The notes beneath the pieces are model-generated. The model made no database searches, was not told the DNA's origin, and saw only the letters and a list, made by a program, of their open reading frames with translations. From Streptomyces lydicus (GTDB lineage: Bacteria > Actinomycetota > Actinomycetes > Streptomycetales > Streptomycetaceae): 64,000 nt of DNA. The stretch covers positions 4,774,001-4,838,000 of the forward strand of contig NZ_CP017157.1 of NCBI RefSeq assembly GCF_001729485.1. The letters are read 5' to 3'. A program made the translations under genes and the position numbers. Shown one piece after another: positions 1 to 64,000 of this stretch; position 1 is the stretch's first letter, and each line of letters opens with the position of its first letter.

Positions 1-336
1 CACCGTGCTGCGCCCTCGTCAGTGATGCCACTCCTCTTGCCGAACCGGCAAGAGATAGCCGGCCGCCGGTCGTCACCGACGACATACTGCACACCGTGCT
101 CCGCCCGCGGCGCGAACGGCGAGACGGACGAGGAGAATCAGCCGCACCTGCTCACCCCCACCGGCCGCCACAACGCGACCACAGCCCCACGTAGTTACTC
201 AGCGCTAATATCCGTTCGTCGTAGCTGTACGAGAACAGGGCCGAGAAGCCCGCGAGTTCATGGAAACTGAAGGGTCTTCAGCGGCAACCCGAGGGTCCAC
301 TGCCGTGATTCCGGGGGATGGACCCGTGGGTTCGCG
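1..336. other. Non-coding stretch with a short perfect hairpin
   Basis: I see no convincing gene here; the open frames have unnatural composition. The only clear structure is a 9-bp perfect inverted repeat, CTCTTGCCG at 34-42 and CGGCAAGAG at 46-54, separated by AAC. It could be an operator or a small terminator stem, but no flanking gene in the window tells which. Confidence 0.3.
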
Positions 337-503
337 TCAAGACAAGGGTCGGGTCTCGGCGGCCTGCTCCAGGAGCGCCCGTGCTGAGTCCGCGTAGCGG
401 ATGGCGGTCTTCTCTCGTCGATGCCGAAGACGAGGGACAGGTGGAGTGGGTCGGGTCCGTGGATCAGGGCTTCTTCGAGCTGGCGGTCGACGGGGAGTGG
501 TCA
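337..503 (-). pseudogene. Remnant of a Streptomyces integrase-like protein (C-terminal piece)
   Basis: Read on the minus strand, this piece encodes VDRQLEEALIHGPDP followed by LHLSLVFGIDE and then, after a 2-nt frame jump near 418-424, KTAIRYADSARALLEQAA before a stop at 337-339. From memory, this block resembles the C-terminal end of a family of Streptomyces phage- or transposon-type integrase proteins; the assignment needs a search. The N-terminal catalytic part is absent and the frame is broken, so it cannot be functional. It abuts methyltransferase remnants, which marks this as a scrap-heap of mobile and horizontally moved DNA. Confidence 0.45.
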
Positions 504-544
504 GTCCCACTCGCAGTGGTGGCCGAGGAACTTGGTCAGGCTGG

Positions 545-923
545 TGGCGTTCCCCATGCCGATGTCGCTGCGCCACGATGCGAGGTCGAAGCTGGCGACG
601 GCGTGGCGCAAGCGCCGCAGGGTGGGGGTAGCGGCAGAGGGCCGCGCTGTCCGAACCCTGGACGTTGACGGCGATGGTGCGCTCGCCTTCGACGGTGATT
701 CCGGTCGAGGCCACCGTCGGCCCCAGTCGGCACCGCGGTGGGGTACGTGGTGGGCGTGCAGACGGTCGGCAGCGGCGTGGCAGCGTTCTTCCAGGCCGAG
801 TCGGTCCTGCGGGGCGGTCTCCGGCAGGAAGCCGGGCATCCCCGCGAACTCGACGACGGCGAACAGCCCGCCGGGCTTGAGCATGTCGAGGGCGTTGCGC
901 AGCGCGCGATCGGGGTCGGCCAT
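545..923 (-). pseudogene. Remnant of a SAM-dependent methyltransferase
   Basis: The minus strand encodes ALRNALDMLKPGGLFAVVEF, the motif-IV/post-motif region of class I SAM-dependent methyltransferases. It continues with LEERCHAAADRLHAHH and, after a frame change near 715, with VEGERTIAVNV and an RLRHAV helix. The N-terminal half with the glycine-rich SAM-binding loop is missing, because the sequence is cut just downstream of the kinase stop at 961. The truncation and frame change mean it is not expected to make an active enzyme. How far the remnant extends toward 500 is uncertain. Confidence 0.5.
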
Positions 924-960
924 GGGGGGGGCAGCGAGCCGAGAGGACCCCGCGCCCCTG

Positions 961-2271
961 TCAGTGCTTGCCGGGCTTGTCGCCCTCCTTGGCCTTCTTG
1001 GGGCCCGGTTTGAGGTCGGTCGCCCTCCCCGGCTTCTGCTCGGCAGGCTGTACCGGAGGTGCGGAAGCAGTCTCGTACGACGTCGAGGGGGGCGGCGTGG
1101 CGGGGCTCGTGCTCGTGGACGGGTTGCTCTGCGACCCCTCCGCCGAGCCGGTGCCGGGCGAGAACCACATCAGGCCCAGCACCAACGCCAGGGTGAAGAC
1201 GCCGGCGCCGGCCAGCACAGCCACCAGCCGGGAACGGCGGAGGAACGGCAGGCGTGAACGGCGGGTCGCGGCCCGGTGCACGCTCGTTCGCCACTCGGTG
1301 TCCGCCACCGGGGCGAAGGCACCGTCGGCGTGGCCGGTGGGAGCGGGGACGGAGCGTGCGGGGGCGGCCGCCCTTGAACCGGTGACGTGCGGCGGGCCCA
1401 GGCTGCCGTGAGCCTGGTGTTCGCTGGGCAGTGGCTCCGGCGCACCGCGCCAGGCTCCGCGCCCGAACCAGTCGGCCGCCTCCTCGGCCGTGGGCCGGCT
1501 CTCGGGCTTCTTGGCCAGCAGACCGAGCAGATAGTTCTCGAAGGCGGGCGGTAGATCGGCGCCGAGTTGCCGGGGTGGGACCGGGGCGGCATCGAGGTGT
1601 TGATGAAGCACCGCAACCGCACTGTCCGCCTGGAACGGCGGCCGGCCGGTGAGGAGTTGGTAGAGCACGCAGCCCAGGGAGTACACGTCGGATGCCGGGC
1701 CGGCGGTGCGGCCCAAGGCCCGCTCGGGCGCGAGGTAAAGGCTGGTGCCGACGATCTGCCCGGTGGCGGTGAGCGCGGCACCGGGGTCGTCGAGGAAGCG
1801 GGCGATGCCGAAGTCCCCGATCTTCAGGGTGCCGTCGGCGCCCAGCAGGAGGTTGGCCGGCTTGATGTCCCGGTGCACGATGCCCTGCCGGTGCGCGGCG
1901 GCCAGCCCCACGGCGGCCTGTGCGGCAATACGGGCCACGTGCTCGGCGGGCAGCGGTCCGGAGACGGGGAGCAGGTCGGCGAGGCTGCCCCCGTCGACGA
2001 GCTCCATCACCAGGAACAGACGGTTTTCGTGCTCGCCGAAGTCGAGAACGCCGACCACGTGCGGGTGGCTGAGGCGACCGGCGGTCTGTGCCTCCAGCCG
2101 GAAGCGGGAGGTCGCGGTGGGGTCGGAGTCGTGAGGGAGCAGGAGTTTCACGGCAACCGGTCTGCCGAGCGTCTCGTCGAAGGCCCGCCAGACCTCCCCC
2201 ATCGCGCCCCGCCCGAGTGTGTCTCCCAGCCGGTATCGGCCCGCTATCAGCACTTGTTCCTTCATCCTCAT
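961..2271 (-). CDS. Membrane-anchored PknB-type serine/threonine protein kinase
   Basis: 436 aa. The kinase domain fills about residues 13-265: glycine loop LGRGAMGEV (19-27), ATP-anchoring Lys42, HRDIKPANL with catalytic Asp135, DFG at 153-155, and an APE motif. A Pro/Ala linker leads to one membrane helix at about 348-370 (VAVLAGAGVFTLALVLGLMW), then a 66-residue extracellular Ser/Thr/Pro tail ending in a Lys-rich stretch. No PASTA or other recognisable sensor domain follows, so the stimulus is not predictable. The start is set at the Met about ten residues before the IAGRYRL motif; a second Met lies two codons in, and the frame stays open upstream but looks non-coding. It stands alone, beside a methyltransferase remnant. 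Confidence 0.9.
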   Translation of the reverse strand: MRMKEQVLIAGRYRLGDTLGRGAMGEVWRAFDETLGRPVAVKLLLPHDSDPTATSRFRLEAQTAGRLSHPHVVGVLDFGEHENRLFLVMELVDGGSLADLLPVSGPLPAEHVARIAAQAAVGLAAAHRQGIVHRDIKPANLLLGADGTLKIGDFGIARFLDDPGAALTATGQIVGTSLYLAPERALGRTAGPASDVYSLGCVLYQLLTGRPPFQADSAVAVLHQHLDAAPVPPRQLGADLPPAFENYLLGLLAKKPESRPTAEEAADWFGRGAWRGAPEPLPSEHQAHGSLGPPHVTGSRAAAPARSVPAPTGHADGAFAPVADTEWRTSVHRAATRRSRLPFLRRSRLVAVLAGAGVFTLALVLGLMWFSPGTGSAEGSQSNPSTSTSPATPPPSTSYETASAPPVQPAEQKPGRATDLKPGPKKAKEGDKPGKH

Positions 2272-3041
2272 GCCCAAAGACGTCTTGATCGCCGCGAGCC
2301 ATGGCTCGCCGTGGGGGGCGCGGATCAAGGTGCGGGGTGCCGCAGCACCCCAGCGTATCGGCCCCTGGAACCTCTTCTCTCCGGGCGGCGCGGCGCCCGG
2401 CCGCCACGGGCAGCCCCACCGGAGGACGAGGATGCGTGCAGGGTTCCCGGCCGAGTCGTGGCGGCTTTGCGAGTCGTGACGGCCTCGGGTCGCTTCGTTC
2501 ACAAGAGCGCTGGATTCGTGGCCATCTTCCGCCCCCTGTGACATTTCAGGGCCACAGCACGCAGGAAGGAGTGACCCGATCATGAGGGTCGAGGCGCCCG
2601 CCCTCGTGGCGAGGTACGCGGGCGCCGAGCGCAGGAGCGGACTGGTTCCCCCCGTGCCGGCCCGCTCCTGCGCGCATACGGCAGTTCTCGCACGCGTCCG
2701 CGACGGTCTGCCCGCAATTCCCGGAATTCGACGCGGTAACGCGCTACTGCCGGATCTCCATCCGGAGCGTCATCTCTCCGTCCGGAGCATCATCGTGCTC
2801 CGGCATTCTTCGGTGCAGCGGGCCCGCGGAAAGTGGGTGCGGATGAGGACGAGGCGCCAGAAGAAGCGGATGCTTTCACGCGGAGCGCCGATGACGTTCG
2901 TCGCGAGACCCAGATGTCGGTGCCGGCTCCACGCTCGGCGTCACTTGGCACCCCGGAGTTCTGAAAATCCGGGTTCCGCCGGCCCGATAACCAACGCCTT
3001 GGACTCAAGGCGCCAAAAGCGAGCACACTCGGATGGTTACC
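2272..3041. other. Long region without a recognisable gene; two hairpins
   Basis: No frame here looks like a real gene. Two inverted repeats stand out. GCGCAGGAGCGG at 2629-2640 pairs with CCGCTCCTGCGC at 2662-2673 across a 21-nt loop. CCGGAGCA at 2782-2789 pairs with TGCTCCGG at 2796-2803, and the same TCCGGAGC word is directly repeated just before it at 2761-2768. Neither is followed by a T-run. They may be transcription terminators or degraded repeat elements. Confidence 0.35.
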
Positions 3042-3335
3042 TCAGGCCGGGCTTTTCACCCAATCGATGAGCCGAGCCCACCAGCCGCTCCCCGACCGAT
3101 CCGGTGGACTCCCTGCACCGCCGGGAGCGTCCGCGCGTCGCGACACCCCGCCCTGTCGGGCTGGTGCCGATTCCGGTCGATTCGGCGCCTCCACTGCGCG
3201 CGCACGCTTGCGTTTCCCAGGCTCACACATGCACCGCTGAGCGGCGGGTACACCCATGAGCACTTGGTCCACATGCTTCCCGCACCCCTCATAGGTCAAC
3301 CTCCGGCACGACGGACAGACAGCACGTTGGCACAC
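3042..3335 (-). CDS. Small Cys-rich (GCG-HV) protein with Trp-rich C-terminal tail
   Basis: 97 aa. GTG 3335 is chosen because AAAGGAG lies six bases upstream. The N-terminus carries a probable zinc site, CPSCRRLTYEGCGKHV and then RCMC (two CxxC/CxC-like pairs plus His); I recall short Streptomyces proteins with the same GCGxHV...VPxxxRCxC pattern, but no function for them. A Pro/Arg/Ala-rich linker follows, then the tail GWWARLIDWVKSPA. The divergent gene at 3775 ends in a near-copy of that tail. The shared tail suggests both proteins dock to the same place, perhaps the membrane or the YeeE-type proteins encoded at 4308-5380. Function is unknown. Confidence 0.7.
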   Translation of the reverse strand: MCQRAVCPSCRRLTYEGCGKHVDQVLMGVPAAQRCMCEPGKRKRARAVEAPNRPESAPARQGGVSRRADAPGGAGSPPDRSGSGWWARLIDWVKSPA

Positions 3336-3360
3336 GATCGACTCCTTTAGCTCTTCGTTC

Positions 3361-3375
3361 AATATCCACGATATT
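3361..3375. promoter_or_regulatory. Palindrome AATATC-CAC-GATATT, candidate operator
   Basis: A perfect 6-bp inverted repeat with a 3-bp spacer lies 26 bp upstream of the GTG of the small Cys-rich gene at 3335. It sits in an unusually AT-rich stretch of this GC-rich genome. It is placed to control the divergent pair at 3335 and 3775. No cognate regulator is encoded next to it. Confidence 0.4.
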
Positions 3376-3774
3376 CACGCCATCACCACAAGATACTCCA
3401 GAATTCACAACCCCTTCAGAAACACCTGCCTCGCACCGCGCGGACTGCGCTCGCGAAGTCGATTCTCGACCCGAGAAGCCCCGCCGACGGTCACCATTCA
3501 TCCGGACATGAGAGGCAGACGCCGCATATCCGTCGCGGAGAGTATCTCACCAAGTAGTGCCAAGTGACCTGTTTGAAAAAAATCCCTGAGTTGCTCGGGA
3601 CACCGAAACAATGGTTGCATCGCGCCCGGTCGAGAACGGGAGGCACCGCGCCTTCCGCCACTGCCCCCCCCCACCGCATTGCTTTTCAGGCCGTCGACCG
3701 GGCCGGCGGGGCAGGAATCGAGAACAGCAACCGCTCTCCCCCAACGGGTGGTACGCCAGTCAGGAGGGAGCAAC
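3376..3774. other. Divergent intergenic region upstream of the sulfur-module operon
   Basis: About 400 bp of relatively AT-rich DNA between the two divergent Cys-rich genes. It includes a GTTTGAAAAAAAT stretch near 3572. Promoters for both directions should lie here, but I cannot point to convincing -35/-10 pairs. No gene is visible. Confidence 0.35.
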
Positions 3775-4311
3775 GTGGGTTGCTCACACACCGCAGGATG
3801 CCCCCTTTTCCCCCTACTTAAGGCGAGCTTGCAAGGCTGGCGCGAGTACTACTGCGACAGCGCAGATCAATGGCTCGGCTGTGCCCGCTACCAGATGTCA
3901 CTCACCGGCGAGCGCGTGCCGATCAGCCTGCTGCCCAACGGAGCCAGCGCGCGTCACCTCGAAGCCCCGGCCGAGGCGGGCCGCTCCAGCGCCACCAGCG
4001 CGGCGGCCGCCCCCCGACAGTCCCCGCCGCCACGACCCACTCCGGGGTCACCGGAGCCCGCGTCCTGGCCCCAGCCAGCACCGCCCCAGCCACAAGAGCA
4101 ATCACAGTCGGGGCCTGGAACCGCGACACCGGAAGCCATGGCCCAGTTCGGAGCCACACCTTCACCAGCAGATATCTGGCATGACCGGCCGTCACCGCCC
4201 CCACAGGTCGACCGGCCTTCAGACAGCCTCGCTCGAAAATCACGGCACGCGCCCGCCCCGAAGCGCGGCTGGTGGGCTCGTTTTGCCGATTGGATGAGAG
4301 GACCCGCATGA
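3775..4311 (+). CDS. Four-cysteine N-terminal domain protein with disordered linker and Trp-rich tail
   Basis: 178 aa. Start GTG 3775 is preceded by GGAGGG at the right distance. Residues 1-53 form a compact conserved-looking domain with Cys3, His5, Cys9, Cys27 and Cys36 ([13 protein letters not shown] ... YYC ... GCARY) ending in [12 protein letters not shown]; it looks like a metal or iron-sulfur site. Residues 54-160 are Pro/Ala/Ser/Gln-rich and probably unstructured. The last 14 residues, [14 protein letters not shown], closely match the tail of the divergent small protein. The stop overlaps the YeeE start (ATGA), so translation is coupled to the transporter-like genes. I infer a sulfur- or redox-related accessory role; the family is not one I can name. 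Confidence 0.7.
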
Positions 4312-4964
4312 GTACTTACTGGCCCTGGTGGGCGGGCGCTATCGGGCTCGCTCTGGTCACCATCAACCACACCCTCATCACCGATCGGTCTCTCGGGGTG
4401 TCGGCCGCTTGGGATCGCGTGCTGCACTGGCGTCGCGAACGCGAGCTCGAACGGATGGACGAGGAGTTCGCCGACGATCAAGCTCTGGCCGCGGCGCTTG
4501 CCGCAGCCACAGCGGAGCACTTCGGCACCGGCACCGGCGCGTCCACCGCGCCGCAGGCTCCGCACGAGAAGGCGCAGCCACTGGAAGCCGACACCGAATC
4601 GGCAGCGAGTGAGCGGCCGTCAGTCACGAGCCTGCGCCCGGCCCCGCTGGTCACTCAGGCTGCCCTGCTGATGTCGATCTTCCTCGGCGGGTTCATCGCC
4701 GCGGTCGCCTCGGGGCGGTTCCACCTCCGCTACGACATGGGCCCCGGTTTTCGGGACCTGGTCACCGCCGATTCGACCACCATGATCGCCATGCTGTTCG
4801 TGGGAGGTGTGCTGGTCGGCTTCGGCACTCGGCTGGCCGGTGGGTGCAGCTCCGGCCACGGACTCAGCGGCTGCGGCCGGCTGCGGCCGGTGAGCCTCGT
4901 CGCGACCGCCGTGTTCTTCGGCACCGCCGTCGCGGTGTCGTTCCTGCTGTGGAAGGTGATCTGA
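4308..4964 (+). CDS. YeeE/YedE-family membrane protein, first half-transporter
   Basis: 218 aa. An N-terminal helix (about 4-22) is followed by a charged cytoplasmic stretch (about 35-115) and then three or four membrane helices. The family hallmark [14 protein letters not shown] lies near residues 170-185; its Cys lies in the conduction path of YeeE-type thiosulfate/sulfur transporters. Full-length YeeE proteins are twice this size, and half-size pairs (COG6691/COG2391, PmpA/PmpB) are known. This gene with the next would make one complete unit. The start ATG overlaps the previous stop and the stop TGA overlaps the next ATG, giving a tight three-gene operon. The long charged insert between helix 1 and helix 2 is unusual for the family. 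Confidence 0.85.
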
Positions 4965-5380
4965 TGCGTACTCGGGGCGCGATCCTGCTGGCCAACATCA
5001 TCACCGGACTAGCTCTCGGTTACACCGTCACCAACATCGGTTTCGGCGACTTCGCCGCGCTGAACCGCATGTTCACCTTCCAGGACCTGCGCATGCTCCT
5101 CTCCTTCGCGGGTGCTGTGGTGATCCTCGTGTGCGCGTTCGCTCTGCTGCGGGTCCGCCGCACCCCGGGACGCATCCACGCCGGCGTGATCCCCGGCGCG
5201 GTGTTGTTCGGTACCGGCTGGGCGATCTCAGGCGGGTGCCCGGCAATCCCGATCATCCAGGTCGCCAGCGGATACCTACCTGCCCTGATCACCATCGTCG
5301 GCGTCATCGTCGGTATCCGGTTGTGCCGCTGGGCCAACGCCCGGTACTTCCACCTCGACCGCGGCTCCTGCGGGCTGTAA
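4964..5380 (+). CDS. YeeE/YedE-family membrane protein, second half-transporter
   Basis: 138 aa, four predicted membrane helices. The signature GTGWAISGGCPAIPI (about 85-99) matches the second conserved Cys motif of YeeE/YedE sulfur transporters, whose canonical form is GxGWxxxGxCPG. The start overlaps the preceding stop (TGATG). Together with the gene at 4308 it should form a pseudo-twofold channel for thiosulfate or another reduced sulfur species. No rhodanese, TusA or CstR gene lies beside it, so the sulfur chemistry it feeds is unclear. Confidence 0.85.
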   Translation: MRTRGAILLANIITGLALGYTVTNIGFGDFAALNRMFTFQDLRMLLSFAGAVVILVCAFALLRVRRTPGRIHAGVIPGAVLFGTGWAISGGCPAIPIIQVASGYLPALITIVGVIVGIRLCRWANARYFHLDRGSCGL

Positions 5381-5639
5381 CCCAGCACCCCACACCGACA
5401 CGAGCCGTGCAGCCTGGGTCTCCCACTTTGACGATCCCTCGACGGCTTCCGGCAGCCCGTGCGCATCTGACAACGTGATCAAGCCCAACCGGAAGCGCAG
5501 CACGTACAGAGTAAGTACGCGACGCACATACGGCTCCCCCTCGTGCCCGTGCTCGGCACCAAGCGACTGGAGAGGCTCGGCCCGCGCCCACGTCCCGTGT
5601 TCCTCGCCGACATGGCTAGCAAGTCCTCCGCGGCGACGG

Positions 5640-5873
5640 CCAGGATGCTCACCGCGGCCGGCGTAACTCCGCGCATGCTGAACGGCTGTGCGGGGTCAGC
5701 CCGATCGAGCGTTCCTCGGGCAGCCGGCCGTACCGTCGCCTCAACCGCGGCGGCGACCGGCAGGCCAACGCCGCCCTCCACCGGAGGGCAAAACCCGGCG
5801 CGAGATTGTTCGATGCCTCAAACGCTACGCCTCCCGTGAGGTGTTCCACCTGGTCAGGTCCACACAGCCATGA
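5640..5873 (+). pseudogene. C-terminal remnant of an IS110-family transposase
   Basis: Three reading-frame fragments in a row match the end of IS110/IS116 transposases: TAAGVTPRML, then CGVSPIERSSGSRPYRRLN with GGDRQANAALH, then EGKTRREIVRCLKRYASREV with FHLVRST and a stop at 5871-5873. A frameshift separates the first two. An internal deletion joins the AALH block directly to EGKTRRE, removing the segment that normally holds a LRWDPRT-type motif. It is dead. The missing middle part of a similar transposase lies at 6140-6385 on the opposite strand. Confidence 0.65.
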
Positions 5874-5916
5874 CCTCCGTCATAGGGGCAGTTGTGACAG
5901 CAGGTGAAAAATGAGG

Positions 5917-5947
5917 AACCCCCGTCGGCCGGCGCCGGCGGGGGTTT
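5917..5947. terminator. GC-rich hairpin with T tail
   Basis: AACCCCCG at 5917-5924 pairs with CGGGGGTT at 5939-5946 around a further GC-rich stem, followed by TTTC on the plus strand. It lies just downstream of the IS110 remnant stop and could end plus-strand transcription from the YeeE operon or the old transposase. Confidence 0.5.
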
Positions 5948-6139
5948 CGGTGTTCGCCACCTGTTTCGGATACCAGTCCGCACGAATCGCAGGAAGCGGA
6001 GGTGGGCGTCGCCACTATCCAGCATCGACGGGGTGTCAGCGACAGAGTCCACCACCTGGGCTGAGGGCACGGGCCGGCACTGCAAGGGATGGCGCGACAC
6101 CCGGTCGGTGCTGAGGCGGCGGCCGCTCCAGGGTGCTCC

Positions 6140-6385
6140 GGCCCGGCGCAGTGAGCAGCTGGGAGGCGTGGCGCTCCACGAGCCGGGCCAGGCGGCGTTC
6201 CAAGTCCTGGATCTGCTCGGTGAGCTGCCCGATCCGCTGGGCCGGCAGACACAAGGTAATGCAGGTGGCCTGCAACACTGCCTCTTCGCGGTCCTCGTCG
6301 TACGTGCTGCCGTCGGCGAGCCGCGCGCAGGTGCGGAAGAGTTCTCTCCACCGGCCGGACAGTCCCGCGCTCGCCCGCAGGTACC
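6140..6385 (-). pseudogene. Internal fragment of an IS110-family transposase, inverted
   Basis: On the minus strand, LADGSTYDEDREEAVLQAT is followed by AQRIGQLTEQIQDLERRL and ARLVERHASQLL. This is the coiled-coil middle region that precedes the GPDSAA...GDNPERL block in IS110 transposases. It has no start codon, runs in from the downstream side of the CGNR gene, and degenerates after 6140. The piece that would follow it lies at 5640-5873 but on the plus strand, so an inversion plus deletion has split an ancestral element, or two elements have collapsed together. Confidence 0.55.
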
Positions 6386-6388
6386 CGG

Positions 6389-6949
6389 TCACCCTGTGAA
6401 GGGGACGGCGGTCTTCCTGCGGGCCCGGTAGGCCGCGGCCTTGATCTTGTTGCCGCAGGACTCCATGCCGCACCATTGCCGCCGGCTGCCGCGCGAGCGG
6501 TCGATGTAGACGCGGGTGCACTCGGGGTTGCCGCACTCCTTGAGCAGCGGGACGTCCGGACCGCTCAGCAGCTCCACCGCGTGCCGGGCGACGGTGGACA
6601 GCGTTTCTCGCTGCGTTGCCGCCGTCCACCGGCCGGAGTGGGTCAGCTGCGGTGCCGCGGGAGCCCTGCGGGCCGCGTCGTTGACCACGGCCAGCGCCTC
6701 GTCGTCGAATTCCGCGCCGAGGCGCCGGGCCGTGATCAGCTGGTAGACGGCCTCCCGTACGGTCGTCGCCCGCACCACGTCGACCTGCCGGGCGGGCGAG
6801 ACGGAGTCGACGACGCCGGACTCCACGTACCACGCGTCCAGGCGATCGGGCGTCGCGAACATCTCGAATCGCGCCGTGCGGCGTGCCCGCAGCGTGGCCG
6901 CGAAGTCCAGGACCGGATTGCCGCACACAAAGACATGATCGAGGTTCAC
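6389..6949 (-). CDS. CGNR zinc-finger protein (ABATE domain), putative transcriptional regulator
   Basis: 186 aa. The N-terminal about 120 residues fit the ABATE domain (GNPVLDFAATLRAR near the start). The C-terminus carries the CGNR zinc finger: LKECGNPECTRVYIDRSR then WCGMESCGNKIKAAAYRAR, with four Cys ligands. Proteins of this architecture are presumed stress-type regulators in actinobacteria. It is monocistronic here, between a broken ABC-F gene and an IS110 fragment. The frame is intact, so it may be one of the few live genes in this decayed segment. Confidence 0.85.
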   Translation of the reverse strand: MNLDHVFVCGNPVLDFAATLRARRTARFEMFATPDRLDAWYVESGVVDSVSPARQVDVVRATTVREAVYQLITARRLGAEFDDEALAVVNDAARRAPAAPQLTHSGRWTAATQRETLSTVARHAVELLSGPDVPLLKECGNPECTRVYIDRSRGSRRQWCGMESCGNKIKAAAYRARRKTAVPFTG

Positions 6950-6990
6950 GTCACCATCTTGGCGGGTGACTATGACACTCGCAAGGATCG

Positions 6991-8452
6991 TCAGCCGTTA
7001 CAGGAGAGCCCTCCCTCGGTGGCGTTCAGCCGGATCTCACGACCCGGCCAGCGCCGCCGCAGCCAGCGGTCGTGGCTGGCCAGGACGATCGCGCCGGGCG
7101 CCGTACCCAGCGCCGACTCCAGCTCGTCGCACAGGCGCGGGGAGAGGTGGTTCGTCGGTTCGTCGAGCAGCAGCAGTTCTGGAGGACGTGCCACCAGGAG
7201 CGCCAGCGCGAGCCGGCGCCGCTGCCCGACCGACAGGTGTCCCACCGGTTTGACGAGGTCCGCCTCGTGCAGCAGCCCCAGTGTGCTCAGCGGAGCCGTT
7301 GTCGCCGGTGACCAGCAGTCGTTCGGTCGCCGATACATCGAGGTGGTCGACGGCGAGCCGGCCCGGCACGCGTACCCAGCGCAGGGAGACGAGGGTGCCC
7401 TCCGGGGACGGCCGCGCGAGTGGGGTGTGCCGCAGCCGCAGCACCTGCGGCAGCGCTGCGACCTGGTCGCGTTCGAGCTCCTGGAGCTTGCGGGTGGCGC
7501 TGCGCACCCGCCGTGAGATCTGGTTCTGCACGCGCCCGGAGCGGTGGCCGTAGCCCATTTTCTCGTTGTCGCGCCGCTCGCGGCCCGGTGCGACCATGTG
7601 GGCCGTGCCCCCTGCCGAGCGGCGCAGTGCTTCCAGTTGCTGTTGTTCCTCGGCATGCTGGTGCAGCCAACGCTGCCGCTCGGCGCGCTTTTCCACCAGG
7701 TAGGCGCTGTAGCTGCCGCCGTAGCGGACCGGGCCGTCCACCGCCGGGTCGAGGTCGATGACGTCGGTGCAGACGGCATCGAGGAAGGCCCGGTCATGGC
7801 TGGCCGCCACGACGGCTCCGGGAAGCCCGCGCAGCTGCTCCTCCAGGAAGGCGGCGGCGCTGTCGTCAAGGTGGTTGGTCGGCTCGTCCAGCAGCAGCGC
7901 GGACGGCCTTCTCACCAGCAGCGCTGCCAGCGCGAGGCGGCCGCGCAGGCCGCCGGAGAGGGAGCCGAGGGTCCGCCCGTGCTGCAGTGCGCCGAGGCCG
8001 AGCCCGTCGAGCACGATCTCGGCGCGCCGGTCGGCGTCCCACGCCTCGCGGTGCCGGGCGTGTTCGAGGTGGCGGGCGTAGGCGTCGAGCAGTTCCGCGT
8101 GGCCGGGGGCGTCCTCGGGGGTACGGGCCAGGCTCCGGGTGAGGCGTTCGAGTTCCGCGAGGGTCTCGCGCGCCTCGCGCAGGGCGTCGTGCAGGACGTC
8201 GGCGATCGTCGCCTCGGCCTCGTACGGCATCTCCTGGTGCAGGAAGCCCAGGTCCGGCGGCCGCACGACGGTGCCCGAGTCGGGCGCGTCGGTGCCCGCG
8301 AGGATGCGCAGCAGCGTCGATTTGCCGACGCCGTTCTCGCCGATCAGTCCGATGCGGCGGCCGGGTGAGGCGGTGAGACCGACTCCGTCGAGGACCCTGC
8401 GGGTGCCGAGGGTGCGGACGATGTCGTGTGCGAGCAAGGGAGGGTGATGCAT
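6991..8452 (-). pseudogene. ABC-F ATPase gene broken by an out-of-frame deletion in the second nucleotide-binding domain
   Basis: From ATG 8452 the first ATP-binding domain is complete: GENGVGKSTLLRILAG, SGGLRGRLALAALL, LLLDEPTNHLDD. The linker follows. In the second domain the sequence reads VTGDNGS and then jumps, near 7296, to a different frame encoding GLLHEADLVKPVGHLSVGQ, LLLLDEPTNHLSP and ASHDRWLRRRW, with a stop at 6991-6993. The Walker A lysine and a few dozen following residues are gone. ABC-F proteins act on ribosomes (antibiotic protection or translation control) and need both sites, so this copy should be inactive unless the first half acts alone. It lies 72 bp downstream of an intact ABC-F gene. 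Confidence 0.8.
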
Positions 8453-8524
8453 GGTGTTCCATCCGACGTGGTCGTTTCTGGGCCCACCGGGTGCGGCACC
8501 TCGGGCGTGGGCACGGGCGGCACG

Positions 8525-10168
8525 TCAGCGGCTCAGGCGTGCGGTGCGCCCCGTCTCCGTCAGTTCGCCGTCGGCGACCCGCAGCCACCGGTCGACGCCG
8601 ATCCGTTCGAGGAAGCGCTGGTCGTGGCTGACCACCACGAACGCGCCGCGGTAGCACTGCAGGGCGCTCTCCAGCTGGCCCGCGCTGACGAGGTCGAGGT
8701 TGTTCGTCGGCTCGTCCAACAGCAGGAGCTGCGGGGCCGGTTCGGCACACAGGACGCAGGCGAGCGTGGCGCGTAGGCGTTCGCCGCCGGAGAGTACGCG
8801 CACGGGCAGGTGTGCCCGGGGGCCGCGGAAGAGGAAGCGCGCGAGCAGGTTCATCCGCTCCGCCTCCGGCCGGTGCGGGGCGAACACCGCGAAGTTCTCG
8901 GCCACGGTGCGGCCGGGGTCGAGCAGGTCCAGGCGCTGCGACAGGGAGGCGATCCGCCCCTCGGCACGCTTGATGTTCCCGCTTTCCAGGGCGAGGTCAC
9001 CGGCGACCAGCCGCAGCAGCGTGGTCTTGCCCGCGCCGTTGGGGCCGGTGAGCGCGATGCGTTCGGGGCCGCGGATCGTCAGGTGGGCGCCGTCCCCCGC
9101 GAACAGGTTCCGCTCGCCGCGGCGGATCTGCATCCGCTCGCCCAGGATGACCGTGCGTCCGGCGGGGACGTCGGTGTCGGGCAGTTCCAGTACGAGCCGC
9201 TGCTCGTCCCGCAGAGCGCGTCCCGCGTCGTCGAGCCGGGCCTGTGCCTCGTGCAGGCGGGTGGCGTGCATCTGGCCCGCCCGGCCGGCGGATTCCTGGG
9301 CGCCGCGCTTCATGTTCCCGGCGAAGATGCGCGGTAGGCCGGCATTCTTGAGGTTGCGGGCGGCGTTGCTCGCGCGGCGCTCGGCGCGTTCCCGGGCCTG
9401 CTGCATCTCGCGCTTCTCCCGCTTCAGCTCCTGTTCGGCGTTGCGTACGTTCTTCTCCGCGACGTCCTGCTCGGCCCGTACGGCCTGCTCGTATTGGGTG
9501 AAGTTTCCTCCGTACAGCCGGAGTTCACCGTGGTCGAGTTCGGCGATGCGCTCCATGCGGTCCAGCAGGGCCCGGTCGTGGCTCACGACCAGCAGACTGC
9601 CGTTCCAGTCCGAGAGCACGTCGTAGAGCTTGTGGCGGGCTTCAAGGTCGAGATTGTTGGTCGGTTCGTCCAGCAGCAGTACGTCGGGACGCTTGAGCAG
9701 CTGCGCCGCCAGCCCGAGGCTGACGATCTGGCCGCCGCTGAGCGTGCCCAGGGTCCGGTCGAGGGCGAGGTGGGCGAGGCCGACCCGGTCGAGCTGGGCT
9801 CGGGTGCGCTCCTCGATGTCCCAGTCGTCGCCGATGGCCGTGAAGTGCTCCTCACTCACATCGCCGGACTCGACGGCGTCGATGGCGCGGATCACCGCGT
9901 CGACACCCAGAACCTCGGCCACCATCGGCTCACCGGTCAAGGGGAGGTTCTGCGGGAGGTAGCCGATCGTGCCGTTCACGGTCAACGACCCTGTCGCGGG
10001 GCGCAGTTCACCGGCGATGAGCTTCAGCAGGGTGCTCTTGCCGGAGCCGTTGGGTGCCACGAGACCCGTACGGCCGGCGCCGACGGTGAAGGACAGGCCC
10101 TCGAAGACCGGGGTGTCGTCGGGCCAGGAGAAGGACAGCTGGGAGCAGATGACGGAAGCGTAGGACAT
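8525..10168 (-). CDS. ABC-F family ATPase, putative ribosome protection factor
   Basis: 547 aa, two complete ATP-binding domains and no membrane segments. Domain 1: APNGSGKSTLLKLIAG, LSGGQ, LLLDEPTNNLDL. The charged helical linker typical of ABC-F lies at about 225-300 (KREKREMQQARERAERR). Domain 2: GPNGAGKTTLLRLVAG, LSGGE, LLLDEPTNNLDL. ABC-F proteins bind the ribosomal E site; many actinobacterial members confer resistance to macrolides, lincosamides or pleuromutilins. Start ATG 10168 has AAGAGG upstream. The 5' region carries a 9-codon leader with a hairpin (10333-10369), which suggests induction by stalled ribosomes. A second, broken ABC-F gene follows in the same direction. Confidence 0.9.
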   Translation of the reverse strand: MSYASVICSQLSFSWPDDTPVFEGLSFTVGAGRTGLVAPNGSGKSTLLKLIAGELRPATGSLTVNGTIGYLPQNLPLTGEPMVAEVLGVDAVIRAIDAVESGDVSEEHFTAIGDDWDIEERTRAQLDRVGLAHLALDRTLGTLSGGQIVSLGLAAQLLKRPDVLLLDEPTNNLDLEARHKLYDVLSDWNGSLLVVSHDRALLDRMERIAELDHGELRLYGGNFTQYEQAVRAEQDVAEKNVRNAEQELKREKREMQQARERAERRASNAARNLKNAGLPRIFAGNMKRGAQESAGRAGQMHATRLHEAQARLDDAGRALRDEQRLVLELPDTDVPAGRTVILGERMQIRRGERNLFAGDGAHLTIRGPERIALTGPNGAGKTTLLRLVAGDLALESGNIKRAEGRIASLSQRLDLLDPGRTVAENFAVFAPHRPEAERMNLLARFLFRGPRAHLPVRVLSGGERLRATLACVLCAEPAPQLLLLDEPTNNLDLVSAGQLESALQCYRGAFVVVSHDQRFLERIGVDRWLRVADGELTETGRTARLSR

Positions 10169-10332
10169 GGGGATGACCTCTTGAGGGATTGCGGGCAGGT
10201 CCGCTCCATGAAGAAGCCGCTGTGCGGGAATCATCATGCGGAGGCGCTGCCCCTGAGACAGGGAGAAGGGGACGACGAAAGGACCACAACGGCGGCACTG
10301 CCAAGGGTGTGCCTGCCGGTGGTCGATCAGAT

Positions 10333-10347
10333 CCGGGTATCACCCGG
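10333..10347 (-). promoter_or_regulatory. Hairpin overlapping the ABC-F leader peptide stop, candidate attenuator
   Basis: CCGGGT at 10333-10338 and ACCCGG at 10342-10347 form a 6-bp stem whose loop includes the leader stop codon. A ribosome paused on the leader would melt this stem, the standard geometry for attenuation of antibiotic-inducible genes. Alternative pairings downstream were not modelled. Confidence 0.45.
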
Positions 10348-10369
10348 AGATGTCGTCGTCACCCGCCAT
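10340..10369 (-). CDS. Nine-residue leader peptide upstream of the ABC-F gene
   Basis: ATG 10369 is preceded by an excellent ribosome binding site (AGAGGAGTACAGAC). It encodes MAGDDDISG and a stop at 10340-10342. It lies 171 bp ahead of the ABC-F start, with a hairpin built over its end. Short translated leaders are a recurring feature of ABC-F and erm genes in actinobacteria, where drug-stalled ribosomes relieve attenuation. The strong binding site on so short a frame, in the right place, makes it credible; the peptide contains no recognised stalling motif that I can name. Confidence 0.5.
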   Translation of the reverse strand: MAGDDDISG

Positions 10370-10495
10370 GTCTGTACTCCTCTACGAAGGATCACTGCCG
10401 ATGAACCGTATCAGGCTCCGCGCGGTCGCCCGCAAGCCACTTCTCCGCGGTCGCCGATTCGAAGGCCCGTGGCTTGCCGGTGGGTTGGGCGCACT

Positions 10496-10690
10496 TCAGA
10501 GCGCCAGGTCCCACGCCAGGCAGGAGAGGAGTTCCCTCGTTCCTTCGGGGTTACTGGTGCCCCCTGCGGGGCCCCTCGGTGAAGCCTCCTTCATCTCGAC
10601 CATGTCCTCGTAGGCGATCCGCTCGGGCAGCGCACCGAACCGCGCGTGGCGCGTGGACGAGCCGCTGTCCTGCGTGTTGTGGTCTTCCAT
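10496..10690 (-). CDS. Small conserved-looking hypothetical protein
   Basis: 64 aa. CAGGAG sits eight bases before ATG 10690, an ideal ribosome binding site. The sequence includes ARFGALPERIAYEDMVEMKE and ends LLSCLAWDLAL. The FGxLPxRI...E pattern and the aromatic/hydrophobic end recall short uncharacterised Streptomyces proteins, but I cannot name the family. It begins 30 bp after the hydrolase gene stop on the same strand and may be co-transcribed with it. Confidence 0.6.
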   Translation of the reverse strand: MEDHNTQDSGSSTRHARFGALPERIAYEDMVEMKEASPRGPAGGTSNPEGTRELLSCLAWDLAL

Positions 10691-10720
10691 CCGTCAGTCT
10701 CCTGTTCCCTTGATGGCCGA

Positions 10721-11662
10721 TCAGAGACGATCGGCGTCGGCGACGGCCCGAGCGAACGCCCCCGGTGCCTCCTGCGGCACGTTGTGGCCGATTCCCTTGA
10801 AGGTGCGATGGTCGTACGGGCCTGTGAATCTGTCCCGGTACGCGTCCCCGTTGCCCGGGATCGTGAACGGGTCGCGCTCGGCGTCGAGCGTCAGCGTCGG
10901 CACGGCGATGACCGGCCGGGCGGCGAGCCGCTTCTCGTATGGCTCGTAACGCCGTTCACCCTCGGCGAGACTCAGCCGCCAGCGATAGTTGTGGATCACG
11001 ATGGCGGCGTAGTCCGGGTTCTCGAAGGCGGCGGCCGTGCGCTCGAAGGTGGCGTCGTCGAAGTCCCATGTCGGGGACACCGTGTTCCAGACCAACCGTG
11101 TCAGGTCGTGCCGCTTGCCCTTGTCCTCCATGGCGATCCGGCCCCGCTCCGTGGCGAAGTAGTACTGGTACCACCAGGCATGCTCGGCCACCGGCGCCAG
11201 CGGCTGGAGATTCGCCTCACGGTCGGTGATGACGTAACCGCCCACCGACACGAGGGCCTTGCAGCGATCGGGCCACAGCGCTGCGATGATGTCGGCGGTC
11301 CGCGCTCCCCAGTCGAATCCGGCGAGCACCGCCTTCTCCAGCCCCAGCGCGTCCATCAGGGCGATGATGTCGAGGGCGATGGCCGACTGCTGCGCGTTTC
11401 TGAACGTCCGGGGAGCGACGAAGCGTGTCGTGCCGTGGCCGCGCAGGTAGGGAACGATCACTCGGTAGCCCTCCGCCGCCAGCAGGGGCGCGACATCGAC
11501 AAAGCTGTGGATGTCGTACGGCCAGCCGTGCAGGCAAATGACCGGCGCCCCATGAGCCGGCCCCACTTCGGCGTAGCCGATCTCCAGCAGACCCGCCCTG
11601 ATCTGCTTGAGCGGAGGGAACGCGGAGTCACCCGGACCGTGCTCCAGCGCCCCCGCCAAGGG
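10721..11662 (-). CDS. Alpha/beta-hydrolase (epoxide-hydrolase-like) with lost native start
   Basis: About 300 aa of clear alpha/beta-hydrolase: HGWPYD oxyanion region, nucleophile elbow GFDWGARTADI (Asp nucleophile as in epoxide hydrolases and dehalogenases), a WWYQYYFATERGR cap segment, and C-terminal GIGHNVPQEAP supplying the catalytic His. Homology begins at about KQIRAGLLEIGYAEVG (near 11614). Upstream of that the open frame continues as the antisense of a cupin fragment and has no ATG/GTG with a ribosome binding site. The start given (TTG 11662) is only a guess. A deletion that removed its 5' end together with the 5' end of the divergent cupin gene explains this. Confidence 0.7.
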   Translation of the reverse strand, partial: PLAGALEHGPGDSAFPPLKQIRAGLLEIGYAEVGPAHGAPVICLHGWPYDIHSFVDVAPLLAAEGYRVIVPYLRGHGTTRFVAPRTFRNAQQSAIALDIIALMDALGLEKAVLAGFDWGARTADIIAALWPDRCKALVSVGGYVITDREANLQPLAPVAEHAWWYQYYFATERGRIAMEDKGKRHDLTRLVWNTVSPTWDFDDATFERTAAAFENPDYAAIVIHNYRWRLSLAEGERRYEPYEKRLAARPVIAVPTLTLDAERDPFTIPGNGDAYRDRFTGPYDHRTFKGIGHNVPQEAPGAFARAVADADRL

Positions 11663-11895
11663 GTGGGAAACCGTACAGACCCTGGTGGAAATCCCCAGCG
11701 GCAAGGAGTCCGGCCGGCACAGCCACCCCGGAGTGACGGTCGGATACATCGCCCGAGGCGACGTACTGATGGAGTTCGACGACGGCCATGCCCTGCGACT
11801 GCGTACCGGCGATCCCTTCTTCATCCCTTCCGGCACCATCCACAACGCCCGCAACGTCGGCAGGGTGACCACGATGATGCTGTCCACCTACGCAT
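11660..11895 (+). pseudogene. Cupin-domain protein fragment
   Basis: The plus strand encodes VQTLVEIPSGKESGRHSHPG, then VGYIARGDVLMEF, LRTGDPFFIPSGTIHNARN and a few closing residues. This is a single cupin barrel with the metal ligands of motif 1 (HSHPG) and the motif 2 His (TIHNARN). The beginning is missing at the junction with the divergent hydrolase and the frame breaks near 11895, before a natural stop. Not expected to be functional. Confidence 0.6.
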
Positions 11896-12087
11896 GTACC
11901 GGACCTGGCCGAGTGTGTGGCCAAGGAGTTCGCGCACGTCCTGGGCACCCCCGCGGGGTTGGTCGGCGAACTGACCGCCTGCACCGAGATCCTCCAGGCA
12001 GCGTCTCGTGTGCCGTTCTACGCCGATCTCGCCGACCTGGTGCGGTGGCATGTCGATCAACTCTCAGCGTCGTTGAGCAACCGGTAG
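11896..12087 (+). pseudogene. Unassigned C-terminal protein fragment
   Basis: In a frame shifted relative to the cupin fragment, about 63 codons look coding: LAECVAKEFAHVLGTPAGLV, ELTACTEILQAASRVPFYAD, LVRWHVDQLSASLSNR and TAG at 12085-12087. There is no start codon of its own. It could be the end of a second gene joined to the cupin fragment by a deletion. I do not recognise the family. Confidence 0.35.
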
Positions 12088-12113
12088 AACTCAACTCCCC
12101 AAGCCTGTGGCCC

Positions 12114-12293
12114 TCATAGAGGCCCGGGGCTTCGCAATGCCGCCTTGTCGGGCGAGATCCGCTGCGCGGCGGCCAGCACCTCGGTGCCGGTGCCGATTTC
12201 GGCGGCGACGTCGATGTCGGGTTCGAGTCGGAGCACGGCTGCGAGGACGCCGCGTACGAGTGCTTGGTCGTCGGCCAGCAGGAAGCGGATCAT
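12114..12293 (-). pseudogene. Truncated NarL/LuxR-type response regulator (receiver N-terminus only)
   Basis: ATG 12293 opens a standard receiver domain: IRFLLADDQALVRGVLAAVL with the acidic pair, then EPDIDVAAEIGTGTEVLAAA. The frame runs out after RISPD, right before the phosphoacceptor Asp strand, into unrelated codons and a stop. The DNA-binding domain is absent. It follows the histidine kinase remnant as in a DesK/DesR-type operon. Confidence 0.75.
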
Positions 12294-12775
12294 GTCGGTT
12301 CGGCCTCCTTCGACGGGGCGCGGTGGATCGCCGGGCCAGCCCGCGGGCGATGCCCCGGAAACCGCCGCCGGGGGCAGGTCCGTGAACTCCTCGCGCAGCT
12401 CGGCGCGCACGGTGTTGGTCGCGGCGGGCGGTTCGGCCCGCATGCCGGCGGCACGCAGCGCCATGCGGACGCCGGCGAGCTCGCTGTCCAGCGACAGGGT
12501 GCGGTAGTCCGAGAGGGTGGCCCGCACGTCGGACAGCGCCGTACGCGCCATGTTCTCCAGCTCGGTGACCTGGCCGACGGCGAAGCCTACGTCTCCGGAG
12601 GACTCCAGGATGCGCGGGGTCAGCCCCCAGTTTGACGATCATCGTGGAGAGGGAGCGGCCAAGGATGTCGCACATGTCCCAAGTGGCCCGTTCCCGTTCC
12701 TGCTTCACGGCCAGCCACTTGACCTGCTCGCGCGCGGCCCGCAAGTGACCGATCGTGAAGTTGAGCCGTGACAAG
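12290..12775 (-). pseudogene. Broken histidine kinase (HisKA_3 type)
   Basis: Recognisable pieces in order: a dimerisation region reading ATWDMCDILGRSLSTMIVKL, where a His-containing motif such as ARDMHDILGRSL would be expected but Cys appears at the His position; a frameshift near 12625; then ARTALSDVRATLSDYRTLSL and LAGVRMALRAAGMRAE. The sequence then jumps to AAVSGASPAGWP, so the whole ATP-binding domain is deleted. Loss of the phosphoacceptor His, a frameshift and loss of the catalytic domain make three independent lesions. Confidence 0.7.
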
Positions 12776-13016
12776 GCCGAGCATCAGCGCATGTCATCTA
12801 TGTCCTGAGGCCACACACGACACCGCCCATGGCCACGAGCGAATGAGTGTCCGACTCGGTCATGCAGACCCTCGTGGACGCGGTCATCGACCGGTCTTCC
12901 CCTGGTCCGCCCGGCGATCCGAACGAAAGTTCGTAGAGAAATTGTGAGACGTGCGACCTCGATGAACAAACGGCCTCTGACCTGGGCATTTGGCTTGATC
13001 ACTAGAATTCGGCCCC

Positions 13017-13029
13017 GTACATCCTGTAC
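13017..13029. promoter_or_regulatory. Palindrome GTACA-TCC-TGTAC upstream of clpP
   Basis: A perfect 5+5 inverted repeat lies 29 bp before the ClpP start, followed by an AT-rich TTTTTTACA stretch. Its position suits an operator or the core of a promoter-regulator site. It does not match the ClgR or PopR motifs I know from other Streptomyces clp genes. Confidence 0.4.
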
Positions 13030-13057
13030 ATTTTTTACAGAAGAGAGAGGAGCGGTC

Positions 13058-13693
13058 ATGCTGCGACCGACGGCCCGCTATGTCCTTCCGGAATTCACCG
13101 AGCGCACCTCGCAGGGGACGCGCACGATGGACCCCTACTCCAAGCTGCTCAGCGAGCGCATCGTCTTCCTGGGCACCCCGATCGACGACGCCGCCGCCAA
13201 CGACGTGATGGCGCAGCTGATCCACCTGGAACACGCCGCGCCCGAGCGGGACATCTCGCTCTACATCAACTCCCCCGGCGGCTCGCTCACCGCGATGACC
13301 GCGGTCTACGACACGATGCGCTACGTGTCGTGCGACGTGGAGACCGTCTGCCTCGGGCAGGCCGCGTCCGCCGCCGCGGTACTGCTGGCCGCCGGCACCC
13401 CCGGCAAGCGACTGGCGCTGCCCGGCGCCCGGGTGCTGATCCACCAGCCGTCGATCAGCGAACCCATCGAGGGCCAGGCGACCGACCTCCAGATCCAGGC
13501 GGAGGAGCTGCTGCGCAGCCGCGACATGCTGGAGGAGATGCTGGCGCGGCACACCGGGCAGCCGCGGGAGCGGATCGCGGCGGACATCGAGCGGGACAAG
13601 ATCTTCGACGCCCCCGCCGCCCAGGAGTACGGCCTGATCGACGGGCTGACCCGCAACCGCAAGGGCTCGCCCCTCCAGCCCCTCGCGCGGTGA
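13058..13693 (+). CDS. clpP: ClpP-family ATP-dependent protease proteolytic subunit
   Basis: 211 aa. The serine-protease triad is present: Ser in [14 protein letters not shown], His in [11 protein letters not shown], Asp in [19 protein letters not shown]. ClpP forms tetradecameric chambers in the cytoplasm and degrades proteins delivered by ClpX/ClpC ATPases. Start ATG 13058 follows GAGAGGAG. Streptomyces have several clpP genes, usually as pairs; this one is solitary and its mate is not another ClpP but the small gene at 13690. GQAAS replaces the more usual GMAAS, and Ala replaces the Met after it, as in some non-canonical paralogues. Which paralogue number it is cannot be told from here. 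Confidence 0.93.
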
Positions 13694-14007
13694 GCTGGAT
13701 GCTGCCGCCCGAACCCCCGCCGCTGCCGGCGCTGACCCGCGCCGAGGGGCAACTGATCGACTGCTACCTGGAGGTGCTGGACCTGCTGGGCCGGATCAAT
13801 CCGGCCCGGGCCGGCCACACCTACAGCGGCCTGCGTGCCGCCCAGGCCCTGGTCGGCAAGGTCACCGCGCTGCGCGACGCGCTGACGCTGATGCACAACC
13901 GGGGCGAGAGCGAGTTCCACCGCGCGACGCTGGCGGAGGCGATGCGGGTGCTGGACGGCGAGCGGCGGGCCGGCCTGGTGACCGTACCGCCGCCCGAGGA
14001 GCCCTGA
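13690..14007 (+). CDS. Small helical protein coupled to clpP
   Basis: 105 aa from a GTG that overlaps the clpP stop (GTGA); an ATG nine bases later is the alternative start. The protein is mostly helical: [46 protein letters not shown]-like loop and [18 protein letters not shown], with a Pro-rich start and end. No known domain is recognised. Translational coupling to a solitary ClpP suggests an adaptor, regulator or assembly partner of that protease, which is inference only. Confidence 0.7.
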
Positions 14008-14189
14008 GGCGCGACACGGACGACGAACGGCTGCCCGGACGGCGTAGCGTCCGCGCCCGCTCGGGGGAGGCGGCGAATTGCGGGGACGGACGAAATTCCT
14101 GCGGTCCTCGATGTTTCGCCCCAGGTCCCGGAGGTGCGACACCCTCCCTCCCGCCACCTGAAGGAACAAATCTAACCAAACAGCCCAAA

Positions 14190-14205
14190 TGTGACGCATG
14201 TCACA
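14190..14205. promoter_or_regulatory. Perfect Crp-type site TGTGA-N6-TCACA
   Basis: TGTGACGCATGTCACA matches the cAMP-receptor-protein consensus exactly, and also fits the looser GTG-N6-GNCAC motif of Streptomyces Crp. It lies about 300 bp upstream of the NlpC/P60 start and about 105 bp ahead of the riboswitch, so it is plausibly at or near the promoter of that transcript. Confidence 0.6.
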
Positions 14206-14309
14206 TGCGGCACTTTCAACTCGGAATTTCGGCCGTGAGTGCGTGACGATCCCTTCGACGACAAGACCCCGCCACAGCGGCGGGGCGGTCCGGACGGGCG
14301 CCCAATCCC

Positions 14310-14474
14310 GCCGCCGTGCCGGATGACCGGTCGACGAGGTGGATCGGCGGGAGCGGAGGACCCGAGCAGGACGGGGTCCGGGCCTCATGGCCACGGACTC
14401 CTTGGGGTGAAGCCGTGCAGACGGCCGGGCATCTTCGCCTGTCCGAACCCGACAGGTCTCCCTTCGCAGGCGGC
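14310..14474 (+). ncRNA. c-di-AMP (ydaO/yuaA) riboswitch
   Basis: The leader contains the hallmark blocks of the ydaO class in order: a purine-rich GGGAGCGGAGGAC, TTGGGGTGAAGCCG, and CGAACCCGACAGGTCTCC leading into CTTCGCAGGCGG, which can close the outer helix with GCCGCCG near 14310. It ends about 18 bp before the NlpC/P60 ATG, close enough to occlude the ribosome binding site or drive termination. In Streptomyces this riboswitch class precedes cell-wall hydrolase and resuscitation-promoting genes; c-di-AMP usually turns them off. Boundaries are approximate. Confidence 0.82.
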
Positions 14475-14491
14475 TGACGAAGGGTTTGCGC

Positions 14492-14965
14492 ATGACCGTG
14501 CGCACGCATACGCCGAACCTGCTGGCGCGGGCCGGCACCGTTTCCGCCCTGACGCTGGCCACGCTCGGGGCGGCCACCCTCACGCCGGGGGCGACCCCGG
14601 GCGCCGAGGCCGCGACCGTCGCCGCCCACGCGCTGTGGGTCGCGGCCTCCAAGCGTGGCTCGCCCTACCAGTACGGCGCCCAAGGTCCGTTCCGCTTCGA
14701 CTGCTCGGGCCTGACGCTGTACTCGTTCAAACGCGCCGGCCGGGCCCTGCCCCGTAGCGCGGCCGCCCAGTACGCCCACACCAGGCACATCTCCGTCGCC
14801 GCCCGCAAGCGCGGCGACCTGGTCTTCTTCCACTCCAGCCGCGGCATCTACCACGTCGGCATCTACGCGGGCCACGGCCGGATCTGGCACGCGCCCAAGA
14901 CGGGCGCGGTGGTCCGGCTGGAGAAGATCTGGAGCCGCGCGGTCTGGTACGGGCGGGTCCGCTGA
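14492..14965 (+). CDS. Secreted NlpC/P60 cell-wall endopeptidase
   Basis: 157 aa. A signal peptide occupies about residues 1-42 (LARAGTVSALTLATLGAATL, Ala-rich cleavage region). The remaining about 115 residues are one NlpC/P60 domain: catalytic Cys71 in RFDCSGLTLYSF, His121 in YHVGIYAG and His133 in IWHAPKTG. It should cut gamma-D-Glu-diamino acid bonds in peptidoglycan stem peptides outside the membrane. No SH3 or LysM wall-binding domain is attached. ATG 14492 is preferred over an upstream TTG. Expression is probably under both a c-di-AMP riboswitch and Crp. Confidence 0.92.
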   Translation: MTVRTHTPNLLARAGTVSALTLATLGAATLTPGATPGAEAATVAAHALWVAASKRGSPYQYGAQGPFRFDCSGLTLYSFKRAGRALPRSAAAQYAHTRHISVAARKRGDLVFFHSSRGIYHVGIYAGHGRIWHAPKTGAVVRLEKIWSRAVWYGRVR

Positions 14966-15055
14966 GCCGCGGACGGGGCCGGCCCGCCGCCGGTGCCACG
15001 GGCCGGGCTCCGCCGTGCCCGGTCCGTTGTCAGTGGCCCACGCTAGTTTGACGGC

Positions 15056-15703
15056 GTGAACTCACCACTGGGCAAGGTGCTGGCTGCCGCGGCACGGGGA
15101 AGCTTCCCGCCACCGGACGGATCGGTGACGGTGCTCCCCCAGCCGTCCGCGCGGGACGTCGGAGTGCTGGCCTTCACCTGCCACGCCGTGGTGTTCGCCG
15201 ACGTGGAGCCGTCGTGGGTGCGGGAGCGGATACCCCCCGGAGACCTTGCGGGGCCGCTCGCCCCGCCGTTCCTCACCGCGCTGGGCGCGCTGACGGGCCG
15301 CGAGGCGAACAACGTCGACATGGTCACGGTCGCCGAATCGCTGCCCGGCCCGCCGCCGCTGCAGCTGGTGGAGACGGTGGACCGCGGTCACCCCCGCGTC
15401 GTCCGGGCGCTGCGGCACCGCGACGAAGTGCGGGCCTGGACGACCCCTGACGGTGGGACGCTGGTCATCGGCCGCGGGGTGGCCGGCCGCTGGGAGATGT
15501 CCTTCGAGGTGCCGGACAGCGGCCAGGGGCGGGGGCTGGGACGTGGCCTGGCGCGGGCCGCCCGGCATCTCATACCGGCGGACGAGGTGCTGTGGGCGCA
15601 GGTCGCCCCCGGCAACGCCCGCAGCGTCCGGGCCGTCCTGGCCGCCGGATTCCTGCCGGTGGGCGCCGAAGTGCTGATGGTCCCGCACGGGGGCCGCGGC
15701 TGA
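15056..15703 (+). CDS. GNAT-family N-acetyltransferase
   Basis: 215 aa from GTG 15056. The C-terminal half is the GNAT core: a beta strand WEMSFEVPD, the acetyl-CoA pyrophosphate loop GQGRGLGRGLARAARHL (Q/RxxGxG/A form) and a final APGNARSVRAVLAAGFLPVG segment typical of the family. The N-terminal about 100 residues are less conserved. No substrate can be assigned. A TAGTTT hexamer ends seven bases before the GTG, which suggests a leaderless transcript. Confidence 0.75.
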   Translation: MNSPLGKVLAAAARGSFPPPDGSVTVLPQPSARDVGVLAFTCHAVVFADVEPSWVRERIPPGDLAGPLAPPFLTALGALTGREANNVDMVTVAESLPGPPPLQLVETVDRGHPRVVRALRHRDEVRAWTTPDGGTLVIGRGVAGRWEMSFEVPDSGQGRGLGRGLARAARHLIPADEVLWAQVAPGNARSVRAVLAAGFLPVGAEVLMVPHGGRG

Positions 15704-15746
15704 CTGCGGCGGCAGGCTGTGGGTGAAAGGTTCCTGCAAGCGCGGG

Positions 15747-16175
15747 TCAGGGAACGGCGACCTTCCACGGCACCCTGATCCAGACGGTCTTGCCGCCGGC
15801 CGCGGTGGGCACGACCGAGAGCCGGCCGCCGGCTTCGGCGGCGAGGAAGCGGACGATGACCATGCCCCGGCCGTTGTCCTGCTGAACCGCGGCGGCCAGC
15901 CGGCGCGGACGGCGCGGGTGACTGTCGGTGACGCCCACCGCCAGCACTTCGTCGCGGTCGAGGCGCAGCTCGACGGTGAAGGTCGGGGACCGGCCGCCGG
16001 TGTGCTGGACGGCGTTGGTGGCGAGCTCGGAGACGATCAGCCGCACGGATTCGGCGATGCCGGACTCCGCGGGCAGCCCCCAGCCGGCGAGCACCTCCAG
16101 GGCGTGTCTGCGGGCGAGGCCGACCGAGGCCGGCGCGCTCGGCAGGGTGAGTGAGGATTCCTGGTGGTCTGCCAT
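15747..16175 (-). CDS. Anti-sigma-factor-like ATP-binding protein (HATPase, SpoIIAB/RsbW type)
   Basis: 142 aa. A single GHKL ATPase fold: N-box SELATNAVQHTG, G1-like VGVTDSHPRRP, G2 QDNGRGMVIVRFLA and a closing GGKTVWIRVPW. No membrane or dimerisation domain. Streptomyces carry dozens of these short kinases, which phosphorylate anti-anti-sigma proteins or sequester sigma factors. No sigma or STAS partner lies next to it. Start is at ATG 16175, with GTG 16178 just upstream as an alternative. Confidence 0.85.
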   Translation of the reverse strand: MADHQESSLTLPSAPASVGLARRHALEVLAGWGLPAESGIAESVRLIVSELATNAVQHTGGRSPTFTVELRLDRDEVLAVGVTDSHPRRPRRLAAAVQQDNGRGMVIVRFLAAEAGGRLSVVPTAAGGKTVWIRVPWKVAVP

Positions 16176-16415
16176 CACGACGCCGTCCCTTTCGCACCGA
16201 GGCCGGCTCCGCTCCGCTGCGCTGGAACCGGGAGCGGTGCCGCTGGGGACACCGGTCCGGCCTCGGACCACTCGCAGAGCGTCAGAGTGCCACTCGGGCC
16301 GCCCGTAGTGGGCGGGATCCACCAACATCTACGGATTTCTGTCGCCCGATGCGGTGAACTCTGCCACGCGAGACCGGATTTGGGCGGTGCGCCGGCCGCC
16401 CGGCGGCGCACCGCT

Positions 16416-17642
16416 TCAGCCGGTCGGCGCGGTGGCGAGAATCGTGGCCACCGCCCGATCGAGCTGCTCTTGCGTCAGGTCGGCCCGGGCGGTGAGCCGC
16501 AGCCGGGAGATGCCGTCGGGTACGGACGGCGGGCGGAAGCAGCCGACCGCGAGTCCGGCCGCACGGCAGTCGGCGGCCCAGCGGACCGCGGCCTCCGGCG
16601 ACGGGGCGCGTACCGAGATCACCGCGGCGTCCGGCCGTACCGTGGTCAGGCCCGCCGCGGTGAGCCGGCCGTGCAGCTCGCGGGCGATCCGTCCGGTACG
16701 GGCGGCGCGGTCGGGTTCGCGGACGAGGAGCCGGAGCGCGGCGAGCGCACCGCCGACCGCCGCCGGGGCGAGTCCGGTATCGAAGATGAACGACCGGGCG
16801 GTGTTGACCAGGTGCTCGATCACCCGCGCCGGGCCGAGCACCGCACCGCCCTGTGAGCCGAGCGACTTGGAGAGCGTCACGGTGGCCACCACGTCGGCGT
16901 CACCGGCCAGCCCGGCCGCGGACAGCGCGCCGCGGCCGCCCGCCCCCAGGATGCCCAGTCCGTGCGCGTCGTCGACGAGCAGCGCGGCGCCCCGGCTGCG
17001 GCAGGCCGCGGCGAGTTCCGGCAGCGGCGCGGCATCCCCGTCGACCGAGAACACCGAGTCGGTGACGGCCAGCGCCCGGCCGTCGTGGCCGGTCAGCGCG
17101 GCGCGTACGGCTTCCGGATCGGCGTGCGGGGCGACTGCGACGCGCCCCCGGGAGAGGCGGCAGCCGTCTATCAGGGAAGCGTGGTTGCCGGCGTCGGAGA
17201 CGACCAGGGTGCCGGGGTCGGTGAGCGCGGTGACGGCGGCGAGATTCGCGGCATAACCGGACGAGAGCACCAAAGCGGCCTCGAAGCCGCAGAACGCGGC
17301 AAGTTCCGCCTCCAGCAGGGCGTGCAGCTCGGTGCTGCCGGTCACCAGGCGCGAGCCGGTCGCACCCGCGCCCCAGCGGTGAGCGGCCTCGGCGGCGCCG
17401 TGGGTGACCTCCGGGTGCCGGGCGAGCCCCAGGTAGTCGTTGCCCGCCAGATCGAGCAGCGGGGAGTCGGCCGGCCGGGGGCGCAGCGTGCGGACCAGAC
17501 CGGCCCGTTGACGCTCGGTTTGCGCCATGTCGATCCAGTCGAAGGCCGCGCGGCGGTCCTGCCCGACGGGCCCGGCCGGGGGGCCCGCGGGAGGCGCGGG
17601 CGGGGCGTCGCGGAGCAGCGGCGGGGCGGAGTCCTGCGGCAT
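16416..17642 (-). CDS. bioF: 8-amino-7-oxononanoate synthase
   Basis: 408 aa, cytoplasmic, alpha-oxoamine synthase family. It condenses pimeloyl-ACP/CoA with L-alanine using PLP, the first step of biotin ring assembly. Visible are LDLAGNDYLGLARHPEV, GSRLVTGSTELH, DDAHGLGILG and the PLP-binding lysine in TLSKSLGSQGG. GAAGGAC upstream supports ATG 17642; the first about 30 residues are Pro-rich and non-conserved, so a start nearer the RRAAFDWID segment is possible. It is transcribed divergently from bioB with a 156-bp shared control region. No bioC, bioH or bioI is present, so pimeloyl supply must be encoded elsewhere. Confidence 0.95.
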   Translation of the reverse strand: MPQDSAPPLLRDAPPAPPAGPPAGPVGQDRRAAFDWIDMAQTERQRAGLVRTLRPRPADSPLLDLAGNDYLGLARHPEVTHGAAEAAHRWGAGATGSRLVTGSTELHALLEAELAAFCGFEAALVLSSGYAANLAAVTALTDPGTLVVSDAGNHASLIDGCRLSRGRVAVAPHADPEAVRAALTGHDGRALAVTDSVFSVDGDAAPLPELAAACRSRGAALLVDDAHGLGILGAGGRGALSAAGLAGDADVVATVTLSKSLGSQGGAVLGPARVIEHLVNTARSFIFDTGLAPAAVGGALAALRLLVREPDRAARTGRIARELHGRLTAAGLTTVRPDAAVISVRAPSPEAAVRWAADCRAAGLAVGCFRPPSVPDGISRLRLTARADLTQEQLDRAVATILATAPTG

Positions 17643-17713
17643 CGGCGTCCTTCGTCTGTCGGCCTCGATTGTGGGCTGTCGATAGACGTTAGCGGTCGTT
17701 CCGCACGGCCACG

Positions 17714-17729
17714 GTGTGGCGATACACAC
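17714..17729. promoter_or_regulatory. Inverted repeat GTGTG-N6-CACAC between bioF and bioB
   Basis: The 5+5 palindrome (GTGTGGCGATACACAC) sits in the middle of the bioF-bioB divergent region, in the position expected for a biotin repressor operator. It does not match the TGAAC-type boxes I know for BioQ or the BioR box, so a different repressor or no function are both possible. Confidence 0.35.
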
Positions 17730-17798
17730 ACCCCGATCAGGACTCGTTGTGGGAATCCTCCTTGGCCGGGGGCGGTGGCGTAGGCCAGGATCATCGTC

Positions 17799-18947
17799 AT
17801 GGACCTGCTGAACACACTGGTGGACAAGGGACTGCGGCGCGAGTTGCCGACCCGCGAAGAGGCGCTGGCCGTCCTGGCGACGTCCGATGACGAACTGCTC
17901 GACGTCGTGGCCGCGGCCGGAAAGGTACGCCGCCAGTGGTTCGGGCGGCGGGTCAAGCTCAACTATCTCGTCAACCTCAAGTCGGGCCTGTGCCCCGAGG
18001 ACTGCTCCTACTGCTCCCAGCGGCTGGGGTCGAAGGCCGAGATCCTCAAGTACACCTGGCTCAAGCCCGATGACGCCTCCAAGGCGGCCGCCGCCGGGGT
18101 GGCCGGCGGCGCCAAGCGGGTCTGCCTGGTCGCCAGCGGCCGCGGCCCGACCGACCGGGACGTGGACCGGGTCTCGGAGACGATCTCCGCCATCAAGGAG
18201 CAGAACGAGGGCGTGGAGGTGTGCGCCTGTCTGGGGCTGCTCTCCGACGGCCAGGCCGAGCGGCTGCGCGCGGCGGGCGCCGACGCGTACAACCACAACC
18301 TCAACACCTCGGAAGCCACCTACGGCGACATCTGCACCACGCACGACTTCTCCGACCGGGTCTCCACCGTCCAGCAGGCGCAGGCGGCAGGCATGTCGGC
18401 CTGCTCGGGCCTGATCGCCGGTATGGGGGAGACCGACGCCGACCTCGTCGACGTGGTCTTCGCACTGCGCGAACTCGACCCCGACTCGGTCCCGGTCAAC
18501 TTCCTGATCCCGTTCGAGGGCACCCCGCTCGCCAAGGAGTGGAACCTCACCCCGCAGCGTGCGCTGCGCATCCTCGCGATGGTCCGGTTCGTCTGCCCGG
18601 ACATCGAGGTGCGGCTGGCCGGCGGCCGCGAGGTCCATCTGCGCAGCCTGCAGCCGCTCGCGCTGCACCTGGTCAACTCGCTCTTCCTCGGCGACTACCT
18701 GACCAGTGAGGGCCAGGCCGGCAAGGACGACCTCGCGATGATCGCGGACGCCGGGTTCGAGGTCGAGGGCACCGACACCACGACGCTGCCCGAGCACCGG
18801 CGGGGTGGCTGCGGTGGTGCACAGCCCGCGACCGGTGCCGCCGAGGCGCCCGCCGCCACCGTTCCCGCGCCGTCCGACGAGACCCGTCGCGACCTGGTCG
18901 CGGTGCGCCGTCGCGGCGCCGGCACCGACCTGCCGCCCAATGCCTGA
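17799..18947 (+). CDS. bioB: Biotin synthase (radical SAM)
   Basis: 382 aa. Inserts sulfur into dethiobiotin. The radical-SAM cluster motif [10 protein letters not shown] provides the [4Fe-4S] ligands; the second-cluster region includes [20 protein letters not shown] and [10 protein letters not shown], and the [11 protein letters not shown] segment carries the conserved Arg near the [2Fe-2S] site. About 50 residues at the C-terminus are low-complexity Ala/Pro/Arg, longer than enterobacterial BioB. It overlaps bioA by 8 bp (ATGCCTGA), so bioB-bioA are translationally coupled. Confidence 0.96.
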
Positions 18948-20244
18948 GCCGCTCGCCCCCCGCGATCTGCTGGCGCTCGACCGGCAGCACGTGTGGCACC
19001 CGTACGGGCCGATGCCCGGTACGGCCACGCCGCTGCTGGTCGAGTCGGCGTCCGGAGTCCGGCTCCGGCTCGCCGAACCGGCCGAGGGCCAGAGCGAGTT
19101 GGTGGACGGCATGTCGTCCTGGTGGTCGGCGGTGCACGGCTACAACCACCCGGTGCTCAACGACGCCGCGCGCGGCCAGCTGGAACGGATGAGCCATGTG
19201 ATGTTCGGCGGGCTCACCCACGAGCCCGGCGTGCGGCTGGCGAAGCGGCTGGTCGACATCACCCCGGAGCCGCTGCAGCACGTCTTCCTCGCCGACTCCG
19301 GCTCGGTCTCCGTCGAGGTCGCCGTCAAGATGTGCCTCCAGTACTGGCGCTCGGTCGGAAAGCCCGCCAAACAGCGGCTGCTGACGTGGCGGGGCGGCTA
19401 CCACGGCGACACCTGGCAGCCGATGTCGGTGTGTGACCCGGAGGGCGGGATGCACGAGCTGTGGCAGGGGGTGCTGCCGCGGCAGATCTTCGCGGACACG
19501 CCCCCGGCCGGCTTCGACGCTCCGCCGGACGAGGCGTACGCGGCGCACCTCCGCGAGCTGATCGGCCGGCACGCCGACGAACTCGCCGCGGTGATCGTGG
19601 AGCCGGTGGTCCAGGGCGCGGGCGGGATGTCCTTCCACTCCCCCGGCTATCTGCGCGTACTGCGCGAGGCGTGCGACGCGCACGACGTGCTGCTCGTCCT
19701 CGACGAGATCGCCACCGGGTTCGGCCGGACGGGCACCCTCTTCGCCGCGGAACACGCGGGCATCGCGCCCGACGTCATGTGCGTCGGCAAGGCCCTGACC
19801 GGCGGATATCTCACACTGGCGGCGACCCTGTGCACGACGGCCGTCGCGGAGGGCATCTCGCGCGGCGAACTGCCGGTGCTGGCGCACGGCCCGACGTTCA
19901 TGGGCAACCCGCTCGCCGCGGCCGTCGCCGACGCCTCGATCGGACTGCTGCTGTCCCAGGACTGGGCGCGGGAGGTCAAGCGGATCGAGTCCGGCCTGAC
20001 CGAGGCGCTGGCGCCGGCCGGCGAGCTGCCCGGGGTCCGCGATGTCCGGGTGCTCGGGGCGATCGGCGTCGTCCAGCTCGACCACCCGGTGGACCTGGCC
20101 GCCGCGACCCGGGCGGCGGTGCGCGAGGGCGTCTGGCTGCGCCCGTTCCGGGACCTGATCTACACCATGCCGCCGTACATCACCGCTGACGACGACGTGG
20201 CACGCATCGGCGCCGCGGTGTGCGCGGCCGCCCGCGAGGGCTGA
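18940..20244 (+). CDS. bioA: Adenosylmethionine-8-amino-7-oxononanoate aminotransferase
   Basis: 434 aa, PLP class III aminotransferase. Converts KAPA to DAPA with SAM as amino donor. Motifs: HVWHPYGPM near the start, [49 protein letters not shown], and the Schiff-base lysine in [16 protein letters not shown]. The start overlaps the bioB end, and bioD follows after 16 bp, giving a bioBAD operon. Confidence 0.96.
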
Positions 20245-20260
20245 GGGAAAGGCAGAGAAG

Positions 20261-20935
20261 ATGTCGGTGCTGTACGTGTCGGGCACGGGCACGGAGATCG
20301 GCAAGACCGTGACCACGGCCGCGATCGCCGCGACCGCGCTGGCTCGGGGCCGTTCGGTGGCGGTGCTGAAGCCGGCCCAGACCGGCGTCGCGGCGCACGA
20401 ACCGGGCGACGTGGCGGAGGTCGAACGCCTGGCGGGCAAGGTCACCACGCTCGAACTTGCCCGCTACCCCGAGCCGTTGGCGCCCGCGACGGCCGCCCAG
20501 CGGGCCGGGCTGCCGCCGGTGGGCCCGCAGGAGATCGCCGAGGCGGCCGCGAAGCTGGACGCCTCGCACGACCTGGTGCTGGTCGAGGGCGCCGGCGGGC
20601 TGCTCGTACGCTTCGACGCGGCCGGCCACACCCTCGCCGACGCCGCGCGGCTGTCCGACGCGCCCGTGCTGGTCGTCGTCCAGGCCGGCCTGGGCACGCT
20701 CAACGCCACCGCACTGACCGCGCTGGCTCTGCGCACCTACGGACTCCGCTGCCCGGGCGTCGTCGTCGGCAGCTGGCCGGCCGCCCCCGACCTGGCCGCC
20801 CACTGCAACCTCACCGACCTCCCGACCGCCGCGGACGCCCCCCTCCTGGGCCGCATCCCGGAGGGCGCGGGGATGCGGGCGCCGGAGGCGTTCCGGGCTT
20901 CGGCGGTGGGGTGGATTTCCCACGCTTTCGTCTGA
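20261..20935 (+). CDS. bioD: Dethiobiotin synthetase
   Basis: 224 aa. ATP-dependent ureido-ring closure of DAPA to dethiobiotin. P-loop GTGTEIGKT (8-16), substrate lysine region LKPAQTG, and LVEGAGGLLVRFD for Mg2+/phosphate binding. Last gene of the operon; the stop is followed at once by a large palindromic element that includes a strong terminator. Confidence 0.96.
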   Translation: MSVLYVSGTGTEIGKTVTTAAIAATALARGRSVAVLKPAQTGVAAHEPGDVAEVERLAGKVTTLELARYPEPLAPATAAQRAGLPPVGPQEIAEAAAKLDASHDLVLVEGAGGLLVRFDAAGHTLADAARLSDAPVLVVVQAGLGTLNATALTALALRTYGLRCPGVVVGSWPAAPDLAAHCNLTDLPTAADAPLLGRIPEGAGMRAPEAFRASAVGWISHAFV

Positions 20936-20969
20936 CCCGCCGCGCGCTTTGCGGCGCCGCGTACGTTGT

Positions 20970-21275
20970 TTTCCGTCCCGCCGTAGTGGTTCCTCGCCGT
21001 TGCGCCTGCGGCGGGCCGGGTGGGTGTCGGGTGCGGTGCCGGCCCTCCGGACTTCGTCCTGCGGTCCGTCCCCTCCCGCGGGAGGAAAGGTGAAGGCCGG
21101 TGGGGGCGGGCGTCGTTACTGACGCTCGCCCCCACCGGCCTTTTTCCCCTCCCACTACGGGAGGGGCCGCGCCGCAGGACGAAGTCCGGAGGAGCGGCAC
21201 CGCACCCGACCACCCACGCCCGCCGCAGGCGCAACGGCGAGACGAAACACGGCGGGAAAGCCGACAACGTGGGAA
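20970..21275. repeat. About 300-bp imperfect palindromic intergenic element
   Basis: The two halves are near reverse complements. The best-conserved arms are about 67 bp: 20998-21064, running from GTTGCGCCTGCGGCGGG to ACTTCGTCCTGCGG, and 21172-21239, its complement, at roughly 90% identity. Weaker matching extends outward on both sides (CCCGCCGT...CTCGCCGTTGC) for about 40 bp. The centre is a terminator stem at 21093-21142. There is no coding capacity. It resembles a MITE-like or extragenic palindromic element; I recall similar sequence between genes of other Streptomyces, but cannot verify copy number. Confidence 0.65.
21093..21145. terminator. Strong bidirectional terminator
   Basis: AAGGCCGGTGGGGGCG plus GGCGTC (21093-21114) pairs with GACGCTCGCCCCCACCGGCCTT (21121-21142), one mismatch, followed by TTT on the plus strand and preceded by AA-rich bases for the minus strand. 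It separates bioD from the convergent toxin gene and forms the heart of the palindromic element. Confidence 0.75.
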
Positions 21276-21280
21276 GGTCA

Positions 21281-21652
21281 CTACACCGCCCACGTACGCA
21301 GCTCGGACGCGATCGCGCGTACGTCCGCCGTTCCCTCCTTGACCAGGCGGGCCAGGTCGCGGACCTGTTCGGGGGAGGTGGCGATCTTCAGGCCGCTGGC
21401 GACGAGGTAGCCGTAGGCCACGGCGGTCGCGAACATCGCGTTGGAGCGCTCCAACGCCGGTACCTGGAGCAGGAGTTGGAGGAGTGCCGCGGCGCGGTCC
21501 GGGGGGTCGGGGTACACGGGGACGCCGAATATCTCCGCCTCGTGGCGGCTGACCGCGGCCACGAGGGCGCCCCAGTCGGTGACCTGGGGGTCTCCGGGGG
21601 TGTGCTGTTCGGCGATGAGGAGGAGCCAGGCGAGATCGATGCGCAGTGTCAC
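21281..21652 (-). CDS. Fic/Doc-like toxin of a toxin-antitoxin pair (degenerate motif)
   Basis: 123 aa from GTG 21652, which overlaps the antitoxin stop (GTGA). All-helical sequence beginning TLRIDLAWLLLIAEQ. In the place where Doc/Fic proteins have HxFxxGNxR it reads ALERSNAMFATAVAYGYLVA: the fold context (helix, N, hydrophobic helix) resembles Doc but the catalytic His and Arg are absent. I recall similar Streptomyces proteins annotated as Fic-family toxin components. The job is presumably growth control by a changed chemistry, or it is a structural relic; both are inference. Confidence 0.6.
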   Translation of the reverse strand: MTLRIDLAWLLLIAEQHTPGDPQVTDWGALVAAVSRHEAEIFGVPVYPDPPDRAAALLQLLLQVPALERSNAMFATAVAYGYLVASGLKIATSPEQVRDLARLVKEGTADVRAIASELRTWAV

Positions 21653-21924
21653 GTCGTGCCCGGCAGTCCTTCGGGGTTGCCGGCCGGCGCGGTGGGGCCG
21701 GGCGCGCCGTCCGCGTCGAGGCCGAATTCCTCGGCGAAGACCCGCTCGTACTGCTTCATGAAGTCGGAGGCGGCCTCGACGAAGGTCTGTCCGACCTCGC
21801 CGGCGTCCTTCAGGACCAGCTCCTCGATATAGCGGTTCATGCTCACTCCCCGCTGCAGGGCGCGCTCCCGCGCCGCTTCGGCGGTGGCTTCGTCCACGCG
21901 GACGTTCAGCTGTGTCTTCGCCAC
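21649..21924 (-). CDS. Ribbon-helix-helix antitoxin
   Basis: 91 aa. AKTQLNVRVDEATAEAARER opens with the RHH DNA-binding strand, followed by ALQRGVSMNRYIEELV (helices A and B), as in Arc/MetJ and HicB-type antitoxins. The acidic C-terminal half (FVEAASDFMKQYERVF, EEFGLDADG) would bind and neutralise the toxin. Gene order antitoxin-toxin with a 4-bp overlap is standard; the pair should autoregulate through an operator upstream of 21924. Confidence 0.8.
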   Translation of the reverse strand: MAKTQLNVRVDEATAEAARERALQRGVSMNRYIEELVLKDAGEVGQTFVEAASDFMKQYERVFAEEFGLDADGAPGPTAPAGNPEGLPGTT

Positions 21925-22059
21925 ATGTCCAAGCTAGCGCGCGTCCGCTAGCACCGGCAAGCACCGTCCGTGTCACGGTCCCGGGGCCCGCGCGCCGCTG
22001 CCGGGGCGGGCGGACCGGATGCCGCACGATGTGATCGGCCGTGAGAGGAGGCCCTCGCC

Positions 22060-23511
22060 GTGTCCGTCCCGGTCTCCGTCCCCCATCTGAAACGCAGCCT
22101 GCGCCGCTTCGACATCATGGCGATCGCGGTCGCCGCGGTGATCTCCTTCGACGTGATCGGGCAGATCGCCGCCGGCGGAGGGCAGGCCGTCACCTGGATC
22201 GCGGTCATCGCGGTGGGGTTCCTGGTGCCCTATGCCCTGGTCTTCGCCGAGACCGGCGCCGCGTTCCCGCAGGAGGGCGGTCCGTACGTCTGGGTGGAGC
22301 TGGCGTTCGGCCGGCTGACGGCCGTGCTGACCACGATGTTCTACTGGGTCACCAATCCGGTCTGGCTCGGTGGCTCGCTGGTGTTCGTGGCGGCGGCGGC
22401 CTGGGACCGCTTCGTCTTCCCGCTCGGCTCGGCGACGGTGGCCGACTACGTCTTCAAGCTGGTCTTCATCTGGGCCGCGATCCTGACCGCGGTGATCTCG
22501 CTGCGGCGCGGCAAGTGGATCACCACGGGCGGCGCCGGGGCCAAGCTCCTGGCGCTGGCCCTGGTCACCGTCACGGCGGCGGCGTACGGCATCCGGTACG
22601 GCTTCCGGGGGCTGCACGACGCCGGCTTCGCCCCCACCGGCGCGGGGTTCCTGGCGCTGGTGCCGGTGCTGCTGTTCGCGTTCGTCGGCTTCGAGGGTCC
22701 CAATGCCGCGGGGGACGAGATGCTCGACCCGCAGCGCGACGTGCCGGTGGCCATCGGGGTGTCCGGAGCCGTCGCAACCCTCAGCTATCTGCTGCCGGTG
22801 CTGGCCATCGTCGCCGTCTCCCCGGGCGGGCGGATCACGGGGGTGGGCGGGTTCATGGAGGCCGCCCGGCTGGTCTTCGGGATCTACGGGGACGCGCAGG
22901 GCGCGCTGCTGGCCTTCGTCGCGGTGCTGTTCGCGGTGGCGCTCCTGACGCAGGGCAGCGCCTGGATGATCGTCGCCGACCGGATGCAGGCCATGGCGGC
23001 GGCCGACGGCGGTTTCTTCAGCCGGGGCCTGGGCGTCTTCCACGCGCGGCTGGGCACGCCGGTCCGCATGAACCTGCTGTCCGGGGTCACCGCGACCGCC
23101 TTCATGGTCGCCGCCATGCATCTGGCGAGCGGGAACACCTCGGCCATCTTCGGCGTGGTGCTGACCGTCGCGATCACCACGTTGCTGCTGTCGTACATCG
23201 TCGTGGTCCCCGCCCTGCTGGCGCTGCGGCTGCGCTACCCGGAGGTGCCCCGGCCGTACCGGGTGCCCTTCGGCACCGGCGGCTTCGCCTGCGCGGACCT
23301 GCTGGTCTACGCCTGGATCCTGCTCGGCTGCTGGGTGGCGCTGTTTCCCGGCACTCTGGAGCGGTTCGTCGGCTTCCCGTACGACTTCCGGGCGACCTGG
23401 GGCGTCTCCCGGGTCACCTTCGAGACGTTCACGCTGGGCACGGTGGCGGTGCTGCTGGCAGTCGCCGCGGCGGGGTACGCGACCCAGCGGATGCGGGCCC
23501 GGGCACGGTAG
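22060..23511 (+). CDS. APC-superfamily amino acid permease
   Basis: 483 aa, about twelve membrane helices. The first helix carries AVISFDVIGQIAAGGGQ, an unwound substrate-binding segment of the APC fold; FAETGAAFPQEGGPYVWVEL is the conserved loop after helix 2, and FVGFEGPNAAGDEMLDPQRD marks helix 6 and the amphipathic loop that follows. Glutamate/GABA-antiporter-like or polyamine-type specificity is possible. GTG 22060 follows GAGAGGAGG. Monocistronic. Confidence 0.88.
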   Translation: MSVPVSVPHLKRSLRRFDIMAIAVAAVISFDVIGQIAAGGGQAVTWIAVIAVGFLVPYALVFAETGAAFPQEGGPYVWVELAFGRLTAVLTTMFYWVTNPVWLGGSLVFVAAAAWDRFVFPLGSATVADYVFKLVFIWAAILTAVISLRRGKWITTGGAGAKLLALALVTVTAAAYGIRYGFRGLHDAGFAPTGAGFLALVPVLLFAFVGFEGPNAAGDEMLDPQRDVPVAIGVSGAVATLSYLLPVLAIVAVSPGGRITGVGGFMEAARLVFGIYGDAQGALLAFVAVLFAVALLTQGSAWMIVADRMQAMAAADGGFFSRGLGVFHARLGTPVRMNLLSGVTATAFMVAAMHLASGNTSAIFGVVLTVAITTLLLSYIVVVPALLALRLRYPEVPRPYRVPFGTGGFACADLLVYAWILLGCWVALFPGTLERFVGFPYDFRATWGVSRVTFETFTLGTVAVLLAVAAAGYATQRMRARAR

Positions 23512-23605
23512 GTGTGGTGAAACCCGGCCCGGTGCCGGGAGGATCGTGGTTGCATGATCACGGATCGGCCGGGTCGGCCCGGCCGCACCGTCTTGAGGGG
23601 GCCTC

Positions 23606-24496
23606 ATGCCACGTCCGTTCCGCTTCGGCGTCAACATGCTCGCGTTCGATACGGGTGCCGCCTGGCGCGAGAAGTGCCGGCGCGCCGAGGCGCTCGGCTA
23701 CGACGTCCTGCTGGTCCCGGACCACCTGGGCATGCCGGCGCCGTTCCCCGCGCTGGTCGCCGCGGCGGAGGCCACGGAGCGGCCGCGGGTGGGTACCTTC
23801 GTCCTCAACGCCGGGTTCTTCCCACCGGCGCTGCTGGCCCGTGAGGTGGCCACCACCGACGCGCTCACCGGCGGCCGGCTGGAGCTGGGGCTGGGAACGG
23901 GGTACGTCCGCGCGGAATTCGAGGCCGCCGGGCTGCCGTGGGGAACGCCCGGTGAGCGGGTGGACCGTCTGGTGCGCACGGTCGAGGAGCTGGACCGGCT
24001 GCTGGGCGATCCGGAGCACGCACCGCGGGCGGCTCAGCGGCCGCGGCCGCCGCTGCTGATCGGCGGCAACGGGCCGCGGATGCTGCGGCTGGCGGCCGAG
24101 CGCGCCGAGATCGCGGCGTTCACCGGCGGCCGGCAGGCGCCCGGCAAGCCGGAGGGCACGCTGGAGCTGCTGCCCGCCGAGGAGCTCGCGGCGTCGGTGG
24201 CGAGGTACCACGGGTACGCGGCCGGGCGTCCGGAGCCCGCCGAGCTGAACATCCTGGTGCAGCGGGTGCTGGTCACCGACGACCGGCGGGCGGCGGCCCG
24301 GGAGATCGCCGCGCTGGGCGTCGGGCTGGACGAGGAGCAGGCGCTGGAGGCGCCGACGCTGCTGATCGGGACGGTGCGGCAGATGGCGGAGCAGCTGCGG
24401 GAGCGCCGTGAACGGTACGGGTTCTCCTACCTCACCGTCCTCGATCCCTACCTGGAGGCGTTCGCGCCGGTGCTGGAGGAGCTGCGGGGCAGCTGA
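23606..24496 (+). CDS. LLM-class F420-dependent oxidoreductase
   Basis: 296 aa TIM-barrel of the luciferase-like monooxygenase family. FGVNMLAFDTGAAWREKCRR and AEALGYDVLLVPDHLG near the start, then GTFVLNAGFFPPALLAREVA, LTGGRLELGLGTGY and PPLLIGGNGPRMLRLAAE match the F420-binding subgroup, which reduces or oxidises diverse substrates with coenzyme F420. Substrate unknown. ATG with GAGGGG nearby. Confidence 0.88.
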   Translation: MPRPFRFGVNMLAFDTGAAWREKCRRAEALGYDVLLVPDHLGMPAPFPALVAAAEATERPRVGTFVLNAGFFPPALLAREVATTDALTGGRLELGLGTGYVRAEFEAAGLPWGTPGERVDRLVRTVEELDRLLGDPEHAPRAAQRPRPPLLIGGNGPRMLRLAAERAEIAAFTGGRQAPGKPEGTLELLPAEELAASVARYHGYAAGRPEPAELNILVQRVLVTDDRRAAAREIAALGVGLDEEQALEAPTLLIGTVRQMAEQLRERRERYGFSYLTVLDPYLEAFAPVLEELRGS

Positions 24497-24568
24497 CGCC
24501 CGGGCGGTGCCGTCCCGGCCCGTGGAAAGCGTTCGACAGCGCGCTCGGGCCGGTGGTGGGATCGCGGA

Positions 24569-24991
24569 ATGACTGATCTTCAGATACGGGCCGGGACGCC
24601 GGCCGATCTCGATGCCGTGCTGGCCTTCTGGAAGGGTGCCGCCGAGGGCACCAGCATCAGCGACGACACCGACGGGGTGGCGCGGCTGGTGGCCCGCGAC
24701 CCCGAGTCGCTGCTGCTGGCCGAGCGGGCGGGCGAGCTGGTGGGCACGGTGATCGCCGGCTTCGACGGCTGGCGCTGCCACCTCTACCGGCTTGCCGTGC
24801 ACCCCGACCACCGCCGGCAGGGCATCGGCGGTGCGCTGCTGGCCGCCGCCGAGGAGCGGTTCCGCGCGCTGGGCGGCCGGCGCGGCGACGCGATGGTGCT
24901 GGACCGCAACGAGCTGGCCCGGCAAGCGTGGCGGGCGGCGGGCTACGCGCCGGAGCCGCAGTGGAGCCGCTGGGTCAAACACCTGCGCTGA
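24569..24991 (+). CDS. GNAT-family N-acetyltransferase
   Basis: 140 aa, a single compact GNAT domain: IRAGTPADLDAVLAFW at the N-terminus, LYRLAVHPDHRRQGIGGALL with the acetyl-CoA loop, and RNELARQAWRAAGYAPEPQW at the end. Possibly a small-molecule or protein acetylase; no neighbour hints at a substrate. A perfect terminator follows. Confidence 0.88.
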   Translation: MTDLQIRAGTPADLDAVLAFWKGAAEGTSISDDTDGVARLVARDPESLLLAERAGELVGTVIAGFDGWRCHLYRLAVHPDHRRQGIGGALLAAAEERFRALGGRRGDAMVLDRNELARQAWRAAGYAPEPQWSRWVKHLR

Positions 24992-25018
24992 GCAGGGGGC
25001 ACCGCCGGCACAACGCTC

Positions 25019-25051
25019 GTGGGCCCGCCCCGTCCGACGGGGCGGGCCCAC
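25019..25051 (+). terminator. Rho-independent-type hairpin after the GNAT gene
   Basis: GTGGGCCCGCCCCGTC (25019-25034) and GACGGGGCGGGCCCAC (25036-25051) form a 16-bp perfect stem with almost no loop. No long T-run follows, as is common for Streptomyces terminators. Confidence 0.75.
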
Positions 25052-25205
25052 GGCAACTTTGCTCATCCTTTACCATGGTGTTCCCCCTCCCCCGATGAAA
25101 GGTGTGTGAGCGTCCAGTCATGGGCGAGCCTCCCAGTTGTCGAGCCCCGCGGCGACACAGCGCGAACCTCCCGATCCTGTTCGATCATGGGACGGAGGTG
25201 ACTCG

Positions 25206-26552
25206 ATGACCGACCTGCTCCTCCTGGCCGTGGCACTCCTGCTGACCTTGGCCTGCGGTGTCTTCGTGGCCGCGGAGTTCTCGCTGACGACCGCCGAGCG
25301 CAGCGACCTCGAACGGGCCGCCGAGCGCGGCGACCGGGGTGCGGACAGCGCCCTGAAGGCGGTGCGCAACCTCACCTTCCAGCTCTCCGGCGCCCAGCTC
25401 GGGATCACCGTCACCGGCCTGGTCATCGGCATGCTCTCCAAGCCGGCCATCGCGACCCTGCTGGCCGGGCCGCTGGACGCGCTCGGACTGCCGCGCTCCG
25501 CGGCGGATTCGCTGGCCCTGGTGCTCGGGACCGCGATCTCCACGGTCGTCCTGATGGTGGTCGGCGAACTGGTCCCGAAGAACTGGGCCATCTCCAACCC
25601 GCTCGGCGTGGCCAGGCGCGTCGCCACCGCCCAGCGCGGGTTCAGCGCCGCCTTCAAGCCGTTCATCCGGCACCTGAACAACGCCGCGAACCACATGGTC
25701 CGCCGGATGGGCCTGGAGCCCGCCGAGGAGCTGGCGTCGGCCCGCGGCCCCCAGGAGCTGGTGGCGCTGGCCCGGCACTCCGCCAAGGAGGGCGCGCTGG
25801 AGGCCGACACCGCCGAGCTGTTCGTCCGCACGCTCAACCTCGCCGACCTGACCGCGGAGAACGTCATGACGCCGCGGGTCCAGGTGGTGGCGCTGGAGGT
25901 GCAGTCCACCGCCGAGGACGTCGCCAACGCGACCCGGGCCACCGGGCTGTCCCGCTTCCCCGTCTACCGCGGCAGCCTGGACAGCGTCGTCGGCGTGGCG
26001 CACATCAAGGACGTGCTGGCCGTCCCGGCCGAGCGGCGCCCCCGCCACCCTGTCTCCGAGCTGCTGCGCGAGCCCCTGCTGGTACCCACCACGCTGACCG
26101 TGGACCGGCTGCTGGACCGGCTGTCGGGCAAGCGGACCATGGCCGTGGTCATCGACGAGTACGGCGGCACGGCCGGCGTGGTGACGCTGGAGGACATCGT
26201 CGAGGAGGTGGTCGGCGAGGTCCGCGACGAGCACGATCCGCTGGAGACCCCCGACCTGGCACCGGCCGGCACGGACGCCCAGGGCCGGCAGGTCTTCCAG
26301 GCCGACGGCGCGGCACGCACCGACCAGCTGGAGCGGATCGGCCTGCGGCTGCCGGACGGCCCGTACGAGACCCTCGCCGGTTTGATCGCCACCGAACTGG
26401 GCCGGATACCGGCCGCCGGTGACCGCCTGGAGGTGGCCGGCTGGGCGCTGGAAGTCCTGGACGCCTCCGGCCATCGCGCGGCGCGGGTGCTGCTGCACGC
26501 GCCGCTGCCGGGCAGCAGCACCGACCAGCACAGGACGGAGGCCGGCCGATGA
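25206..26552 (+). CDS. CNNM/CorC-type transporter-associated membrane protein
   Basis: 448 aa. A DUF21/CNNM membrane domain (about 1-185, four helices; TGLVIGMLSKPAIATLL, VGELVPKNWAI) is followed by a CBS pair (VMTPRVQVVALEV, GLSRFPVYRG, VVIDEYGGTAGVVTLEDIVE) and a C-terminal CorC_HlyC domain. Members are linked to Mg2+/Co2+ efflux or resistance. GGAGGTGA lies right before ATG 25206. It overlaps the next gene by 4 bp (ATGA), and the two probably form a heteromeric complex. Confidence 0.9.
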   Translation: MTDLLLLAVALLLTLACGVFVAAEFSLTTAERSDLERAAERGDRGADSALKAVRNLTFQLSGAQLGITVTGLVIGMLSKPAIATLLAGPLDALGLPRSAADSLALVLGTAISTVVLMVVGELVPKNWAISNPLGVARRVATAQRGFSAAFKPFIRHLNNAANHMVRRMGLEPAEELASARGPQELVALARHSAKEGALEADTAELFVRTLNLADLTAENVMTPRVQVVALEVQSTAEDVANATRATGLSRFPVYRGSLDSVVGVAHIKDVLAVPAERRPRHPVSELLREPLLVPTTLTVDRLLDRLSGKRTMAVVIDEYGGTAGVVTLEDIVEEVVGEVRDEHDPLETPDLAPAGTDAQGRQVFQADGAARTDQLERIGLRLPDGPYETLAGLIATELGRIPAAGDRLEVAGWALEVLDASGHRAARVLLHAPLPGSSTDQHRTEAGR

Positions 26553-27553
26553 CCGCGCTACAGCTCTTCGTCGGCCTGCTGACGCTGGTCGTCAACGCCT
26601 TCTTCGTCGGCGCCGAGTTCGCCCTGATCTCGGTGCGCCGCAGTCAGATCGAGCCGTACGCCGAGCGCGGTGACCGCCGCGCGACCAGCGTCATGTGGGG
26701 GCTGCAGCACGTCTCGGCCCTGCTGGCGGCCGCCCAGCTGGGCATCACGCTGTGCACCCTGGTGCTGGGCGCGGTCGCCGAGCCGGCCATCGCGCACCTC
26801 CTGGAGCCGGTGTTCAACGCGGTGGGCATCTCGGAGACCCTGGTCCACCCGATCTCGTTCGTGATCGCACTCTCCCTGGCGACGTATCTGCACATGCTCT
26901 TCGGCGAGATGGTGCCGAAGAACGTCGCGCTCGCCGAGCCGGTGCGCAGCGCGCTGATCCTGGGGCCGCCGCTGGTGGCGCTGACCCGGGCACTGCGTCC
27001 GGTGATCTTCGCGATCAACGCGCTCGCCAACGCGCTGCTCAAGGTGTTGCGGGTGGAGACCAGGGACGAGGTGACCGCGACCTTCTCGGACGCCCAGCTC
27101 GCGCGGATGGTCGAGGACTCCCGGGAGGCCGGACTGCTCGACGAACGGGCTCAGGACCGGCTGCGGGACGCCCTGGAACTGGGCCGCCGCCCGGTCCGGG
27201 ACGTGGTACTGCCGGTGGAGAAGGTCGTCCACGCCCGGATGGGGATCACCCCCGAGGAGCTGGAGCAACTGGCCGCGGAGTCCGGCTTCTCCCGCTTCCC
27301 GGTCGTCGACGAGACCCGTCGCATCCTCGGCTACCTGCACGTCAAGGACGCGCTGGACGCCACCCCGCGCCACGATCCGTTCCCGGTCTCGGCGCTGCGC
27401 CCGATCGCCCGCGTCAAGGCCGCCACACCCCTGGACGACGTGCTGACGGCGATGCGCGGCTCCCGCACCCACCTGGCCGCGGTGATCGGCGACGACGGCC
27501 GCCTGGCGGGGCTGGTGACGATGGAGGACGTACTGCGGGAGCTGGTCCTCTAG
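26549..27553 (+). CDS. Second CNNM/CBS membrane protein
   Basis: 334 aa, a paralogue of the previous gene with the same DUF21 membrane domain (ISVRRSQIEPYAERGDRR, GEMVPKNVALAEP) and CBS pair (SGFSRFPVVDETRRILGYLH, LVTMEDVLRELV). It lacks the C-terminal CorC_HlyC domain, ending right after the second CBS motif. Tandem long-plus-short CNNM genes are common in actinobacteria, which supports a two-subunit unit. Confidence 0.9.
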   Translation: MTALQLFVGLLTLVVNAFFVGAEFALISVRRSQIEPYAERGDRRATSVMWGLQHVSALLAAAQLGITLCTLVLGAVAEPAIAHLLEPVFNAVGISETLVHPISFVIALSLATYLHMLFGEMVPKNVALAEPVRSALILGPPLVALTRALRPVIFAINALANALLKVLRVETRDEVTATFSDAQLARMVEDSREAGLLDERAQDRLRDALELGRRPVRDVVLPVEKVVHARMGITPEELEQLAAESGFSRFPVVDETRRILGYLHVKDALDATPRHDPFPVSALRPIARVKAATPLDDVLTAMRGSRTHLAAVIGDDGRLAGLVTMEDVLRELVL

Positions 27554-27631
27554 GCCGCGGCGGGCCCCGGCGGATCAGCCCGCACCCGGCCCACCCGCGG
27601 CCGGTACCGGTCCCACTAAAATCATCGCTTC

Positions 27632-28468
27632 ATGGAGATGAATGCCCCCTACACCAGTTTCGTCGCGGTCGGCGACAGCTTCACCGAAGGCATGTCGGAC
27701 GGCCTGCCGGACGGCTCGTACCGCGGCTGGGCCGACCTGCTCGCCGGCCGGCTGGCCGCGCTGACGCCCGGGTTCCGCTACGCCAACCTCGCGGTGCGCG
27801 GCAAGCTGATCCGGCAGATAGCCGACGAGCAGTGCGGCCCCGCGGCCTCGATGGGCGCCGACCTGGTGACGCTGGTCGGCGGCCTCAACGACGTGCTGCG
27901 GCCCAAGTGCGACGTGGAGCAGGTGTGCGCCACGCTGGAGGACGCCGCGGGGCTGCTGGCCAGGGGTGGCGGGCAGCTGGTGCTGATGCGCAGCCCCGGG
28001 CGGCAGGGCCCGGTACTGGAGCGCTTCCGGCCGCGCATGGAGCGCCTGTTCGCGCGGATCGACGAGCTGGCCGAACGGCACGGAGCGGTGGTCGTGGACC
28101 TGTACGGCTCCCGTGCGCTGGCCGACCCCCGGCTGTGGGCGGACGACCGGCTGCATCTGAACGCCGAGGGGCACCGCCGGGTGGCGGAGGCCGTCTGGCA
28201 GGCGCTGGGTCTGCCGGCCGCGTCGGACTGGGACGCACCGCTGCCGGCGGCGGTGGCGCCGGGCTGGGGCGCCCGCCGGGCCGCGGATCTGCGGTTCGCG
28301 CGGGAGCATCTGGTGCCGTGGATAGGGCGGCGGCTGACCGGCCGGTCCTCGGGGGACGGCCGGACGGGCGCGCACGTCAGCGCCGAGCTGGGCAACGCCT
28401 TCTGGGTGAGCCCCGCGGACCACACGGACCCCGGTCCGGTGACGGAGTGGGGACGAGCGGGCGCGTGA
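27632..28468 (+). CDS. SGNH/GDSL-type hydrolase
   Basis: 278 aa, no signal peptide. Block I VAVGDSFTEGMSDGLPDGSY holds the Ser nucleophile, block III GGLNDVLRP the Asn, and block V DDRLHLNAEGHRRVA the Asp-x-x-His dyad (DRLH). Acts as an esterase, lipase or acyl-carbohydrate hydrolase in the cytoplasm; substrate unknown. TAAAAT lies about 12 bases before the ATG and no ribosome binding site is visible, so the mRNA may be leaderless. Confidence 0.88.
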   Translation: MEMNAPYTSFVAVGDSFTEGMSDGLPDGSYRGWADLLAGRLAALTPGFRYANLAVRGKLIRQIADEQCGPAASMGADLVTLVGGLNDVLRPKCDVEQVCATLEDAAGLLARGGGQLVLMRSPGRQGPVLERFRPRMERLFARIDELAERHGAVVVDLYGSRALADPRLWADDRLHLNAEGHRRVAEAVWQALGLPAASDWDAPLPAAVAPGWGARRAADLRFAREHLVPWIGRRLTGRSSGDGRTGAHVSAELGNAFWVSPADHTDPGPVTEWGRAGA

Positions 28469-28576
28469 TCCGGCATCCGTCGCGGGACTCCGGCCGGTGA
28501 CGGTGTGCGGCCTGTAGGAAACCACAGCTTGGGGCGGGGCGCTGGCCTGCGGGAATCGCCAGTAGACTCTGACCAC

Positions 28577-30019
28577 GTGACTGCTGTGTCTGCGAAGCCT
28601 CGCATCCCCAATGTTCTGGCCGGCCGCTACGCCTCCGCGGAGCTGGCTGTGCTGTGGTCCCCCGAGTACAAGGTCAAGTTGGAGCGGAAGCTGTGGCTTG
28701 CCGTGCTGCGTGCACAGAAGGACCTGGGGGTGGCGGTCCCCGAGGAGGCGCTGGCCGACTACGAGCGGGTCCTGGAGAACGTCGACCTGGCGTCGATCGC
28801 CGAGCGTGAGAAGGTCACCCGGCACGACGTCAAGGCCCGCATCGAGGAGTTCAACGCCCTCGCCGGCCACGAGCAGGTCCACAAGGGCATGACCTCCCGC
28901 GACCTGACCGAGAACGTCGAACAGCTGCAGGTGCGGCTGTCGCTGGAGCTGATGCGGGACCGTACGGTCGCCGTGCTGGCCCGGCTGGGCTCGCTGGCCG
29001 CCCAGCACGCCGAGCTGGTGATGGCGGGCCGCTCGCACAACGTCGCCGCGCAGACCACCACGCTGGGCAAGCGCTTCGCGACCGCGGCCGACGAGCTGCT
29101 GGTGGCGTACGCGCGCCTCACCGAGCTGCTCTCCCGTTACCCGCTGCGCGGCATCAAGGGCCCCGTCGGCACCGCTCAGGACATGCTCGACCTGCTGGGC
29201 GGCGACGCGACCAAGCTGGCGGACCTGGAGCAGCGGATCGCCGGTCACCTCGGCTTCGGGCAGGCGTTCACGTCCGTCGGCCAGGTCTACCCGCGGTCGC
29301 TGGACTACGAGGTGGTGACGTCGCTGGTGCAGCTGGCCGCCGCGCCTTCGTCGCTGGCCAAGACCATCCGGCTGATGGCCGGGCACGAGCTGGTGACCGA
29401 GGGCTTCAAGCCCGGCCAGGTCGGTTCGTCGGCGATGCCGCACAAGATGAACACCCGCTCCTGCGAGCGCGTCAACGGCCTGATGGTGATCCTGCGTGGC
29501 TATGCGTCGATGGCCGGTGAGCTCTCCGGCGACCAGTGGAACGAGGGCGACGTGTCCTGCTCCGTGGTGCGCCGGGTCGCCCTGCCGGACTCGTTCTTCG
29601 CGCTGGACGGGCTGCTGGAGACGTTCCTGACGGTGCTCGACGAGTTCGGCGCCTTCCCGGCGGTCGTCGCCCGTGAGCTGGACCGCTACCTGCCCTTCCT
29701 CGCCACGACGAAGGTGCTGATGGCGTCCGTCCGCGCCGGCGTGGGCCGCGAGGAGGCGCACGAGGCGATCAAGGAGAACGCGGTCGCCGCGGCGCTGGCC
29801 ATGCGGGAGCAGGGCGTCGAGCGCAACGAGCTGCTGGACAAGCTGGCCGCCGATGCGCGGATCCCGCTGGACAGGCCGCAGCTGGACGACCTGATGGCGG
29901 ACAAGCTCTCCTTCACCGGCGCGGCGGCCGACCAGGTCGCGTCCGTCGTCGGCCGGATCGAGGAGGTCGCCAAGCAGCACCCGGAGGCGGCCGCCTACAC
30001 GCCGGGCGCGATCCTCTGA
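28577..30019 (+). CDS. purB: Adenylosuccinate lyase
   Basis: 480 aa. Fumarase/aspartase superfamily enzyme acting twice in purine synthesis (SAICAR to AICAR, adenylosuccinate to AMP). The signature loop GSSAMPHKMNTRSCERV, HNVAAQTTTLGKRF with the catalytic His region and KGMTSRDLTENVEQ are all intact. GTG 28577 matches the conserved protein start TAVSAKPRIPNVL. TAGACT lies nine bases upstream with no ribosome binding site, suggesting a leaderless mRNA. Confidence 0.96.
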   Translation: MTAVSAKPRIPNVLAGRYASAELAVLWSPEYKVKLERKLWLAVLRAQKDLGVAVPEEALADYERVLENVDLASIAEREKVTRHDVKARIEEFNALAGHEQVHKGMTSRDLTENVEQLQVRLSLELMRDRTVAVLARLGSLAAQHAELVMAGRSHNVAAQTTTLGKRFATAADELLVAYARLTELLSRYPLRGIKGPVGTAQDMLDLLGGDATKLADLEQRIAGHLGFGQAFTSVGQVYPRSLDYEVVTSLVQLAAAPSSLAKTIRLMAGHELVTEGFKPGQVGSSAMPHKMNTRSCERVNGLMVILRGYASMAGELSGDQWNEGDVSCSVVRRVALPDSFFALDGLLETFLTVLDEFGAFPAVVARELDRYLPFLATTKVLMASVRAGVGREEAHEAIKENAVAAALAMREQGVERNELLDKLAADARIPLDRPQLDDLMADKLSFTGAAADQVASVVGRIEEVAKQHPEAAAYTPGAIL

Positions 30020-30029
30020 CGGGACCGTC

Positions 30030-30587
30030 GTGCGCTTCACCCCCGAAGAACTGGAAGCCGCCCGCGGCCGCCTCGTCCCTGACGTGGTCGCGAGCGGCCT
30101 TCACGTGCTGTTCTGCGGGATCAACCCCGGGCTGATGACGGCGGTGACCGGCCACCACTTCGCGCGGCCCGGCAACCGCTTCTGGCCGGTGCTGCACGCC
30201 GCCGGCTTCACGCCCCGCCGGTTCCGGCCGGAAGAGCAGGAGGAGCTGCCGGCGCACGGCCTCGGCATCACCAACGTGGTGGCCCGGGCGACGGCCAGGG
30301 CGGACGAGCTCACCGCCGCGGAGTACCGCGAGGGCGGGCGGCTGCTGGCCGAGAAGGTGGCCCGGCTGCGGCCGCGCTGGCTGGCCGTCGCCGGGGTCAC
30401 GGCGTACCGCGTCGCCTTTGACGACAAACACGCCGTGATCGGGCCGCAGGAGCGGACGCTGGGCGACACCCGCATCTGGGCGCTGCCGAACCCCAGCGGT
30501 CTCAACGCCCACTGGACACTCCCGACGATGGCCGAGGAGTACGGGCGGCTGCGGGCGGCGGCGTTCGCGGAGGGCGAGCCCGCGTAG
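30030..30587 (+). CDS. mug: G/U(T)-mismatch-specific DNA glycosylase
   Basis: 185 aa. Family 2 uracil-DNA glycosylase: motif 1 LFCGINPGLMTAVTGHHFA and motif 2 ALPNPSGLNAHW, with the Asn of GINPG as the key catalytic residue. Removes uracil or ethenocytosine opposite G. It starts (GTG) 10 bp after purB and is probably co-transcribed, a simple link between nucleotide metabolism and DNA repair. Confidence 0.92.
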   Translation: MRFTPEELEAARGRLVPDVVASGLHVLFCGINPGLMTAVTGHHFARPGNRFWPVLHAAGFTPRRFRPEEQEELPAHGLGITNVVARATARADELTAAEYREGGRLLAEKVARLRPRWLAVAGVTAYRVAFDDKHAVIGPQERTLGDTRIWALPNPSGLNAHWTLPTMAEEYGRLRAAAFAEGEPA

Positions 30588-30779
30588 GGCTCCGCGGGCG
30601 GGCGCGCGGTGGGCGCGTTTGAATGGAGGTGCCGGGGCCTGCTGCGGCCCGTACGGACCTCCGCCCCGGCCGCTCAGCTGCCGTTCGGCTGCGCGTCACC
30701 TTGAAGGCGTGTACATGCCACGGTGACAGCTCTACGCTGTCGCCGCCCGTGCTCCCCCACCTTCCGTACGGAGGCCCCC

Positions 30780-31700
30780 GTGCCTGCTCCGTCCCCCTCG
30801 CCGTCCCCGTCCTCGCACCGCGTCCGCCGCTCGCGGCGCCACCAACTCACCGCGCTCGCCGGGGCGTTCGGCCTCGCCGCCGCCGGGCTCGGCATCTGGG
30901 CCGGCAACGGCTTCGGCGCCGAGCCGGCCGCGGCCGCCGTGCCCACCCCGGACCACGTGGTCGTGGTGGTCTTCGAGAACCACGCCTACAACCAGGTGAT
31001 CGGCAGCTCCAGCGCCCCGTACATCAACTCCCTGGCCTCCGGCGGCGCGAACCTCACCGCCTCGTACGCCGAGACCCACCCCAGCCAGCCCAACTACTAC
31101 GCCATGTTCTCCGGCGACACCCAGGGCGTCACCGACGACAGCTGCGTCACCCCGGGCTTCAGCAGCGCCCCCAACCTCGCCTCCGAGGTCACCGCGGCCG
31201 GCAAGTCCTGGGCCAGCTACAACGAGTCGCTGCCGGCCGAGGGCTCGACCACCTGCAAGTCCGGCAACTACGCGCAGAAGCACAACCCCTGGTTCGGCTT
31301 CAACAACGTGCCCACCAACACGGCGCACACCCTCGACGCCTTCCCCACCGACTTCACCAAGCTGCCCACCGTCTCCTACGTCGTGCCGAACCTGTGCAGC
31401 GACATGCACGACTGCTCGGTCTCGACCGGTGACACCTGGCTGAAGACCCACCTCAAGAGCTACGCAGACTGGGCCAAGACCCACAACAGCCTGCTGCTGC
31501 TCACCTTCGACGAGGACAACCGGCTCAGCGGCAACCGCATCCCGACCGTGCTCTACGGCCAGCAGGTGACGCCCGGATCGACGTCCGGCACCACCTACAA
31601 CCACTACGACGTGCTGCGCACCATCGAGGACATGTACGGCACCTCGCACGCCGGCAAGGCCGCCGACGCGAAGGACATCAGCGGCATCTGGGCGAGCTGA
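30780..31700 (+). CDS. Secreted phosphoesterase (PF04185-type acid phosphatase/phospholipase C)
   Basis: 306 aa from GTG 30780 after GGAGG. A signal peptide with a Ser/Pro/Arg-rich n-region and a hydrophobic AGAFGLAAAGLGIWAG core ends near residue 60 at PAAAAV. The mature part has HVVVVVFENHAYNQVIG, ETHPSQPNYYAMFSG, VSYVVPNLCSDMHDC and LLLLTFDEDN, the metal-binding pattern of phosphoesterases. Likely releases phosphate from extracellular esters. It heads a three-gene operon with an MFS carrier and a TolB-like protein. Confidence 0.88.
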   Translation: MPAPSPSPSPSSHRVRRSRRHQLTALAGAFGLAAAGLGIWAGNGFGAEPAAAAVPTPDHVVVVVFENHAYNQVIGSSSAPYINSLASGGANLTASYAETHPSQPNYYAMFSGDTQGVTDDSCVTPGFSSAPNLASEVTAAGKSWASYNESLPAEGSTTCKSGNYAQKHNPWFGFNNVPTNTAHTLDAFPTDFTKLPTVSYVVPNLCSDMHDCSVSTGDTWLKTHLKSYADWAKTHNSLLLLTFDEDNRLSGNRIPTVLYGQQVTPGSTSGTTYNHYDVLRTIEDMYGTSHAGKAADAKDISGIWAS

Positions 31701-31702
31701 AC

Positions 31703-32992
31703 GTGTATCTCGCAGACCGCCGCGCCACCCCCGCGGCGGCCGGTCCGGGCGCGCGCCCGGACCGGCCGCCGCGGGCCGCCGTGCCCGCCACCGTGCTCGT
31801 ACTGGGCACCGTCAGCCTGATCACCGACATCTCCTCGGAGATGGTCACCGCGGTCCTGCCGCTGTACCTCGTCGCCGAACTCGGGCTGTCGCCGCTCGGG
31901 TTCGGGCTGCTGGACGGGGTGTACAACGGGGTGAGCGCGCTGGTGCGGCTGGTCGGCGGCCGGGCGTCGGACCGCGGCCGGGGCGGCGGCCACAAGACCG
32001 TGGCGGCGCTCGGCTACGGGCTGTCCGCCCTGTGCAAACCCCTGCTGCTGATGGTGCACACCCTGCCGCTGATCGGTGCGGTGCTCGCCGCGGACCGTAC
32101 CGGCAAGGGCCTGCGCACCGCACCGCGCGACGCGCTCATCTCGCTGTCCTGCGAACCCGCCACCCGCGGGCGGGCGTTCGGCGTGCACCGGGCGATGGAC
32201 ACCGCGGGCGCGCTGCTCGGCCCGCTGGTCGCCTTCCTCCTGCTGCGCGCCGCGGCCGACGGCTATGACGCGGTGTTCACGGTCAGCGGCTGTGTGGCCG
32301 CGCTCGGCGTGGCCGTCCTACTGCTCTTCGTCCCCGGCCGCGCGCGGACCTCCGTGCCGCCCCGGCCGGACACCGCCTCCCGCCCCACGGCGGGCAGCCT
32401 GCTGCGCCGGCCGGCGGTACGCCGCCTGACCGGCTGCGCCGTCCTGCTCGGCCTGACCACGGTCAGCGACTCCTTCCTGTACCTCACCCTGCAGCGCCGG
32501 CTCGACCTGTCCGAGGCGTGGTTCCCGCTGCTGCCGCTGGGCACCGCCGCGGCCTTCCTGCTGCTGGCCGTACCGCTGGGCGTGCTCGCCGACCGGATCG
32601 GCCGCCGTCGGCTGTTCCTGCTCGGCCATCTCGCGCTGCTGGCCGCCTACGGGCTGCTGCTCGCCCCGCTCGGCGGGTCCCCGGCCCTGACCTGCCTGGT
32701 GCTCGCCCTGCACGGCGGTTTCTACGCCTCCACCGACGGTGTGCTGGCCGCGGCCACCGCCGATGCCGTGCCCGAAGAAGTGCGCGGCAGCGGACTGGCG
32801 GTGGTGCAGACCGGCCAGGCCGCGGCGCGTTTCGGCTGCTCGCTCGCCTTCGGCGCGGCCTGGACCGCGTGGGGCGACCGCTGGGCCCTGGGGCTGGCCA
32901 CCGGCGGCCTCGCCCTCGCCGCCGCCCTCAGCGCCCGGCTGCTGCGGCGCGTACCGGCACCCGCCGCCACCCTTTCGGAGCCCGTCACATGA
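31703..32992 (+). CDS. MFS transporter
   Basis: 429 aa, about twelve helices. VSLITDISSEMVTAVLPLYL and GVYNGVSALVRLVGGRASDR match the MFS subgroup with an SSEM motif, and the A-motif-like DRIGRRRLFLLGH sits between helices 8 and 9. The substrate is unknown; coupling to a secreted phosphoesterase hints at uptake or export of a product of that enzyme. Starts 3 bp after the phosphoesterase stop and overlaps the next gene (ATGA). Confidence 0.85.
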   Translation: MYLADRRATPAAAGPGARPDRPPRAAVPATVLVLGTVSLITDISSEMVTAVLPLYLVAELGLSPLGFGLLDGVYNGVSALVRLVGGRASDRGRGGGHKTVAALGYGLSALCKPLLLMVHTLPLIGAVLAADRTGKGLRTAPRDALISLSCEPATRGRAFGVHRAMDTAGALLGPLVAFLLLRAAADGYDAVFTVSGCVAALGVAVLLLFVPGRARTSVPPRPDTASRPTAGSLLRRPAVRRLTGCAVLLGLTTVSDSFLYLTLQRRLDLSEAWFPLLPLGTAAAFLLLAVPLGVLADRIGRRRLFLLGHLALLAAYGLLLAPLGGSPALTCLVLALHGGFYASTDGVLAAATADAVPEEVRGSGLAVVQTGQAAARFGCSLAFGAAWTAWGDRWALGLATGGLALAAALSARLLRRVPAPAATLSEPVT

Positions 32993-34005
32993 ACCGCACC
33001 TCCCGCCTCGTGGTCCTGCTCGTCACCGTGGTCGTCCTCGGCGCGGTCGCGGTCGGCGCGACCCTGCACGCCGCGGGGCGCGCCGCCCGCAAGGACCGGG
33101 CGCAGGCCGGCGGACCGGCGGTGACCTCCGGCGCGGTACGGCTCGACGACCCGCACCGCGCCTTCTTCCGCAACATGGCCTGGGGACCGCACCGCGACGA
33201 GATCACCGCGGTCCCGGCCGGCCGGCTGTCCGGCCCGCGCACCGCGTCCGGCGTCCGCTGCCTGCGCTTCCACGCGGCCGCCGGCACCGGCATCTGCCTG
33301 GAGGCCGTGCACGGCGAACTCCGTGACAGCTACCGCGCCGTCGTCCTCGACCGCCGGCTGCACGCGCTGCGCCGCTACGACCTGGCGGGCACCCCCACCC
33401 GGGCGCGGGTCTCTCCCGGCGGCCGCACCGTCGCCTGGACCGTGTTCGTCAGCGGCGACTCCTACGCCGGAACCGCCTTCTCCACCCGTACCTCCGTCCT
33501 CGACACCCGCTCCTGGCACCTTGACGCCAACCTGGAGACCTATGCGCTGACCGTCGGCGGACACCGGGTCCACACGGCCGACATCAACGTCTGGGGCGTC
33601 ACCTTCGCCGACGACACGCACTTCTACGCCACCGCCGCGACCGGCGGGCGGACGTACCTCGTCCGCGGCGACCGCACCGCCCGCACCCTCCGGGCACTGC
33701 ACAGCAACGTCGAATGCCCCTCGCTCTCCCCCGACGGCACCCGTATCGCGTACAAGAAGCGGGTCCGGGGCGCCGATCCGGACGCGCCGTGGCGGCTGTA
33801 CGTGCTGGACCTGCGCAGCCTGCGCGAGACCGCGACCGGTGAACACCGCAACGTCGACGACCAGGCCGTCTGGCGCGACGGGCACACCCTGGTCTATTCG
33901 CTGCCCGGCGACTTCGGCTCCGATCTGTGGACCGTGCCCGCCGACGGCACCGGCACGCCGCACCTCGTCGTCAGCGCGGCGCTCGCGCCCGCCTTCGCGC
34001 GCTGA
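32989..34005 (+). CDS. TolB-like beta-propeller protein, membrane-anchored or secreted
   Basis: 338 aa. An N-terminal hydrophobic segment (LVVLLVTVVVLGAVAVGATL) acts as signal or anchor. Repeated blade-like motifs follow: ARVSPGGRTVAWTVF, CPSLSPDGTRIAYKKR, YSLPGDFGSDLWTVPADG, characteristic of TolB/WD40 propellers. Third gene of the phosphoesterase-MFS operon; probably an extracellular binding or scaffold protein. Closest comparisons would be PD40-repeat proteins. Confidence 0.78.
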   Translation: MNRTSRLVVLLVTVVVLGAVAVGATLHAAGRAARKDRAQAGGPAVTSGAVRLDDPHRAFFRNMAWGPHRDEITAVPAGRLSGPRTASGVRCLRFHAAAGTGICLEAVHGELRDSYRAVVLDRRLHALRRYDLAGTPTRARVSPGGRTVAWTVFVSGDSYAGTAFSTRTSVLDTRSWHLDANLETYALTVGGHRVHTADINVWGVTFADDTHFYATAATGGRTYLVRGDRTARTLRALHSNVECPSLSPDGTRIAYKKRVRGADPDAPWRLYVLDLRSLRETATGEHRNVDDQAVWRDGHTLVYSLPGDFGSDLWTVPADGTGTPHLVVSAALAPAFAR

Positions 34006-34012
34006 CGGCCGG

Positions 34013-34474
34013 TCACCGGGGCCCGGTCATCGCCGGCGTGGTGACGTCCCCCTCCCCCACCGCCACCAGCAGTTGCAGCGGCAGCTCACGTCCCCCCTGC
34101 CCCACCCCCACGCCGACCCAGCGGTCCCGCACCCGCCAGCCGTGCATCCGCGGGACGTAGCCGCACAGGGTGTCGAGCGGTGGCCGGACCGGCAGCCCGG
34201 CGGCCATCCGCTCCAGGGCAGGGGTGAGATCGAGCAGCGCGGGCCGGCCCCACCGTAAGGAGAGCGCCTGCACCAGCGCGGTCAGCGCGGCGTCGAAGTC
34301 CTCCTCGGCCTCCGCCACCTCGGCGGGGTCGGCGTCCCAGAACTCCCCGCTGACCCGCAGGCCGGCTATGTGGAAGCCCGGGCCGCTCTCGACCGGGGCG
34401 GAACGGCCCCGCCGGTCGGGGAAGTCCCGCAGGCGGAGCGCGTCGATGGCGGTCAGCTGCTCGTCAAGCGTCAT
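34013..34474 (-). CDS. Hypothetical protein, soluble
   Basis: 153 aa, no signal or membrane segment. Notable stretches are EDFDAALTALVQALSLRWG and YVPRMHGWRVRDRWVGVGVG, the latter like an exposed beta-hairpin. It looks like a genuine gene (strong third-position GC) convergent with the TolB-like gene, with only 7 bp between stops. I do not recognise the family. Confidence 0.6.
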   Translation of the reverse strand: MTLDEQLTAIDALRLRDFPDRRGRSAPVESGPGFHIAGLRVSGEFWDADPAEVAEAEEDFDAALTALVQALSLRWGRPALLDLTPALERMAAGLPVRPPLDTLCGYVPRMHGWRVRDRWVGVGVGQGGRELPLQLLVAVGEGDVTTPAMTGPR

Positions 34475-34630
34475 GCCCTCAGTAAAGCGGCGGGGTCTGA
34501 CAATTGACCTTCCCCCGGCCGTCCCGCCGGCCGGCCCAGGAGTTGCACGACGCGATCGGCCATGATGCGCTCCTCCCGGCCTGCGGCCCGGCGGCGGGGC
34601 GATGTTCGAGTGGAAGGAGGGTGGCGGGAC

Positions 34631-35914
34631 ATGGGCGAGGATCCACTCATCACGGCGGTGCGGAGCGGGGACGAGAACGCGGTCAGGCTGCTGCTGGAGG
34701 ACGGGGCGGATCCCGAAACCGTCGACGAGCGGGGAACCCCCCTACTCTGTCTGGCGATTGCGGCATGCGACTCGGCGGTCGCCGCCTCTCTGGTACAGGG
34801 CGGCGCGGACGTGGTCCGCCGGCTGCCCGACGGGTCCACCCCGCAGCTCCGGGCCGTCGACAGCGGCTCCGTCGGTCTCGTCCGCTGTCTGCTCGGCGAC
34901 GTCGCGCTGCTCGGCGAGGCCACCCGTGCGGAACTGCTGGCGCGTGCCCGGCAGTGGCACGGCACCGGCCCGGTCGCCGTGCTGCGGGAGCGGACCGGCT
35001 CCTCGGACCCGGTCGAACGGGTCCGGGTCCGGGACAGGGAATGGTCGACCGAGTACCACGAGATCCGGCTCGGCGGAATGACCGTCCGCGACGGCCACAC
35101 GGGGATCCTCACCTTCCTGGAGACGCAGTTCGGACTGCGCCCGGGCGTCGACGAGTTGGCCGCCCGCGCCTGCGCGCTGGAGCACCCCGACTGGGAGCAC
35201 GCCGCCTGGTGGGAGATCACCAGCACCCTTGCCGCGAGACAGGACGACGAGACGTGGGAGGCTGCGGCGGCCCTGCGCGCCCACCCCGATCCGCTGCGCC
35301 GCCGCTTCGGAGCGGAGACCCTGGTCTCCCTCAACCTCGGGGATCCGGTGTCCGACGCCCCGAGCCCCTTCGAACGGCGCACGCTCGAGTTCTTCCTCGA
35401 CTGGGCGGCGGAGGAGAAACACCCGGACGTCCTGGCCGAGGTCCTGGCCGGCCTGGGCCACCACGAGGACCCGAGGATCGAGCCCCTGGGTCTCACCTTC
35501 CTCGCGCACCCTTCCTCGACGGTGCGGGCCCGGGTGCCCGCGACCGTGGAATGCCTCGCATCGGGCGCCCCGGGGCGGTGGACCTACACTCCCGAGGGGC
35601 TGGACGCCATGCTCGTACTGGCCCGGGACACCGACGCCTCCGTTCGCCAACTCGTCGCCCATCAGCTCGCGGAGAGCAGGGATCCGTCGCCCGCCGTCGG
35701 GGACGTGCTGGCCGCATTGCTCGACGAGGAGGACCAGGTGACCCGTATCTGGGCCGTCTTCGGGCTGGCCGAGCGGGACGATCCGCGCTGTGTGGACGGC
35801 GCCGACCGGGTGGGGGCCGTCGACGGGTACGAGGCATGGTCCTGGATACTCGGCGCGCCCGCGCGGTACGCGCAGCGCCGGAAGGAGCGGGCAGCGCCCG
35901 CCAGGACCGAGTAG
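34631..35914 (+). CDS. Ankyrin-plus-HEAT-repeat protein
   Basis: 427 aa, soluble. The N-terminus has ankyrin-like repeats (LITAVRSGDENAVRLLLEDG, ADPETVDERGTPLLCLAI, SVGLVRCLLGD). The rest is built of helical pairs of the HEAT/PBS-lyase type (LRAHPDPLRRRFGAETLVSL, DTDASVRQLVAHQLAESRD, EDQVTRIWAVFGLAERDDPR). A protein-interaction scaffold, no catalytic motif. AAGGAGG lies upstream of ATG 34631; an in-frame ATG at 34562 is less likely. Confidence 0.75.
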   Translation: MGEDPLITAVRSGDENAVRLLLEDGADPETVDERGTPLLCLAIAACDSAVAASLVQGGADVVRRLPDGSTPQLRAVDSGSVGLVRCLLGDVALLGEATRAELLARARQWHGTGPVAVLRERTGSSDPVERVRVRDREWSTEYHEIRLGGMTVRDGHTGILTFLETQFGLRPGVDELAARACALEHPDWEHAAWWEITSTLAARQDDETWEAAAALRAHPDPLRRRFGAETLVSLNLGDPVSDAPSPFERRTLEFFLDWAAEEKHPDVLAEVLAGLGHHEDPRIEPLGLTFLAHPSSTVRARVPATVECLASGAPGRWTYTPEGLDAMLVLARDTDASVRQLVAHQLAESRDPSPAVGDVLAALLDEEDQVTRIWAVFGLAERDDPRCVDGADRVGAVDGYEAWSWILGAPARYAQRRKERAAPARTE

Positions 35915-36083
35915 CGGGCGCGTCCCCATCGCCCCCGCGTGCCGGCACGGGCCCGTCGGGACGGAACCTCCCCTCCACGCGACGCCCGAGGTGGCCGGCC
36001 GCCCGGTCTCGGCCACGGGGGCTCGCCGCACACCCCCTGACCGGCTACGATCCGCCAGACACGGCAAGCTAGGGAGACGGACG

Positions 36084-37241
36084 TTGGGGCGGCTCACCGG
36101 CGGGGACCCCTCCCTGCTGCGACGGATCAACTCCGCGGTGGTGCTGCACGCACTGCGCGCCGCGGACTCCCCCACGCTCACCCACCTCGTCCAGGTGACG
36201 GGCCTGTCCCGGCCGACGGTCGAGGGCGTGGTCGAGGGGCTCATCGAGACCGGCCTGGTGGTCGAGGTGCCCGCCGAGGAGGGCGAGACGCGGCGTCAGG
36301 GGCGCCCGGCCCGCCGCTTCCGGTTCCGCGCCGAGGCCGGGCACCTGCTGGGCATCGAGATCGGTCCGCACCGGGTCTCGGCGCTGCTGGCCGATCTGAG
36401 CGGCCGGGTGCGGGACACCGCGCAGCGTGCGGTCGGGGAGTCCGCGCCGGCGGACGAGCGGCTGGAGCGGGTCCGGTCCGTGGTGGCCGAGTTGCTGCGC
36501 CGTACGGGCGTCGCGCGCGGTTCGCTGCGGGCCGTCGGGGTGGCCACACCCGGCATCGTGGAGGCGGACGGCATGGTACGGCTGGGCACCGCGTTGCCGG
36601 GCTGGACGGGGCTGCCGCTCGGTGACCGGCTGCGGCGCTCGTTCCGCTGCCCGGTACTGGTCGAGAACGACGCCAACGCGGCGGTGGTGGCCGAACACTG
36701 GCAGGGCGCGGCGTCCGGATCGGACGACGTCGTGTTCGTCCTCGCGGGGCTGAGCCCCGGTGCCGGCTCGCTGATCGGCGGACGGCTGCACCGCGGCTTC
36801 GGCGGGGCCGCCGGGGAGATCGGCGCGCTGCACCTGCTCGGCCGGGAGGCGACGCCGGAGAAGCTGCTGTCGACGACCGGCACACCGCTGCATCCGCTGG
36901 ACGAGGCGCAGGTCGCCGCGGTCTTCGCGGCGGCGCGGGACGGCGACGCGCGGGCCCGGGACGCGGTGGACCGCTTCATCCGGCGTCTGGTGCACGATGT
37001 CGCGGCGCTGGTGCTGGCGCTCGACCCCGAGCTGGTGGTGGTCGGCGGCTGGGCGGCCGGGCTGGACGGCGTGCTCGCGCCGCTGCGCGAGGAACTGGCC
37101 CGCTACTGTCTGCGTCCCCCGCAGGTCGCGCTGTCGCGGCTGGGCGAGGCGGCGGTCGCCACCGGCGCGCTGCGGCTCGCCCTGGACCACGTGGAGGGCG
37201 AACTCTTCGCGGTGGACGGCACGGTGACCGCCCGCCGGTGA
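36084..37241 (+). CDS. ROK-family transcriptional regulator
   Basis: 385 aa from TTG 36084, supported by AGGGAGA and by the conserved beginning. N-terminal winged helix (LLRRINSAVVLHALRAADSP, LTHLVQVTGLSRPTVEGVVE) plus a sugar-kinase-like ROK domain with GVATPGIVEADG and LVENDANAAVVAEHW. The zinc-binding CGxxGCxE motif expected after GGAAGEIGAL is absent; it reads HLLGREATPEKLLS. It therefore probably senses a sugar without kinase activity. Convergent with a GntR regulator. Confidence 0.88.
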   Translation: MGRLTGGDPSLLRRINSAVVLHALRAADSPTLTHLVQVTGLSRPTVEGVVEGLIETGLVVEVPAEEGETRRQGRPARRFRFRAEAGHLLGIEIGPHRVSALLADLSGRVRDTAQRAVGESAPADERLERVRSVVAELLRRTGVARGSLRAVGVATPGIVEADGMVRLGTALPGWTGLPLGDRLRRSFRCPVLVENDANAAVVAEHWQGAASGSDDVVFVLAGLSPGAGSLIGGRLHRGFGGAAGEIGALHLLGREATPEKLLSTTGTPLHPLDEAQVAAVFAAARDGDARARDAVDRFIRRLVHDVAALVLALDPELVVVGGWAAGLDGVLAPLREELARYCLRPPQVALSRLGEAAVATGALRLALDHVEGELFAVDGTVTARR

Positions 37242-37306
37242 ACCGGCGGGCGGAGTCGGCGGCTGCCGGGGCCCGTTGCTCGGCCCCGCCCGTGGGGGGC
37301 GGCGGC

Positions 37307-38074
37307 TCAGCCGGCCAGCAGCGGCACCGCGTCGGTCTCGCCGAAGGTCAGCCGGCAGGTGTCCGCGCGGTAGGTGGACACCGCGACGGCGGCCGGGCGG
37401 CCCGCGGAGACGTAGCGGGTCGTCACGACGAGCACGGGCGCGCCGGGCAGCCGGTCGAGCTGCTTGGCGTCCTCCGCGCGGGCCGAACCGAGCTCGACCG
37501 TGCGGTCCTGGCCGTCCAGCTCCCGTTCCTGCAGCGCGCGCAGCACCGCACGGGCCCGGCCCGGTGCGCTGAGCGAGGCCGCCGCAGTGCAGTCGGGGAC
37601 GGTGGCCGCCGGGACGTAGAGGAGTTCCGCGGCGACGGGCTGGCCGTGCGTGACCCGGCTGCGGCGCACGATGTGCACCTGCTCGCCGGGGGCGGTCTCC
37701 AGCAGACGGGCCACCGGCGCGGGCACGGTGTCGCTGGTGGCGGCGTCGACCGGCTGCCAGTCGTCGCCGGGGGTGCCGGGCCAGGTGTGCCGGGCGGGGT
37801 CGACGGCGACGCCGACGCGCGGCGGGGCGACCGTGGTGCCCACGCCGCGGCGCCGCTGCAGCCTGCCCTCCAGTTCCAGCTGTTCGAGCGCCTGCCGGAG
37901 CGTGGCGCGGGCGACGCCGAAGCGTGCCGCCAGCTCACGTTCGTTGGGCAGAATCTCGCCGACCGCGAACTCCGAGTCCAGCGCTTCGCTGAGCACGGTC
38001 TTGAGGTGCCAGTACTTCGGTTCCGGCGCCGTTTCGAGCTGCGTGGTCCCCACCCTGTCCTCCGCACTGGCCAT
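37307..38074 (-). CDS. GntR/HutC-family transcriptional regulator (UTRA domain)
   Basis: 255 aa. Winged helix at about 15-80 (PKYWHLKTVLSEALDSEF, LPNERELAARFGVARATLRQ, ALEQLELEGRLQRRRGVGT), then a UTRA effector domain (LETAPGEQVHIVRRSRVTHG, AELLYVPAATVP, TRYVSAGRPAAVAVSTYRAD). HutC-type regulators respond to sugars, amino sugars or histidine intermediates. A palindrome of the DasR type, TTGGTC-AA-GACCAA, lies about 140 bp upstream. Start ATG 38074 is chosen as the first Met giving a normal family length. Confidence 0.88.
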   Translation of the reverse strand: MASAEDRVGTTQLETAPEPKYWHLKTVLSEALDSEFAVGEILPNERELAARFGVARATLRQALEQLELEGRLQRRRGVGTTVAPPRVGVAVDPARHTWPGTPGDDWQPVDAATSDTVPAPVARLLETAPGEQVHIVRRSRVTHGQPVAAELLYVPAATVPDCTAAASLSAPGRARAVLRALQERELDGQDRTVELGSARAEDAKQLDRLPGAPVLVVTTRYVSAGRPAAVAVSTYRADTCRLTFGETDAVPLLAG

Positions 38075-38212
38075 TGCCCCGCGGGGCGGCGCTCCCATGG
38101 AGCCGGGCCCGCACCCGGGCCGTGCTGACGGGCCCGTACGCGCGCGTCCGTTTATGAGCGCTTCTTTATTAAAGGTTGTTGCAGTATCCCGACGATATGG
38201 CTGCCTCCACCC

Positions 38213-38226
38213 TTGGTCAAGACCAA
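38213..38226. promoter_or_regulatory. Palindrome TTGGTC-AA-GACCAA, DasR/HutC-type operator
   Basis: A perfect 14-bp palindrome whose core TGGTC..GACCA matches the DasR responsive element consensus (TGGTCTAGACCA) except for the central AA. It lies in the 346-bp gap between the GntR gene and the ECF41 sigma gene, both leftward, so it could control the GntR gene or be an autoregulatory site. The rest of the gap (38075-38420) holds an AT-rich TTTATTAAAGG stretch near 38165 and the hairpin at 38344. Confidence 0.55.
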
Positions 38227-38343
38227 TCCCGCACCCGATTGGCCCCTCCCGGCCGTACGCATGGCCCCGCGTCACCTGGTGCGTGCCGAACTCCCGGGCC
38301 GGGCACGGGGACAGCGGCCCGGGGCGGGGCGCGGCCATATGGC

Positions 38344-38380
38344 GGTACCCCGCCGCGCGGCTGCCGCGCGGCGGGGTACC
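38344..38380 (-). terminator. Terminator hairpin downstream of the ECF41 sigma gene
   Basis: GGTACCCCGCCGCGCGG (38344-38360) and CCGCGCGGCGGGGTACC (38364-38380) are a perfect 17-bp inverted repeat with a CTG loop, 40 bp past the sigma factor stop on the minus strand. Confidence 0.7.
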
Positions 38381-38420
38381 GGTGCTCCGCGGCCTCCGGG
38401 AGCGGGCCGCGGGCCGTCGC

Positions 38421-39329
38421 TCAGCCGGCCGCCAGCGCCGCCAGCTTGTCGGGGTTGCGCACGATGTAGACCGTCTGGATCCGGCCGTCCTTGACGCCGA
38501 GCTGGATGACGGAGTCCGGCACCTCCCCGACGTGCCCCAACAGCGCGATGCCGCCGTTGAGTTCGCGGACGGTGAATTCCAGGCCGGGCGGTGCGGACCG
38601 GGCGACGCCGAAGAGGAAGCGGGCGATCTTGTCCGCGGACTCGATGACCCGCAGCGGCGCCTTGGCCTTGCCGCCGCTGTCGCCGACCAGCCGCGCGTCC
38701 GTCGCGAGCAGGGAGAGGAGCCCCTGCAGGTCGTCGCCGGCCGCCGCGGCCAGGAACCGCTCGGTCAGATCGCGCTGCTGCTCGGGGTCGACGTCGTAGC
38801 GCGGCCGGCCGTCCTCCACGTGCTTGCGGGCCCGGCCGGCCAGTTGGCGCACCGCGGCCTCGCTGCGGTCCAGGGCGGTGGCGATCTCCGCGTACGGATA
38901 GCCGAACGCCTCGCGCAGCACGAACACCGCGCGCTCCAGCGGGGAGAGCGACTCCATGACGACGAGCACGGCGAGGGTGACGGACTCGGTGAACACCGTC
39001 CGTTCGGCGCCGTCCGGCGCGGTGCCGACGGCGTCGGTCGCGAGCGGTTCCGGCAGCCAGGGCCCGACGTAGGACTCGCGGCGCGCCTGGACCTGCCGCA
39101 GCCGGTCGATGGCGAGCCGGGTGGTGATCCGTACGAGGAAGGCGCGCGGCTCGCGCACCTGGGTCCGGTCCGCGCCCGACCAGCGCAACCAGGCGTCCTG
39201 GACGACGTCCTCGGCGTCGGCCACCCGGCCGAGCATGCGGTAGGCCACCCCGAACAGCACGGGGCGGTGGTCTTCGAAGACATCGGTCGCGGTTTCCTTC
39301 AGCACCCTTCCATCCCAGCGGGCCGTCAC
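38421..39329 (-). CDS. ECF41-group RNA polymerase sigma factor (SigJ-like)
   Basis: 302 aa. Sigma-2 region FEDHRPVLFGVAYRMLGRVA and DAEDVVQDAWLRW; sigma-4 region LSPLERAVFVLREAFGYPYA with AEIATALDRSEAAVRQL. The roughly 100-residue C-terminal SnoaL-like extension carries the ECF41 motifs: the linker WLPEPL, a GDSGGKAKAP variant of DGGGK, and the terminal NPDKL. In this group the extension, not an anti-sigma factor, modulates activity. Usual partners are carboxymuconolactone decarboxylases or similar; here the upstream gene is a VOC-family protein. The GTG 39329 start is uncertain; another GTG lies eight codons in. Confidence 0.9.
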   Translation of the reverse strand: MTARWDGRVLKETATDVFEDHRPVLFGVAYRMLGRVADAEDVVQDAWLRWSGADRTQVREPRAFLVRITTRLAIDRLRQVQARRESYVGPWLPEPLATDAVGTAPDGAERTVFTESVTLAVLVVMESLSPLERAVFVLREAFGYPYAEIATALDRSEAAVRQLAGRARKHVEDGRPRYDVDPEQQRDLTERFLAAAAGDDLQGLLSLLATDARLVGDSGGKAKAPLRVIESADKIARFLFGVARSAPPGLEFTVRELNGGIALLGHVGEVPDSVIQLGVKDGRIQTVYIVRNPDKLAALAAG

Positions 39330-39426
39330 CGCGTTGTCCAGCGAAAACGGCGCGGTGCGACGCGCGCCACGGCCGCGCCGGCGGGCGGAGACGCCTCGCC
39401 CCGAGGGGCGAACGCCGGGGCGTGTT

Positions 39427-39831
39427 TCAGGAGTTGGACCAGTCGCGGCGGGAGAGCACCAGCCGGTACCCGTCGGGGTCCTCCAGGGTGACCCCCCACT
39501 CGTCCCAGTACGGGTTGTACGCCGCGACCCGCGTACCGCCGGCGCGCTCCAGCCGCTCGATCAGCTCGACCGGCACCTCCTCGCCCAGGTAGACGACGAG
39601 CAGGTCGTCGGCGGTCGGGGAGGGCAGGTGCGTCCCGGTCGGGTCGAAGGTCAGCTCCAGATGCCACCGGGCGTCCGGCCAGCCGAGCATCAGCAGGGCG
39701 TGCTCGGTGCCCTCGGAGGCGTGCCGGTAGAGCTCCGTCAGGCCCAGTCCGTCTTTCCAGAAGCGTGCGGCGGCGGCCAGATCGCGGGACGGGCGGGCGA
39801 TGCGGATGGGGGCGGAGCCGTTGGCCGGCAT
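39427..39831 (-). CDS. VOC-family (glyoxalase/bleomycin-resistance fold) protein
   Basis: 134 aa, two beta-alpha-beta-beta-beta units. Visible: IRIARPSRDLAAAARFWKDG, LLMLGWPDARWHLELTFD and WGVTLEDPDGYRLVLSRRD, with His and Glu residues in metal-ligand positions. AGGAAGGTGA supports ATG 39831. It probably shares regulation with the sigma gene 97 bp downstream and may be the target or partner of that ECF41 factor. Confidence 0.85.
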   Translation of the reverse strand: MPANGSAPIRIARPSRDLAAAARFWKDGLGLTELYRHASEGTEHALLMLGWPDARWHLELTFDPTGTHLPSPTADDLLVVYLGEEVPVELIERLERAGGTRVAAYNPYWDEWGVTLEDPDGYRLVLSRRDWSNS

Positions 39832-39994
39832 GCGGTGTCACCTTCCTCGGGGCCGCCGTGCGGCGGCGCGTACCGGGACCGTAAACGCCCCGGTCGCGTC
39901 CTGGCGATCGGCCGATGGTCTTGCGACCATGGCCCGGGCCCGGTGGGTCGCGGGACCCACGCCCCGGGGTGCGGCCGGGACCGAACGGGCCGCT

Positions 39995-40027
39995 GTTCAC
40001 CATCCGTTCCACCACCCGGCACCGAAC
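39995..40027 (+). promoter_or_regulatory. PHO box upstream of phoD
   Basis: Two adjoining 11-bp direct repeats, GTTCACCATCC at 39995-40005 and GTTCCACCACC at 40006-40016, match the Streptomyces PhoP unit GTTCACCWCCG, and a weaker third unit CGGCACCGAAC follows. The box lies about 60 bp before the phoD start, the usual place for PhoR-PhoP activation under phosphate limitation. Confidence 0.72.
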
Positions 40028-40078
40028 ACCGATACGAACAAGTCAGCACCGAGTCCGGTCGAGGCATGGAGGTTTCAG

Positions 40079-41653
40079 ATGGCGCAGGGATCCGGCGGCG
40101 GTTTCGGACGGCGATCGTTGCTGCAGGGCGCGGCGGCGGGTTCCGCGGCGCTGACGCTGCCCGTGCTCTCCGGCGCCGCGCCGGCGCAGGCCCGCAGCGG
40201 CCGGCCGGGCGCCGACTGGGGCGTGCAGGTGGGTGACGTGACCACGTCCTCGGGCCTGGTGTGGGTGCGCGCGGACCGGCCGGCGCGGATGGTGGTGCAG
40301 ACCGCGGCGACCGAGTCGTTCCGCAACGCCAGGACGTGGCACGGTCCGGTGCTGGGGGCGGGGACGGACTTCACCGGCGTCACCTCGCTGCACGGGCTGC
40401 CGGCCGGGGAGCAGATCCACTACCGGGTGCTGCTGGCCGACCCGGACGATCCCCGGCGGTCCGGCGAGCCGGTCACCGGTACCTTCCGTACGGCCCCCGG
40501 CGACCGGCGGCAGGACGTCCGCTTCCACTGGTCGGGCGACCTCGCGGGCCAGGGCTGGGGCATCAACCCGGAGCGCGGCGGCTACCGCGTCTACGAGGAC
40601 ATGCGGCGCCGGAACCCGGACTTCTTCCTGTGCAGCGGCGACAACATCTACGCGGACAACCCGATCACCGAGAAGGTGACGCTCCCGGACGGCCGGATCT
40701 GGCGGAACGTGACGACCGAGGAGAAGGCGAAGGTCGCCGAGACGCTCGCGGAGTTCCGTGGCGCGTTCCGCTACAACCTGCTGGACGACAATCTGCGCCG
40801 GTTCAACGCCCAGGTGCCCACGATCACGCAGTGGGACGACCACGAGGTGCACAACAACTGGTACCCGGGGCAGTTGCTGGCGGACGACAGGTACACCGAG
40901 AAGGACGCCGATGTGCTCTCCGCGCGGTCGCTGCGCGCCTTCGGCGAGTACTTCCCGATCCGGACGCTGCGGCCGGACGGCGGCGGCCGGGTCTACCGGG
41001 TGGTGCGCCACGGTCCGCTGCTCGACGTGTTCGTGCTGGACATGCGCCGCTACCGCAACGCGAACTCGCCGGACCGGCAGACCGACGATCCGCAGGGCAT
41101 CCTGGGCGCCGAGCAGCTGCGCTGGCTCAAGCGGGAGCTGTCCCGCTCGCACGCGGTGTGGAAGGTGATCGCCTCCGACATGCCGCTGGGCCTGGTCGTG
41201 CCCGACGGCAAGACCGACTTCGAGGCGGTGGCACAGGGGGATCCGGGCGCTCCCCTGGGGCGCGAGCTGCAGATCGCCGAGCTGCTGCGGCACATCAAGC
41301 ACGCCGGCATCACCGGCACCCTGTGGCTGACGGCGGACGTGCACTACACGTCGGCGCAGCACTACGCACCGGAGCGGGCCGCCTTCAAGGATTTCGCGCC
41401 CTTCTGGGAGTTCGTGTCGGGGCCGCTGAACGCGGGCGGGTTCCAGGCCGTGAAGCTTGATGGAACCTTCGGGCCCGAGCAGGCGTTCATCAAGGCACCG
41501 GACCGTGCCAACACCTCCCCCGCGGAGAGTCCGCAGTACTTCGGCGAGATCGACATCGACGGGGGCAGCGGGGAGTTGACGGTGCGGTTGCGTCAGGAGG
41601 GTGGAGAGGTGCTGTTCAGCAAGGTGCTCCAACCGGGACGGGTAGGACAGTAG
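40079..41653 (+). CDS. phoD: Tat-exported alkaline phosphatase D
   Basis: 524 aa. A twin-arginine signal peptide (FGRRSLLQGAAAGSAALTL) ends near APAQA. The PhoD domain follows: WVRADRPARMVV fibronectin-like N-part, FHWSGDLAGQG, LCSGDNIYADNP, TQWDDHEVHNNW and LWLTADVHYTSAQHY supply the Ca2+/Fe3+ ligands. Releases phosphate from extracellular monoesters and diesters. GGAGG lies six bases before ATG 40079, and a PHO box lies upstream. Confidence 0.93.
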   Translation: MAQGSGGGFGRRSLLQGAAAGSAALTLPVLSGAAPAQARSGRPGADWGVQVGDVTTSSGLVWVRADRPARMVVQTAATESFRNARTWHGPVLGAGTDFTGVTSLHGLPAGEQIHYRVLLADPDDPRRSGEPVTGTFRTAPGDRRQDVRFHWSGDLAGQGWGINPERGGYRVYEDMRRRNPDFFLCSGDNIYADNPITEKVTLPDGRIWRNVTTEEKAKVAETLAEFRGAFRYNLLDDNLRRFNAQVPTITQWDDHEVHNNWYPGQLLADDRYTEKDADVLSARSLRAFGEYFPIRTLRPDGGGRVYRVVRHGPLLDVFVLDMRRYRNANSPDRQTDDPQGILGAEQLRWLKRELSRSHAVWKVIASDMPLGLVVPDGKTDFEAVAQGDPGAPLGRELQIAELLRHIKHAGITGTLWLTADVHYTSAQHYAPERAAFKDFAPFWEFVSGPLNAGGFQAVKLDGTFGPEQAFIKAPDRANTSPAESPQYFGEIDIDGGSGELTVRLRQEGGEVLFSKVLQPGRVGQ

Positions 41654-41736
41654 AAACGAATGCGCCGATTGCGTCTTTTACCCGTCGGACACAATGTGTT
41701 GGCGATCAGGCAACACCTGTCGGCGAGGCTGTATGC

Positions 41737-43137
41737 ATGACTGAAGCATCCTCTGCCCGTTCCGCCCGTCGCCACCACTGGCGGCGGGACGTCGTCGAGC
41801 TGGCCGCCCTGTTCACGGCCGTGGCGGTGGCCGACGCCGTCGCCAACACCGTCGCCCACGGCCCGTCGGGCCCGGTGCTGCTGTGCGCCTCGGCGGTGGC
41901 CCTGCTGGCCACGGCGGTCTTCCACATCTGGTGGTCACGACGCCACGAGAACGCCCCGCCGCCGACCGATACCGGCGCCACGGCGGCGTCCCCCACCGGC
42001 CGGGCCCCGGCGGCCGGCGGCCAGGAGACGACGCTGTGGCGGATGCGGACCACCGTCCGCGACGAACCGGGCAGCCTGGCCGAGCTGTGCACGGCGCTGG
42101 CCGCCCGGCAGGTGGACATCCTCAGCCTGCAGACCCATCCGCTGTCCGACGGAACGGTCGACGAGTTCCTGCTGCGCGCGCCCGGCTCGCTGGCCCCCGG
42201 GGAGCTGACCCGTACGGTGGCCGGCGCGGGCGGTCTGCACAGCTGGCTGGAGCGGGCCGACGCGCACGACCTCGTGGACGCGCCGACCCGGATGCTGGGC
42301 CTGGCGACCCGCACGGCCCTCGACTCCGCCGAACTCCCGCTCGCACTACGCCAGTTGCTGGGGCGCTGCACGATCCACTCGGTGCCCGCCCGCTCGCTGA
42401 CCGGTCAGCCGCTCGCAGAGCCGGTGCCCGCCGAGGGCGTACTGGAGGACCACGTCATGAAGTTCCGCGACCCCTCCGGGGGGTCCCTGACCATCGAAAG
42501 GCCGCAGTTGCCGTTCACCCCCACCGAGTTCGCGCGGGTCCGCGCGCTGGTCGAGCTGGACGCCCGGCTCGGCCAGCGGGTGCCGCCGCGGCGTGAGGTG
42601 CTCACGCTCCCGGAGGGCAACGAGATCACCGTCCGCCGGGCCGACACCTCCGACCTGGCGGCGGCCCGCGAGATGCACGACCGCTGCTCGCCACGGACCC
42701 TGGCGCTGCGCTACCACGGCCCGGTCGGTGACGCGGACCGCTACCTCGGGCACCTGCTCAGCCCCCGCTTCGGCCGCACCCTCGCGGTGGAGACCGCCTC
42801 CGGCCGGCTGGTGGCGCTCGGCCATCTGCTGTGGGACGGCGACGAGACCGAGGTCGCCCTGCTGGTCGAGGACTCCTGGCAGCAGCGCGGTATCGGCGCG
42901 GAGCTGCTGCGCCGGCTGGTGACGATGGCGGACGAGACCGGCTGCGAGAGCGTCTACGCGATCACCCAGGCGTCCAACACGGGGATGGTGGCGGCGATGC
43001 GCGGTCTCGGCCTGCCGCTGGACTACCAGATAGAGGAAGGCACGCTCGTGATCACGGCCCGCCCGGCGGGTGTGCCCGCCGCCCGGCCGGAGACCCGCGA
43101 GGGTGTCCGCGTCCAGGACGGCACCGGCCGCCGCTGA
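41737..43137 (+). CDS. Membrane protein with ACT and GNAT acetyltransferase domains
   Basis: 466 aa. Two hydrophobic helices (about 20-65) precede a Pro/Ala linker. An ACT-type regulatory domain follows at about 100-165 (MRTTVRDEPGSLAELCTALA, QVDILSLQTHPLSDGTVDEF), then an uncharacterised middle region and a C-terminal GNAT domain at about 300-445 (ITVRRADTSDLAAAREMHDR, VALLVEDSWQQRGIGAELLR). ACT domains sense amino acids, so this may be an amino-acid-gated protein lysine acetyltransferase held at the membrane. That role is inference. Confidence 0.82.
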   Translation: MTEASSARSARRHHWRRDVVELAALFTAVAVADAVANTVAHGPSGPVLLCASAVALLATAVFHIWWSRRHENAPPPTDTGATAASPTGRAPAAGGQETTLWRMRTTVRDEPGSLAELCTALAARQVDILSLQTHPLSDGTVDEFLLRAPGSLAPGELTRTVAGAGGLHSWLERADAHDLVDAPTRMLGLATRTALDSAELPLALRQLLGRCTIHSVPARSLTGQPLAEPVPAEGVLEDHVMKFRDPSGGSLTIERPQLPFTPTEFARVRALVELDARLGQRVPPRREVLTLPEGNEITVRRADTSDLAAAREMHDRCSPRTLALRYHGPVGDADRYLGHLLSPRFGRTLAVETASGRLVALGHLLWDGDETEVALLVEDSWQQRGIGAELLRRLVTMADETGCESVYAITQASNTGMVAAMRGLGLPLDYQIEEGTLVITARPAGVPAARPETREGVRVQDGTGRR

Positions 43138-43184
43138 CGGCCGCAGCGCGTGCCCCCGAGCGGCACGGAACGGCCACCGCGACC

Positions 43185-43223
43185 GCGGCCGGCCGGGCGC
43201 AGTACCGACGCCCGGCCGGCCGC
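43185..43223 (+). terminator. Terminator hairpin after the ACT-GNAT gene
   Basis: GCGGCCGGCCGGGCG (43185-43199) and CGCCCGGCCGGCCGC (43209-43223) form a perfect 15-bp stem with a 9-nt loop, about 50 bp past the stop. Confidence 0.7.
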
Positions 43224-43310
43224 GCCGCGGGCCGCGGCACCGTAAAACGACAGGAACGTACCGGCTGTTGGTGGTGACGCGGCGGGGTGATCCGTACGAG
43301 GATGGCCGGC

Positions 43311-45005
43311 ATGTCCAACACCACTACCCCCACCGGCGGCCCGCTGCCCCGCCAGGTCGCCGACGCCTATGTCGACGCCCTCGTCGACCTGGACCCGATC
43401 ACCGGAACCTTCCTCGGCATCCCCGAGAGTTCCGACAAGCTCCCCGACTTCTCGCCGACGGGCCAGGAGGCGGTGGCCCAGCTCGCCCGTACGACGCTGG
43501 ACAGGCTCGCCGAGGCCGAGGCCCGGCCGGGCGCGGACAGCACCGCCGAGCAGGTCTGCGCCCGGCTGCTGCGCGAGCGGCTGACCGCCGAGCTGGCGGT
43601 GCACGAGGCCGGCGAGCGCCTGCGCACGGTCAGCAACCTCAGCTCCCCGCTGCACCACGTCCGTGAGGTCTTCACGGTCACCCCGGCGGAGACCGAGGAG
43701 GACTGGGCGGCCATCGACCGGCGGCTGCGGGCCGTACCGGCCGCGCTGGAGGGCTACCGCGCCGCCCTCGACGCCGGCCTCAAGCGCGATCTGCCCGCCG
43801 GCCCGCTACAGGTGCGCACCGTCATCGGTCAGTTGGACGAGTGGATCGGCACCGGCCGCAGCTGGTTCGCGGAGTTCACCGAGGCCGGCCCGGACGCGCT
43901 GCGCGCCGAGCTGACCGAGGCCGCCGAGGTGGCGACCGGCGCCCTGGTGGAGCTGCGCGACTGGTTCCGGGACAGCTACGCCCCGGCTGTCGAGGGCGCG
44001 CCGGACGTGGTGGGCCGGGAGCGCTACGCCCGTCTCGCGCGCTACTACAACGGTGCCGACGTCGACGCCGACGAGGCGTACGCGTACGGCTGGTCGGAGT
44101 TCCACCGGCTGCTGGCCGAGATGGAGACCGAGGCGGAGAAGGTCCTGCCCGGTGCGAAGACCCCGTGGGAGGCGCTGGCCTGGTGCGACGAGCACGGTGA
44201 GGCGATCGAGGGCGTCGAGGAGACCCGGCGGTGGCTGCAGTCGCTCATGGACGAGGCCATCGAGTCGCTGGACGGCACCCACTTCGAGCTGGCCGAGCGG
44301 GTCCGCCGGGTCGAGTCGCGGATCGCCCCGGCCGGCAGCGCGGCCGCCCCGTACTACACCCCGCCGACGCTGGACTTCTCCCGGCCCGGCCGCACCTGGC
44401 TGCCGACGATGGGCGAGACCCGCTTCCCGGCGTACGACCTGGTCTCCACCTGGTACCACGAGGGCGTGCCCGGCCATCACCTCCAGCTGGCGCAGTGGGT
44501 CCACGTCGCCGACCGGCTCTCGCGTTACCAGACGACGGTGGGCATCGTCAGCGCCAACGCCGAGGGCTGGGCGCTGTACGCCGAGCGCCTCATGGACGAG
44601 CTGGGCTTCCTGACGAACGCCGAGCGGCGGCTCGGCTATCTGGACGCGCAGATGATGCGCGCGGTGCGGGTCATCATCGACATCGGGATGCACCTGGAGC
44701 TGGAGATCCCCGCGGACTCGCCCTTCCACCCGGGTGAGCGCTGGACGCCGCAGCTGGCGCACGAGTTCTTCGCGCGGCACAGCAGCCGCCCGGCGGACTT
44801 CGTCGAGAGCGAGATCATCCGCTACCAGGGCATGGCCGGTCAGGCCATCGGCTACAAGCTCGGTGAGCGGGTCTGGCTCAAGGGCCGGGAGGCGGCCCGC
44901 GCCCGGCACGGCGCGGACTTCGACCTCAAGGCGTGGCACATGGCCGCGCTGTCGCAGGGCTCCCTGGGCCTGGACGATCTCCTGAGCGAGCTGTCGGCGC
45001 TCTGA
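43311..45005 (+). CDS. DUF885-family metallopeptidase-like protein
   Basis: 564 aa, soluble, no signal peptide. The zinc-site motif YHEGVPGHHLQLAQ (HExxxGHH) lies near 385-398, with SANAEGWALYAERLMDELGF contributing the downstream Glu ligand, the pattern of DUF885/M32-like peptidases. The N-terminal half is helical. Streptomyces proteins of this family are cytoplasmic and uncharacterised. ATG 43311 has GAGG at a suitable distance; ATG 43302 is a possible alternative. A 16-bp perfect terminator stem follows. Confidence 0.82.
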   Translation: MSNTTTPTGGPLPRQVADAYVDALVDLDPITGTFLGIPESSDKLPDFSPTGQEAVAQLARTTLDRLAEAEARPGADSTAEQVCARLLRERLTAELAVHEAGERLRTVSNLSSPLHHVREVFTVTPAETEEDWAAIDRRLRAVPAALEGYRAALDAGLKRDLPAGPLQVRTVIGQLDEWIGTGRSWFAEFTEAGPDALRAELTEAAEVATGALVELRDWFRDSYAPAVEGAPDVVGRERYARLARYYNGADVDADEAYAYGWSEFHRLLAEMETEAEKVLPGAKTPWEALAWCDEHGEAIEGVEETRRWLQSLMDEAIESLDGTHFELAERVRRVESRIAPAGSAAAPYYTPPTLDFSRPGRTWLPTMGETRFPAYDLVSTWYHEGVPGHHLQLAQWVHVADRLSRYQTTVGIVSANAEGWALYAERLMDELGFLTNAERRLGYLDAQMMRAVRVIIDIGMHLELEIPADSPFHPGERWTPQLAHEFFARHSSRPADFVESEIIRYQGMAGQAIGYKLGERVWLKGREAARARHGADFDLKAWHMAALSQGSLGLDDLLSELSAL

Positions 45006-45018
45006 CCGGGGCGTACGG

Positions 45019-45064
45019 GGCGGCGGCCGGCCACGGCGAAAGGGTGTTGTGGCCGGCCGCCGCC
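45019..45064 (+). terminator. Terminator hairpin after the DUF885 gene
   Basis: GGCGGCGGCCGGCCAC (45019-45034) and GTGGCCGGCCGCCGCC (45049-45064) are perfectly complementary over 16 bp with a 14-nt loop. The right arm lies only 20 bp before the next start. Confidence 0.7.
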
Positions 45065-45083
45065 GTCCGTAGGGTCCGTGGGC

Positions 45084-46498
45084 ATGACGGTGGACCCCGC
45101 GGCGGACCGGCCGCTCTTCCTGTTCTCCGGAGATCCGCTGCGCCCGCGGCGTACCGATCCGCAGTTCGCCCCGGAGGCCGCCGCGGCGCGGTCGGCCGGT
45201 GCGGCGACCGCGGTGCTCGACCACGAGGCGCTGCTGGCCGGGCGCGCCGCGGAAGCGGTGCTGCGGGTGCCGCGTGGCGCCGGCCCCGTCTGGTACCGCG
45301 GCTGGATGCTGTCCGCCGGCCGCTACGCCGCCCTCGCCGAAGCGCTCACCGCCCGTGGCGGCCGGCTGCTGACCTCGCCCGCCGCCTACCGCACCGCCCA
45401 CGAACTCCCCGGCTGGTACGAGGCGTTCCGCCCGCTGACCCCGCGGAGCGTCTGGCTGCCCTGCGCGCCCGGTGCGGCGCCCGCGCCCGCGGCGCTGGCC
45501 CGGCTCGCCGGTCCGCTCACCGCGCCGGGCCGGCGCCGCCCGCTGGTCGTCAAGGACTGGGTGAAGTCGCGTAAGCACGAATGGGACGAGGCGGCGTACG
45601 TCCCGGACGCCGCCGACACCGAACGCCTCGCCGCGGTCGTCGGCCGGTTCGTCGCGCTCCAGGAGGAGTCCCTGACCGGCGGGGTGGTGCTGCGCGCCTT
45701 CGAGGAGTACGACCGGGCGGTGGGCGAGGCACGGGTGTGGTGGGTGGACGGCGAGCCGGTGCTGACCGGCGCGCACCCCGACACCCCCGTACTGCGCCCC
45801 GTCCCCGAGCTGGCCCATGTGGCCGCGCCGGTACGGCAGTTGGGGCTGCGCTTCTGCACCACGGACCTGGCGTTGCGCGCCGACGGCGTCTGGCGGGTGG
45901 TGGAGGTCGGTGACGGGCAGGTCAGCGGGCTGCCGGCGGACGCCGACCCCCACCCGCTGTTCGAAGCGCTGGTCACCGCGGGGGCCGGCGGTCCGCTGAC
46001 GCTCTCCTCCGGGCGGGTGGCGCTGCGCGCCCTGCTCCCGTCGGTGGCGGCGCGGGTCGCGGACGGGGACCCGGCCGGGTTCGACTGGATCGACGGGGGG
46101 CCGTCGGAGACCACCTCGGGTGCTGCCGGGATCGCCGTGCGCGCCGCGGCGGCCGGCAGTTACCGCCCGGGGTGGGGCGTCTTCATCCTGACCGACGCGG
46201 TCGCCGGCACGGCGCTGGGCAGCATCGGCTTCCACGGCCCGCCGGACGGCACCGGCTTCGTGGAGATGGGCTACGACCTCTCGCCGTCCGCCCGCGGCGC
46301 CGGCTGGGCGACCGAGGCGGCACGGCTGCTGGCCGGCTGGGCGGCCGCCCAGCCCGGCGTACGGACGGTGGGCGCGCTCACCGAGCCGGCGAACGTCCCC
46401 TCGCAGCGGGTCCTGGAACGGGCCGGTTTCCGGTTCGCCGGGAGCGCGACGGGCTGCGCGCCTACGAGATCGACGGCACCGCCGGGGTCAATGCCTGA
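45084..46498 (+). pseudogene. ATP-grasp/GNAT fusion gene with a late frameshift
   Basis: From ATG 45084 the first about 300 codons form an ATP-grasp-like domain (VVKDWVKSRKHEWDEAAYVP, ARVWWVDGEPVLTG, DLALRADGVWRVVEVGDGQ). A GNAT domain follows in the same frame (VALRALLPSVAARVADGDPA, GFVEMGYDLSPSARGAGWAT, NVPSQRVLERAGFRF). Near 46441 the frame slips: the natural ending RERDGLRAYEIDGTAGVNA, with TGA at 46496-46498, lies in the next frame. Read straight on, the frame instead runs to 46742 through antisense of an SDR remnant. The lesion touches only the last about 20 residues, so partial function or a sequencing error is possible. TAGGGT lies eight bases before the ATG, suggesting a leaderless mRNA. 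Confidence 0.65.
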
Positions 46499-46712
46499 AT
46501 CCCGCTTGGGAGTTGATGACCTCACCGGTGATCCGGGCGGCTTCGTCGGTGGCGAGCCAGGCGATCAGCCGGGCCGGGTCGTCGGGTGTGCCCCACCGTC
46601 CGCCGGGAAAGCGGGCGGCGCCCCGCTCGCGCAGCGCACCGACCGCGTAGGGCGACCTCGTCGGGCATACCGCCGCCGCGGTCCTGGCCCGAGGTCATCA
46701 TCGCGAGCCGGC
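46488..46712 (-). pseudogene. Short-chain dehydrogenase (SDR) remnant
   Basis: The minus strand encodes MMTSGQDRGGGMPDEVA, the region around the catalytic Ser of an SDR. After a deletion and frame change it encodes FPGGRWGTPDDPARLIAWLA and TDEAARITGEVINSQAGFRH with a stop at 46488-46490, the typical SDR C-terminus. The N-terminal Rossmann half and the YxxxK segment are missing. Dead copy, convergent with the fusion gene. Confidence 0.7.
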
Positions 46713-46769
46713 CGCCCGGCGGTCCCGGGGCGCGCCGGGTGACGCGCGGACGCCGGACCGCGGGCCGCC

Positions 46770-47267
46770 TCAGCAGCCGCAGTCCTCGGCTCCCACGGGT
46801 GCCGTCAGCGGGTCGGCGGGGCGGTGCCGGGGGCCCTGCCAGGTCTCGACCTCGTATCCCTCGCGGATCCAGTACTCGATGCCGCCGAGCATCTCCTTGA
46901 CGCGGTAGCCGAGCCGGGCGAGCGCGAGGGCGGCGCGGGTGGCGCCGTCGCAGCCGGGGCCCCAGCAGTACACGACGACCGGGACCGCCCGGTCCAGCAG
47001 CCCCGCCGCGTCCGCTGCGATCCGGGCGGTGGGCAGGTGCCGGGCGCCCGGGACGTGCCCCTGGTCCCAGGCCGCGGTGCTCCGGGAGTCGATGACGACG
47101 AAGTCGGCGGTACCGGCCGCCAGCGCGGTGTGCACATCGGCGACATCGGTGTGGAAGGCGAGGCGGGCGGCGAAGTACGCGGCGGCGTCGGCGGGCGCGG
47201 CGGGCGGGGCGGCCGGTACGGCGCCGGGGGCGGCGTGGGCCGCGGGCTGCGGCGTCGGTGTGATCAT
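46770..47267 (-). CDS. Rhodanese-like domain protein
   Basis: 165 aa. After an Ala/Pro-rich N-terminus, one rhodanese domain: FVVIDSRSTAAWDQGHVPGA, LPTARIAADAAGLLDRAVP and the active-site loop VVYCWGPGCDGATRAA with the catalytic Cys. The C-terminus ends EDCGC, three residues from a further Cys pair. Probably a cytoplasmic sulfurtransferase or sulfur carrier handler. It is divergent from an Lrp-type regulator, a frequent pairing in actinobacteria. Confidence 0.85.
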   Translation of the reverse strand: MITPTPQPAAHAAPGAVPAAPPAAPADAAAYFAARLAFHTDVADVHTALAAGTADFVVIDSRSTAAWDQGHVPGARHLPTARIAADAAGLLDRAVPVVVYCWGPGCDGATRAALALARLGYRVKEMLGGIEYWIREGYEVETWQGPRHRPADPLTAPVGAEDCGC

Positions 47268-47309
47268 GGCCGATAATTTACGGTTCGCCCGCGCGGCCCT
47301 GAAGTGAAG

Positions 47310-47341
47310 ATCACCGGCAAAAACCTTGATATGCCGGTGAT
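47310..47341. promoter_or_regulatory. Inverted repeat between rhodanese and Lrp genes
   Basis: ATCACCGGCA (47310-47319) and TGCCGGTGAT (47332-47341) form a perfect 10-bp inverted repeat with an AT-rich 12-bp spacer (AAAACCTTGATA). It ends 20 bp before the Lrp ATG. This is a good candidate operator for autoregulation and control of the rhodanese gene. Confidence 0.6.
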
Positions 47342-47361
47342 TCCACTGCTAGACAGCGCAG

Positions 47362-47808
47362 ATGACCGGTTATTCCCCCGACGCCACCGACTGGCGCATC
47401 CTCGACGTCCTGCAGCACAACGGCCGGGCCGGCTACGCCGAGCTGGCCCGCGCGGTGAACATGTCCGCCAGCGCGGTCACCGAACGCGTCCGGCGGCTGG
47501 AGGAGGCAGGGGTGATCTCCGGTTACGCCGCGGTCGTCGACCCGGAGCGGGTCGGCCTGCCGGTCCTGGCCTTCGTCCGGCTGCGCTACCCCAACGGCAA
47601 CTACAAGCCGTTCCACGATCTGCTGGAGTCCACCCCGGAGATCCTGGAGGCGCACCACGTCACCGGCGACGACTGCTTCGTCATCAAGGTGGCCGCCCGC
47701 TCGATGCGGCACCTGGAGGAGGTGTCCGGCCGGATCGGCGCCCTCGGCTCGGTGACGACCAGCGTCGTCTACTCCTCACCGCTCCCCCGCCGCCCCGTCG
47801 GCCGGTGA
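47362..47808 (+). CDS. Lrp/AsnC-family transcriptional regulator
   Basis: 148 aa. Helix-turn-helix DWRILDVLQHNGRAGYAELA, NMSASAVTERVRRLEEAGVI; the RAM effector-binding domain follows (VVDPERVGLPVLAFVRLRYP, AHHVTGDDCFVIKVAARSMR). Probably senses an amino acid or a sulfur amino acid and controls the divergent rhodanese gene. TAGACA ends six bases upstream of the ATG and no ribosome binding site is seen, so the mRNA may be leaderless. Confidence 0.9.
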   Translation: MTGYSPDATDWRILDVLQHNGRAGYAELARAVNMSASAVTERVRRLEEAGVISGYAAVVDPERVGLPVLAFVRLRYPNGNYKPFHDLLESTPEILEAHHVTGDDCFVIKVAARSMRHLEEVSGRIGALGSVTTSVVYSSPLPRRPVGR

Positions 47809-47840
47809 TCCGCGGCCGCCCGCCCCGCTGACGGCCCGGC

Positions 47841-50800
47841 TCAGTCGCGTACGCGGTGCCGGACCGTCGAGCCGGACCGGTCCTTGACGACCTCCAGCTG
47901 GGCCGGGATCCGCGCCTTGAGGTCGGCGACGTGGCTGACGATCCCGACGCTGCGGTCGCGTTCGCGCAGCGAGTCCAGGACGTCCAGCACCTCGTCGAGG
48001 GTCTGCTCGTCCAGGCTGCCGAACCCCTCGTCGATGAAGAGGGTGTCCAGCCGGGTGCCGCCGGCCTCGTCGGTGACGACGTCGGCGAGGCCGAGCGCCA
48101 GCGCCAGCGAGGCGAAGAAGGTCTCGCCGCCGGAGAGGCTGGCGGTGTCCCGCTCGTGTCCGGTCCACGCGTCGATGACGTGCAGCCCGAGGCCGGAGCG
48201 CCGGGCGCCGCCGGCCCGCTCGTCGGAGTGCACGAGGGTGTAGCGGCCGGCCGACATCCGCTGCAGCCGGGCTCCGGCGGCGGCCGCGACCTGCTCCAGC
48301 CGGGCCGCGAGGACGTAGGACTCCAGCCGCATCCGGCGCTCGTTCTCGCTGGAGGTGCCGGCGGCCAGCGCGGCGAGCCCGGCGATACGGTCGTGGTCGG
48401 CGCGCAGCGGGGCCAGCCGGCGGACGTCGTCCTCGGCGTGGGCGGAGAGCCGGTCGAGGGCGGCGCAGCGCTCCTCGGCCGCCGCCCGGGCGGCCGAGGC
48501 GGTCCGCAGCCGCTCCGAAGCGGCCTGGTCGGCGGCGTACGCGGCGTCCGGGTCGGCGGGCGGGAGCCGGTCCGCGGCGAGCGCCTCGGGGTCGGCGAGT
48601 TCGGCCTCCACCGCGGCCGACTCGCTCTGCCAGTCGTCGAGCCGCTGCTGGAGCGCACCCCACTCGTCGTCCTTCAGCAGCGCCTCGGCGGCCGCCCGGG
48701 GCGTGTCGAAGCCGGCCCCGTGGGCGGCGTCGGAGGCCCGGGCGTCGGCCTCCTTGAGCCGCTGGGCGCAGGAGGCCGCCGTACGGGACGCCTCGGCCGC
48801 CGCGGCGAGCAGCGTCACCTGCCGCTCCAGCCGGGCGGCCCGCTCCGCGACGCTCGCGCTGTCGCCCCGCGCCCGGGTCAACTCCTCGTCCAGTGCGGCC
48901 TGTTCGCGGTCCAGCGCCTCGCGGTGCGAGGTCCGGGCGGCGGACCGGCGTTCGGCCTGCTGCTGCTCGGCGCGGCGTCGTTCGTACTCCCGCTCGGCAC
49001 GGTCCAGCGCCTCGCGTGCCGCGTGCAGGTCCGCGCCGAGCGCACGGCTGTCGGCCAGTTCGGCGCGCAACTCCTCGGCCTGTGCGGCGAGTTCGCCGGT
49101 GGCCGCGGCACCGGCCGCCGCCGTCGCCGCGGCGCGTGCCTCGCCGAGGGTCCGGCAGTGGGCCTCCGCCTGCTGCCGGGTCTCCTCGGCGCGGTGGTGC
49201 GCGGCCAGCGCGGCCTCCTCGGTGGCCCGGTCGACGTGGCCGGCGCCGGCCCGGGCCGGGTCCGGGTGCTCGGTGGCACCGCAGACCGCGCACGCCTCCC
49301 CGTCGCGCAGCCCGTCGGCGAGTTCGGCGGCGATGCCCCGCAGCCGCCGCTCCTTGAGATCGAGCCAGTGTTCATGCGCGACCGCGGCCCGCTCCCTGGC
49401 GGCGAGCAGCGCGCCCTCCGCGGAGCGTGCCTCGTCGTCGAGCCGGTCGCGTCGGCGGGCCGCGGCGAGCCGTTCCTCGGCCGGGCCGATCCGCGCGCCG
49501 AGCTGCTCGGCACGGACCGCGGCCTCCTGCGCGGCTTCGATGCGCTGCTGGTGGGCGCGGCGGACACCGTCCCAGGCGGCGAGCCAGTCCGCGGCGTCCA
49601 GCAGTGTCTGCTCGTCGGCGCGCGCCTCGCGGTCGAGGGCGGTGCGCTCCAGGGCGAGGTCCGCGGCCCGGCGTTCGGCCCGTCGGGCGGCCGCGAGCGA
49701 TCCCAGATCCTCCCGTGCCGCCCGCTCCTCCGCGGCCAGCCGGTCGCTGTCGGCGTCCGCGAGTGCGGGCGGCAGCGGGGCACGGTGGGTGCGCTCGGCG
49801 CGCTGTGCCGCGTCCAGCTCGCGCCAGGCCGCCTCGCGCAGGGCGAGCGCGGGCGCGACCTCGGCGGCCGTGCGGGCCCGCGCCAGCCGGTCGCGGGTAC
49901 GGGCCCGCTCCTCGGCGTCCGTGTCGAGCAGGGCGGCGCGGCGACGGGCGGCTGCGTAGCGCTGCTGGAGCCGGTGCCGCTCACGGGCCTCGGCCAGCTC
50001 CCCGGCCGCGGTCCGCCCGGCCTCCTCGGCGGCGCACACCGCGGCGTGGGCGACCGCCAGTCGCTCGCGTGCGCTCACCCTCGCGACGGCGGCCCTGGCC
50101 AGCACCGCGTCGGCGAATCCCGGCTCGCCCACCCCGGGTGCGGCGGTGTCGGCACCGGCCGGTGCCGCGGAGGAGGCCGCCGCGGCCCGCCGGCCGGCTC
50201 CCGCCTGGCCCGGGACGGTCGCGGTCACCGTCGCCGTACCCGCCCCGCCGGCCTCCGCGCGGCTCCGCCGGCCGCCCGCGGCGCGCCCGGCCGTGCCCTG
50301 CGCCGCCCGCCCGGCCCGGCCCGCCGCCGGGGCCGAGGTACCGGTGAAGAAGTCTTCGAGGCCGTCGAAGTCGGCGCTCTCCCCGGCCGCCTGCGCCATC
50401 CGGTGCGCGAGCGCCAGCAGCCGCTCGTCGCCCGCCGCGACCTGGTCGGCGGCCGCCCGGCGCCGGGTGCCGAGCCGCTCTTCGAGCGCGGCGAACCGGC
50501 GGGTGTCGAAGAGCCGGCCCAGCAGCCGGGCACGGGCCTCCGCGTCGGCCCGCAGGAAGCGCGCGAAGTCCCCCTGCGGCAGCAGCACGACCTGGCAGAA
50601 CTGCTCCTTGCTCATGCCGAGCAGCTGCCCGATCTCCTCACCGATCTCCTGGTGCGACCGGCTCAGCGCCTTCCAGCTGCCGTCCGCCCCGGCCTCGCCC
50701 GGTACGAACTCCCGCAGCCGGCTCTGCGCCTTCTCCCTCGTCGTACCGCTGCCGCGCTTCTTGGGGCGCGGCTGCTCGGGCAGCCTGGTGATCTCCAACC

Positions 50801-51065
50801 GCCGCCCGGCCACGGTCAGTTCGAGGACGACCTCGGTGAGGGTCTGCGGGTCGGCCAGGTCGCTGCGCAGCGCCTGGCCGCCGTGCCGCGCCCCGGGCAC
50901 CGACCCGTACAGCGCGAAGCACACCGCGTCCAGCACCGAGGTCTTGCCCGCGCCCGTCGGCCCGTGCAGCAGGAACAGCCCGTCGCGGGCGAGCCGGTCG
51001 AAGTCGACGGTCTGGGTGCCGCGGAACGGGCCGAAGGCGGTCAGGGTGAGCCGGTGCAGTCTCAT
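47841..51065 (-). CDS. sbcC: SbcC exonuclease subunit (Rad50-like SMC ATPase)
   Basis: 1074 aa. Walker A GPTGAGKTSVLDAVCFALYG at about 36-55, two long coiled-coil arms, a zinc hook GEACAVCGATEHPDP near the middle, ABC signature SLSGGETFFASLALALG and Walker B LFIDEGFGSLDEQTL near the end. With SbcD it opens and trims hairpins and double-strand ends. Gly/Ala/Arg-rich low-complexity insertion at about 240-310 lengthens one arm. The start overlaps the sbcD stop (ATGA). Confidence 0.95.
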   Translation of the reverse strand: MRLHRLTLTAFGPFRGTQTVDFDRLARDGLFLLHGPTGAGKTSVLDAVCFALYGSVPGARHGGQALRSDLADPQTLTEVVLELTVAGRRLEITRLPEQPRPKKRGSGTTREKAQSRLREFVPGEAGADGSWKALSRSHQEIGEEIGQLLGMSKEQFCQVVLLPQGDFARFLRADAEARARLLGRLFDTRRFAALEERLGTRRRAAADQVAAGDERLLALAHRMAQAAGESADFDGLEDFFTGTSAPAAGRAGRAAQGTAGRAAGGRRSRAEAGGAGTATVTATVPGQAGAGRRAAAASSAAPAGADTAAPGVGEPGFADAVLARAAVARVSARERLAVAHAAVCAAEEAGRTAAGELAEARERHRLQQRYAAARRRAALLDTDAEERARTRDRLARARTAAEVAPALALREAAWRELDAAQRAERTHRAPLPPALADADSDRLAAEERAAREDLGSLAAARRAERRAADLALERTALDREARADEQTLLDAADWLAAWDGVRRAHQQRIEAAQEAAVRAEQLGARIGPAEERLAAARRRDRLDDEARSAEGALLAARERAAVAHEHWLDLKERRLRGIAAELADGLRDGEACAVCGATEHPDPARAGAGHVDRATEEAALAAHHRAEETRQQAEAHCRTLGEARAAATAAAGAAATGELAAQAEELRAELADSRALGADLHAAREALDRAEREYERRRAEQQQAERRSAARTSHREALDREQAALDEELTRARGDSASVAERAARLERQVTLLAAAAEASRTAASCAQRLKEADARASDAAHGAGFDTPRAAAEALLKDDEWGALQQRLDDWQSESAAVEAELADPEALAADRLPPADPDAAYAADQAASERLRTASAARAAAEERCAALDRLSAHAEDDVRRLAPLRADHDRIAGLAALAAGTSSENERRMRLESYVLAARLEQVAAAAGARLQRMSAGRYTLVHSDERAGGARRSGLGLHVIDAWTGHERDTASLSGGETFFASLALALGLADVVTDEAGGTRLDTLFIDEGFGSLDEQTLDEVLDVLDSLRERDRSVGIVSHVADLKARIPAQLEVVKDRSGSTVRHRVRD

Positions 51066-52228
51066 CGCGCGACCTCCGCCGCCATGTCCTCGGCGCGCAC
51101 CTCGTCGATCGCCGAGCGCAGTTCGGCCCGCTCCTGCTCATCGGCGGCGCGGCCGGAGCGTACGTGTGCCACGAAGTCCTCGGCGATCTCCTGGTCGCTG
51201 CGTCCGCGCAGCCGCTGGGCGTAGGAGGCCGACGAGCGGGCCGGTCCCTCGTCGGGGTCGAAGACCAGGCTGAGGATGTGCGGGTAGCGCTTGACGAGCC
51301 GGGCCATCGGTTCGTGCGGGCGGACCGCGTCGGTGAGCGTGGCCTCCACCCAGGAGTCCTCGTGCCGGGCCAGCGCCGGATCGTCCAGCAGCCGGTCCAG
51401 CGGTCCCCGGATGCGGGCCAGCGCCCGCGGCACCGGCGCGTCCACCCGCTCCGCGTGCACCGCTCCGGTCTCGTCCAGCTCCACCAGCCACGACGTCTTG
51501 CGGTGGTCGGCCTCGGAGAAGGAGTAGGCGAGCGGCGATCCGGAGTAGCGGACCCGCTCGCTGAGGGTCTGGCAGCCGTGCAGGTGGCCGAGGGCGGCGT
51601 AGTCCACCCCGTCGAAGACGCCCGCGGGCACCGAGGCGACCCCGCCGACGGTGATGTCGCGCTCGCTGTCGCTGGCCGTGCCGCCGGTGACGAAGGCGTG
51701 CGCCAGCACCACCGAGCGCGTCCCGGCGGGCCGGTCGGCCAGGTCGGCCCGTACCCGGTCCATCGCCGCGCCGAGCACCGCCGCATGATCGGCCCGTTGT
51801 GCCCCGAGGGTCTCGCGCACCATGGCGGGCTCCAGGTACGGCAGCCCGTAGAACGCGACCGGCCCGTGCGCGTCACCGAGCAGTACGGGGGTGCCGCAGC
51901 CGGCGGGGTCGGTCCGCAGATGGATGCCGGCCCGCTCCATCAGCCCGGCGCCGACGCCGAGGCGGCGGGCGGAGTCGTGGTTGCCGGAGATCATCACGGT
52001 GGGGACGCCGAGCTCCGCGAGCCGGTGCAGCGCGTCGTCGAAGAGCTCGACGGCGGCGAGCGGCGGTACGGCCCGGTCGTAGACGTCGCCCGCGACCAGC
52101 ACCGCGTCGACCTCGCGGGCCCGCACCGTCTCGACGAGGTGATCGAGGAAGGCTCGCTGGGCGGTGAGCAGGTTCACGCGGTGGAAGGACCGCCCGAGAT
52201 GCCAGTCGGAGGTGTGCAGAAATCTCAC
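51062..52228 (-). CDS. sbcD: SbcD exonuclease subunit (Mre11-like)
   Basis: 388 aa. Metallophosphatase motifs in order: LHTSDWHLGRSFHRV, VAGDVYDRAVPP, ISGNHDSARRLG, VLAHAFVTGG and GHLHGCQTL. Mn2+-dependent nuclease partner of SbcC. First gene of the sbcDC operon. Confidence 0.95.
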   Translation of the reverse strand: MRFLHTSDWHLGRSFHRVNLLTAQRAFLDHLVETVRAREVDAVLVAGDVYDRAVPPLAAVELFDDALHRLAELGVPTVMISGNHDSARRLGVGAGLMERAGIHLRTDPAGCGTPVLLGDAHGPVAFYGLPYLEPAMVRETLGAQRADHAAVLGAAMDRVRADLADRPAGTRSVVLAHAFVTGGTASDSERDITVGGVASVPAGVFDGVDYAALGHLHGCQTLSERVRYSGSPLAYSFSEADHRKTSWLVELDETGAVHAERVDAPVPRALARIRGPLDRLLDDPALARHEDSWVEATLTDAVRPHEPMARLVKRYPHILSLVFDPDEGPARSSASYAQRLRGRSDQEIAEDFVAHVRSGRAADEQERAELRSAIDEVRAEDMAAEVAR

Positions 52229-52379
52229 GACACCGCTCCGACCTGCATGTTTTCTCTCTCCATTGGCTTCGACTCAGCACCGGGTCAGCACGAGTCTACG
52301 AGCCGGCACGCGTCCCGCCGGCCATGGCAGGCCCCCCTGCCCCGACTCGGCCCTCTTGTCGCGCGGGTCCCGGCCGGCC

Positions 52380-53606
52380 TCAGCCGACGGGGACGGGTGC
52401 TTCCGGCACCGGAAGCACCCGGGTGCGCACGGCCCACCGGGTGAGCGGCCGGGTGGCGAGGCCGCAGAGCGCGAGGACGACGCCCAGTACCACCCAGCCG
52501 GGCTTGCCCCATTCGAGGCAGAGCGCGGTGAGCACGACCGGTGACGCCGCACGGACCACGCCATCGGCCAGGTTGAAGGCTCCCTGGTACTGCCCTTGGG
52601 CGTGTTCCGGTGCCAGCGCGAAGCTGACTTCGAACGCCCCGGCGGCCAGACCGAGTTCACCGGATGACAGCAGGAGCACGCCGACGAGCAGCAGGGCCGC
52701 GGCGACGGGGGCGGATACCCCTGCGGCGAGGGCGAGCACGGTACAGCCGGCGAGGGACAGGAATCCTGCTCCGCGGAGCGCGGTGGAAGCGGGCAACGGG
52801 CCTCTCACCCACCGGGTCGCCCTGACCTGGAACAGCACGACCACCGCCATGTTCGTCACCAGCAGCAGGGAAAGCCACCACCGGGGCGCCGCGGTGTGCG
52901 ACACCAGCCAGAGCGGCAGGACCAGGGACACCACGTCGTACTGGAACGCGATGACCCCGCACAGCAGCGACAGGGCGAGGTACGGGCGGTCCCGCACGGC
53001 CTCCATGCGCCGCGCGCCCGGCGGGCGTGGCACCGGCCGCACGGACGGGATCTTGAGCAGCAGTCCCGCCGCGGCCAGAAAGCTCAGTCCGTTCGCCAGG
53101 ATCAGCAGGGTGTAGCCCGCCGTCGAGTCGAGTTGGAGCGCGACGCCGGCCGCCGCCGCGCCGATGCCCATTCCCAGGTTGGTGACCGCGCGCAGATGGC
53201 TGCGGATGCGGGTGCGTTCTCCGGGCTCGCTGATCCGTGCGACAAGGGCGCCGCCGACCGCCTGGGCGCCGCGCTGGCCGATGGCCGCGACGGTGACCAG
53301 CGCGAGAAAGGCGGCGAAGGAGTGTGCCATCGGGAACAGGAACATCGCCGTCGCCTGGACACCTTGGGTGGCGACGTACAGTCCACGGGGCCCGACGCGA
53401 TCGGCCACCGCACCGAGGGGCAGGCCGGACAGGATCCCGACGGCCGTCGCGACGGCGAGGCCGGTACTCACGCCCGGCACGCCCAGTCCGACGACGCGGG
53501 TGAAGAAGAGCATGCTGCCGGCAAGGTAGAGCCCGCTGCCGACGGTGGTGACGAAACTGGCGATCGTCAGGAACCGAACCGGGCCACGAAACATCTCGGT
53601 CGTCAT
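52380..53606 (-). CDS. MFS transporter, putative exporter of a modified peptide
   Basis: 408 aa, about twelve helices. Helix 1 FLTIASFVTTVGSGLYLAGS; the inter-helix-2/3 signature GILSGLPLGAVADRVGPRGL fits MFS. ATG 53606 overlaps the stop of a 14-codon mini-gene that has its own strong ribosome binding site, so translation is probably by re-initiation. Last gene of the leftward cluster 56283-52380 that contains a small peptide gene, a JmjC oxygenase and a glycosyltransferase; context suggests export or self-protection. The exact start rests on the coupling argument. Confidence 0.8.
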   Translation of the reverse strand: MTTEMFRGPVRFLTIASFVTTVGSGLYLAGSMLFFTRVVGLGVPGVSTGLAVATAVGILSGLPLGAVADRVGPRGLYVATQGVQATAMFLFPMAHSFAAFLALVTVAAIGQRGAQAVGGALVARISEPGERTRIRSHLRAVTNLGMGIGAAAAGVALQLDSTAGYTLLILANGLSFLAAAGLLLKIPSVRPVPRPPGARRMEAVRDRPYLALSLLCGVIAFQYDVVSLVLPLWLVSHTAAPRWWLSLLLVTNMAVVVLFQVRATRWVRGPLPASTALRGAGFLSLAGCTVLALAAGVSAPVAAALLLVGVLLLSSGELGLAAGAFEVSFALAPEHAQGQYQGAFNLADGVVRAASPVVLTALCLEWGKPGWVVLGVVLALCGLATRPLTRWAVRTRVLPVPEAPVPVG

Positions 53607-53647
53607 ATGCACTGCTGTGGGGTGCGGTTGGTGACCTGGTGGAACAT
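53603..53647 (-). CDS. 14-codon mini-gene translationally coupled to the MFS gene
   Basis: ATG 53647 follows AGAAGGAAAGCGAC, the best ribosome binding site in this intergenic stretch. It encodes MFHQVTNRTPQQCI, and its TGA overlaps the MFS ATG (ATGA). The MFS start itself has no good ribosome binding site, so this frame likely delivers ribosomes to it. It could be a small leader, or simply the device for coupling. Confidence 0.5.
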   Translation of the reverse strand: MFHQVTNRTPQQCI

Positions 53648-53753
53648 GTCGCTTTCCTTCTGATCGGGTGCGGATATCCGCCTTCCGGGACGGCGGTGCC
53701 ACGACGCAGGGCGGGCGAGCGAGCGGAGGAGTGGGTATTTCCTTCACGAGCCG

Positions 53754-54824
53754 CTATCGGCGGGTCAGTTGGTCGCGCAGGGCTGACAGGCACTCGGCCC
53801 GGTATGCCTCCAGTCCCGGCACCGCCGCCCGTTTCCTGCGGTTGAACTCGCCGGTTTTCACCCAGGTGACGATCAGGTCCGCCAGGGACGGAATGCCGCC
53901 GTACCGCGCCGTCATCCCCTCGGTGTGCTCACTCAACGGATAGAAGGCGGGCATGAGCGAGGGAAGTCCGAACCGGACCATGTCGTTGATGTTGCCCGTG
54001 ACGCAGGTCTGGCCGCGTGTTTCGATGATGCCGTTACGCGTGAGGTATTCGGAGACCGGAAGGATGAGGAAGTCGGCCTCCGCCAGGGTCCGGTCGAACT
54101 CCTCCTGAGCGACGTAACCCGGGTGATCCCGCAGTTCGACCGAGGGAGCGACCGCCTTCCGCGCCGCCGCAACGGCCGTCTCGGTCTCCTCGGTGGAGTG
54201 TTCTCCCAGGAATTCGACGCGCAGTCGCTTCGTCAGCCGTGGGGCGGCGATTTCCAGTGCGGACAGCACCTCGGCGTGGTCCCGGCCGGAATACATCCGC
54301 CCCGGGATGCAGCACCGCACCTCGTCCCGTACGAATTCCGAGGGCGGATGTTGCGGGTAGGCGATGTTGACCGCGCGGTTCCGCAGCGGGTCACCCGTTC
54401 TCCTGAGCCGGAGATCCGGGAGGAGGACATCCGCCGCGCCTTCGAGAACGAGCTTCGCGACGGCGGCGCTCGGCCGGTTGCCGTCCGACGAAACGAACGT
54501 GTTGAGGTTGTGCACCAGGCAGTGCCGGGCAGGTGTCCTGGCGCTCGCACCGGAGAGCATGCCGCACAGGGAATCGACCGGGGTGACGATGAACAGGTGG
54601 TCCTGTGAACCGAGCGAGGGCCCGCACTCCGCCAGGAATTCCGCGTACGGCAGACCCGGGGGACACACCTTCCACTCGACGGCCGCGGATGCGGCGGCCG
54701 TCGAGGATTCGGCGCAGAACGGGTTGGTGTAGACCGTAGGGCTCGCCCCGACATCGATGGCTTGCCGCAGAAGGCTGTCGAGGACCTCGCTGTGTGCGCT
54801 GAGCTCGATCAGGCCGATCTTCAT
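53754..54824 (-). CDS. GT-B-fold glycosyltransferase-like protein of the peptide cluster
   Basis: 356 aa, soluble. The C-terminal half looks like a family-4-type nucleotide-sugar domain: IPGRMYSGRDHAEVLSALEI, RVEFLGEHSTEE, the segment YVAQEEFDRTLAEADFLILP and TGNINDMVRFGLPSLMPAFY near the donor site. The N-terminal half (KIGLIELSAHSEVLDSLLRQ, HCLVHNLNTFVSSDG) would be the acceptor Rossmann domain. GGAGACG precedes ATG 54824. It lies 48 bp after the JmjC gene, so it may glycosylate a hydroxyl that the oxygenase installs. Assignment to a glycosyltransferase family is moderate; a search is needed. Confidence 0.6.
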   Translation of the reverse strand: MKIGLIELSAHSEVLDSLLRQAIDVGASPTVYTNPFCAESSTAAASAAVEWKVCPPGLPYAEFLAECGPSLGSQDHLFIVTPVDSLCGMLSGASARTPARHCLVHNLNTFVSSDGNRPSAAVAKLVLEGAADVLLPDLRLRRTGDPLRNRAVNIAYPQHPPSEFVRDEVRCCIPGRMYSGRDHAEVLSALEIAAPRLTKRLRVEFLGEHSTEETETAVAAARKAVAPSVELRDHPGYVAQEEFDRTLAEADFLILPVSEYLTRNGIIETRGQTCVTGNINDMVRFGLPSLMPAFYPLSEHTEGMTARYGGIPSLADLIVTWVKTGEFNRRKRAAVPGLEAYRAECLSALRDQLTRR

Positions 54825-54872
54825 CGAGTCGTCTCCGTCAGTGGTGCGGCGGGCCGGTTTTTCTGGCGGCCC

Positions 54873-56060
54873 TCACGCCGACGGAGCCTTTTCTTCCAGC
54901 AGGATTCCCTCTTCGACCAGCAGCCGCAGCAGGGGGGCGATGTCTTCGGCCGGGTCGAATGCGGGGGCCCAGCCGGTGGCTTCCGCGAGGGTGAACGACG
55001 TACTGCGGAAAAGATTGTCGATGAGTTGCACGGGAGCGCCGTCGAGCGTGATCTTCCTCGCGCCGAACTGGATACGGTGCTGCGCGGTCTCGGCGTCGTA
55101 ATCAACCGTGACGGGGTTGAACTGTGCGCGCCGCAGACGTGTGTCGCCGTTCGTGGAGAGCGGATGGAACCCGGACTGGCTCGGCAGGCTGACCTCGCGG
55201 TGGCGGCTGTCCTGGGTGGTCAGATGATGGGCGAGGTACGCCGCCACCAACCGCTCGTCGCCGGCCAGCGCGGCGAGCCTGCCCATCAGACCGCGGACAT
55301 GGTCGGCGAGCCGGTCCGTATCGCCTTCGACGACGGGTGGGAGGTTGCGCCGCCACTCCTCCTCGTCCATCAGCTCGTCCGCGAGCCACTTCAGCCAGTA
55401 GACGCCGGTGCGGCACGTCACTCCCAGCGTCAGGTGCAACGAGGGTTCGTCACCGGCCACCGCGTAGTGCCAGTGGCCCCGTGGAATGTAGAGCACGTCC
55501 CCCGGATGAAGTTCGGTCTCGATGTACGGGGGCCCCTTGGGTTCGCCGGTGTCGTCGGAGACGTTGTTGTATTTGTCCAGCGGGTACTTGTACGTCTCCT
55601 CGGAGACGACCCATCGCTTCGTCCCCTCGATCTGCAGGATGAAGACCTCGTGGTCGTCGTGGTGTTGGTCGAACCCCTGCTGTTCGGGCCAGGAGCAGTA
55701 CATGTTGACCTGGCTCCGGTGGCCGATCGCACGCTCGATCGCCGACGCGAGTTCCGCGATCGCGGGCAGCCGTGCCTGCAACTGGTTGATGATGAGGGTG
55801 TAGCCGTCCTGACAGTGCCTGATCCACTCCTCGGGCGTCTCGGGCTTGTCGGCGACCTTTCTGCCTATTGCCGCCAGACGGATTTCCTCGCCGAAACGGA
55901 GGCGATGGAAATTAAGCAGGTGGTTGAGCTGATCCCATGAGAAGAGCGGACGGAAACGGTCCCGGTCCTGCCCCCGTAAGACGACGCCTCGGGTGGTCCA
56001 GTTCTCGCGAAGGAATTGATCGAGAGGCATCGGGTCAAGTAAGGATTCGAGAGCGAGCAC
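54873..56060 (-). CDS. JmjC-domain 2-oxoglutarate/Fe(II) oxygenase
   Basis: 395 aa. Cupin_4/JmjC protein related to ribosomal oxygenases (YcfD/NO66 type). The core strand reads QGFDQHHDDHEVFILQIEG with the Fe ligands His133 and Asp135 (HxD), then TKRWVVSEETYKYPLD; the third ligand is His198 in LYIPRGHWHYAV. The C-terminal about 130 residues form the usual dimerisation and winged-helix region (LVAAYLAHHLTTQDSRH, IAPLLRLLVEEGILL). These enzymes hydroxylate side chains of peptides and proteins. GTG 56060 has AGGAA upstream and is preferred to GTG 56072. Preceded by a 46-codon gene, so a ribosomal peptide is the likely substrate. Confidence 0.85.
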   Translation of the reverse strand: MLALESLLDPMPLDQFLRENWTTRGVVLRGQDRDRFRPLFSWDQLNHLLNFHRLRFGEEIRLAAIGRKVADKPETPEEWIRHCQDGYTLIINQLQARLPAIAELASAIERAIGHRSQVNMYCSWPEQQGFDQHHDDHEVFILQIEGTKRWVVSEETYKYPLDKYNNVSDDTGEPKGPPYIETELHPGDVLYIPRGHWHYAVAGDEPSLHLTLGVTCRTGVYWLKWLADELMDEEEWRRNLPPVVEGDTDRLADHVRGLMGRLAALAGDERLVAAYLAHHLTTQDSRHREVSLPSQSGFHPLSTNGDTRLRRAQFNPVTVDYDAETAQHRIQFGARKITLDGAPVQLIDNLFRSTSFTLAEATGWAPAFDPAEDIAPLLRLLVEEGILLEEKAPSA

Positions 56061-56086
56061 GCCATTCCTCACGGTTCAAGGGGAGT

Positions 56087-56113
56087 GCCCGGTGACTCCA
56101 GGAGCCACCGGGC
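56087..56113 (-). terminator. Stem-loop between precursor gene and JmjC gene
   Basis: GCCCGGTG (56087-56094) and CACCGGGC (56106-56113) form an 8-bp stem with an 11-nt loop. It lies 30 bp after the small gene's stop and 26 bp before the JmjC GTG. Partial terminators in this position keep precursor-peptide mRNA in excess over enzyme mRNA in many ribosomal-peptide clusters. Confidence 0.55.
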
Positions 56114-56142
56114 TGGTCAGGACAGCGACTTGGCGCCTGCCC

Positions 56143-56283
56143 TTACACGTCCTTCTGGTCGACTTCGAGGTTCGGCACGCTCTTGACCTGGGCCGTCTTC
56201 ACCGTCTCCACGGAGAATCCGATCCGCTTCGGCCGACGGGCCGCGTGGGTCTCGCTCTTGGGTGCTACGGAAACCTTGGTCAT
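56143..56283 (-). CDS. Putative ribosomal precursor peptide
   Basis: 46 aa. GAGGAGTTACCG directly before ATG 56283 is a strong ribosome binding site; an in-frame extension to 56340 lacks one. It starts MTKVSVAPKSETHAAR, has a basic centre RPKRIGFS, a VETVKTAQVKSV repeat-like section and ends PNLEVDQKDV. It has no Cys or Trp and no signal peptide, which argues against lanthipeptide, sactipeptide and thiopeptide chemistry. Targets for JmjC hydroxylation present in the second half are Asn38, Asp42, Asp45, Lys29/34/44 and several Val. Leader/core boundary unknown. Confidence 0.65.
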   Translation of the reverse strand: MTKVSVAPKSETHAARRPKRIGFSVETVKTAQVKSVPNLEVDQKDV

Positions 56284-56417
56284 CGGTAACTCCTCGACTA
56301 GGGAACCTGCCCTGCCATTCCTACTACCAACTCCCCACAACCGCGGGAAAACGTGCGAAATGTCACGAGCGACGCATTAAGCCAAAGTTGCCGCAGTACT
56401 TGCCAAATAGGGACGAC

Positions 56418-56458
56418 CGTGCAGGGCGAGGGGCCGGCGGGCGTCACCCTGCTGCACG
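56418..56458 (-). terminator. Imperfect hairpin separating the 102-aa gene from the peptide cluster
   Basis: CGTGCAGGG (56418-56426) pairs with CCCTG-CTG-CACG (56447-56458, 3-nt bulge). It lies just downstream of the gene ending at 56468 and about 135 bp upstream of the precursor start. It probably ends that transcript, so the peptide cluster has its own promoter. Confidence 0.4.
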
Positions 56459-56467
56459 TCGGGCTGC

Positions 56468-56776
56468 CTACTCCACCGCGTACAGCAGCCTGTACTCGGC
56501 ACCATCCGCCCTGAAGCGCAGACTGCGCTCACCAGGAGTATCCGTGATCCACTGCTCCCCGAGCCGGCCGTCCCCGCCCGGGGCGCCGACCTCCCCGAGA
56601 GAGACCGCGATCGCCCCCGTGAAGTCGCAGTCGTACTTGACGGTGAACATCCGGTCCCCCAGCACCGTTCCGTTCCACACGGTGCCGCGGTCCTGGACGA
56701 CCAGCCTCGGCTCATCGAAGCCGCTCCAGCCCTCAGTCGTGACGCACTTGAGCTTCTCCAGATACAGCTTGGCCAT
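56468..56776 (-). CDS. Hypothetical beta-sandwich-like protein
   Basis: 102 aa. AGGGGACGG precedes ATG 56776. The sequence starts KLYLEKLKCVTTEGWSGFDE, then RLVVQDRGTVWNGTVLGDR and continues with alternating hydrophobic strands (MFTVKYDCDFTGAIAVSL, WITDTPGERSLRFRADG). The pattern resembles small C2-like or lectin-like beta-sandwich domains attached to secreted or toxin proteins, but it stands alone here. It lies between the gas vesicle operon and the peptide cluster. I cannot assign a family or function. Confidence 0.65.
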   Translation of the reverse strand: MAKLYLEKLKCVTTEGWSGFDEPRLVVQDRGTVWNGTVLGDRMFTVKYDCDFTGAIAVSLGEVGAPGGDGRLGEQWITDTPGERSLRFRADGAEYRLLYAVE

Positions 56777-56930
56777 ACCGTCCCCTGTGAAGGATCCTTC
56801 TCGACGCCGCCCATCCTGACGGGCCCCAATAAACGATCACTAAATGATCCGGCGTGCTCCCGTCATCCGGTACGGCGAGGACCGGAACGAGCAGGACCCA
56901 CGCGCCCCGGCGCCGTTCGGCCCTGAGCCG

Positions 56931-57329
56931 TCATCCCCCGTCGTTGCGGGGCAGCAGCGACCCCAGGGGACCGAGGTCCAGATTCAGGTCGTCCAGGGTC
57001 AGTCCGTAGCGGTCGCAGAGTTCGGACATCCGGTCCTGGAGGATCATCAGGGTCATGCCGATCCGCTCCTCCTGCGCCTCACTCAGGTCGCCCTGATCGA
57101 CGCGGTGCAGTGCGGTGCGCTCCATGAGCTGCCGCAGGAGCTCGACGATGGTCAGCACCAATTTGATGAGGTCGCGTTCGACGGTCTCCGGATCGGTCTT
57201 CAGGCGCTGGGCGAGCTCACTTCCGGACCGCTGCTCCTCGGGTCCGGCCGGCACGAGCCCGAATGCCCGCGCCGCCGCCTGCGCGGCCTCCCCGAAGGCG
57301 TGGTCCGGCGCTGCCTGGTGGTCCTGCAT
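56931..57329 (-). CDS. gvpK: Gas vesicle protein GvpK
   Basis: 132 aa from ATG 57329 (GAGGAG upstream). The GvpK core ELAQRLKTDPETVERDLIKL, VLTIVELLRQLMERTALHRV and QEERIGMTLMILQDRMSEL with a C-terminal GLTLDDLNLDLGPLGSLL are all present. A minor gas vesicle component needed for assembly. Last gene of the operon. Confidence 0.93.
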   Translation of the reverse strand: MQDHQAAPDHAFGEAAQAAARAFGLVPAGPEEQRSGSELAQRLKTDPETVERDLIKLVLTIVELLRQLMERTALHRVDQGDLSEAQEERIGMTLMILQDRMSELCDRYGLTLDDLNLDLGPLGSLLPRNDGG

Positions 57330-57389
57330 GAGGTCGCTCCTCAACGTCGCGGCGCATTACGGTCGTCGGCGGCGGCGTACGGCCGCTCC

Positions 57390-57611
57390 TCACCACGGTG
57401 CGGGGTCGTCGGGGGTGATCGAGTGGATCACGGCCCGCAGATTGATCCGCACCAGGTCCACGTCGGCCACCGACAGCACGAGGTCGCCGGTGAGCACGGC
57501 CCCGCCGTTCAGCAGGCGGTCGAGGAGGTCGATCAGCGCGACCTGCCGGCCGGCCAGCGACTCCTCCTCGGTGAGAGCGGCCGGCTCGACGTCACCACGG
57601 TCCTCCCTCAT
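57390..57611 (-). CDS. gvpS: Gas vesicle protein GvpS (GvpA-related)
   Basis: 73 aa. LIDLLDRLLNGGAVLTGDLV and VADVDLVRINLRAVIHSI match the GvpA-family fold (helix, strand, helix) in its short GvpS/GvpM form. Start overlaps the gvpL stop (ATGA). Confidence 0.88.
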   Translation of the reverse strand: MREDRGDVEPAALTEEESLAGRQVALIDLLDRLLNGGAVLTGDLVLSVADVDLVRINLRAVIHSITPDDPAPW

Positions 57612-58480
57612 GCCCGACCGCCCGCCGTGGGCACCGTGGCGAACGAGTACGGGGCCCACGGGCCGGTGATCTCGACCCGTACGCCGGGGAGCCCGTCGGC
57701 CAGCCCCGCCAGCGCCCGGTGGAAGTCCTCCACGCGGTCGACGGCTACCAGATATGCCTCGTTGGCGATGTTCTCGCCGGCGGCCGACGCCAGCTCGCCC
57801 TGCTGCGGCCGGTGCGCCACCCTGGCCCGGACGAGCCCGGCCACCCGGTCCGGTACGGCGCCGGCGACGCCCCCGGCGGCACGGTACGCGTCGCGGTGGT
57901 GGCGCCGCTCCTGCCGCCGCTGCCGCAGATACGCCCGGCCGGGGCTGAGCGCTGCCGGTGCGGGGCCCTCGGCGGTGGGCGGCTCGGCGACCGGCGGCGG
58001 GGCGGCGGCCGCTTCCCGCGGATCCGCGTACACCTTCACCCCCAGCTCCACATGCCCCTCCAGCCACCCGAGGGCCTCGGTGAAGTCCGTGTCGCGCTCT
58101 TCGAGCATCGCACGGACCCGGGCGTCGTCCAGGTACACCGTGGCCAGCCGCATGGGCAGCACCGTGGTGCCGGCGTACGCGGCTTCGACCACCGCGTGGT
58201 GCGTACGGGCCAGGGCCGCCAGCTCGGTCAGGTCCTCCAGCCGCGCCCTGATGCCCGCTTCCCCGTACGCACCGGCCGGCACGGACGAGACCAGCGCCGC
58301 CAGGCCCTCGGAGGTCACGGTGCGAAGCGGTCCGTCCTCCAGCCCGGCGAGCCGGTCCGCCGCCGTGTCGAGCGCGGTGCCCGCACGGCCGACGGCGTAC
58401 ACGTAGGACATCGTGGCGGCGGGGTCCGTCCGGTGGTCCGGCGCGGAGGCCGCTGCCGGTGCCTCTGCCCCGGTGTTCAC
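57608..58480 (-). CDS. gvpL: Gas vesicle protein GvpL (GvpL/GvpF family)
   Basis: 290 aa. Begins the conserved domain at SYVYAVGRAGTALDTAADRL, continues LARTHHAVVEAAYAGTTVLP, MRLATVYLDDARVRAMLEER and ends ITGPWAPYSF, the family's last motif. It carries an extra Ala/Pro and then Arg/His-rich insertion at about 155-200 (RQRRQERRHHRD). GTG start overlaps the gvpJ stop (GTGA). Assists vesicle assembly, probably as an adaptor to GvpA. Confidence 0.9.
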   Translation of the reverse strand: MNTGAEAPAAASAPDHRTDPAATMSYVYAVGRAGTALDTAADRLAGLEDGPLRTVTSEGLAALVSSVPAGAYGEAGIRARLEDLTELAALARTHHAVVEAAYAGTTVLPMRLATVYLDDARVRAMLEERDTDFTEALGWLEGHVELGVKVYADPREAAAAPPPVAEPPTAEGPAPAALSPGRAYLRQRRQERRHHRDAYRAAGGVAGAVPDRVAGLVRARVAHRPQQGELASAAGENIANEAYLVAVDRVEDFHRALAGLADGLPGVRVEITGPWAPYSFATVPTAGGRA

Positions 58481-58911
58481 CGCTCCTCCTCACGAGCCGC
58501 CGTCGACGCGTCCTCGTCGGCCCGCGCGGAGCCCTTGGGGAGGCCGACGGCGGCCCGCAGTTCGGCGAGTTCCGCGCGCAACTGCGCGTTCTCGGCGGCC
58601 AGTTGGTCACCGGCCGTCGCGGGCGCGGCGGAGACCTGCCCGGGCGGGCGGGCGCGGGAGGAGAGCGACGGGTCGTGCTCCCACCAGTCGATGCCCATCT
58701 CCTTGGCCTTGTCGACGGACGCGACGAGCAGCCGGAGCTTGATCGTGAGCAGCTCGATGTCGAGCAGGTTGATCTGGATGTCGCCCGCGATGACGACGCC
58801 CTTGTCGAGGACGCGTTCCAGGATGTCGGCCAGGTTGGCGGAGGAGCCCTGCCCGCCGTACGGGGATGCGGAGGCGGCGGGCCCCATCCGGCCGGCCAGT
58901 GAATCGGACAC
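58477..58911 (-). CDS. gvpJ: Gas vesicle protein GvpJ (GvpA-like)
   Basis: 144 aa. The GvpA-like core LADILERVLDKGVVIAGDIQ, INLLDIELLTIKLRLLVASV, DKAKEMGIDWW is complete; an Ala/Glu-rich coiled-coil-like extension follows (AAENAQLRAELAELRAAVG). GvpJ is a minor component thought to act in nucleation or at the cone tips. Confidence 0.9.
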   Translation of the reverse strand: MSDSLAGRMGPAASASPYGGQGSSANLADILERVLDKGVVIAGDIQINLLDIELLTIKLRLLVASVDKAKEMGIDWWEHDPSLSSRARPPGQVSAAPATAGDQLAAENAQLRAELAELRAAVGLPKGSARADEDASTAAREEER

Positions 58912-58943
58912 AGGATCAGCCTTGTCTGTACGGGCGGAAAGGG

Positions 58944-60110
58944 TCAGCGACGGGCAACGGCCGGACGACGCCGCGGGCGACGGCCGCTACCGGCGTCCTC
59001 GTCGTCTTCCTCGTGGTCGTCCTCGTAGTCGTCCTCGACGCGGTCGTCGCGATCGTCACGGTCGTCACGCTCGTCGTCGAATTCGTCCGCCTCGTCCGCG
59101 GGTTCGGCGTCGGCGTCACCGCTCTCGTCCTCGCCCTCGGCCTCAGCCTCGTCGTACGCGTCGTCGTCCTCGTAGGCGGCCTCGTCCTCGTAGCCGTCCT
59201 CGGGAGGCTCGCCCTCGGCGTCGTCCGCGGGCTCCCGCTCCTCGTCATCCGTCTCGTCCGCGGACTCCCGCTCGTCCTCGACGGCGTCCGCGTGCTCGAC
59301 GACGACCTTGCCGTCCTGGATCTCACCGCGCCACCCGTCGGTGGCCTCGCCGCGCATCATGATGAACTTGCGGTACAGCTTGAGGTCGAGACGGGCGCGG
59401 CGGCCCTGGGCGCGCCAGATGTTGCCGGTCTTCTCGAAGAGGCCCTTGGGGAAGTACTCGAGCACCAGCAGCACCCGCGTCAGGTTGTCGGTGAGGCGGT
59501 GGAAGGTCACCACCCCCTTGACCGTGCCCTTCGCGCCCTCGGTGGTCCAGGTGATGCGCTCGTCGGGCACCTGCTCGGTGACGTTCGCCCGCCAACTGCG
59601 GGTGGACTTGGCGACCTTCACCTTCCAGTTGCTGGTGGTGTCGTCGGCCTTCTCGACGCTGACGACACCCTTGGCGAAGGTGCTGAACTCCTGGAACTGG
59701 GTCCACTGGTCGTACGCCTCGCGCACGGGCACGCCCACATCGATGTCCTCGACGATCGTCACGCTCTTGGACTTGCCGCCACCGCTCTTGCGGCCCTTGC
59801 CGAACAGGCCCTTGACCTTGTCCTTGACGGCCTCCTTGACGTGCGAGGTGCCGGCGGTCAGCGCGGCCTGGGCCGGTGAGCTGCCCTCGGCGAGGGCCTT
59901 GCCGCCCTTCGCCAGGCTGCCGGCCAGTCCGCTCCCGCCCTGGCCGGGCTGACCCAGCTTGGTGACGCTCTGGCCCAGCTTCTGCCCGAGGTGGGTGACG
60001 GCGTGCTGCGCACGGGCCTGGAGGTACCGCTGGAATTCCTCCTTGAGGTCTTCGGCGGCGGGGCTCTTCGTCACCTCGTCCTTCACCTTGCTGAAAGTGG
60101 ACTCACTCAT
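58944..60110 (-). CDS. gvpZ: Gas vesicle-associated SRPBCC protein GvpZ with acidic tail
   Basis: 388 aa. N-terminal about 110 residues are helical and Gly/Lys-rich (EDLKEEFQRYLQARAQHAVT, KDKVKGLFGKGRKSGGG). A START/SRPBCC-type domain (about 115-265) follows: VTIVEDIDVGVPVREAYDQW, WRANVTEQVPDERITWTTEG, LTRVLLVLEYFPKG. The last about 115 residues are mostly Asp/Glu (DDRDDRDDRVEDDYEDDHEE), closing with a short Arg cap. It matches the gvpZ position in the S. coelicolor-type gvp operon. The start overlaps gvpY by 8 bp. Function in vesicle formation unproven. Confidence 0.85.
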   Translation of the reverse strand: MSESTFSKVKDEVTKSPAAEDLKEEFQRYLQARAQHAVTHLGQKLGQSVTKLGQPGQGGSGLAGSLAKGGKALAEGSSPAQAALTAGTSHVKEAVKDKVKGLFGKGRKSGGGKSKSVTIVEDIDVGVPVREAYDQWTQFQEFSTFAKGVVSVEKADDTTSNWKVKVAKSTRSWRANVTEQVPDERITWTTEGAKGTVKGVVTFHRLTDNLTRVLLVLEYFPKGLFEKTGNIWRAQGRRARLDLKLYRKFIMMRGEATDGWRGEIQDGKVVVEHADAVEDERESADETDDEEREPADDAEGEPPEDGYEDEAAYEDDDAYDEAEAEGEDESGDADAEPADEADEFDDERDDRDDRDDRVEDDYEDDHEEDDEDAGSGRRPRRRPAVARR

Positions 60111-60732
60111 CGCTGCCTCCACGGTGGGAGGTCTTGCGCGCGGCGGGCTTCCTGCGCGCCGCCCCGGACGCGGTCTTCCGGGCGGCGCCCGACGCGGTCT
60201 TACGGGCCCCTGAGGCGGTCTTGCGCGCCCCGGAGGACGCCTTGCCCGGGGCGGACTTGGCGGACCTGGACGAGGCGGATGCCTTGGCGGACGTCGCTGC
60301 CTTGGCGGACCTGGCCGGCCTCTTGCTGCCGCGCGACGCCGACTCGGCGTCCTCGGGCCGGTCCGCGTCGTCCGCCTTCTCTTGCGCGTCCGGCTCGTCC
60401 GACGCGTCCGGTCCTTCCGCCTCCGCGTCGCCCCCCGCGTCCCGGAGGTCCAGGGTCCGCTCGTGCAGGGAATCGGCGAGCCCGGACATCCGCTGGGTGA
60501 GCGCGGCGGTGGCCGCGGACTTCGTGGCGTCCACCAGCTCCCTGCGCACCTGGTCGTTGAGCGGGCCGAGGACCGGGGAGTTGGCGACCAGCTTCCCCAG
60601 CTGCTTCGGGTCCAGGTTCAGTTTCTTGCCGGCGAGGTACATGCCCAGGCCGATGGCCAACTTGGCCTTCTTCGTGCGTCCCAGCACGTAGCCCCCTGCG
60701 AGGGCCACGCCTATCTTGGCGTTGTTCATCAT
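60103..60732 (-). CDS. gvpY: Gas vesicle-associated protein GvpY with histone-like basic tail
   Basis: 209 aa. NAKIGVALAGGYVLGRTKKA and LAIGLGMYLAGKKLNLDPKQ form two hydrophobic, possibly membrane- or vesicle-associated segments; a helical part follows, then an acidic patch (DASDEPDAQEKADDADRPED). The C-terminus is Lys/Ala/Ser/Arg repeats (SGARKTASGARKTASG, AARKTASGAARRKPAARK), like histone H1 tails. Position fits gvpY. Two adjacent ATG codons mark the start; the first is given. Confidence 0.82.
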   Translation of the reverse strand: MMNNAKIGVALAGGYVLGRTKKAKLAIGLGMYLAGKKLNLDPKQLGKLVANSPVLGPLNDQVRRELVDATKSAATAALTQRMSGLADSLHERTLDLRDAGGDAEAEGPDASDEPDAQEKADDADRPEDAESASRGSKRPARSAKAATSAKASASSRSAKSAPGKASSGARKTASGARKTASGAARKTASGAARRKPAARKTSHRGGSDE

Positions 60733-60760
60733 CTTGCGTACACCTCGTTCTCCACGATGC

Positions 60761-61018
60761 TCAGGAGTCGGTACGGAGCCGCTGCTGGTGGGCCTCCAGC
60801 CATTCGAGGCGGTCCAGCAGTTCGTCCTCACGCCGGTCGAATTCCTCGTCCGTGATGCGCCCTGCCACCAAGTCCCGTTCCAGTTGCGCCAGTTCCGCGC
60901 GTACCGGCTCCGGGTCGTAGTACTCGCGCTCCGCGGTGAGCAGCACCTGGTCGAGCACCCAGACCGTGCCCCGCACGGGGGCCAACGGAAAGGTCAGCAG
61001 GTCGGTGATGAGGCCCAT
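60761..61018 (-). CDS. gvpG: Gas vesicle protein GvpG
   Basis: 85 aa. GLITDLLTFPLAPVRGTVWV, LDQVLLTAEREYYDPEPVRA and ITDEEFDRREDELLDRLEWL are the GvpG motifs. Accessory protein in vesicle assembly. Confidence 0.92.
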   Translation of the reverse strand: MGLITDLLTFPLAPVRGTVWVLDQVLLTAEREYYDPEPVRAELAQLERDLVAGRITDEEFDRREDELLDRLEWLEAHQQRLRTDS

Positions 61019-61053
61019 GGGGCAGTCCTCCGCTCGGCGCGGGTCGGGCGGAT

Positions 61054-61767
61054 TCAGACGAAGCTGTACGGCGGCAGCGGGCCGTGCAGGCTGAACGTGT
61101 AGGCGTCCCCGCGCCGCTCCGCCTCCTCGTGGACGGCCTGGGAGAGGGCCGCGGCCCGCTCCCGGGTGACGAGGAAGGACACGTTCAGGAAGTGGGTCTT
61201 GGTCGGCTCGGCGACCGCGGTGCGCTCCGCCTCCGGCGCGAGCCGGGCGACCAGCTCGGAACCCGTGCTCTCCTGGCGGGCCTGGACCTCGCGTGCGACC
61301 AGCTCGCCGAGCGCCATGCGGTCCTGATGCGCTCCGGGGTTCTGCCGGGTGCCCTCGTTGAGCCGCCGTATCTCCGCGGAGTCGGTCATGATCTCCCGCA
61401 GCAGGTCGTCCTCGTCGCGGGCGACCTTGAGGTTGTACTCCAGGCGGCCCCCGATCTCCTTGAGGCGCTCGGTGTAGGCGTCGCGCTGCTCCTCCATCAC
61501 CGCCGCCACCTGGTCGTCGTCCCGGCCGACGAGTCCGAAGCGCATCGGCAGTACGGCGCCGTCGGCCATCAGCCGGTCCTGAACCCCCTGGTGGGCGACC
61601 AGATCCCGGCGCTTGGCCCGCAGGTCGGTCGGTGCGTCGCTGACCACCGCGCTCAGGTCCTTGGTCCGGACGGTGCGCAGTTCGGCTGCCGGGTCTCCGA
61701 TGCCGTGGACGCCTTCGAGGTTCAGCGGGTGGCCGGCCTCGGTGATGGCGTAGACGTAGGTCCCCAT
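61054..61767 (-). CDS. gvpF: Gas vesicle protein GvpF (GvpL/GvpF family)
   Basis: 237 aa. Starts GTYVYAITEAGHPLNLEGVH, includes GAVLPMRFGLVGRDDDQVAA and YNLKVARDEDDLLREIM, and ends with NVSFLVTRERAAALSQAVHE and LHGPLPPYSFV. GvpF binds GvpA and is required for vesicle formation. It begins 3 bp after the gvpA stop. Confidence 0.93.
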   Translation of the reverse strand: MGTYVYAITEAGHPLNLEGVHGIGDPAAELRTVRTKDLSAVVSDAPTDLRAKRRDLVAHQGVQDRLMADGAVLPMRFGLVGRDDDQVAAVMEEQRDAYTERLKEIGGRLEYNLKVARDEDDLLREIMTDSAEIRRLNEGTRQNPGAHQDRMALGELVAREVQARQESTGSELVARLAPEAERTAVAEPTKTHFLNVSFLVTRERAAALSQAVHEEAERRGDAYTFSLHGPLPPYSFV

Positions 61768-61770
61768 GTG

Positions 61771-62214
61771 TCACTCCTCCCGGCGCCGGGCGGTCCGGCG
61801 GCTGCTGCTGGACGAGGAGGACTTGCGCGCCGGTCGCTCTTCCTCCTGCTCGGATTCGTCGCGCCCCTTCTGGAAGGACTCGCTGAACGCCTCGACCGCG
61901 CCGGTCAGTGCGCCTTTCGACTTTCCTTTGGCGCCGCTCTCGGTCGCCTCGCCGACCAGATCGGTGAGCTGGCTCGGTGCCTTTCGGCCCGATTCCAGAT
62001 CGAGCCGGTTGCACGCCTCGGCGAAACGCAGATAGGTGTCCACGCTCGCGACGACGACACGTACATCGATCTTGAGGATTTCGATACCGACGAGGGAGAC
62101 CCGGACGAAGGCGTCGATGACGAGCCCCCTGTCGAGTATCAGCTCAAGGACGTCGTAGAGATTTCCCGATCCACTTCCGCTGGTGGGTGCATTTGATTGC
62201 TGAACGACACTCAT
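61771..62214 (-). CDS. gvpA: Major gas vesicle structural protein GvpA
   Basis: 147 aa from ATG 62214 (AGGAAGGGAAG upstream). The wall-forming core, about residues 18-80, is [56 protein letters not shown]. Canonical GvpA is about 70-80 aa; the extra about 65 residues are Lys/Glu-rich and end in a Ser run then basic residues ([17 protein letters not shown]), a feature of Streptomyces versions. Second gene of the operon. Confidence 0.93.
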
Positions 62215-62280
62215 GTTCTTCCCTTCCTGTCGGCTGGGCGAGCTCATGATCGGTACGGCGGATGACGGGCGTTCGCCGGC

Positions 62281-62577
62281 TCAGCGGTCGATCTGGCCCC
62301 GTGCATAGCGGCGGATTCGCTCGTATTCGAGGAGCTCACCGTGCTCGTCGAGCTTCACTCGGTACGAGGCCATCACGCTCGCGGTGTCCGGAACGCGTTC
62401 GATCTCGACGACTTCCACGTCCGCCGACCAGCCCTCGTCGGTGCGCTTGAGCGCGGATACCGCGCCGGGCTCGCAGCCGAGCAGCTGAGCAAGTTGCCCG
62501 GCCGCGTGGCGCATTGCCGCCGGGGCGCCGATGCGCTGCGGTCCTCTCTTGCCTTCGGTGCTCTCGGTCGTCGCCAT
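62281..62577 (-). CDS. gvpO: Gas vesicle protein GvpO
   Basis: 98 aa. AAMRHAAGQLAQLLGCEPGA, VSALKRTDEGWSADVEVVEI and SVMASYRVKLDEHGELLEYE match the GvpO family. First gene of the ten-gene leftward operon gvpO-A-F-G-Y-Z-J-L-S-K. ATG 62577 is chosen over an ATG four codons upstream. Confidence 0.9.
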   Translation of the reverse strand: MATTESTEGKRGPQRIGAPAAMRHAAGQLAQLLGCEPGAVSALKRTDEGWSADVEVVEIERVPDTASVMASYRVKLDEHGELLEYERIRRYARGQIDR

Positions 62578-62943
62578 GATCCCGTCCATTGGGCGTCGTA
62601 GTGATGCTGGTTGGCCGGTTCGGTGTACCGGGTGCGGTTGTCCGTTCCGGCGATAGAACACCGCGTGCCCCAGGAGTTCGAACGTATGCATGACGCGCGG
62701 GGCGGTGATTTTCCGCGTCTTTCCACCGCGCCGCAGACAATCGCCGTCGACCGCCTCGCAAAGGCATGGTCGACTTCCCCGGCCATTGCGCTTGCTTTTC
62801 TGACCACGGGTCAGCCCCAGCGGTATTCGCGGCAGGCGGCATTCTCCGGTCGGATTTCGCCGCCGGCCGGGCCGCTCGGGCTCGCGCGCGCTGCCGGGGA
62901 GCGGACGGCACGGCGTGCCGCCCGCGTCGCGTCCCTCCGCGGG
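62578..62943. other. Intergenic control region of the gvp operon and symporter
   Basis: 366 bp without a gene. It lies upstream of gvpO and downstream of the symporter stop on the same strand, so the gvp promoter should be here. I see no clear sigma-B-type GTTT...GGGTAT pair. The base composition is somewhat less GC-rich than the genes. Confidence 0.4.
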
Positions 62944-64000
62944 TCAGGCGTGCTGCGACGCCACGAGGTCGATCGCCTCGTCCTTCGTCGCGACCGACGG
63001 CGGGGAGCCCTTGAGGGGCTTGCGCGCGCTCTCCTTCATGGCGGCGGTGGCCACCACTCCGACGACCGCGGCGGCCATCGTGTAGTAGGCCGGCACCAGG
63101 TTGTCGTGGAAGCCGCCGATCAGCGCCTCGATGACGAGCGGGGTGGTGCCGCCGAAGAGCGAGACCGAGATGTTGAAGGCGATCGACAGGGAGCCGTAGC
63201 GCACCTGGGTCGGGAAGAGCGCCGGCAGGGACGCCGACATGACGCTCACATAGGGCAGCAGGCACAGCCCGAGCAGCAGCAGGCCGGCGAAGACGGTGAC
63301 CGTACTGCCGTGCCGGATGAGCAGGAAACTCGGCACAGCCAGCACCAGGAAGCCGAGCGAGCCGGCCATGAGGACCGGCTTGCGCCCGATCCGGTCGGAG
63401 AACCGGCCCACGAAGGTGATGGCCGCCATGAGCACCAGCATCACGACGATGATGGAGACGAGTGCGCCGGTGGTGCCGTAGCCCAGGGTGTTCGACAAAT
63501 AGGTGGGCATGTACGACAGCAGCATGTAGTCGGTGATGTTGAAGGCGGCGACGAGCGCGACGCACAGCACCATGGCCCGCCACTGCCCCCGCATCCGCTG
63601 CAGGAAGCCGGAGTTCGACGCGGTCTCGGCCGCGGCTGTGTCGTCGTCGGCGAGCTTCTGGAACGCGGGCGTCTCATCCAGCTTGAGCCGCAGGTAGAGG
63701 CCGATCAGCCCGATGGGCGCGGCGACCAGGAACGGTACGCGCCATCCCCAGGACTGCATGGCGGAATGCGGCAGTACGACGGTGAGTACGGTGACGAGAC
63801 CGGCCGCGGTGGTGTATCCGATCAGCGTGCCGAATTCCAGGAAGCTGCCGAAGAATCCACGGCGTTTGTCCGGCGAGTATTCGGCGATGAAGGTGGAGGC
63901 GCCGCCGTATTCGCCGCCGGTGGAGAAGCCCTGCAGCATGCGGAAGGCGATGAGCAGTACCGGCGCCCAGAAGCCGATGGACGCGTAACCCGGCACCAGG
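62944..64000 (-). CDS. MFS metabolite:H+ symporter (ProP/MHS type), 5' end outside the window
   Basis: At least 350 aa are visible and the gene runs past 64000. Helix 4/5 region RMLQGFSTGGEYGGASTFIA, EYSPDKRRGFFGSFLEFGT and the helix 8/9 loop FVGRFSDRIGRKPVLMAG are hallmarks of the metabolite:H+ symporter family, which imports proline, betaine, ectoine or dicarboxylates. The Met at 63996 is internal. Possible osmolyte uptake next to gas vesicle genes is only suggestive. Confidence 0.85.
   Translation of the reverse strand, partial: LVPGYASIGFWAPVLLIAFRMLQGFSTGGEYGGASTFIAEYSPDKRRGFFGSFLEFGTLIGYTTAAGLVTVLTVVLPHSAMQSWGWRVPFLVAAPIGLIGLYLRLKLDETPAFQKLADDDTAAAETASNSGFLQRMRGQWRAMVLCVALVAAFNITDYMLLSYMPTYLSNTLGYGTTGALVSIIVVMLVLMAAITFVGRFSDRIGRKPVLMAGSLGFLVLAVPSFLLIRHGSTVTVFAGLLLLGLCLLPYVSVMSASLPALFPTQVRYGSLSIAFNISVSLFGGTTPLVIEALIGGFHDNLVPAYYTMAAAVVGVVATAAMKESARKPLKGSPPSVATKDEAIDLVASQHA

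Follow-up and report, generated by a model that had tools for sequence, protein, structure and literature searches.

A conserved cassette in Streptomyces lydicus linking a putative precursor peptide to a JmjC oxygenase

Architecture of the cassette

The window, as the whole 64,000-nucleotide stretch of S. lydicus DNA that was analysed is called here, contains a row of four genes, all on the minus strand, in the order small peptide, JmjC oxygenase, glycosyltransferase (GT)-like protein and MFS transporter, with gaps of 70, 48 and 147 bases in transcription order. The first gene (56143–56283, minus strand) encodes a putative precursor peptide of 46 amino acids, MTKVSVAPKSETHAARRPKRIGFSVETVKTAQVKSVPNLEVDQKDV, which has no Cys and has relatives in Streptomyces, Paraburkholderia and two further sources. 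A Shine-Dalgarno sequence, GAGGAG (56290–56295, minus strand), lies six bases 5′ of the ATG, and a search of Pfam with the peptide returned nothing but a chance match below the cut-off. The C-terminal block of the peptide, PNLEVDQKDV (56146–56175, minus strand), is the putative core. A sequence-only reading of the locus had described four same-strand genes with short gaps and a Cys-free, 46-codon first gene behind a strong ribosome binding site, and these features are present as described, as are the intact iron ligands of the JmjC protein and the MFS transporter considered below. A 102-residue protein encoded upstream of the peptide (56468–56776, minus strand) has no match in Pfam or NCBIfam and was not encountered in the neighbourhood of any other cassette locus. 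The cassette is adjoined at 56931–62250 by gas vesicle genes, of which GvpK was identified with Pfam and the others by eye.

The second gene (54873–56072, minus strand, GTG start) encodes a 399-residue Fe(II)/2-oxoglutarate oxygenase of the JmjC family PF08007 (JmjC_2), matching the profile at E 3.6e-27 (94.8 bits, cut-off 22) and retaining the HxD...H ligands His137, Asp139 and His202. These residues, together with Lys152 and Asn123, are the same in all six rows of the close family, the window included. The protein is NO66-like (E 1.2e-27 to 4ccn), its best solved relatives being NO66 and MINA53, and within the window's genome its sole match at E ≤ 0.001 is itself. The C-terminal winged-helix domain (residues 309–396; 54885–55148, minus strand) is modelled with the βββ(β)-ααα order of RiPP recognition elements (RREs), and the model matches not only MINA53 and NO66 but also ThcOx, PbtF, TbiB1, MccB and PqqD. 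RREs are common in RiPPs, but are not universal. The domain resembles an RRE at the level of the predicted fold, which it also shares with NO66 and MINA53, and we infer that it is a candidate peptide-binding domain.

The third gene (53754–54824, minus strand) encodes a 356-residue orphan protein, possibly a glycosyltransferase of the GT-B type. No match was found in Pfam or NCBIfam, the 22 family members searched against Pfam gave chance-level matches only, and no PDB sequence was matched at better than E 0.46 (E 1.1 with the window protein). The structure model is poor and of low confidence; the 17 Foldseek matches that it produced at E ≤ 0.001 comprise 12 glycosyltransferases, four UDP-GlcNAc 2-epimerases and one transcarbamylase, with TM-scores of at most 0.23. 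The UDP-GlcNAc 2-epimerases share a fold class with these glycosyltransferases. Alignment to GT4 proteins of the same genome with hhalign reached a probability of 8.3% (E 0.0041), and the VIA result was mixed. At least 27 full-length relatives and one partial relative were present among the best 7998 candidates scored in a protein search, and three UniRef entries among the relatives are named glycosyl transferase. The earlier description of this protein as GT-B-like is weakly supported, by these names and by a Foldseek list dominated by glycosyltransferases, while the lack of a profile match, the poor model and the hhalign value speak against it.

The last gene (52380–53606, minus strand; 408 residues from an inner ATG, with an open frame extending to 53747) encodes an MFS transporter and putative exporter, which matches MFS_1 at E 6.6e-21 (75 bits, cut-off 33.4). 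Pfam recognised no protease among the four cassette genes.

Conservation and distribution of close relatives

A scan of genome contigs with the JmjC protein identified five loci, four in Streptomyces (87–91% identity) and one in P. ribeironis (69%), a betaproteobacterium distant from Streptomyces. In all five, the peptide gene lies directly upstream of the JmjC gene and the GT-like gene directly downstream. A close JmjC relative with no peptide gene in front of it had been set in advance as the observation that would count against a precursor, and none was found; at every close locus besides the window, a short putative precursor gene stands beside, and is co-inherited with, its putative modifying enzyme. 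In the four other Streptomyces loci, too, the peptide gene has GAGGAG or AAGGAG in front of it. The MFS gene is present in the window and in these four loci, but the P. ribeironis genome gave no MFS match at E ≤ 1e-20; the transporter is therefore not universal in the cassette, and its proposed place in the pathway as exporter would hold for Streptomyces only. With our own gene calling and flanks of about 8–10 kb, no gene beyond the cassette recurred at every one of the five Streptomyces loci, the window included. Several genes of the gas-vesicle-type cluster were common to the window and one of these loci, L033, alone, where relatives of several also lie near the cassette. In P. ribeironis the cassette is followed by a convergent methyltransferase gene (PF08241; L035:3666–4568, minus strand), and transposase-like ORFs, recognised by eye, flank both sides on this 7.1-kb contig.

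Fifteen relatives of the peptide, 80–96% identical, were obtained by protein search (five of these rows are without a source), and profile search added three more, P0017 of P. ribeironis together with P0018 and P0019 (sources lgn and jgi). PNLEVDQKD is invariant in all 19 rows, the window included, Asn38, Asp42 and Asp45 among its residues, whereas the N terminus is variable. The peptide searches demand shared five-residue words and are biased toward rows that retain this block; the five loci found through the JmjC protein alone likewise retain it. Across codons 18–46 of the five Streptomyces genes (window and L031–L034), 26 synonymous and four non-synonymous differences were counted, summed over 10 pairs that are not independent of one another. 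Judged by its sequence conservation, the small gene is a real, conserved peptide gene.

The GT-like gene occurs in only two of 392 genomes sampled from the genus Streptomyces, one of them the window's own, and, among 299 genomes from the Paraburkholderia family, in that of P. ribeironis alone. Because its occurrence is sporadic and yet the cassette is conserved across phyla, this distribution suggests that the cassette has moved by horizontal transfer.

Small peptides upstream of other actinobacterial JmjC genes

Of 100 genomes searched, 44 contain a JmjC match at E ≤ 1e-10, and the genome of the window is one of them. Besides the window JmjC itself there are 67 match places, with 27–41% identity to it; 60 regions (L063–L122), covering 63 of these places, yielded 65 JmjC frames. 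The regions upstream were scanned for small ORFs that have a ribosome site and are homologous (E < 1e-3) to ORFs of at least three loci with JmjC proteins less than 65% identical; as controls, the scan was repeated on the opposite strand, on the downstream side and at a place 2 kb further upstream. A linked upstream peptide was found for 29 of the 65 frames and for none of the 65 in each of the three controls. When one linked locus sufficed, the count rose to 38 against 13, 7 and 7 in the controls, so single links are noisy. The 29 consist of 12 frames of family A, 12 of family C, four of family B and L119. The ORFs by which L119 and one of the B frames, L080, entered this set are rich in Arg or Ser and look spurious; without these two, 27 remain.

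The small peptides in front of actinobacterial PF08007 JmjC genes thus fall into several families with Asp/Asn/Ser/Gly-rich tails (examples are L068:5301–5432, L089:4633–4800 and L078:4295–4744). Family A has a leader of the GL(L/V)...I..AR.R type followed by SD...G(K/R)(S/T)DxND, and family C a leader of the LLxAVExL type followed by SD and a D-rich tail. Family B, with eight members in the scripted listing and three added by eye (L076, L077 and L078), carries mostly repeats of the DGGA type, a unit whose one functional side chain is that of Asp. Outside these families, a tandem pair of peptides of a different type is found at L092, an Asp-rich peptide with a link to one member of B at L109, and a lone peptide without homologues at L074. 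Precursors of A and C are related to one another (hhalign, 88.6%), and hhalign detected no relation of the window peptide to either. In the midpoint-rooted JmjC tree, the window family forms one group (100/100), nested in a larger one (100/98) that also contains A, C and three further frames. Since two of these three, L088 and L100, and about 27 of the 65 frames in all have no recognisable upstream peptide, the link between JmjC and peptide is common but not universal.

A further gene family lies near the JmjC gene at 22 of the 24 A and C loci (11 of 12 in each; for example L064:7293–8144, plus strand, and L089:6868–7722, minus strand), some gene calls in this cluster being rough. One A representative has a weak match to the APH phosphotransferases (E 0.002, 18.3 bits, below the cut-off of 23.2) and one C representative has no APH match. 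This family is a possible second modifying enzyme at the A and C loci, which suggests a logic shared across families, in which the peptide would be hydroxylated and then capped. Separately, at four family A loci JmjC is followed by a member of a single gene family, of which the one scanned (L081:4067–4951, minus strand) is an aldo/keto reductase (PF00248). At L104:4067–4741 the JmjC gene lies directly behind a protein that we take, by eye, to be TfuA-like, another RiPP-like context.

A putative RiPP-type pathway and its alternatives

An operon that begins with a peptide gene followed by enzymes is typical of RiPPs. The proposal that the small gene encodes a precursor for the JmjC enzyme is strongly supported by co-conservation across phyla, the modelled RRE-like domain and the analogous pairs elsewhere, and a dedicated peptide substrate for this enzyme is well supported. 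The window cassette is very probably a RiPP-type pathway belonging to a broader JmjC-peptide group, because the peptide is co-conserved, the RRE-like domain and iron ligands are present and upstream peptides accompany 29 of 65 frames against none in the controls. In the window cassette, the variable N terminus and the conserved stretch PKRIGFSVETVK would form the leader and PNLEVDQKD the core. The leader would dock on the RRE-like domain at the C terminus of JmjC, allowing the enzyme to hydroxylate at least one core side chain, most likely at the β-carbon of Asp or Asn. This site is our best guess because of the Asp of the DGGA repeats, the Asp/Asn-rich tails and the invariant Asn38, Asp42 and Asp45. 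The GT-like protein may then act on the product, perhaps by glycosylating the freshly introduced hydroxyl; trimming may fall to a general protease, possibly encoded elsewhere, and export, in Streptomyces, to the MFS protein. Each of these later steps is plausible. Trimming is inferred, since the cassette has no protease, and the glycosyltransferase step is the weakest link, because of the missing family and PDB sequence matches and the poor model: glycosylation by this protein is possible, with the balance leaning somewhat against it. Taken as one reading, from docking and hydroxylation through the GT-like step to trimming and export, the cassette probably makes a RiPP.

This reading overlaps with one in which the pathway is of the RiPP type but the GT-like protein is no glycosyltransferase; it could, for instance, be a partner protein or resemble an epimerase. 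The product would then be a peptide that carries a hydroxyl but no sugar, or else a small cofactor excised from PNLEVDQKD, as happens with PQQ and mycofactocin. Precursors of PQQ and mycofactocin are short, end in an invariant block and are accompanied by an RRE, and the invariant block of the window peptide fits a fixed small product of that kind, from an oxygenase in place of their radical SAM enzyme. Together with the lack of Pfam and PDB sequence matches above chance, the low-confidence model and the low hhalign probability, this makes such a pathway a serious candidate at rather less than even chances, against which stand the three UniRef names and the 12 glycosyltransferases, as opposed to four epimerases, in the Foldseek list. 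A self-contained regulatory or stress unit, in which the peptide senses oxygen or iron and nothing is exported, would account for the invariant core, the absent protease and the missing MFS match in P. ribeironis; it is unlikely given the MFS gene at all five Streptomyces loci and the RiPP-like operon layout. Unlikely too is a ribosomal oxygenase acting on a ribosomal protein, beside a regulatory or unrelated small peptide. NO66, MINA53 and YcfD (PF08007) do have the JmjC core, HxD...H ligands and C-terminal winged helix of the window enzyme, but its dedicated small peptide, its GT-like partner, too sporadic for that of a housekeeping enzyme, and the linkage of all three genes across phyla differ from these proteins, and this genome context argues against such a function.

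The sequence-only reading knew of no RiPP class built on JmjC plus glycosyltransferase; JmjC enzymes in RiPPs are, however, not new as such. In the available portions of the biphenomycin reports, the JmjC oxygenase BipG γ-hydroxylates an ornithine of the ribosomal precursor (PMC12707348), and the same role is proposed for BpmG (PMC12257519), so that a precursor residue is hydroxylated as proposed for the window cassette; RiPP oxygenases elsewhere thus act on residues other than Asp or Asn. As described there, JmjC is one tailoring enzyme beside an MNIO, a B12-radical SAM enzyme, an arginase and a TldD-type protease, whereas in the window cassette no other modifying enzyme is recognised and the partners, a GT-like and an MFS protein, are different ones. 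A biphenomycin-type cluster was rejected for the window cassette, as MNIO, radical SAM and TldD proteins are absent among the four genes and the Streptomyces loci share no further gene in the compared flanks. RRE-Finder work reports RRE-like folds fused to PF08007 and places homologues from bacteria, at about 30% identity, in surroundings that look RiPP-like, and its accessible sections give no precursor family, cassette or chemistry (PMC12710340), whereas specific precursor families are described here. β-Hydroxyaspartate is known in RiPPs from PesHI (PMC13060819) and from SmaO as cited in PMC13097080, where the portions seen concern other cluster types and do not name JmjC. These first three papers were the only ones found, as far as their visible text goes, to place JmjC in a RiPP context, and none of the papers found describes the upstream peptide families; subscription literature lay mostly outside the search, so it is not proven that the group is unpublished.

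A wider interpretation, to which we give slightly under an even chance, is that RRE-bearing JmjC enzymes found a broad and for the most part undescribed RiPP group of actinobacteria in which Asp/Asn-rich cores are hydroxylated and a second enzyme caps the hydroxyl. Its precursor families would be those with SD...DxND tails, DGGA repeats and LLxAVEELxxxHDR leaders, and the cap would be added by the GT-like protein in the window cassette and elsewhere by the kinase-like (APH-like) protein; the window cassette would be a member that spread horizontally and whose product, common to Streptomyces and Paraburkholderia, is fixed and invariant. With its distant counterpart in P. ribeironis and with looser relatives common among actinobacteria, the peptide-oxygenase cassette suggests a group of modified peptide natural products that has been little explored. 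If this is true, an enzyme family known mainly for hydroxylation of ribosomal proteins would also found a group of peptide natural products, dozens of defined enzyme-substrate pairs would become available with which to study how JmjC enzymes select their sites, and the likeness of the human NO66 and MINA53 winged helix to RiPP recognition elements would become directly testable.
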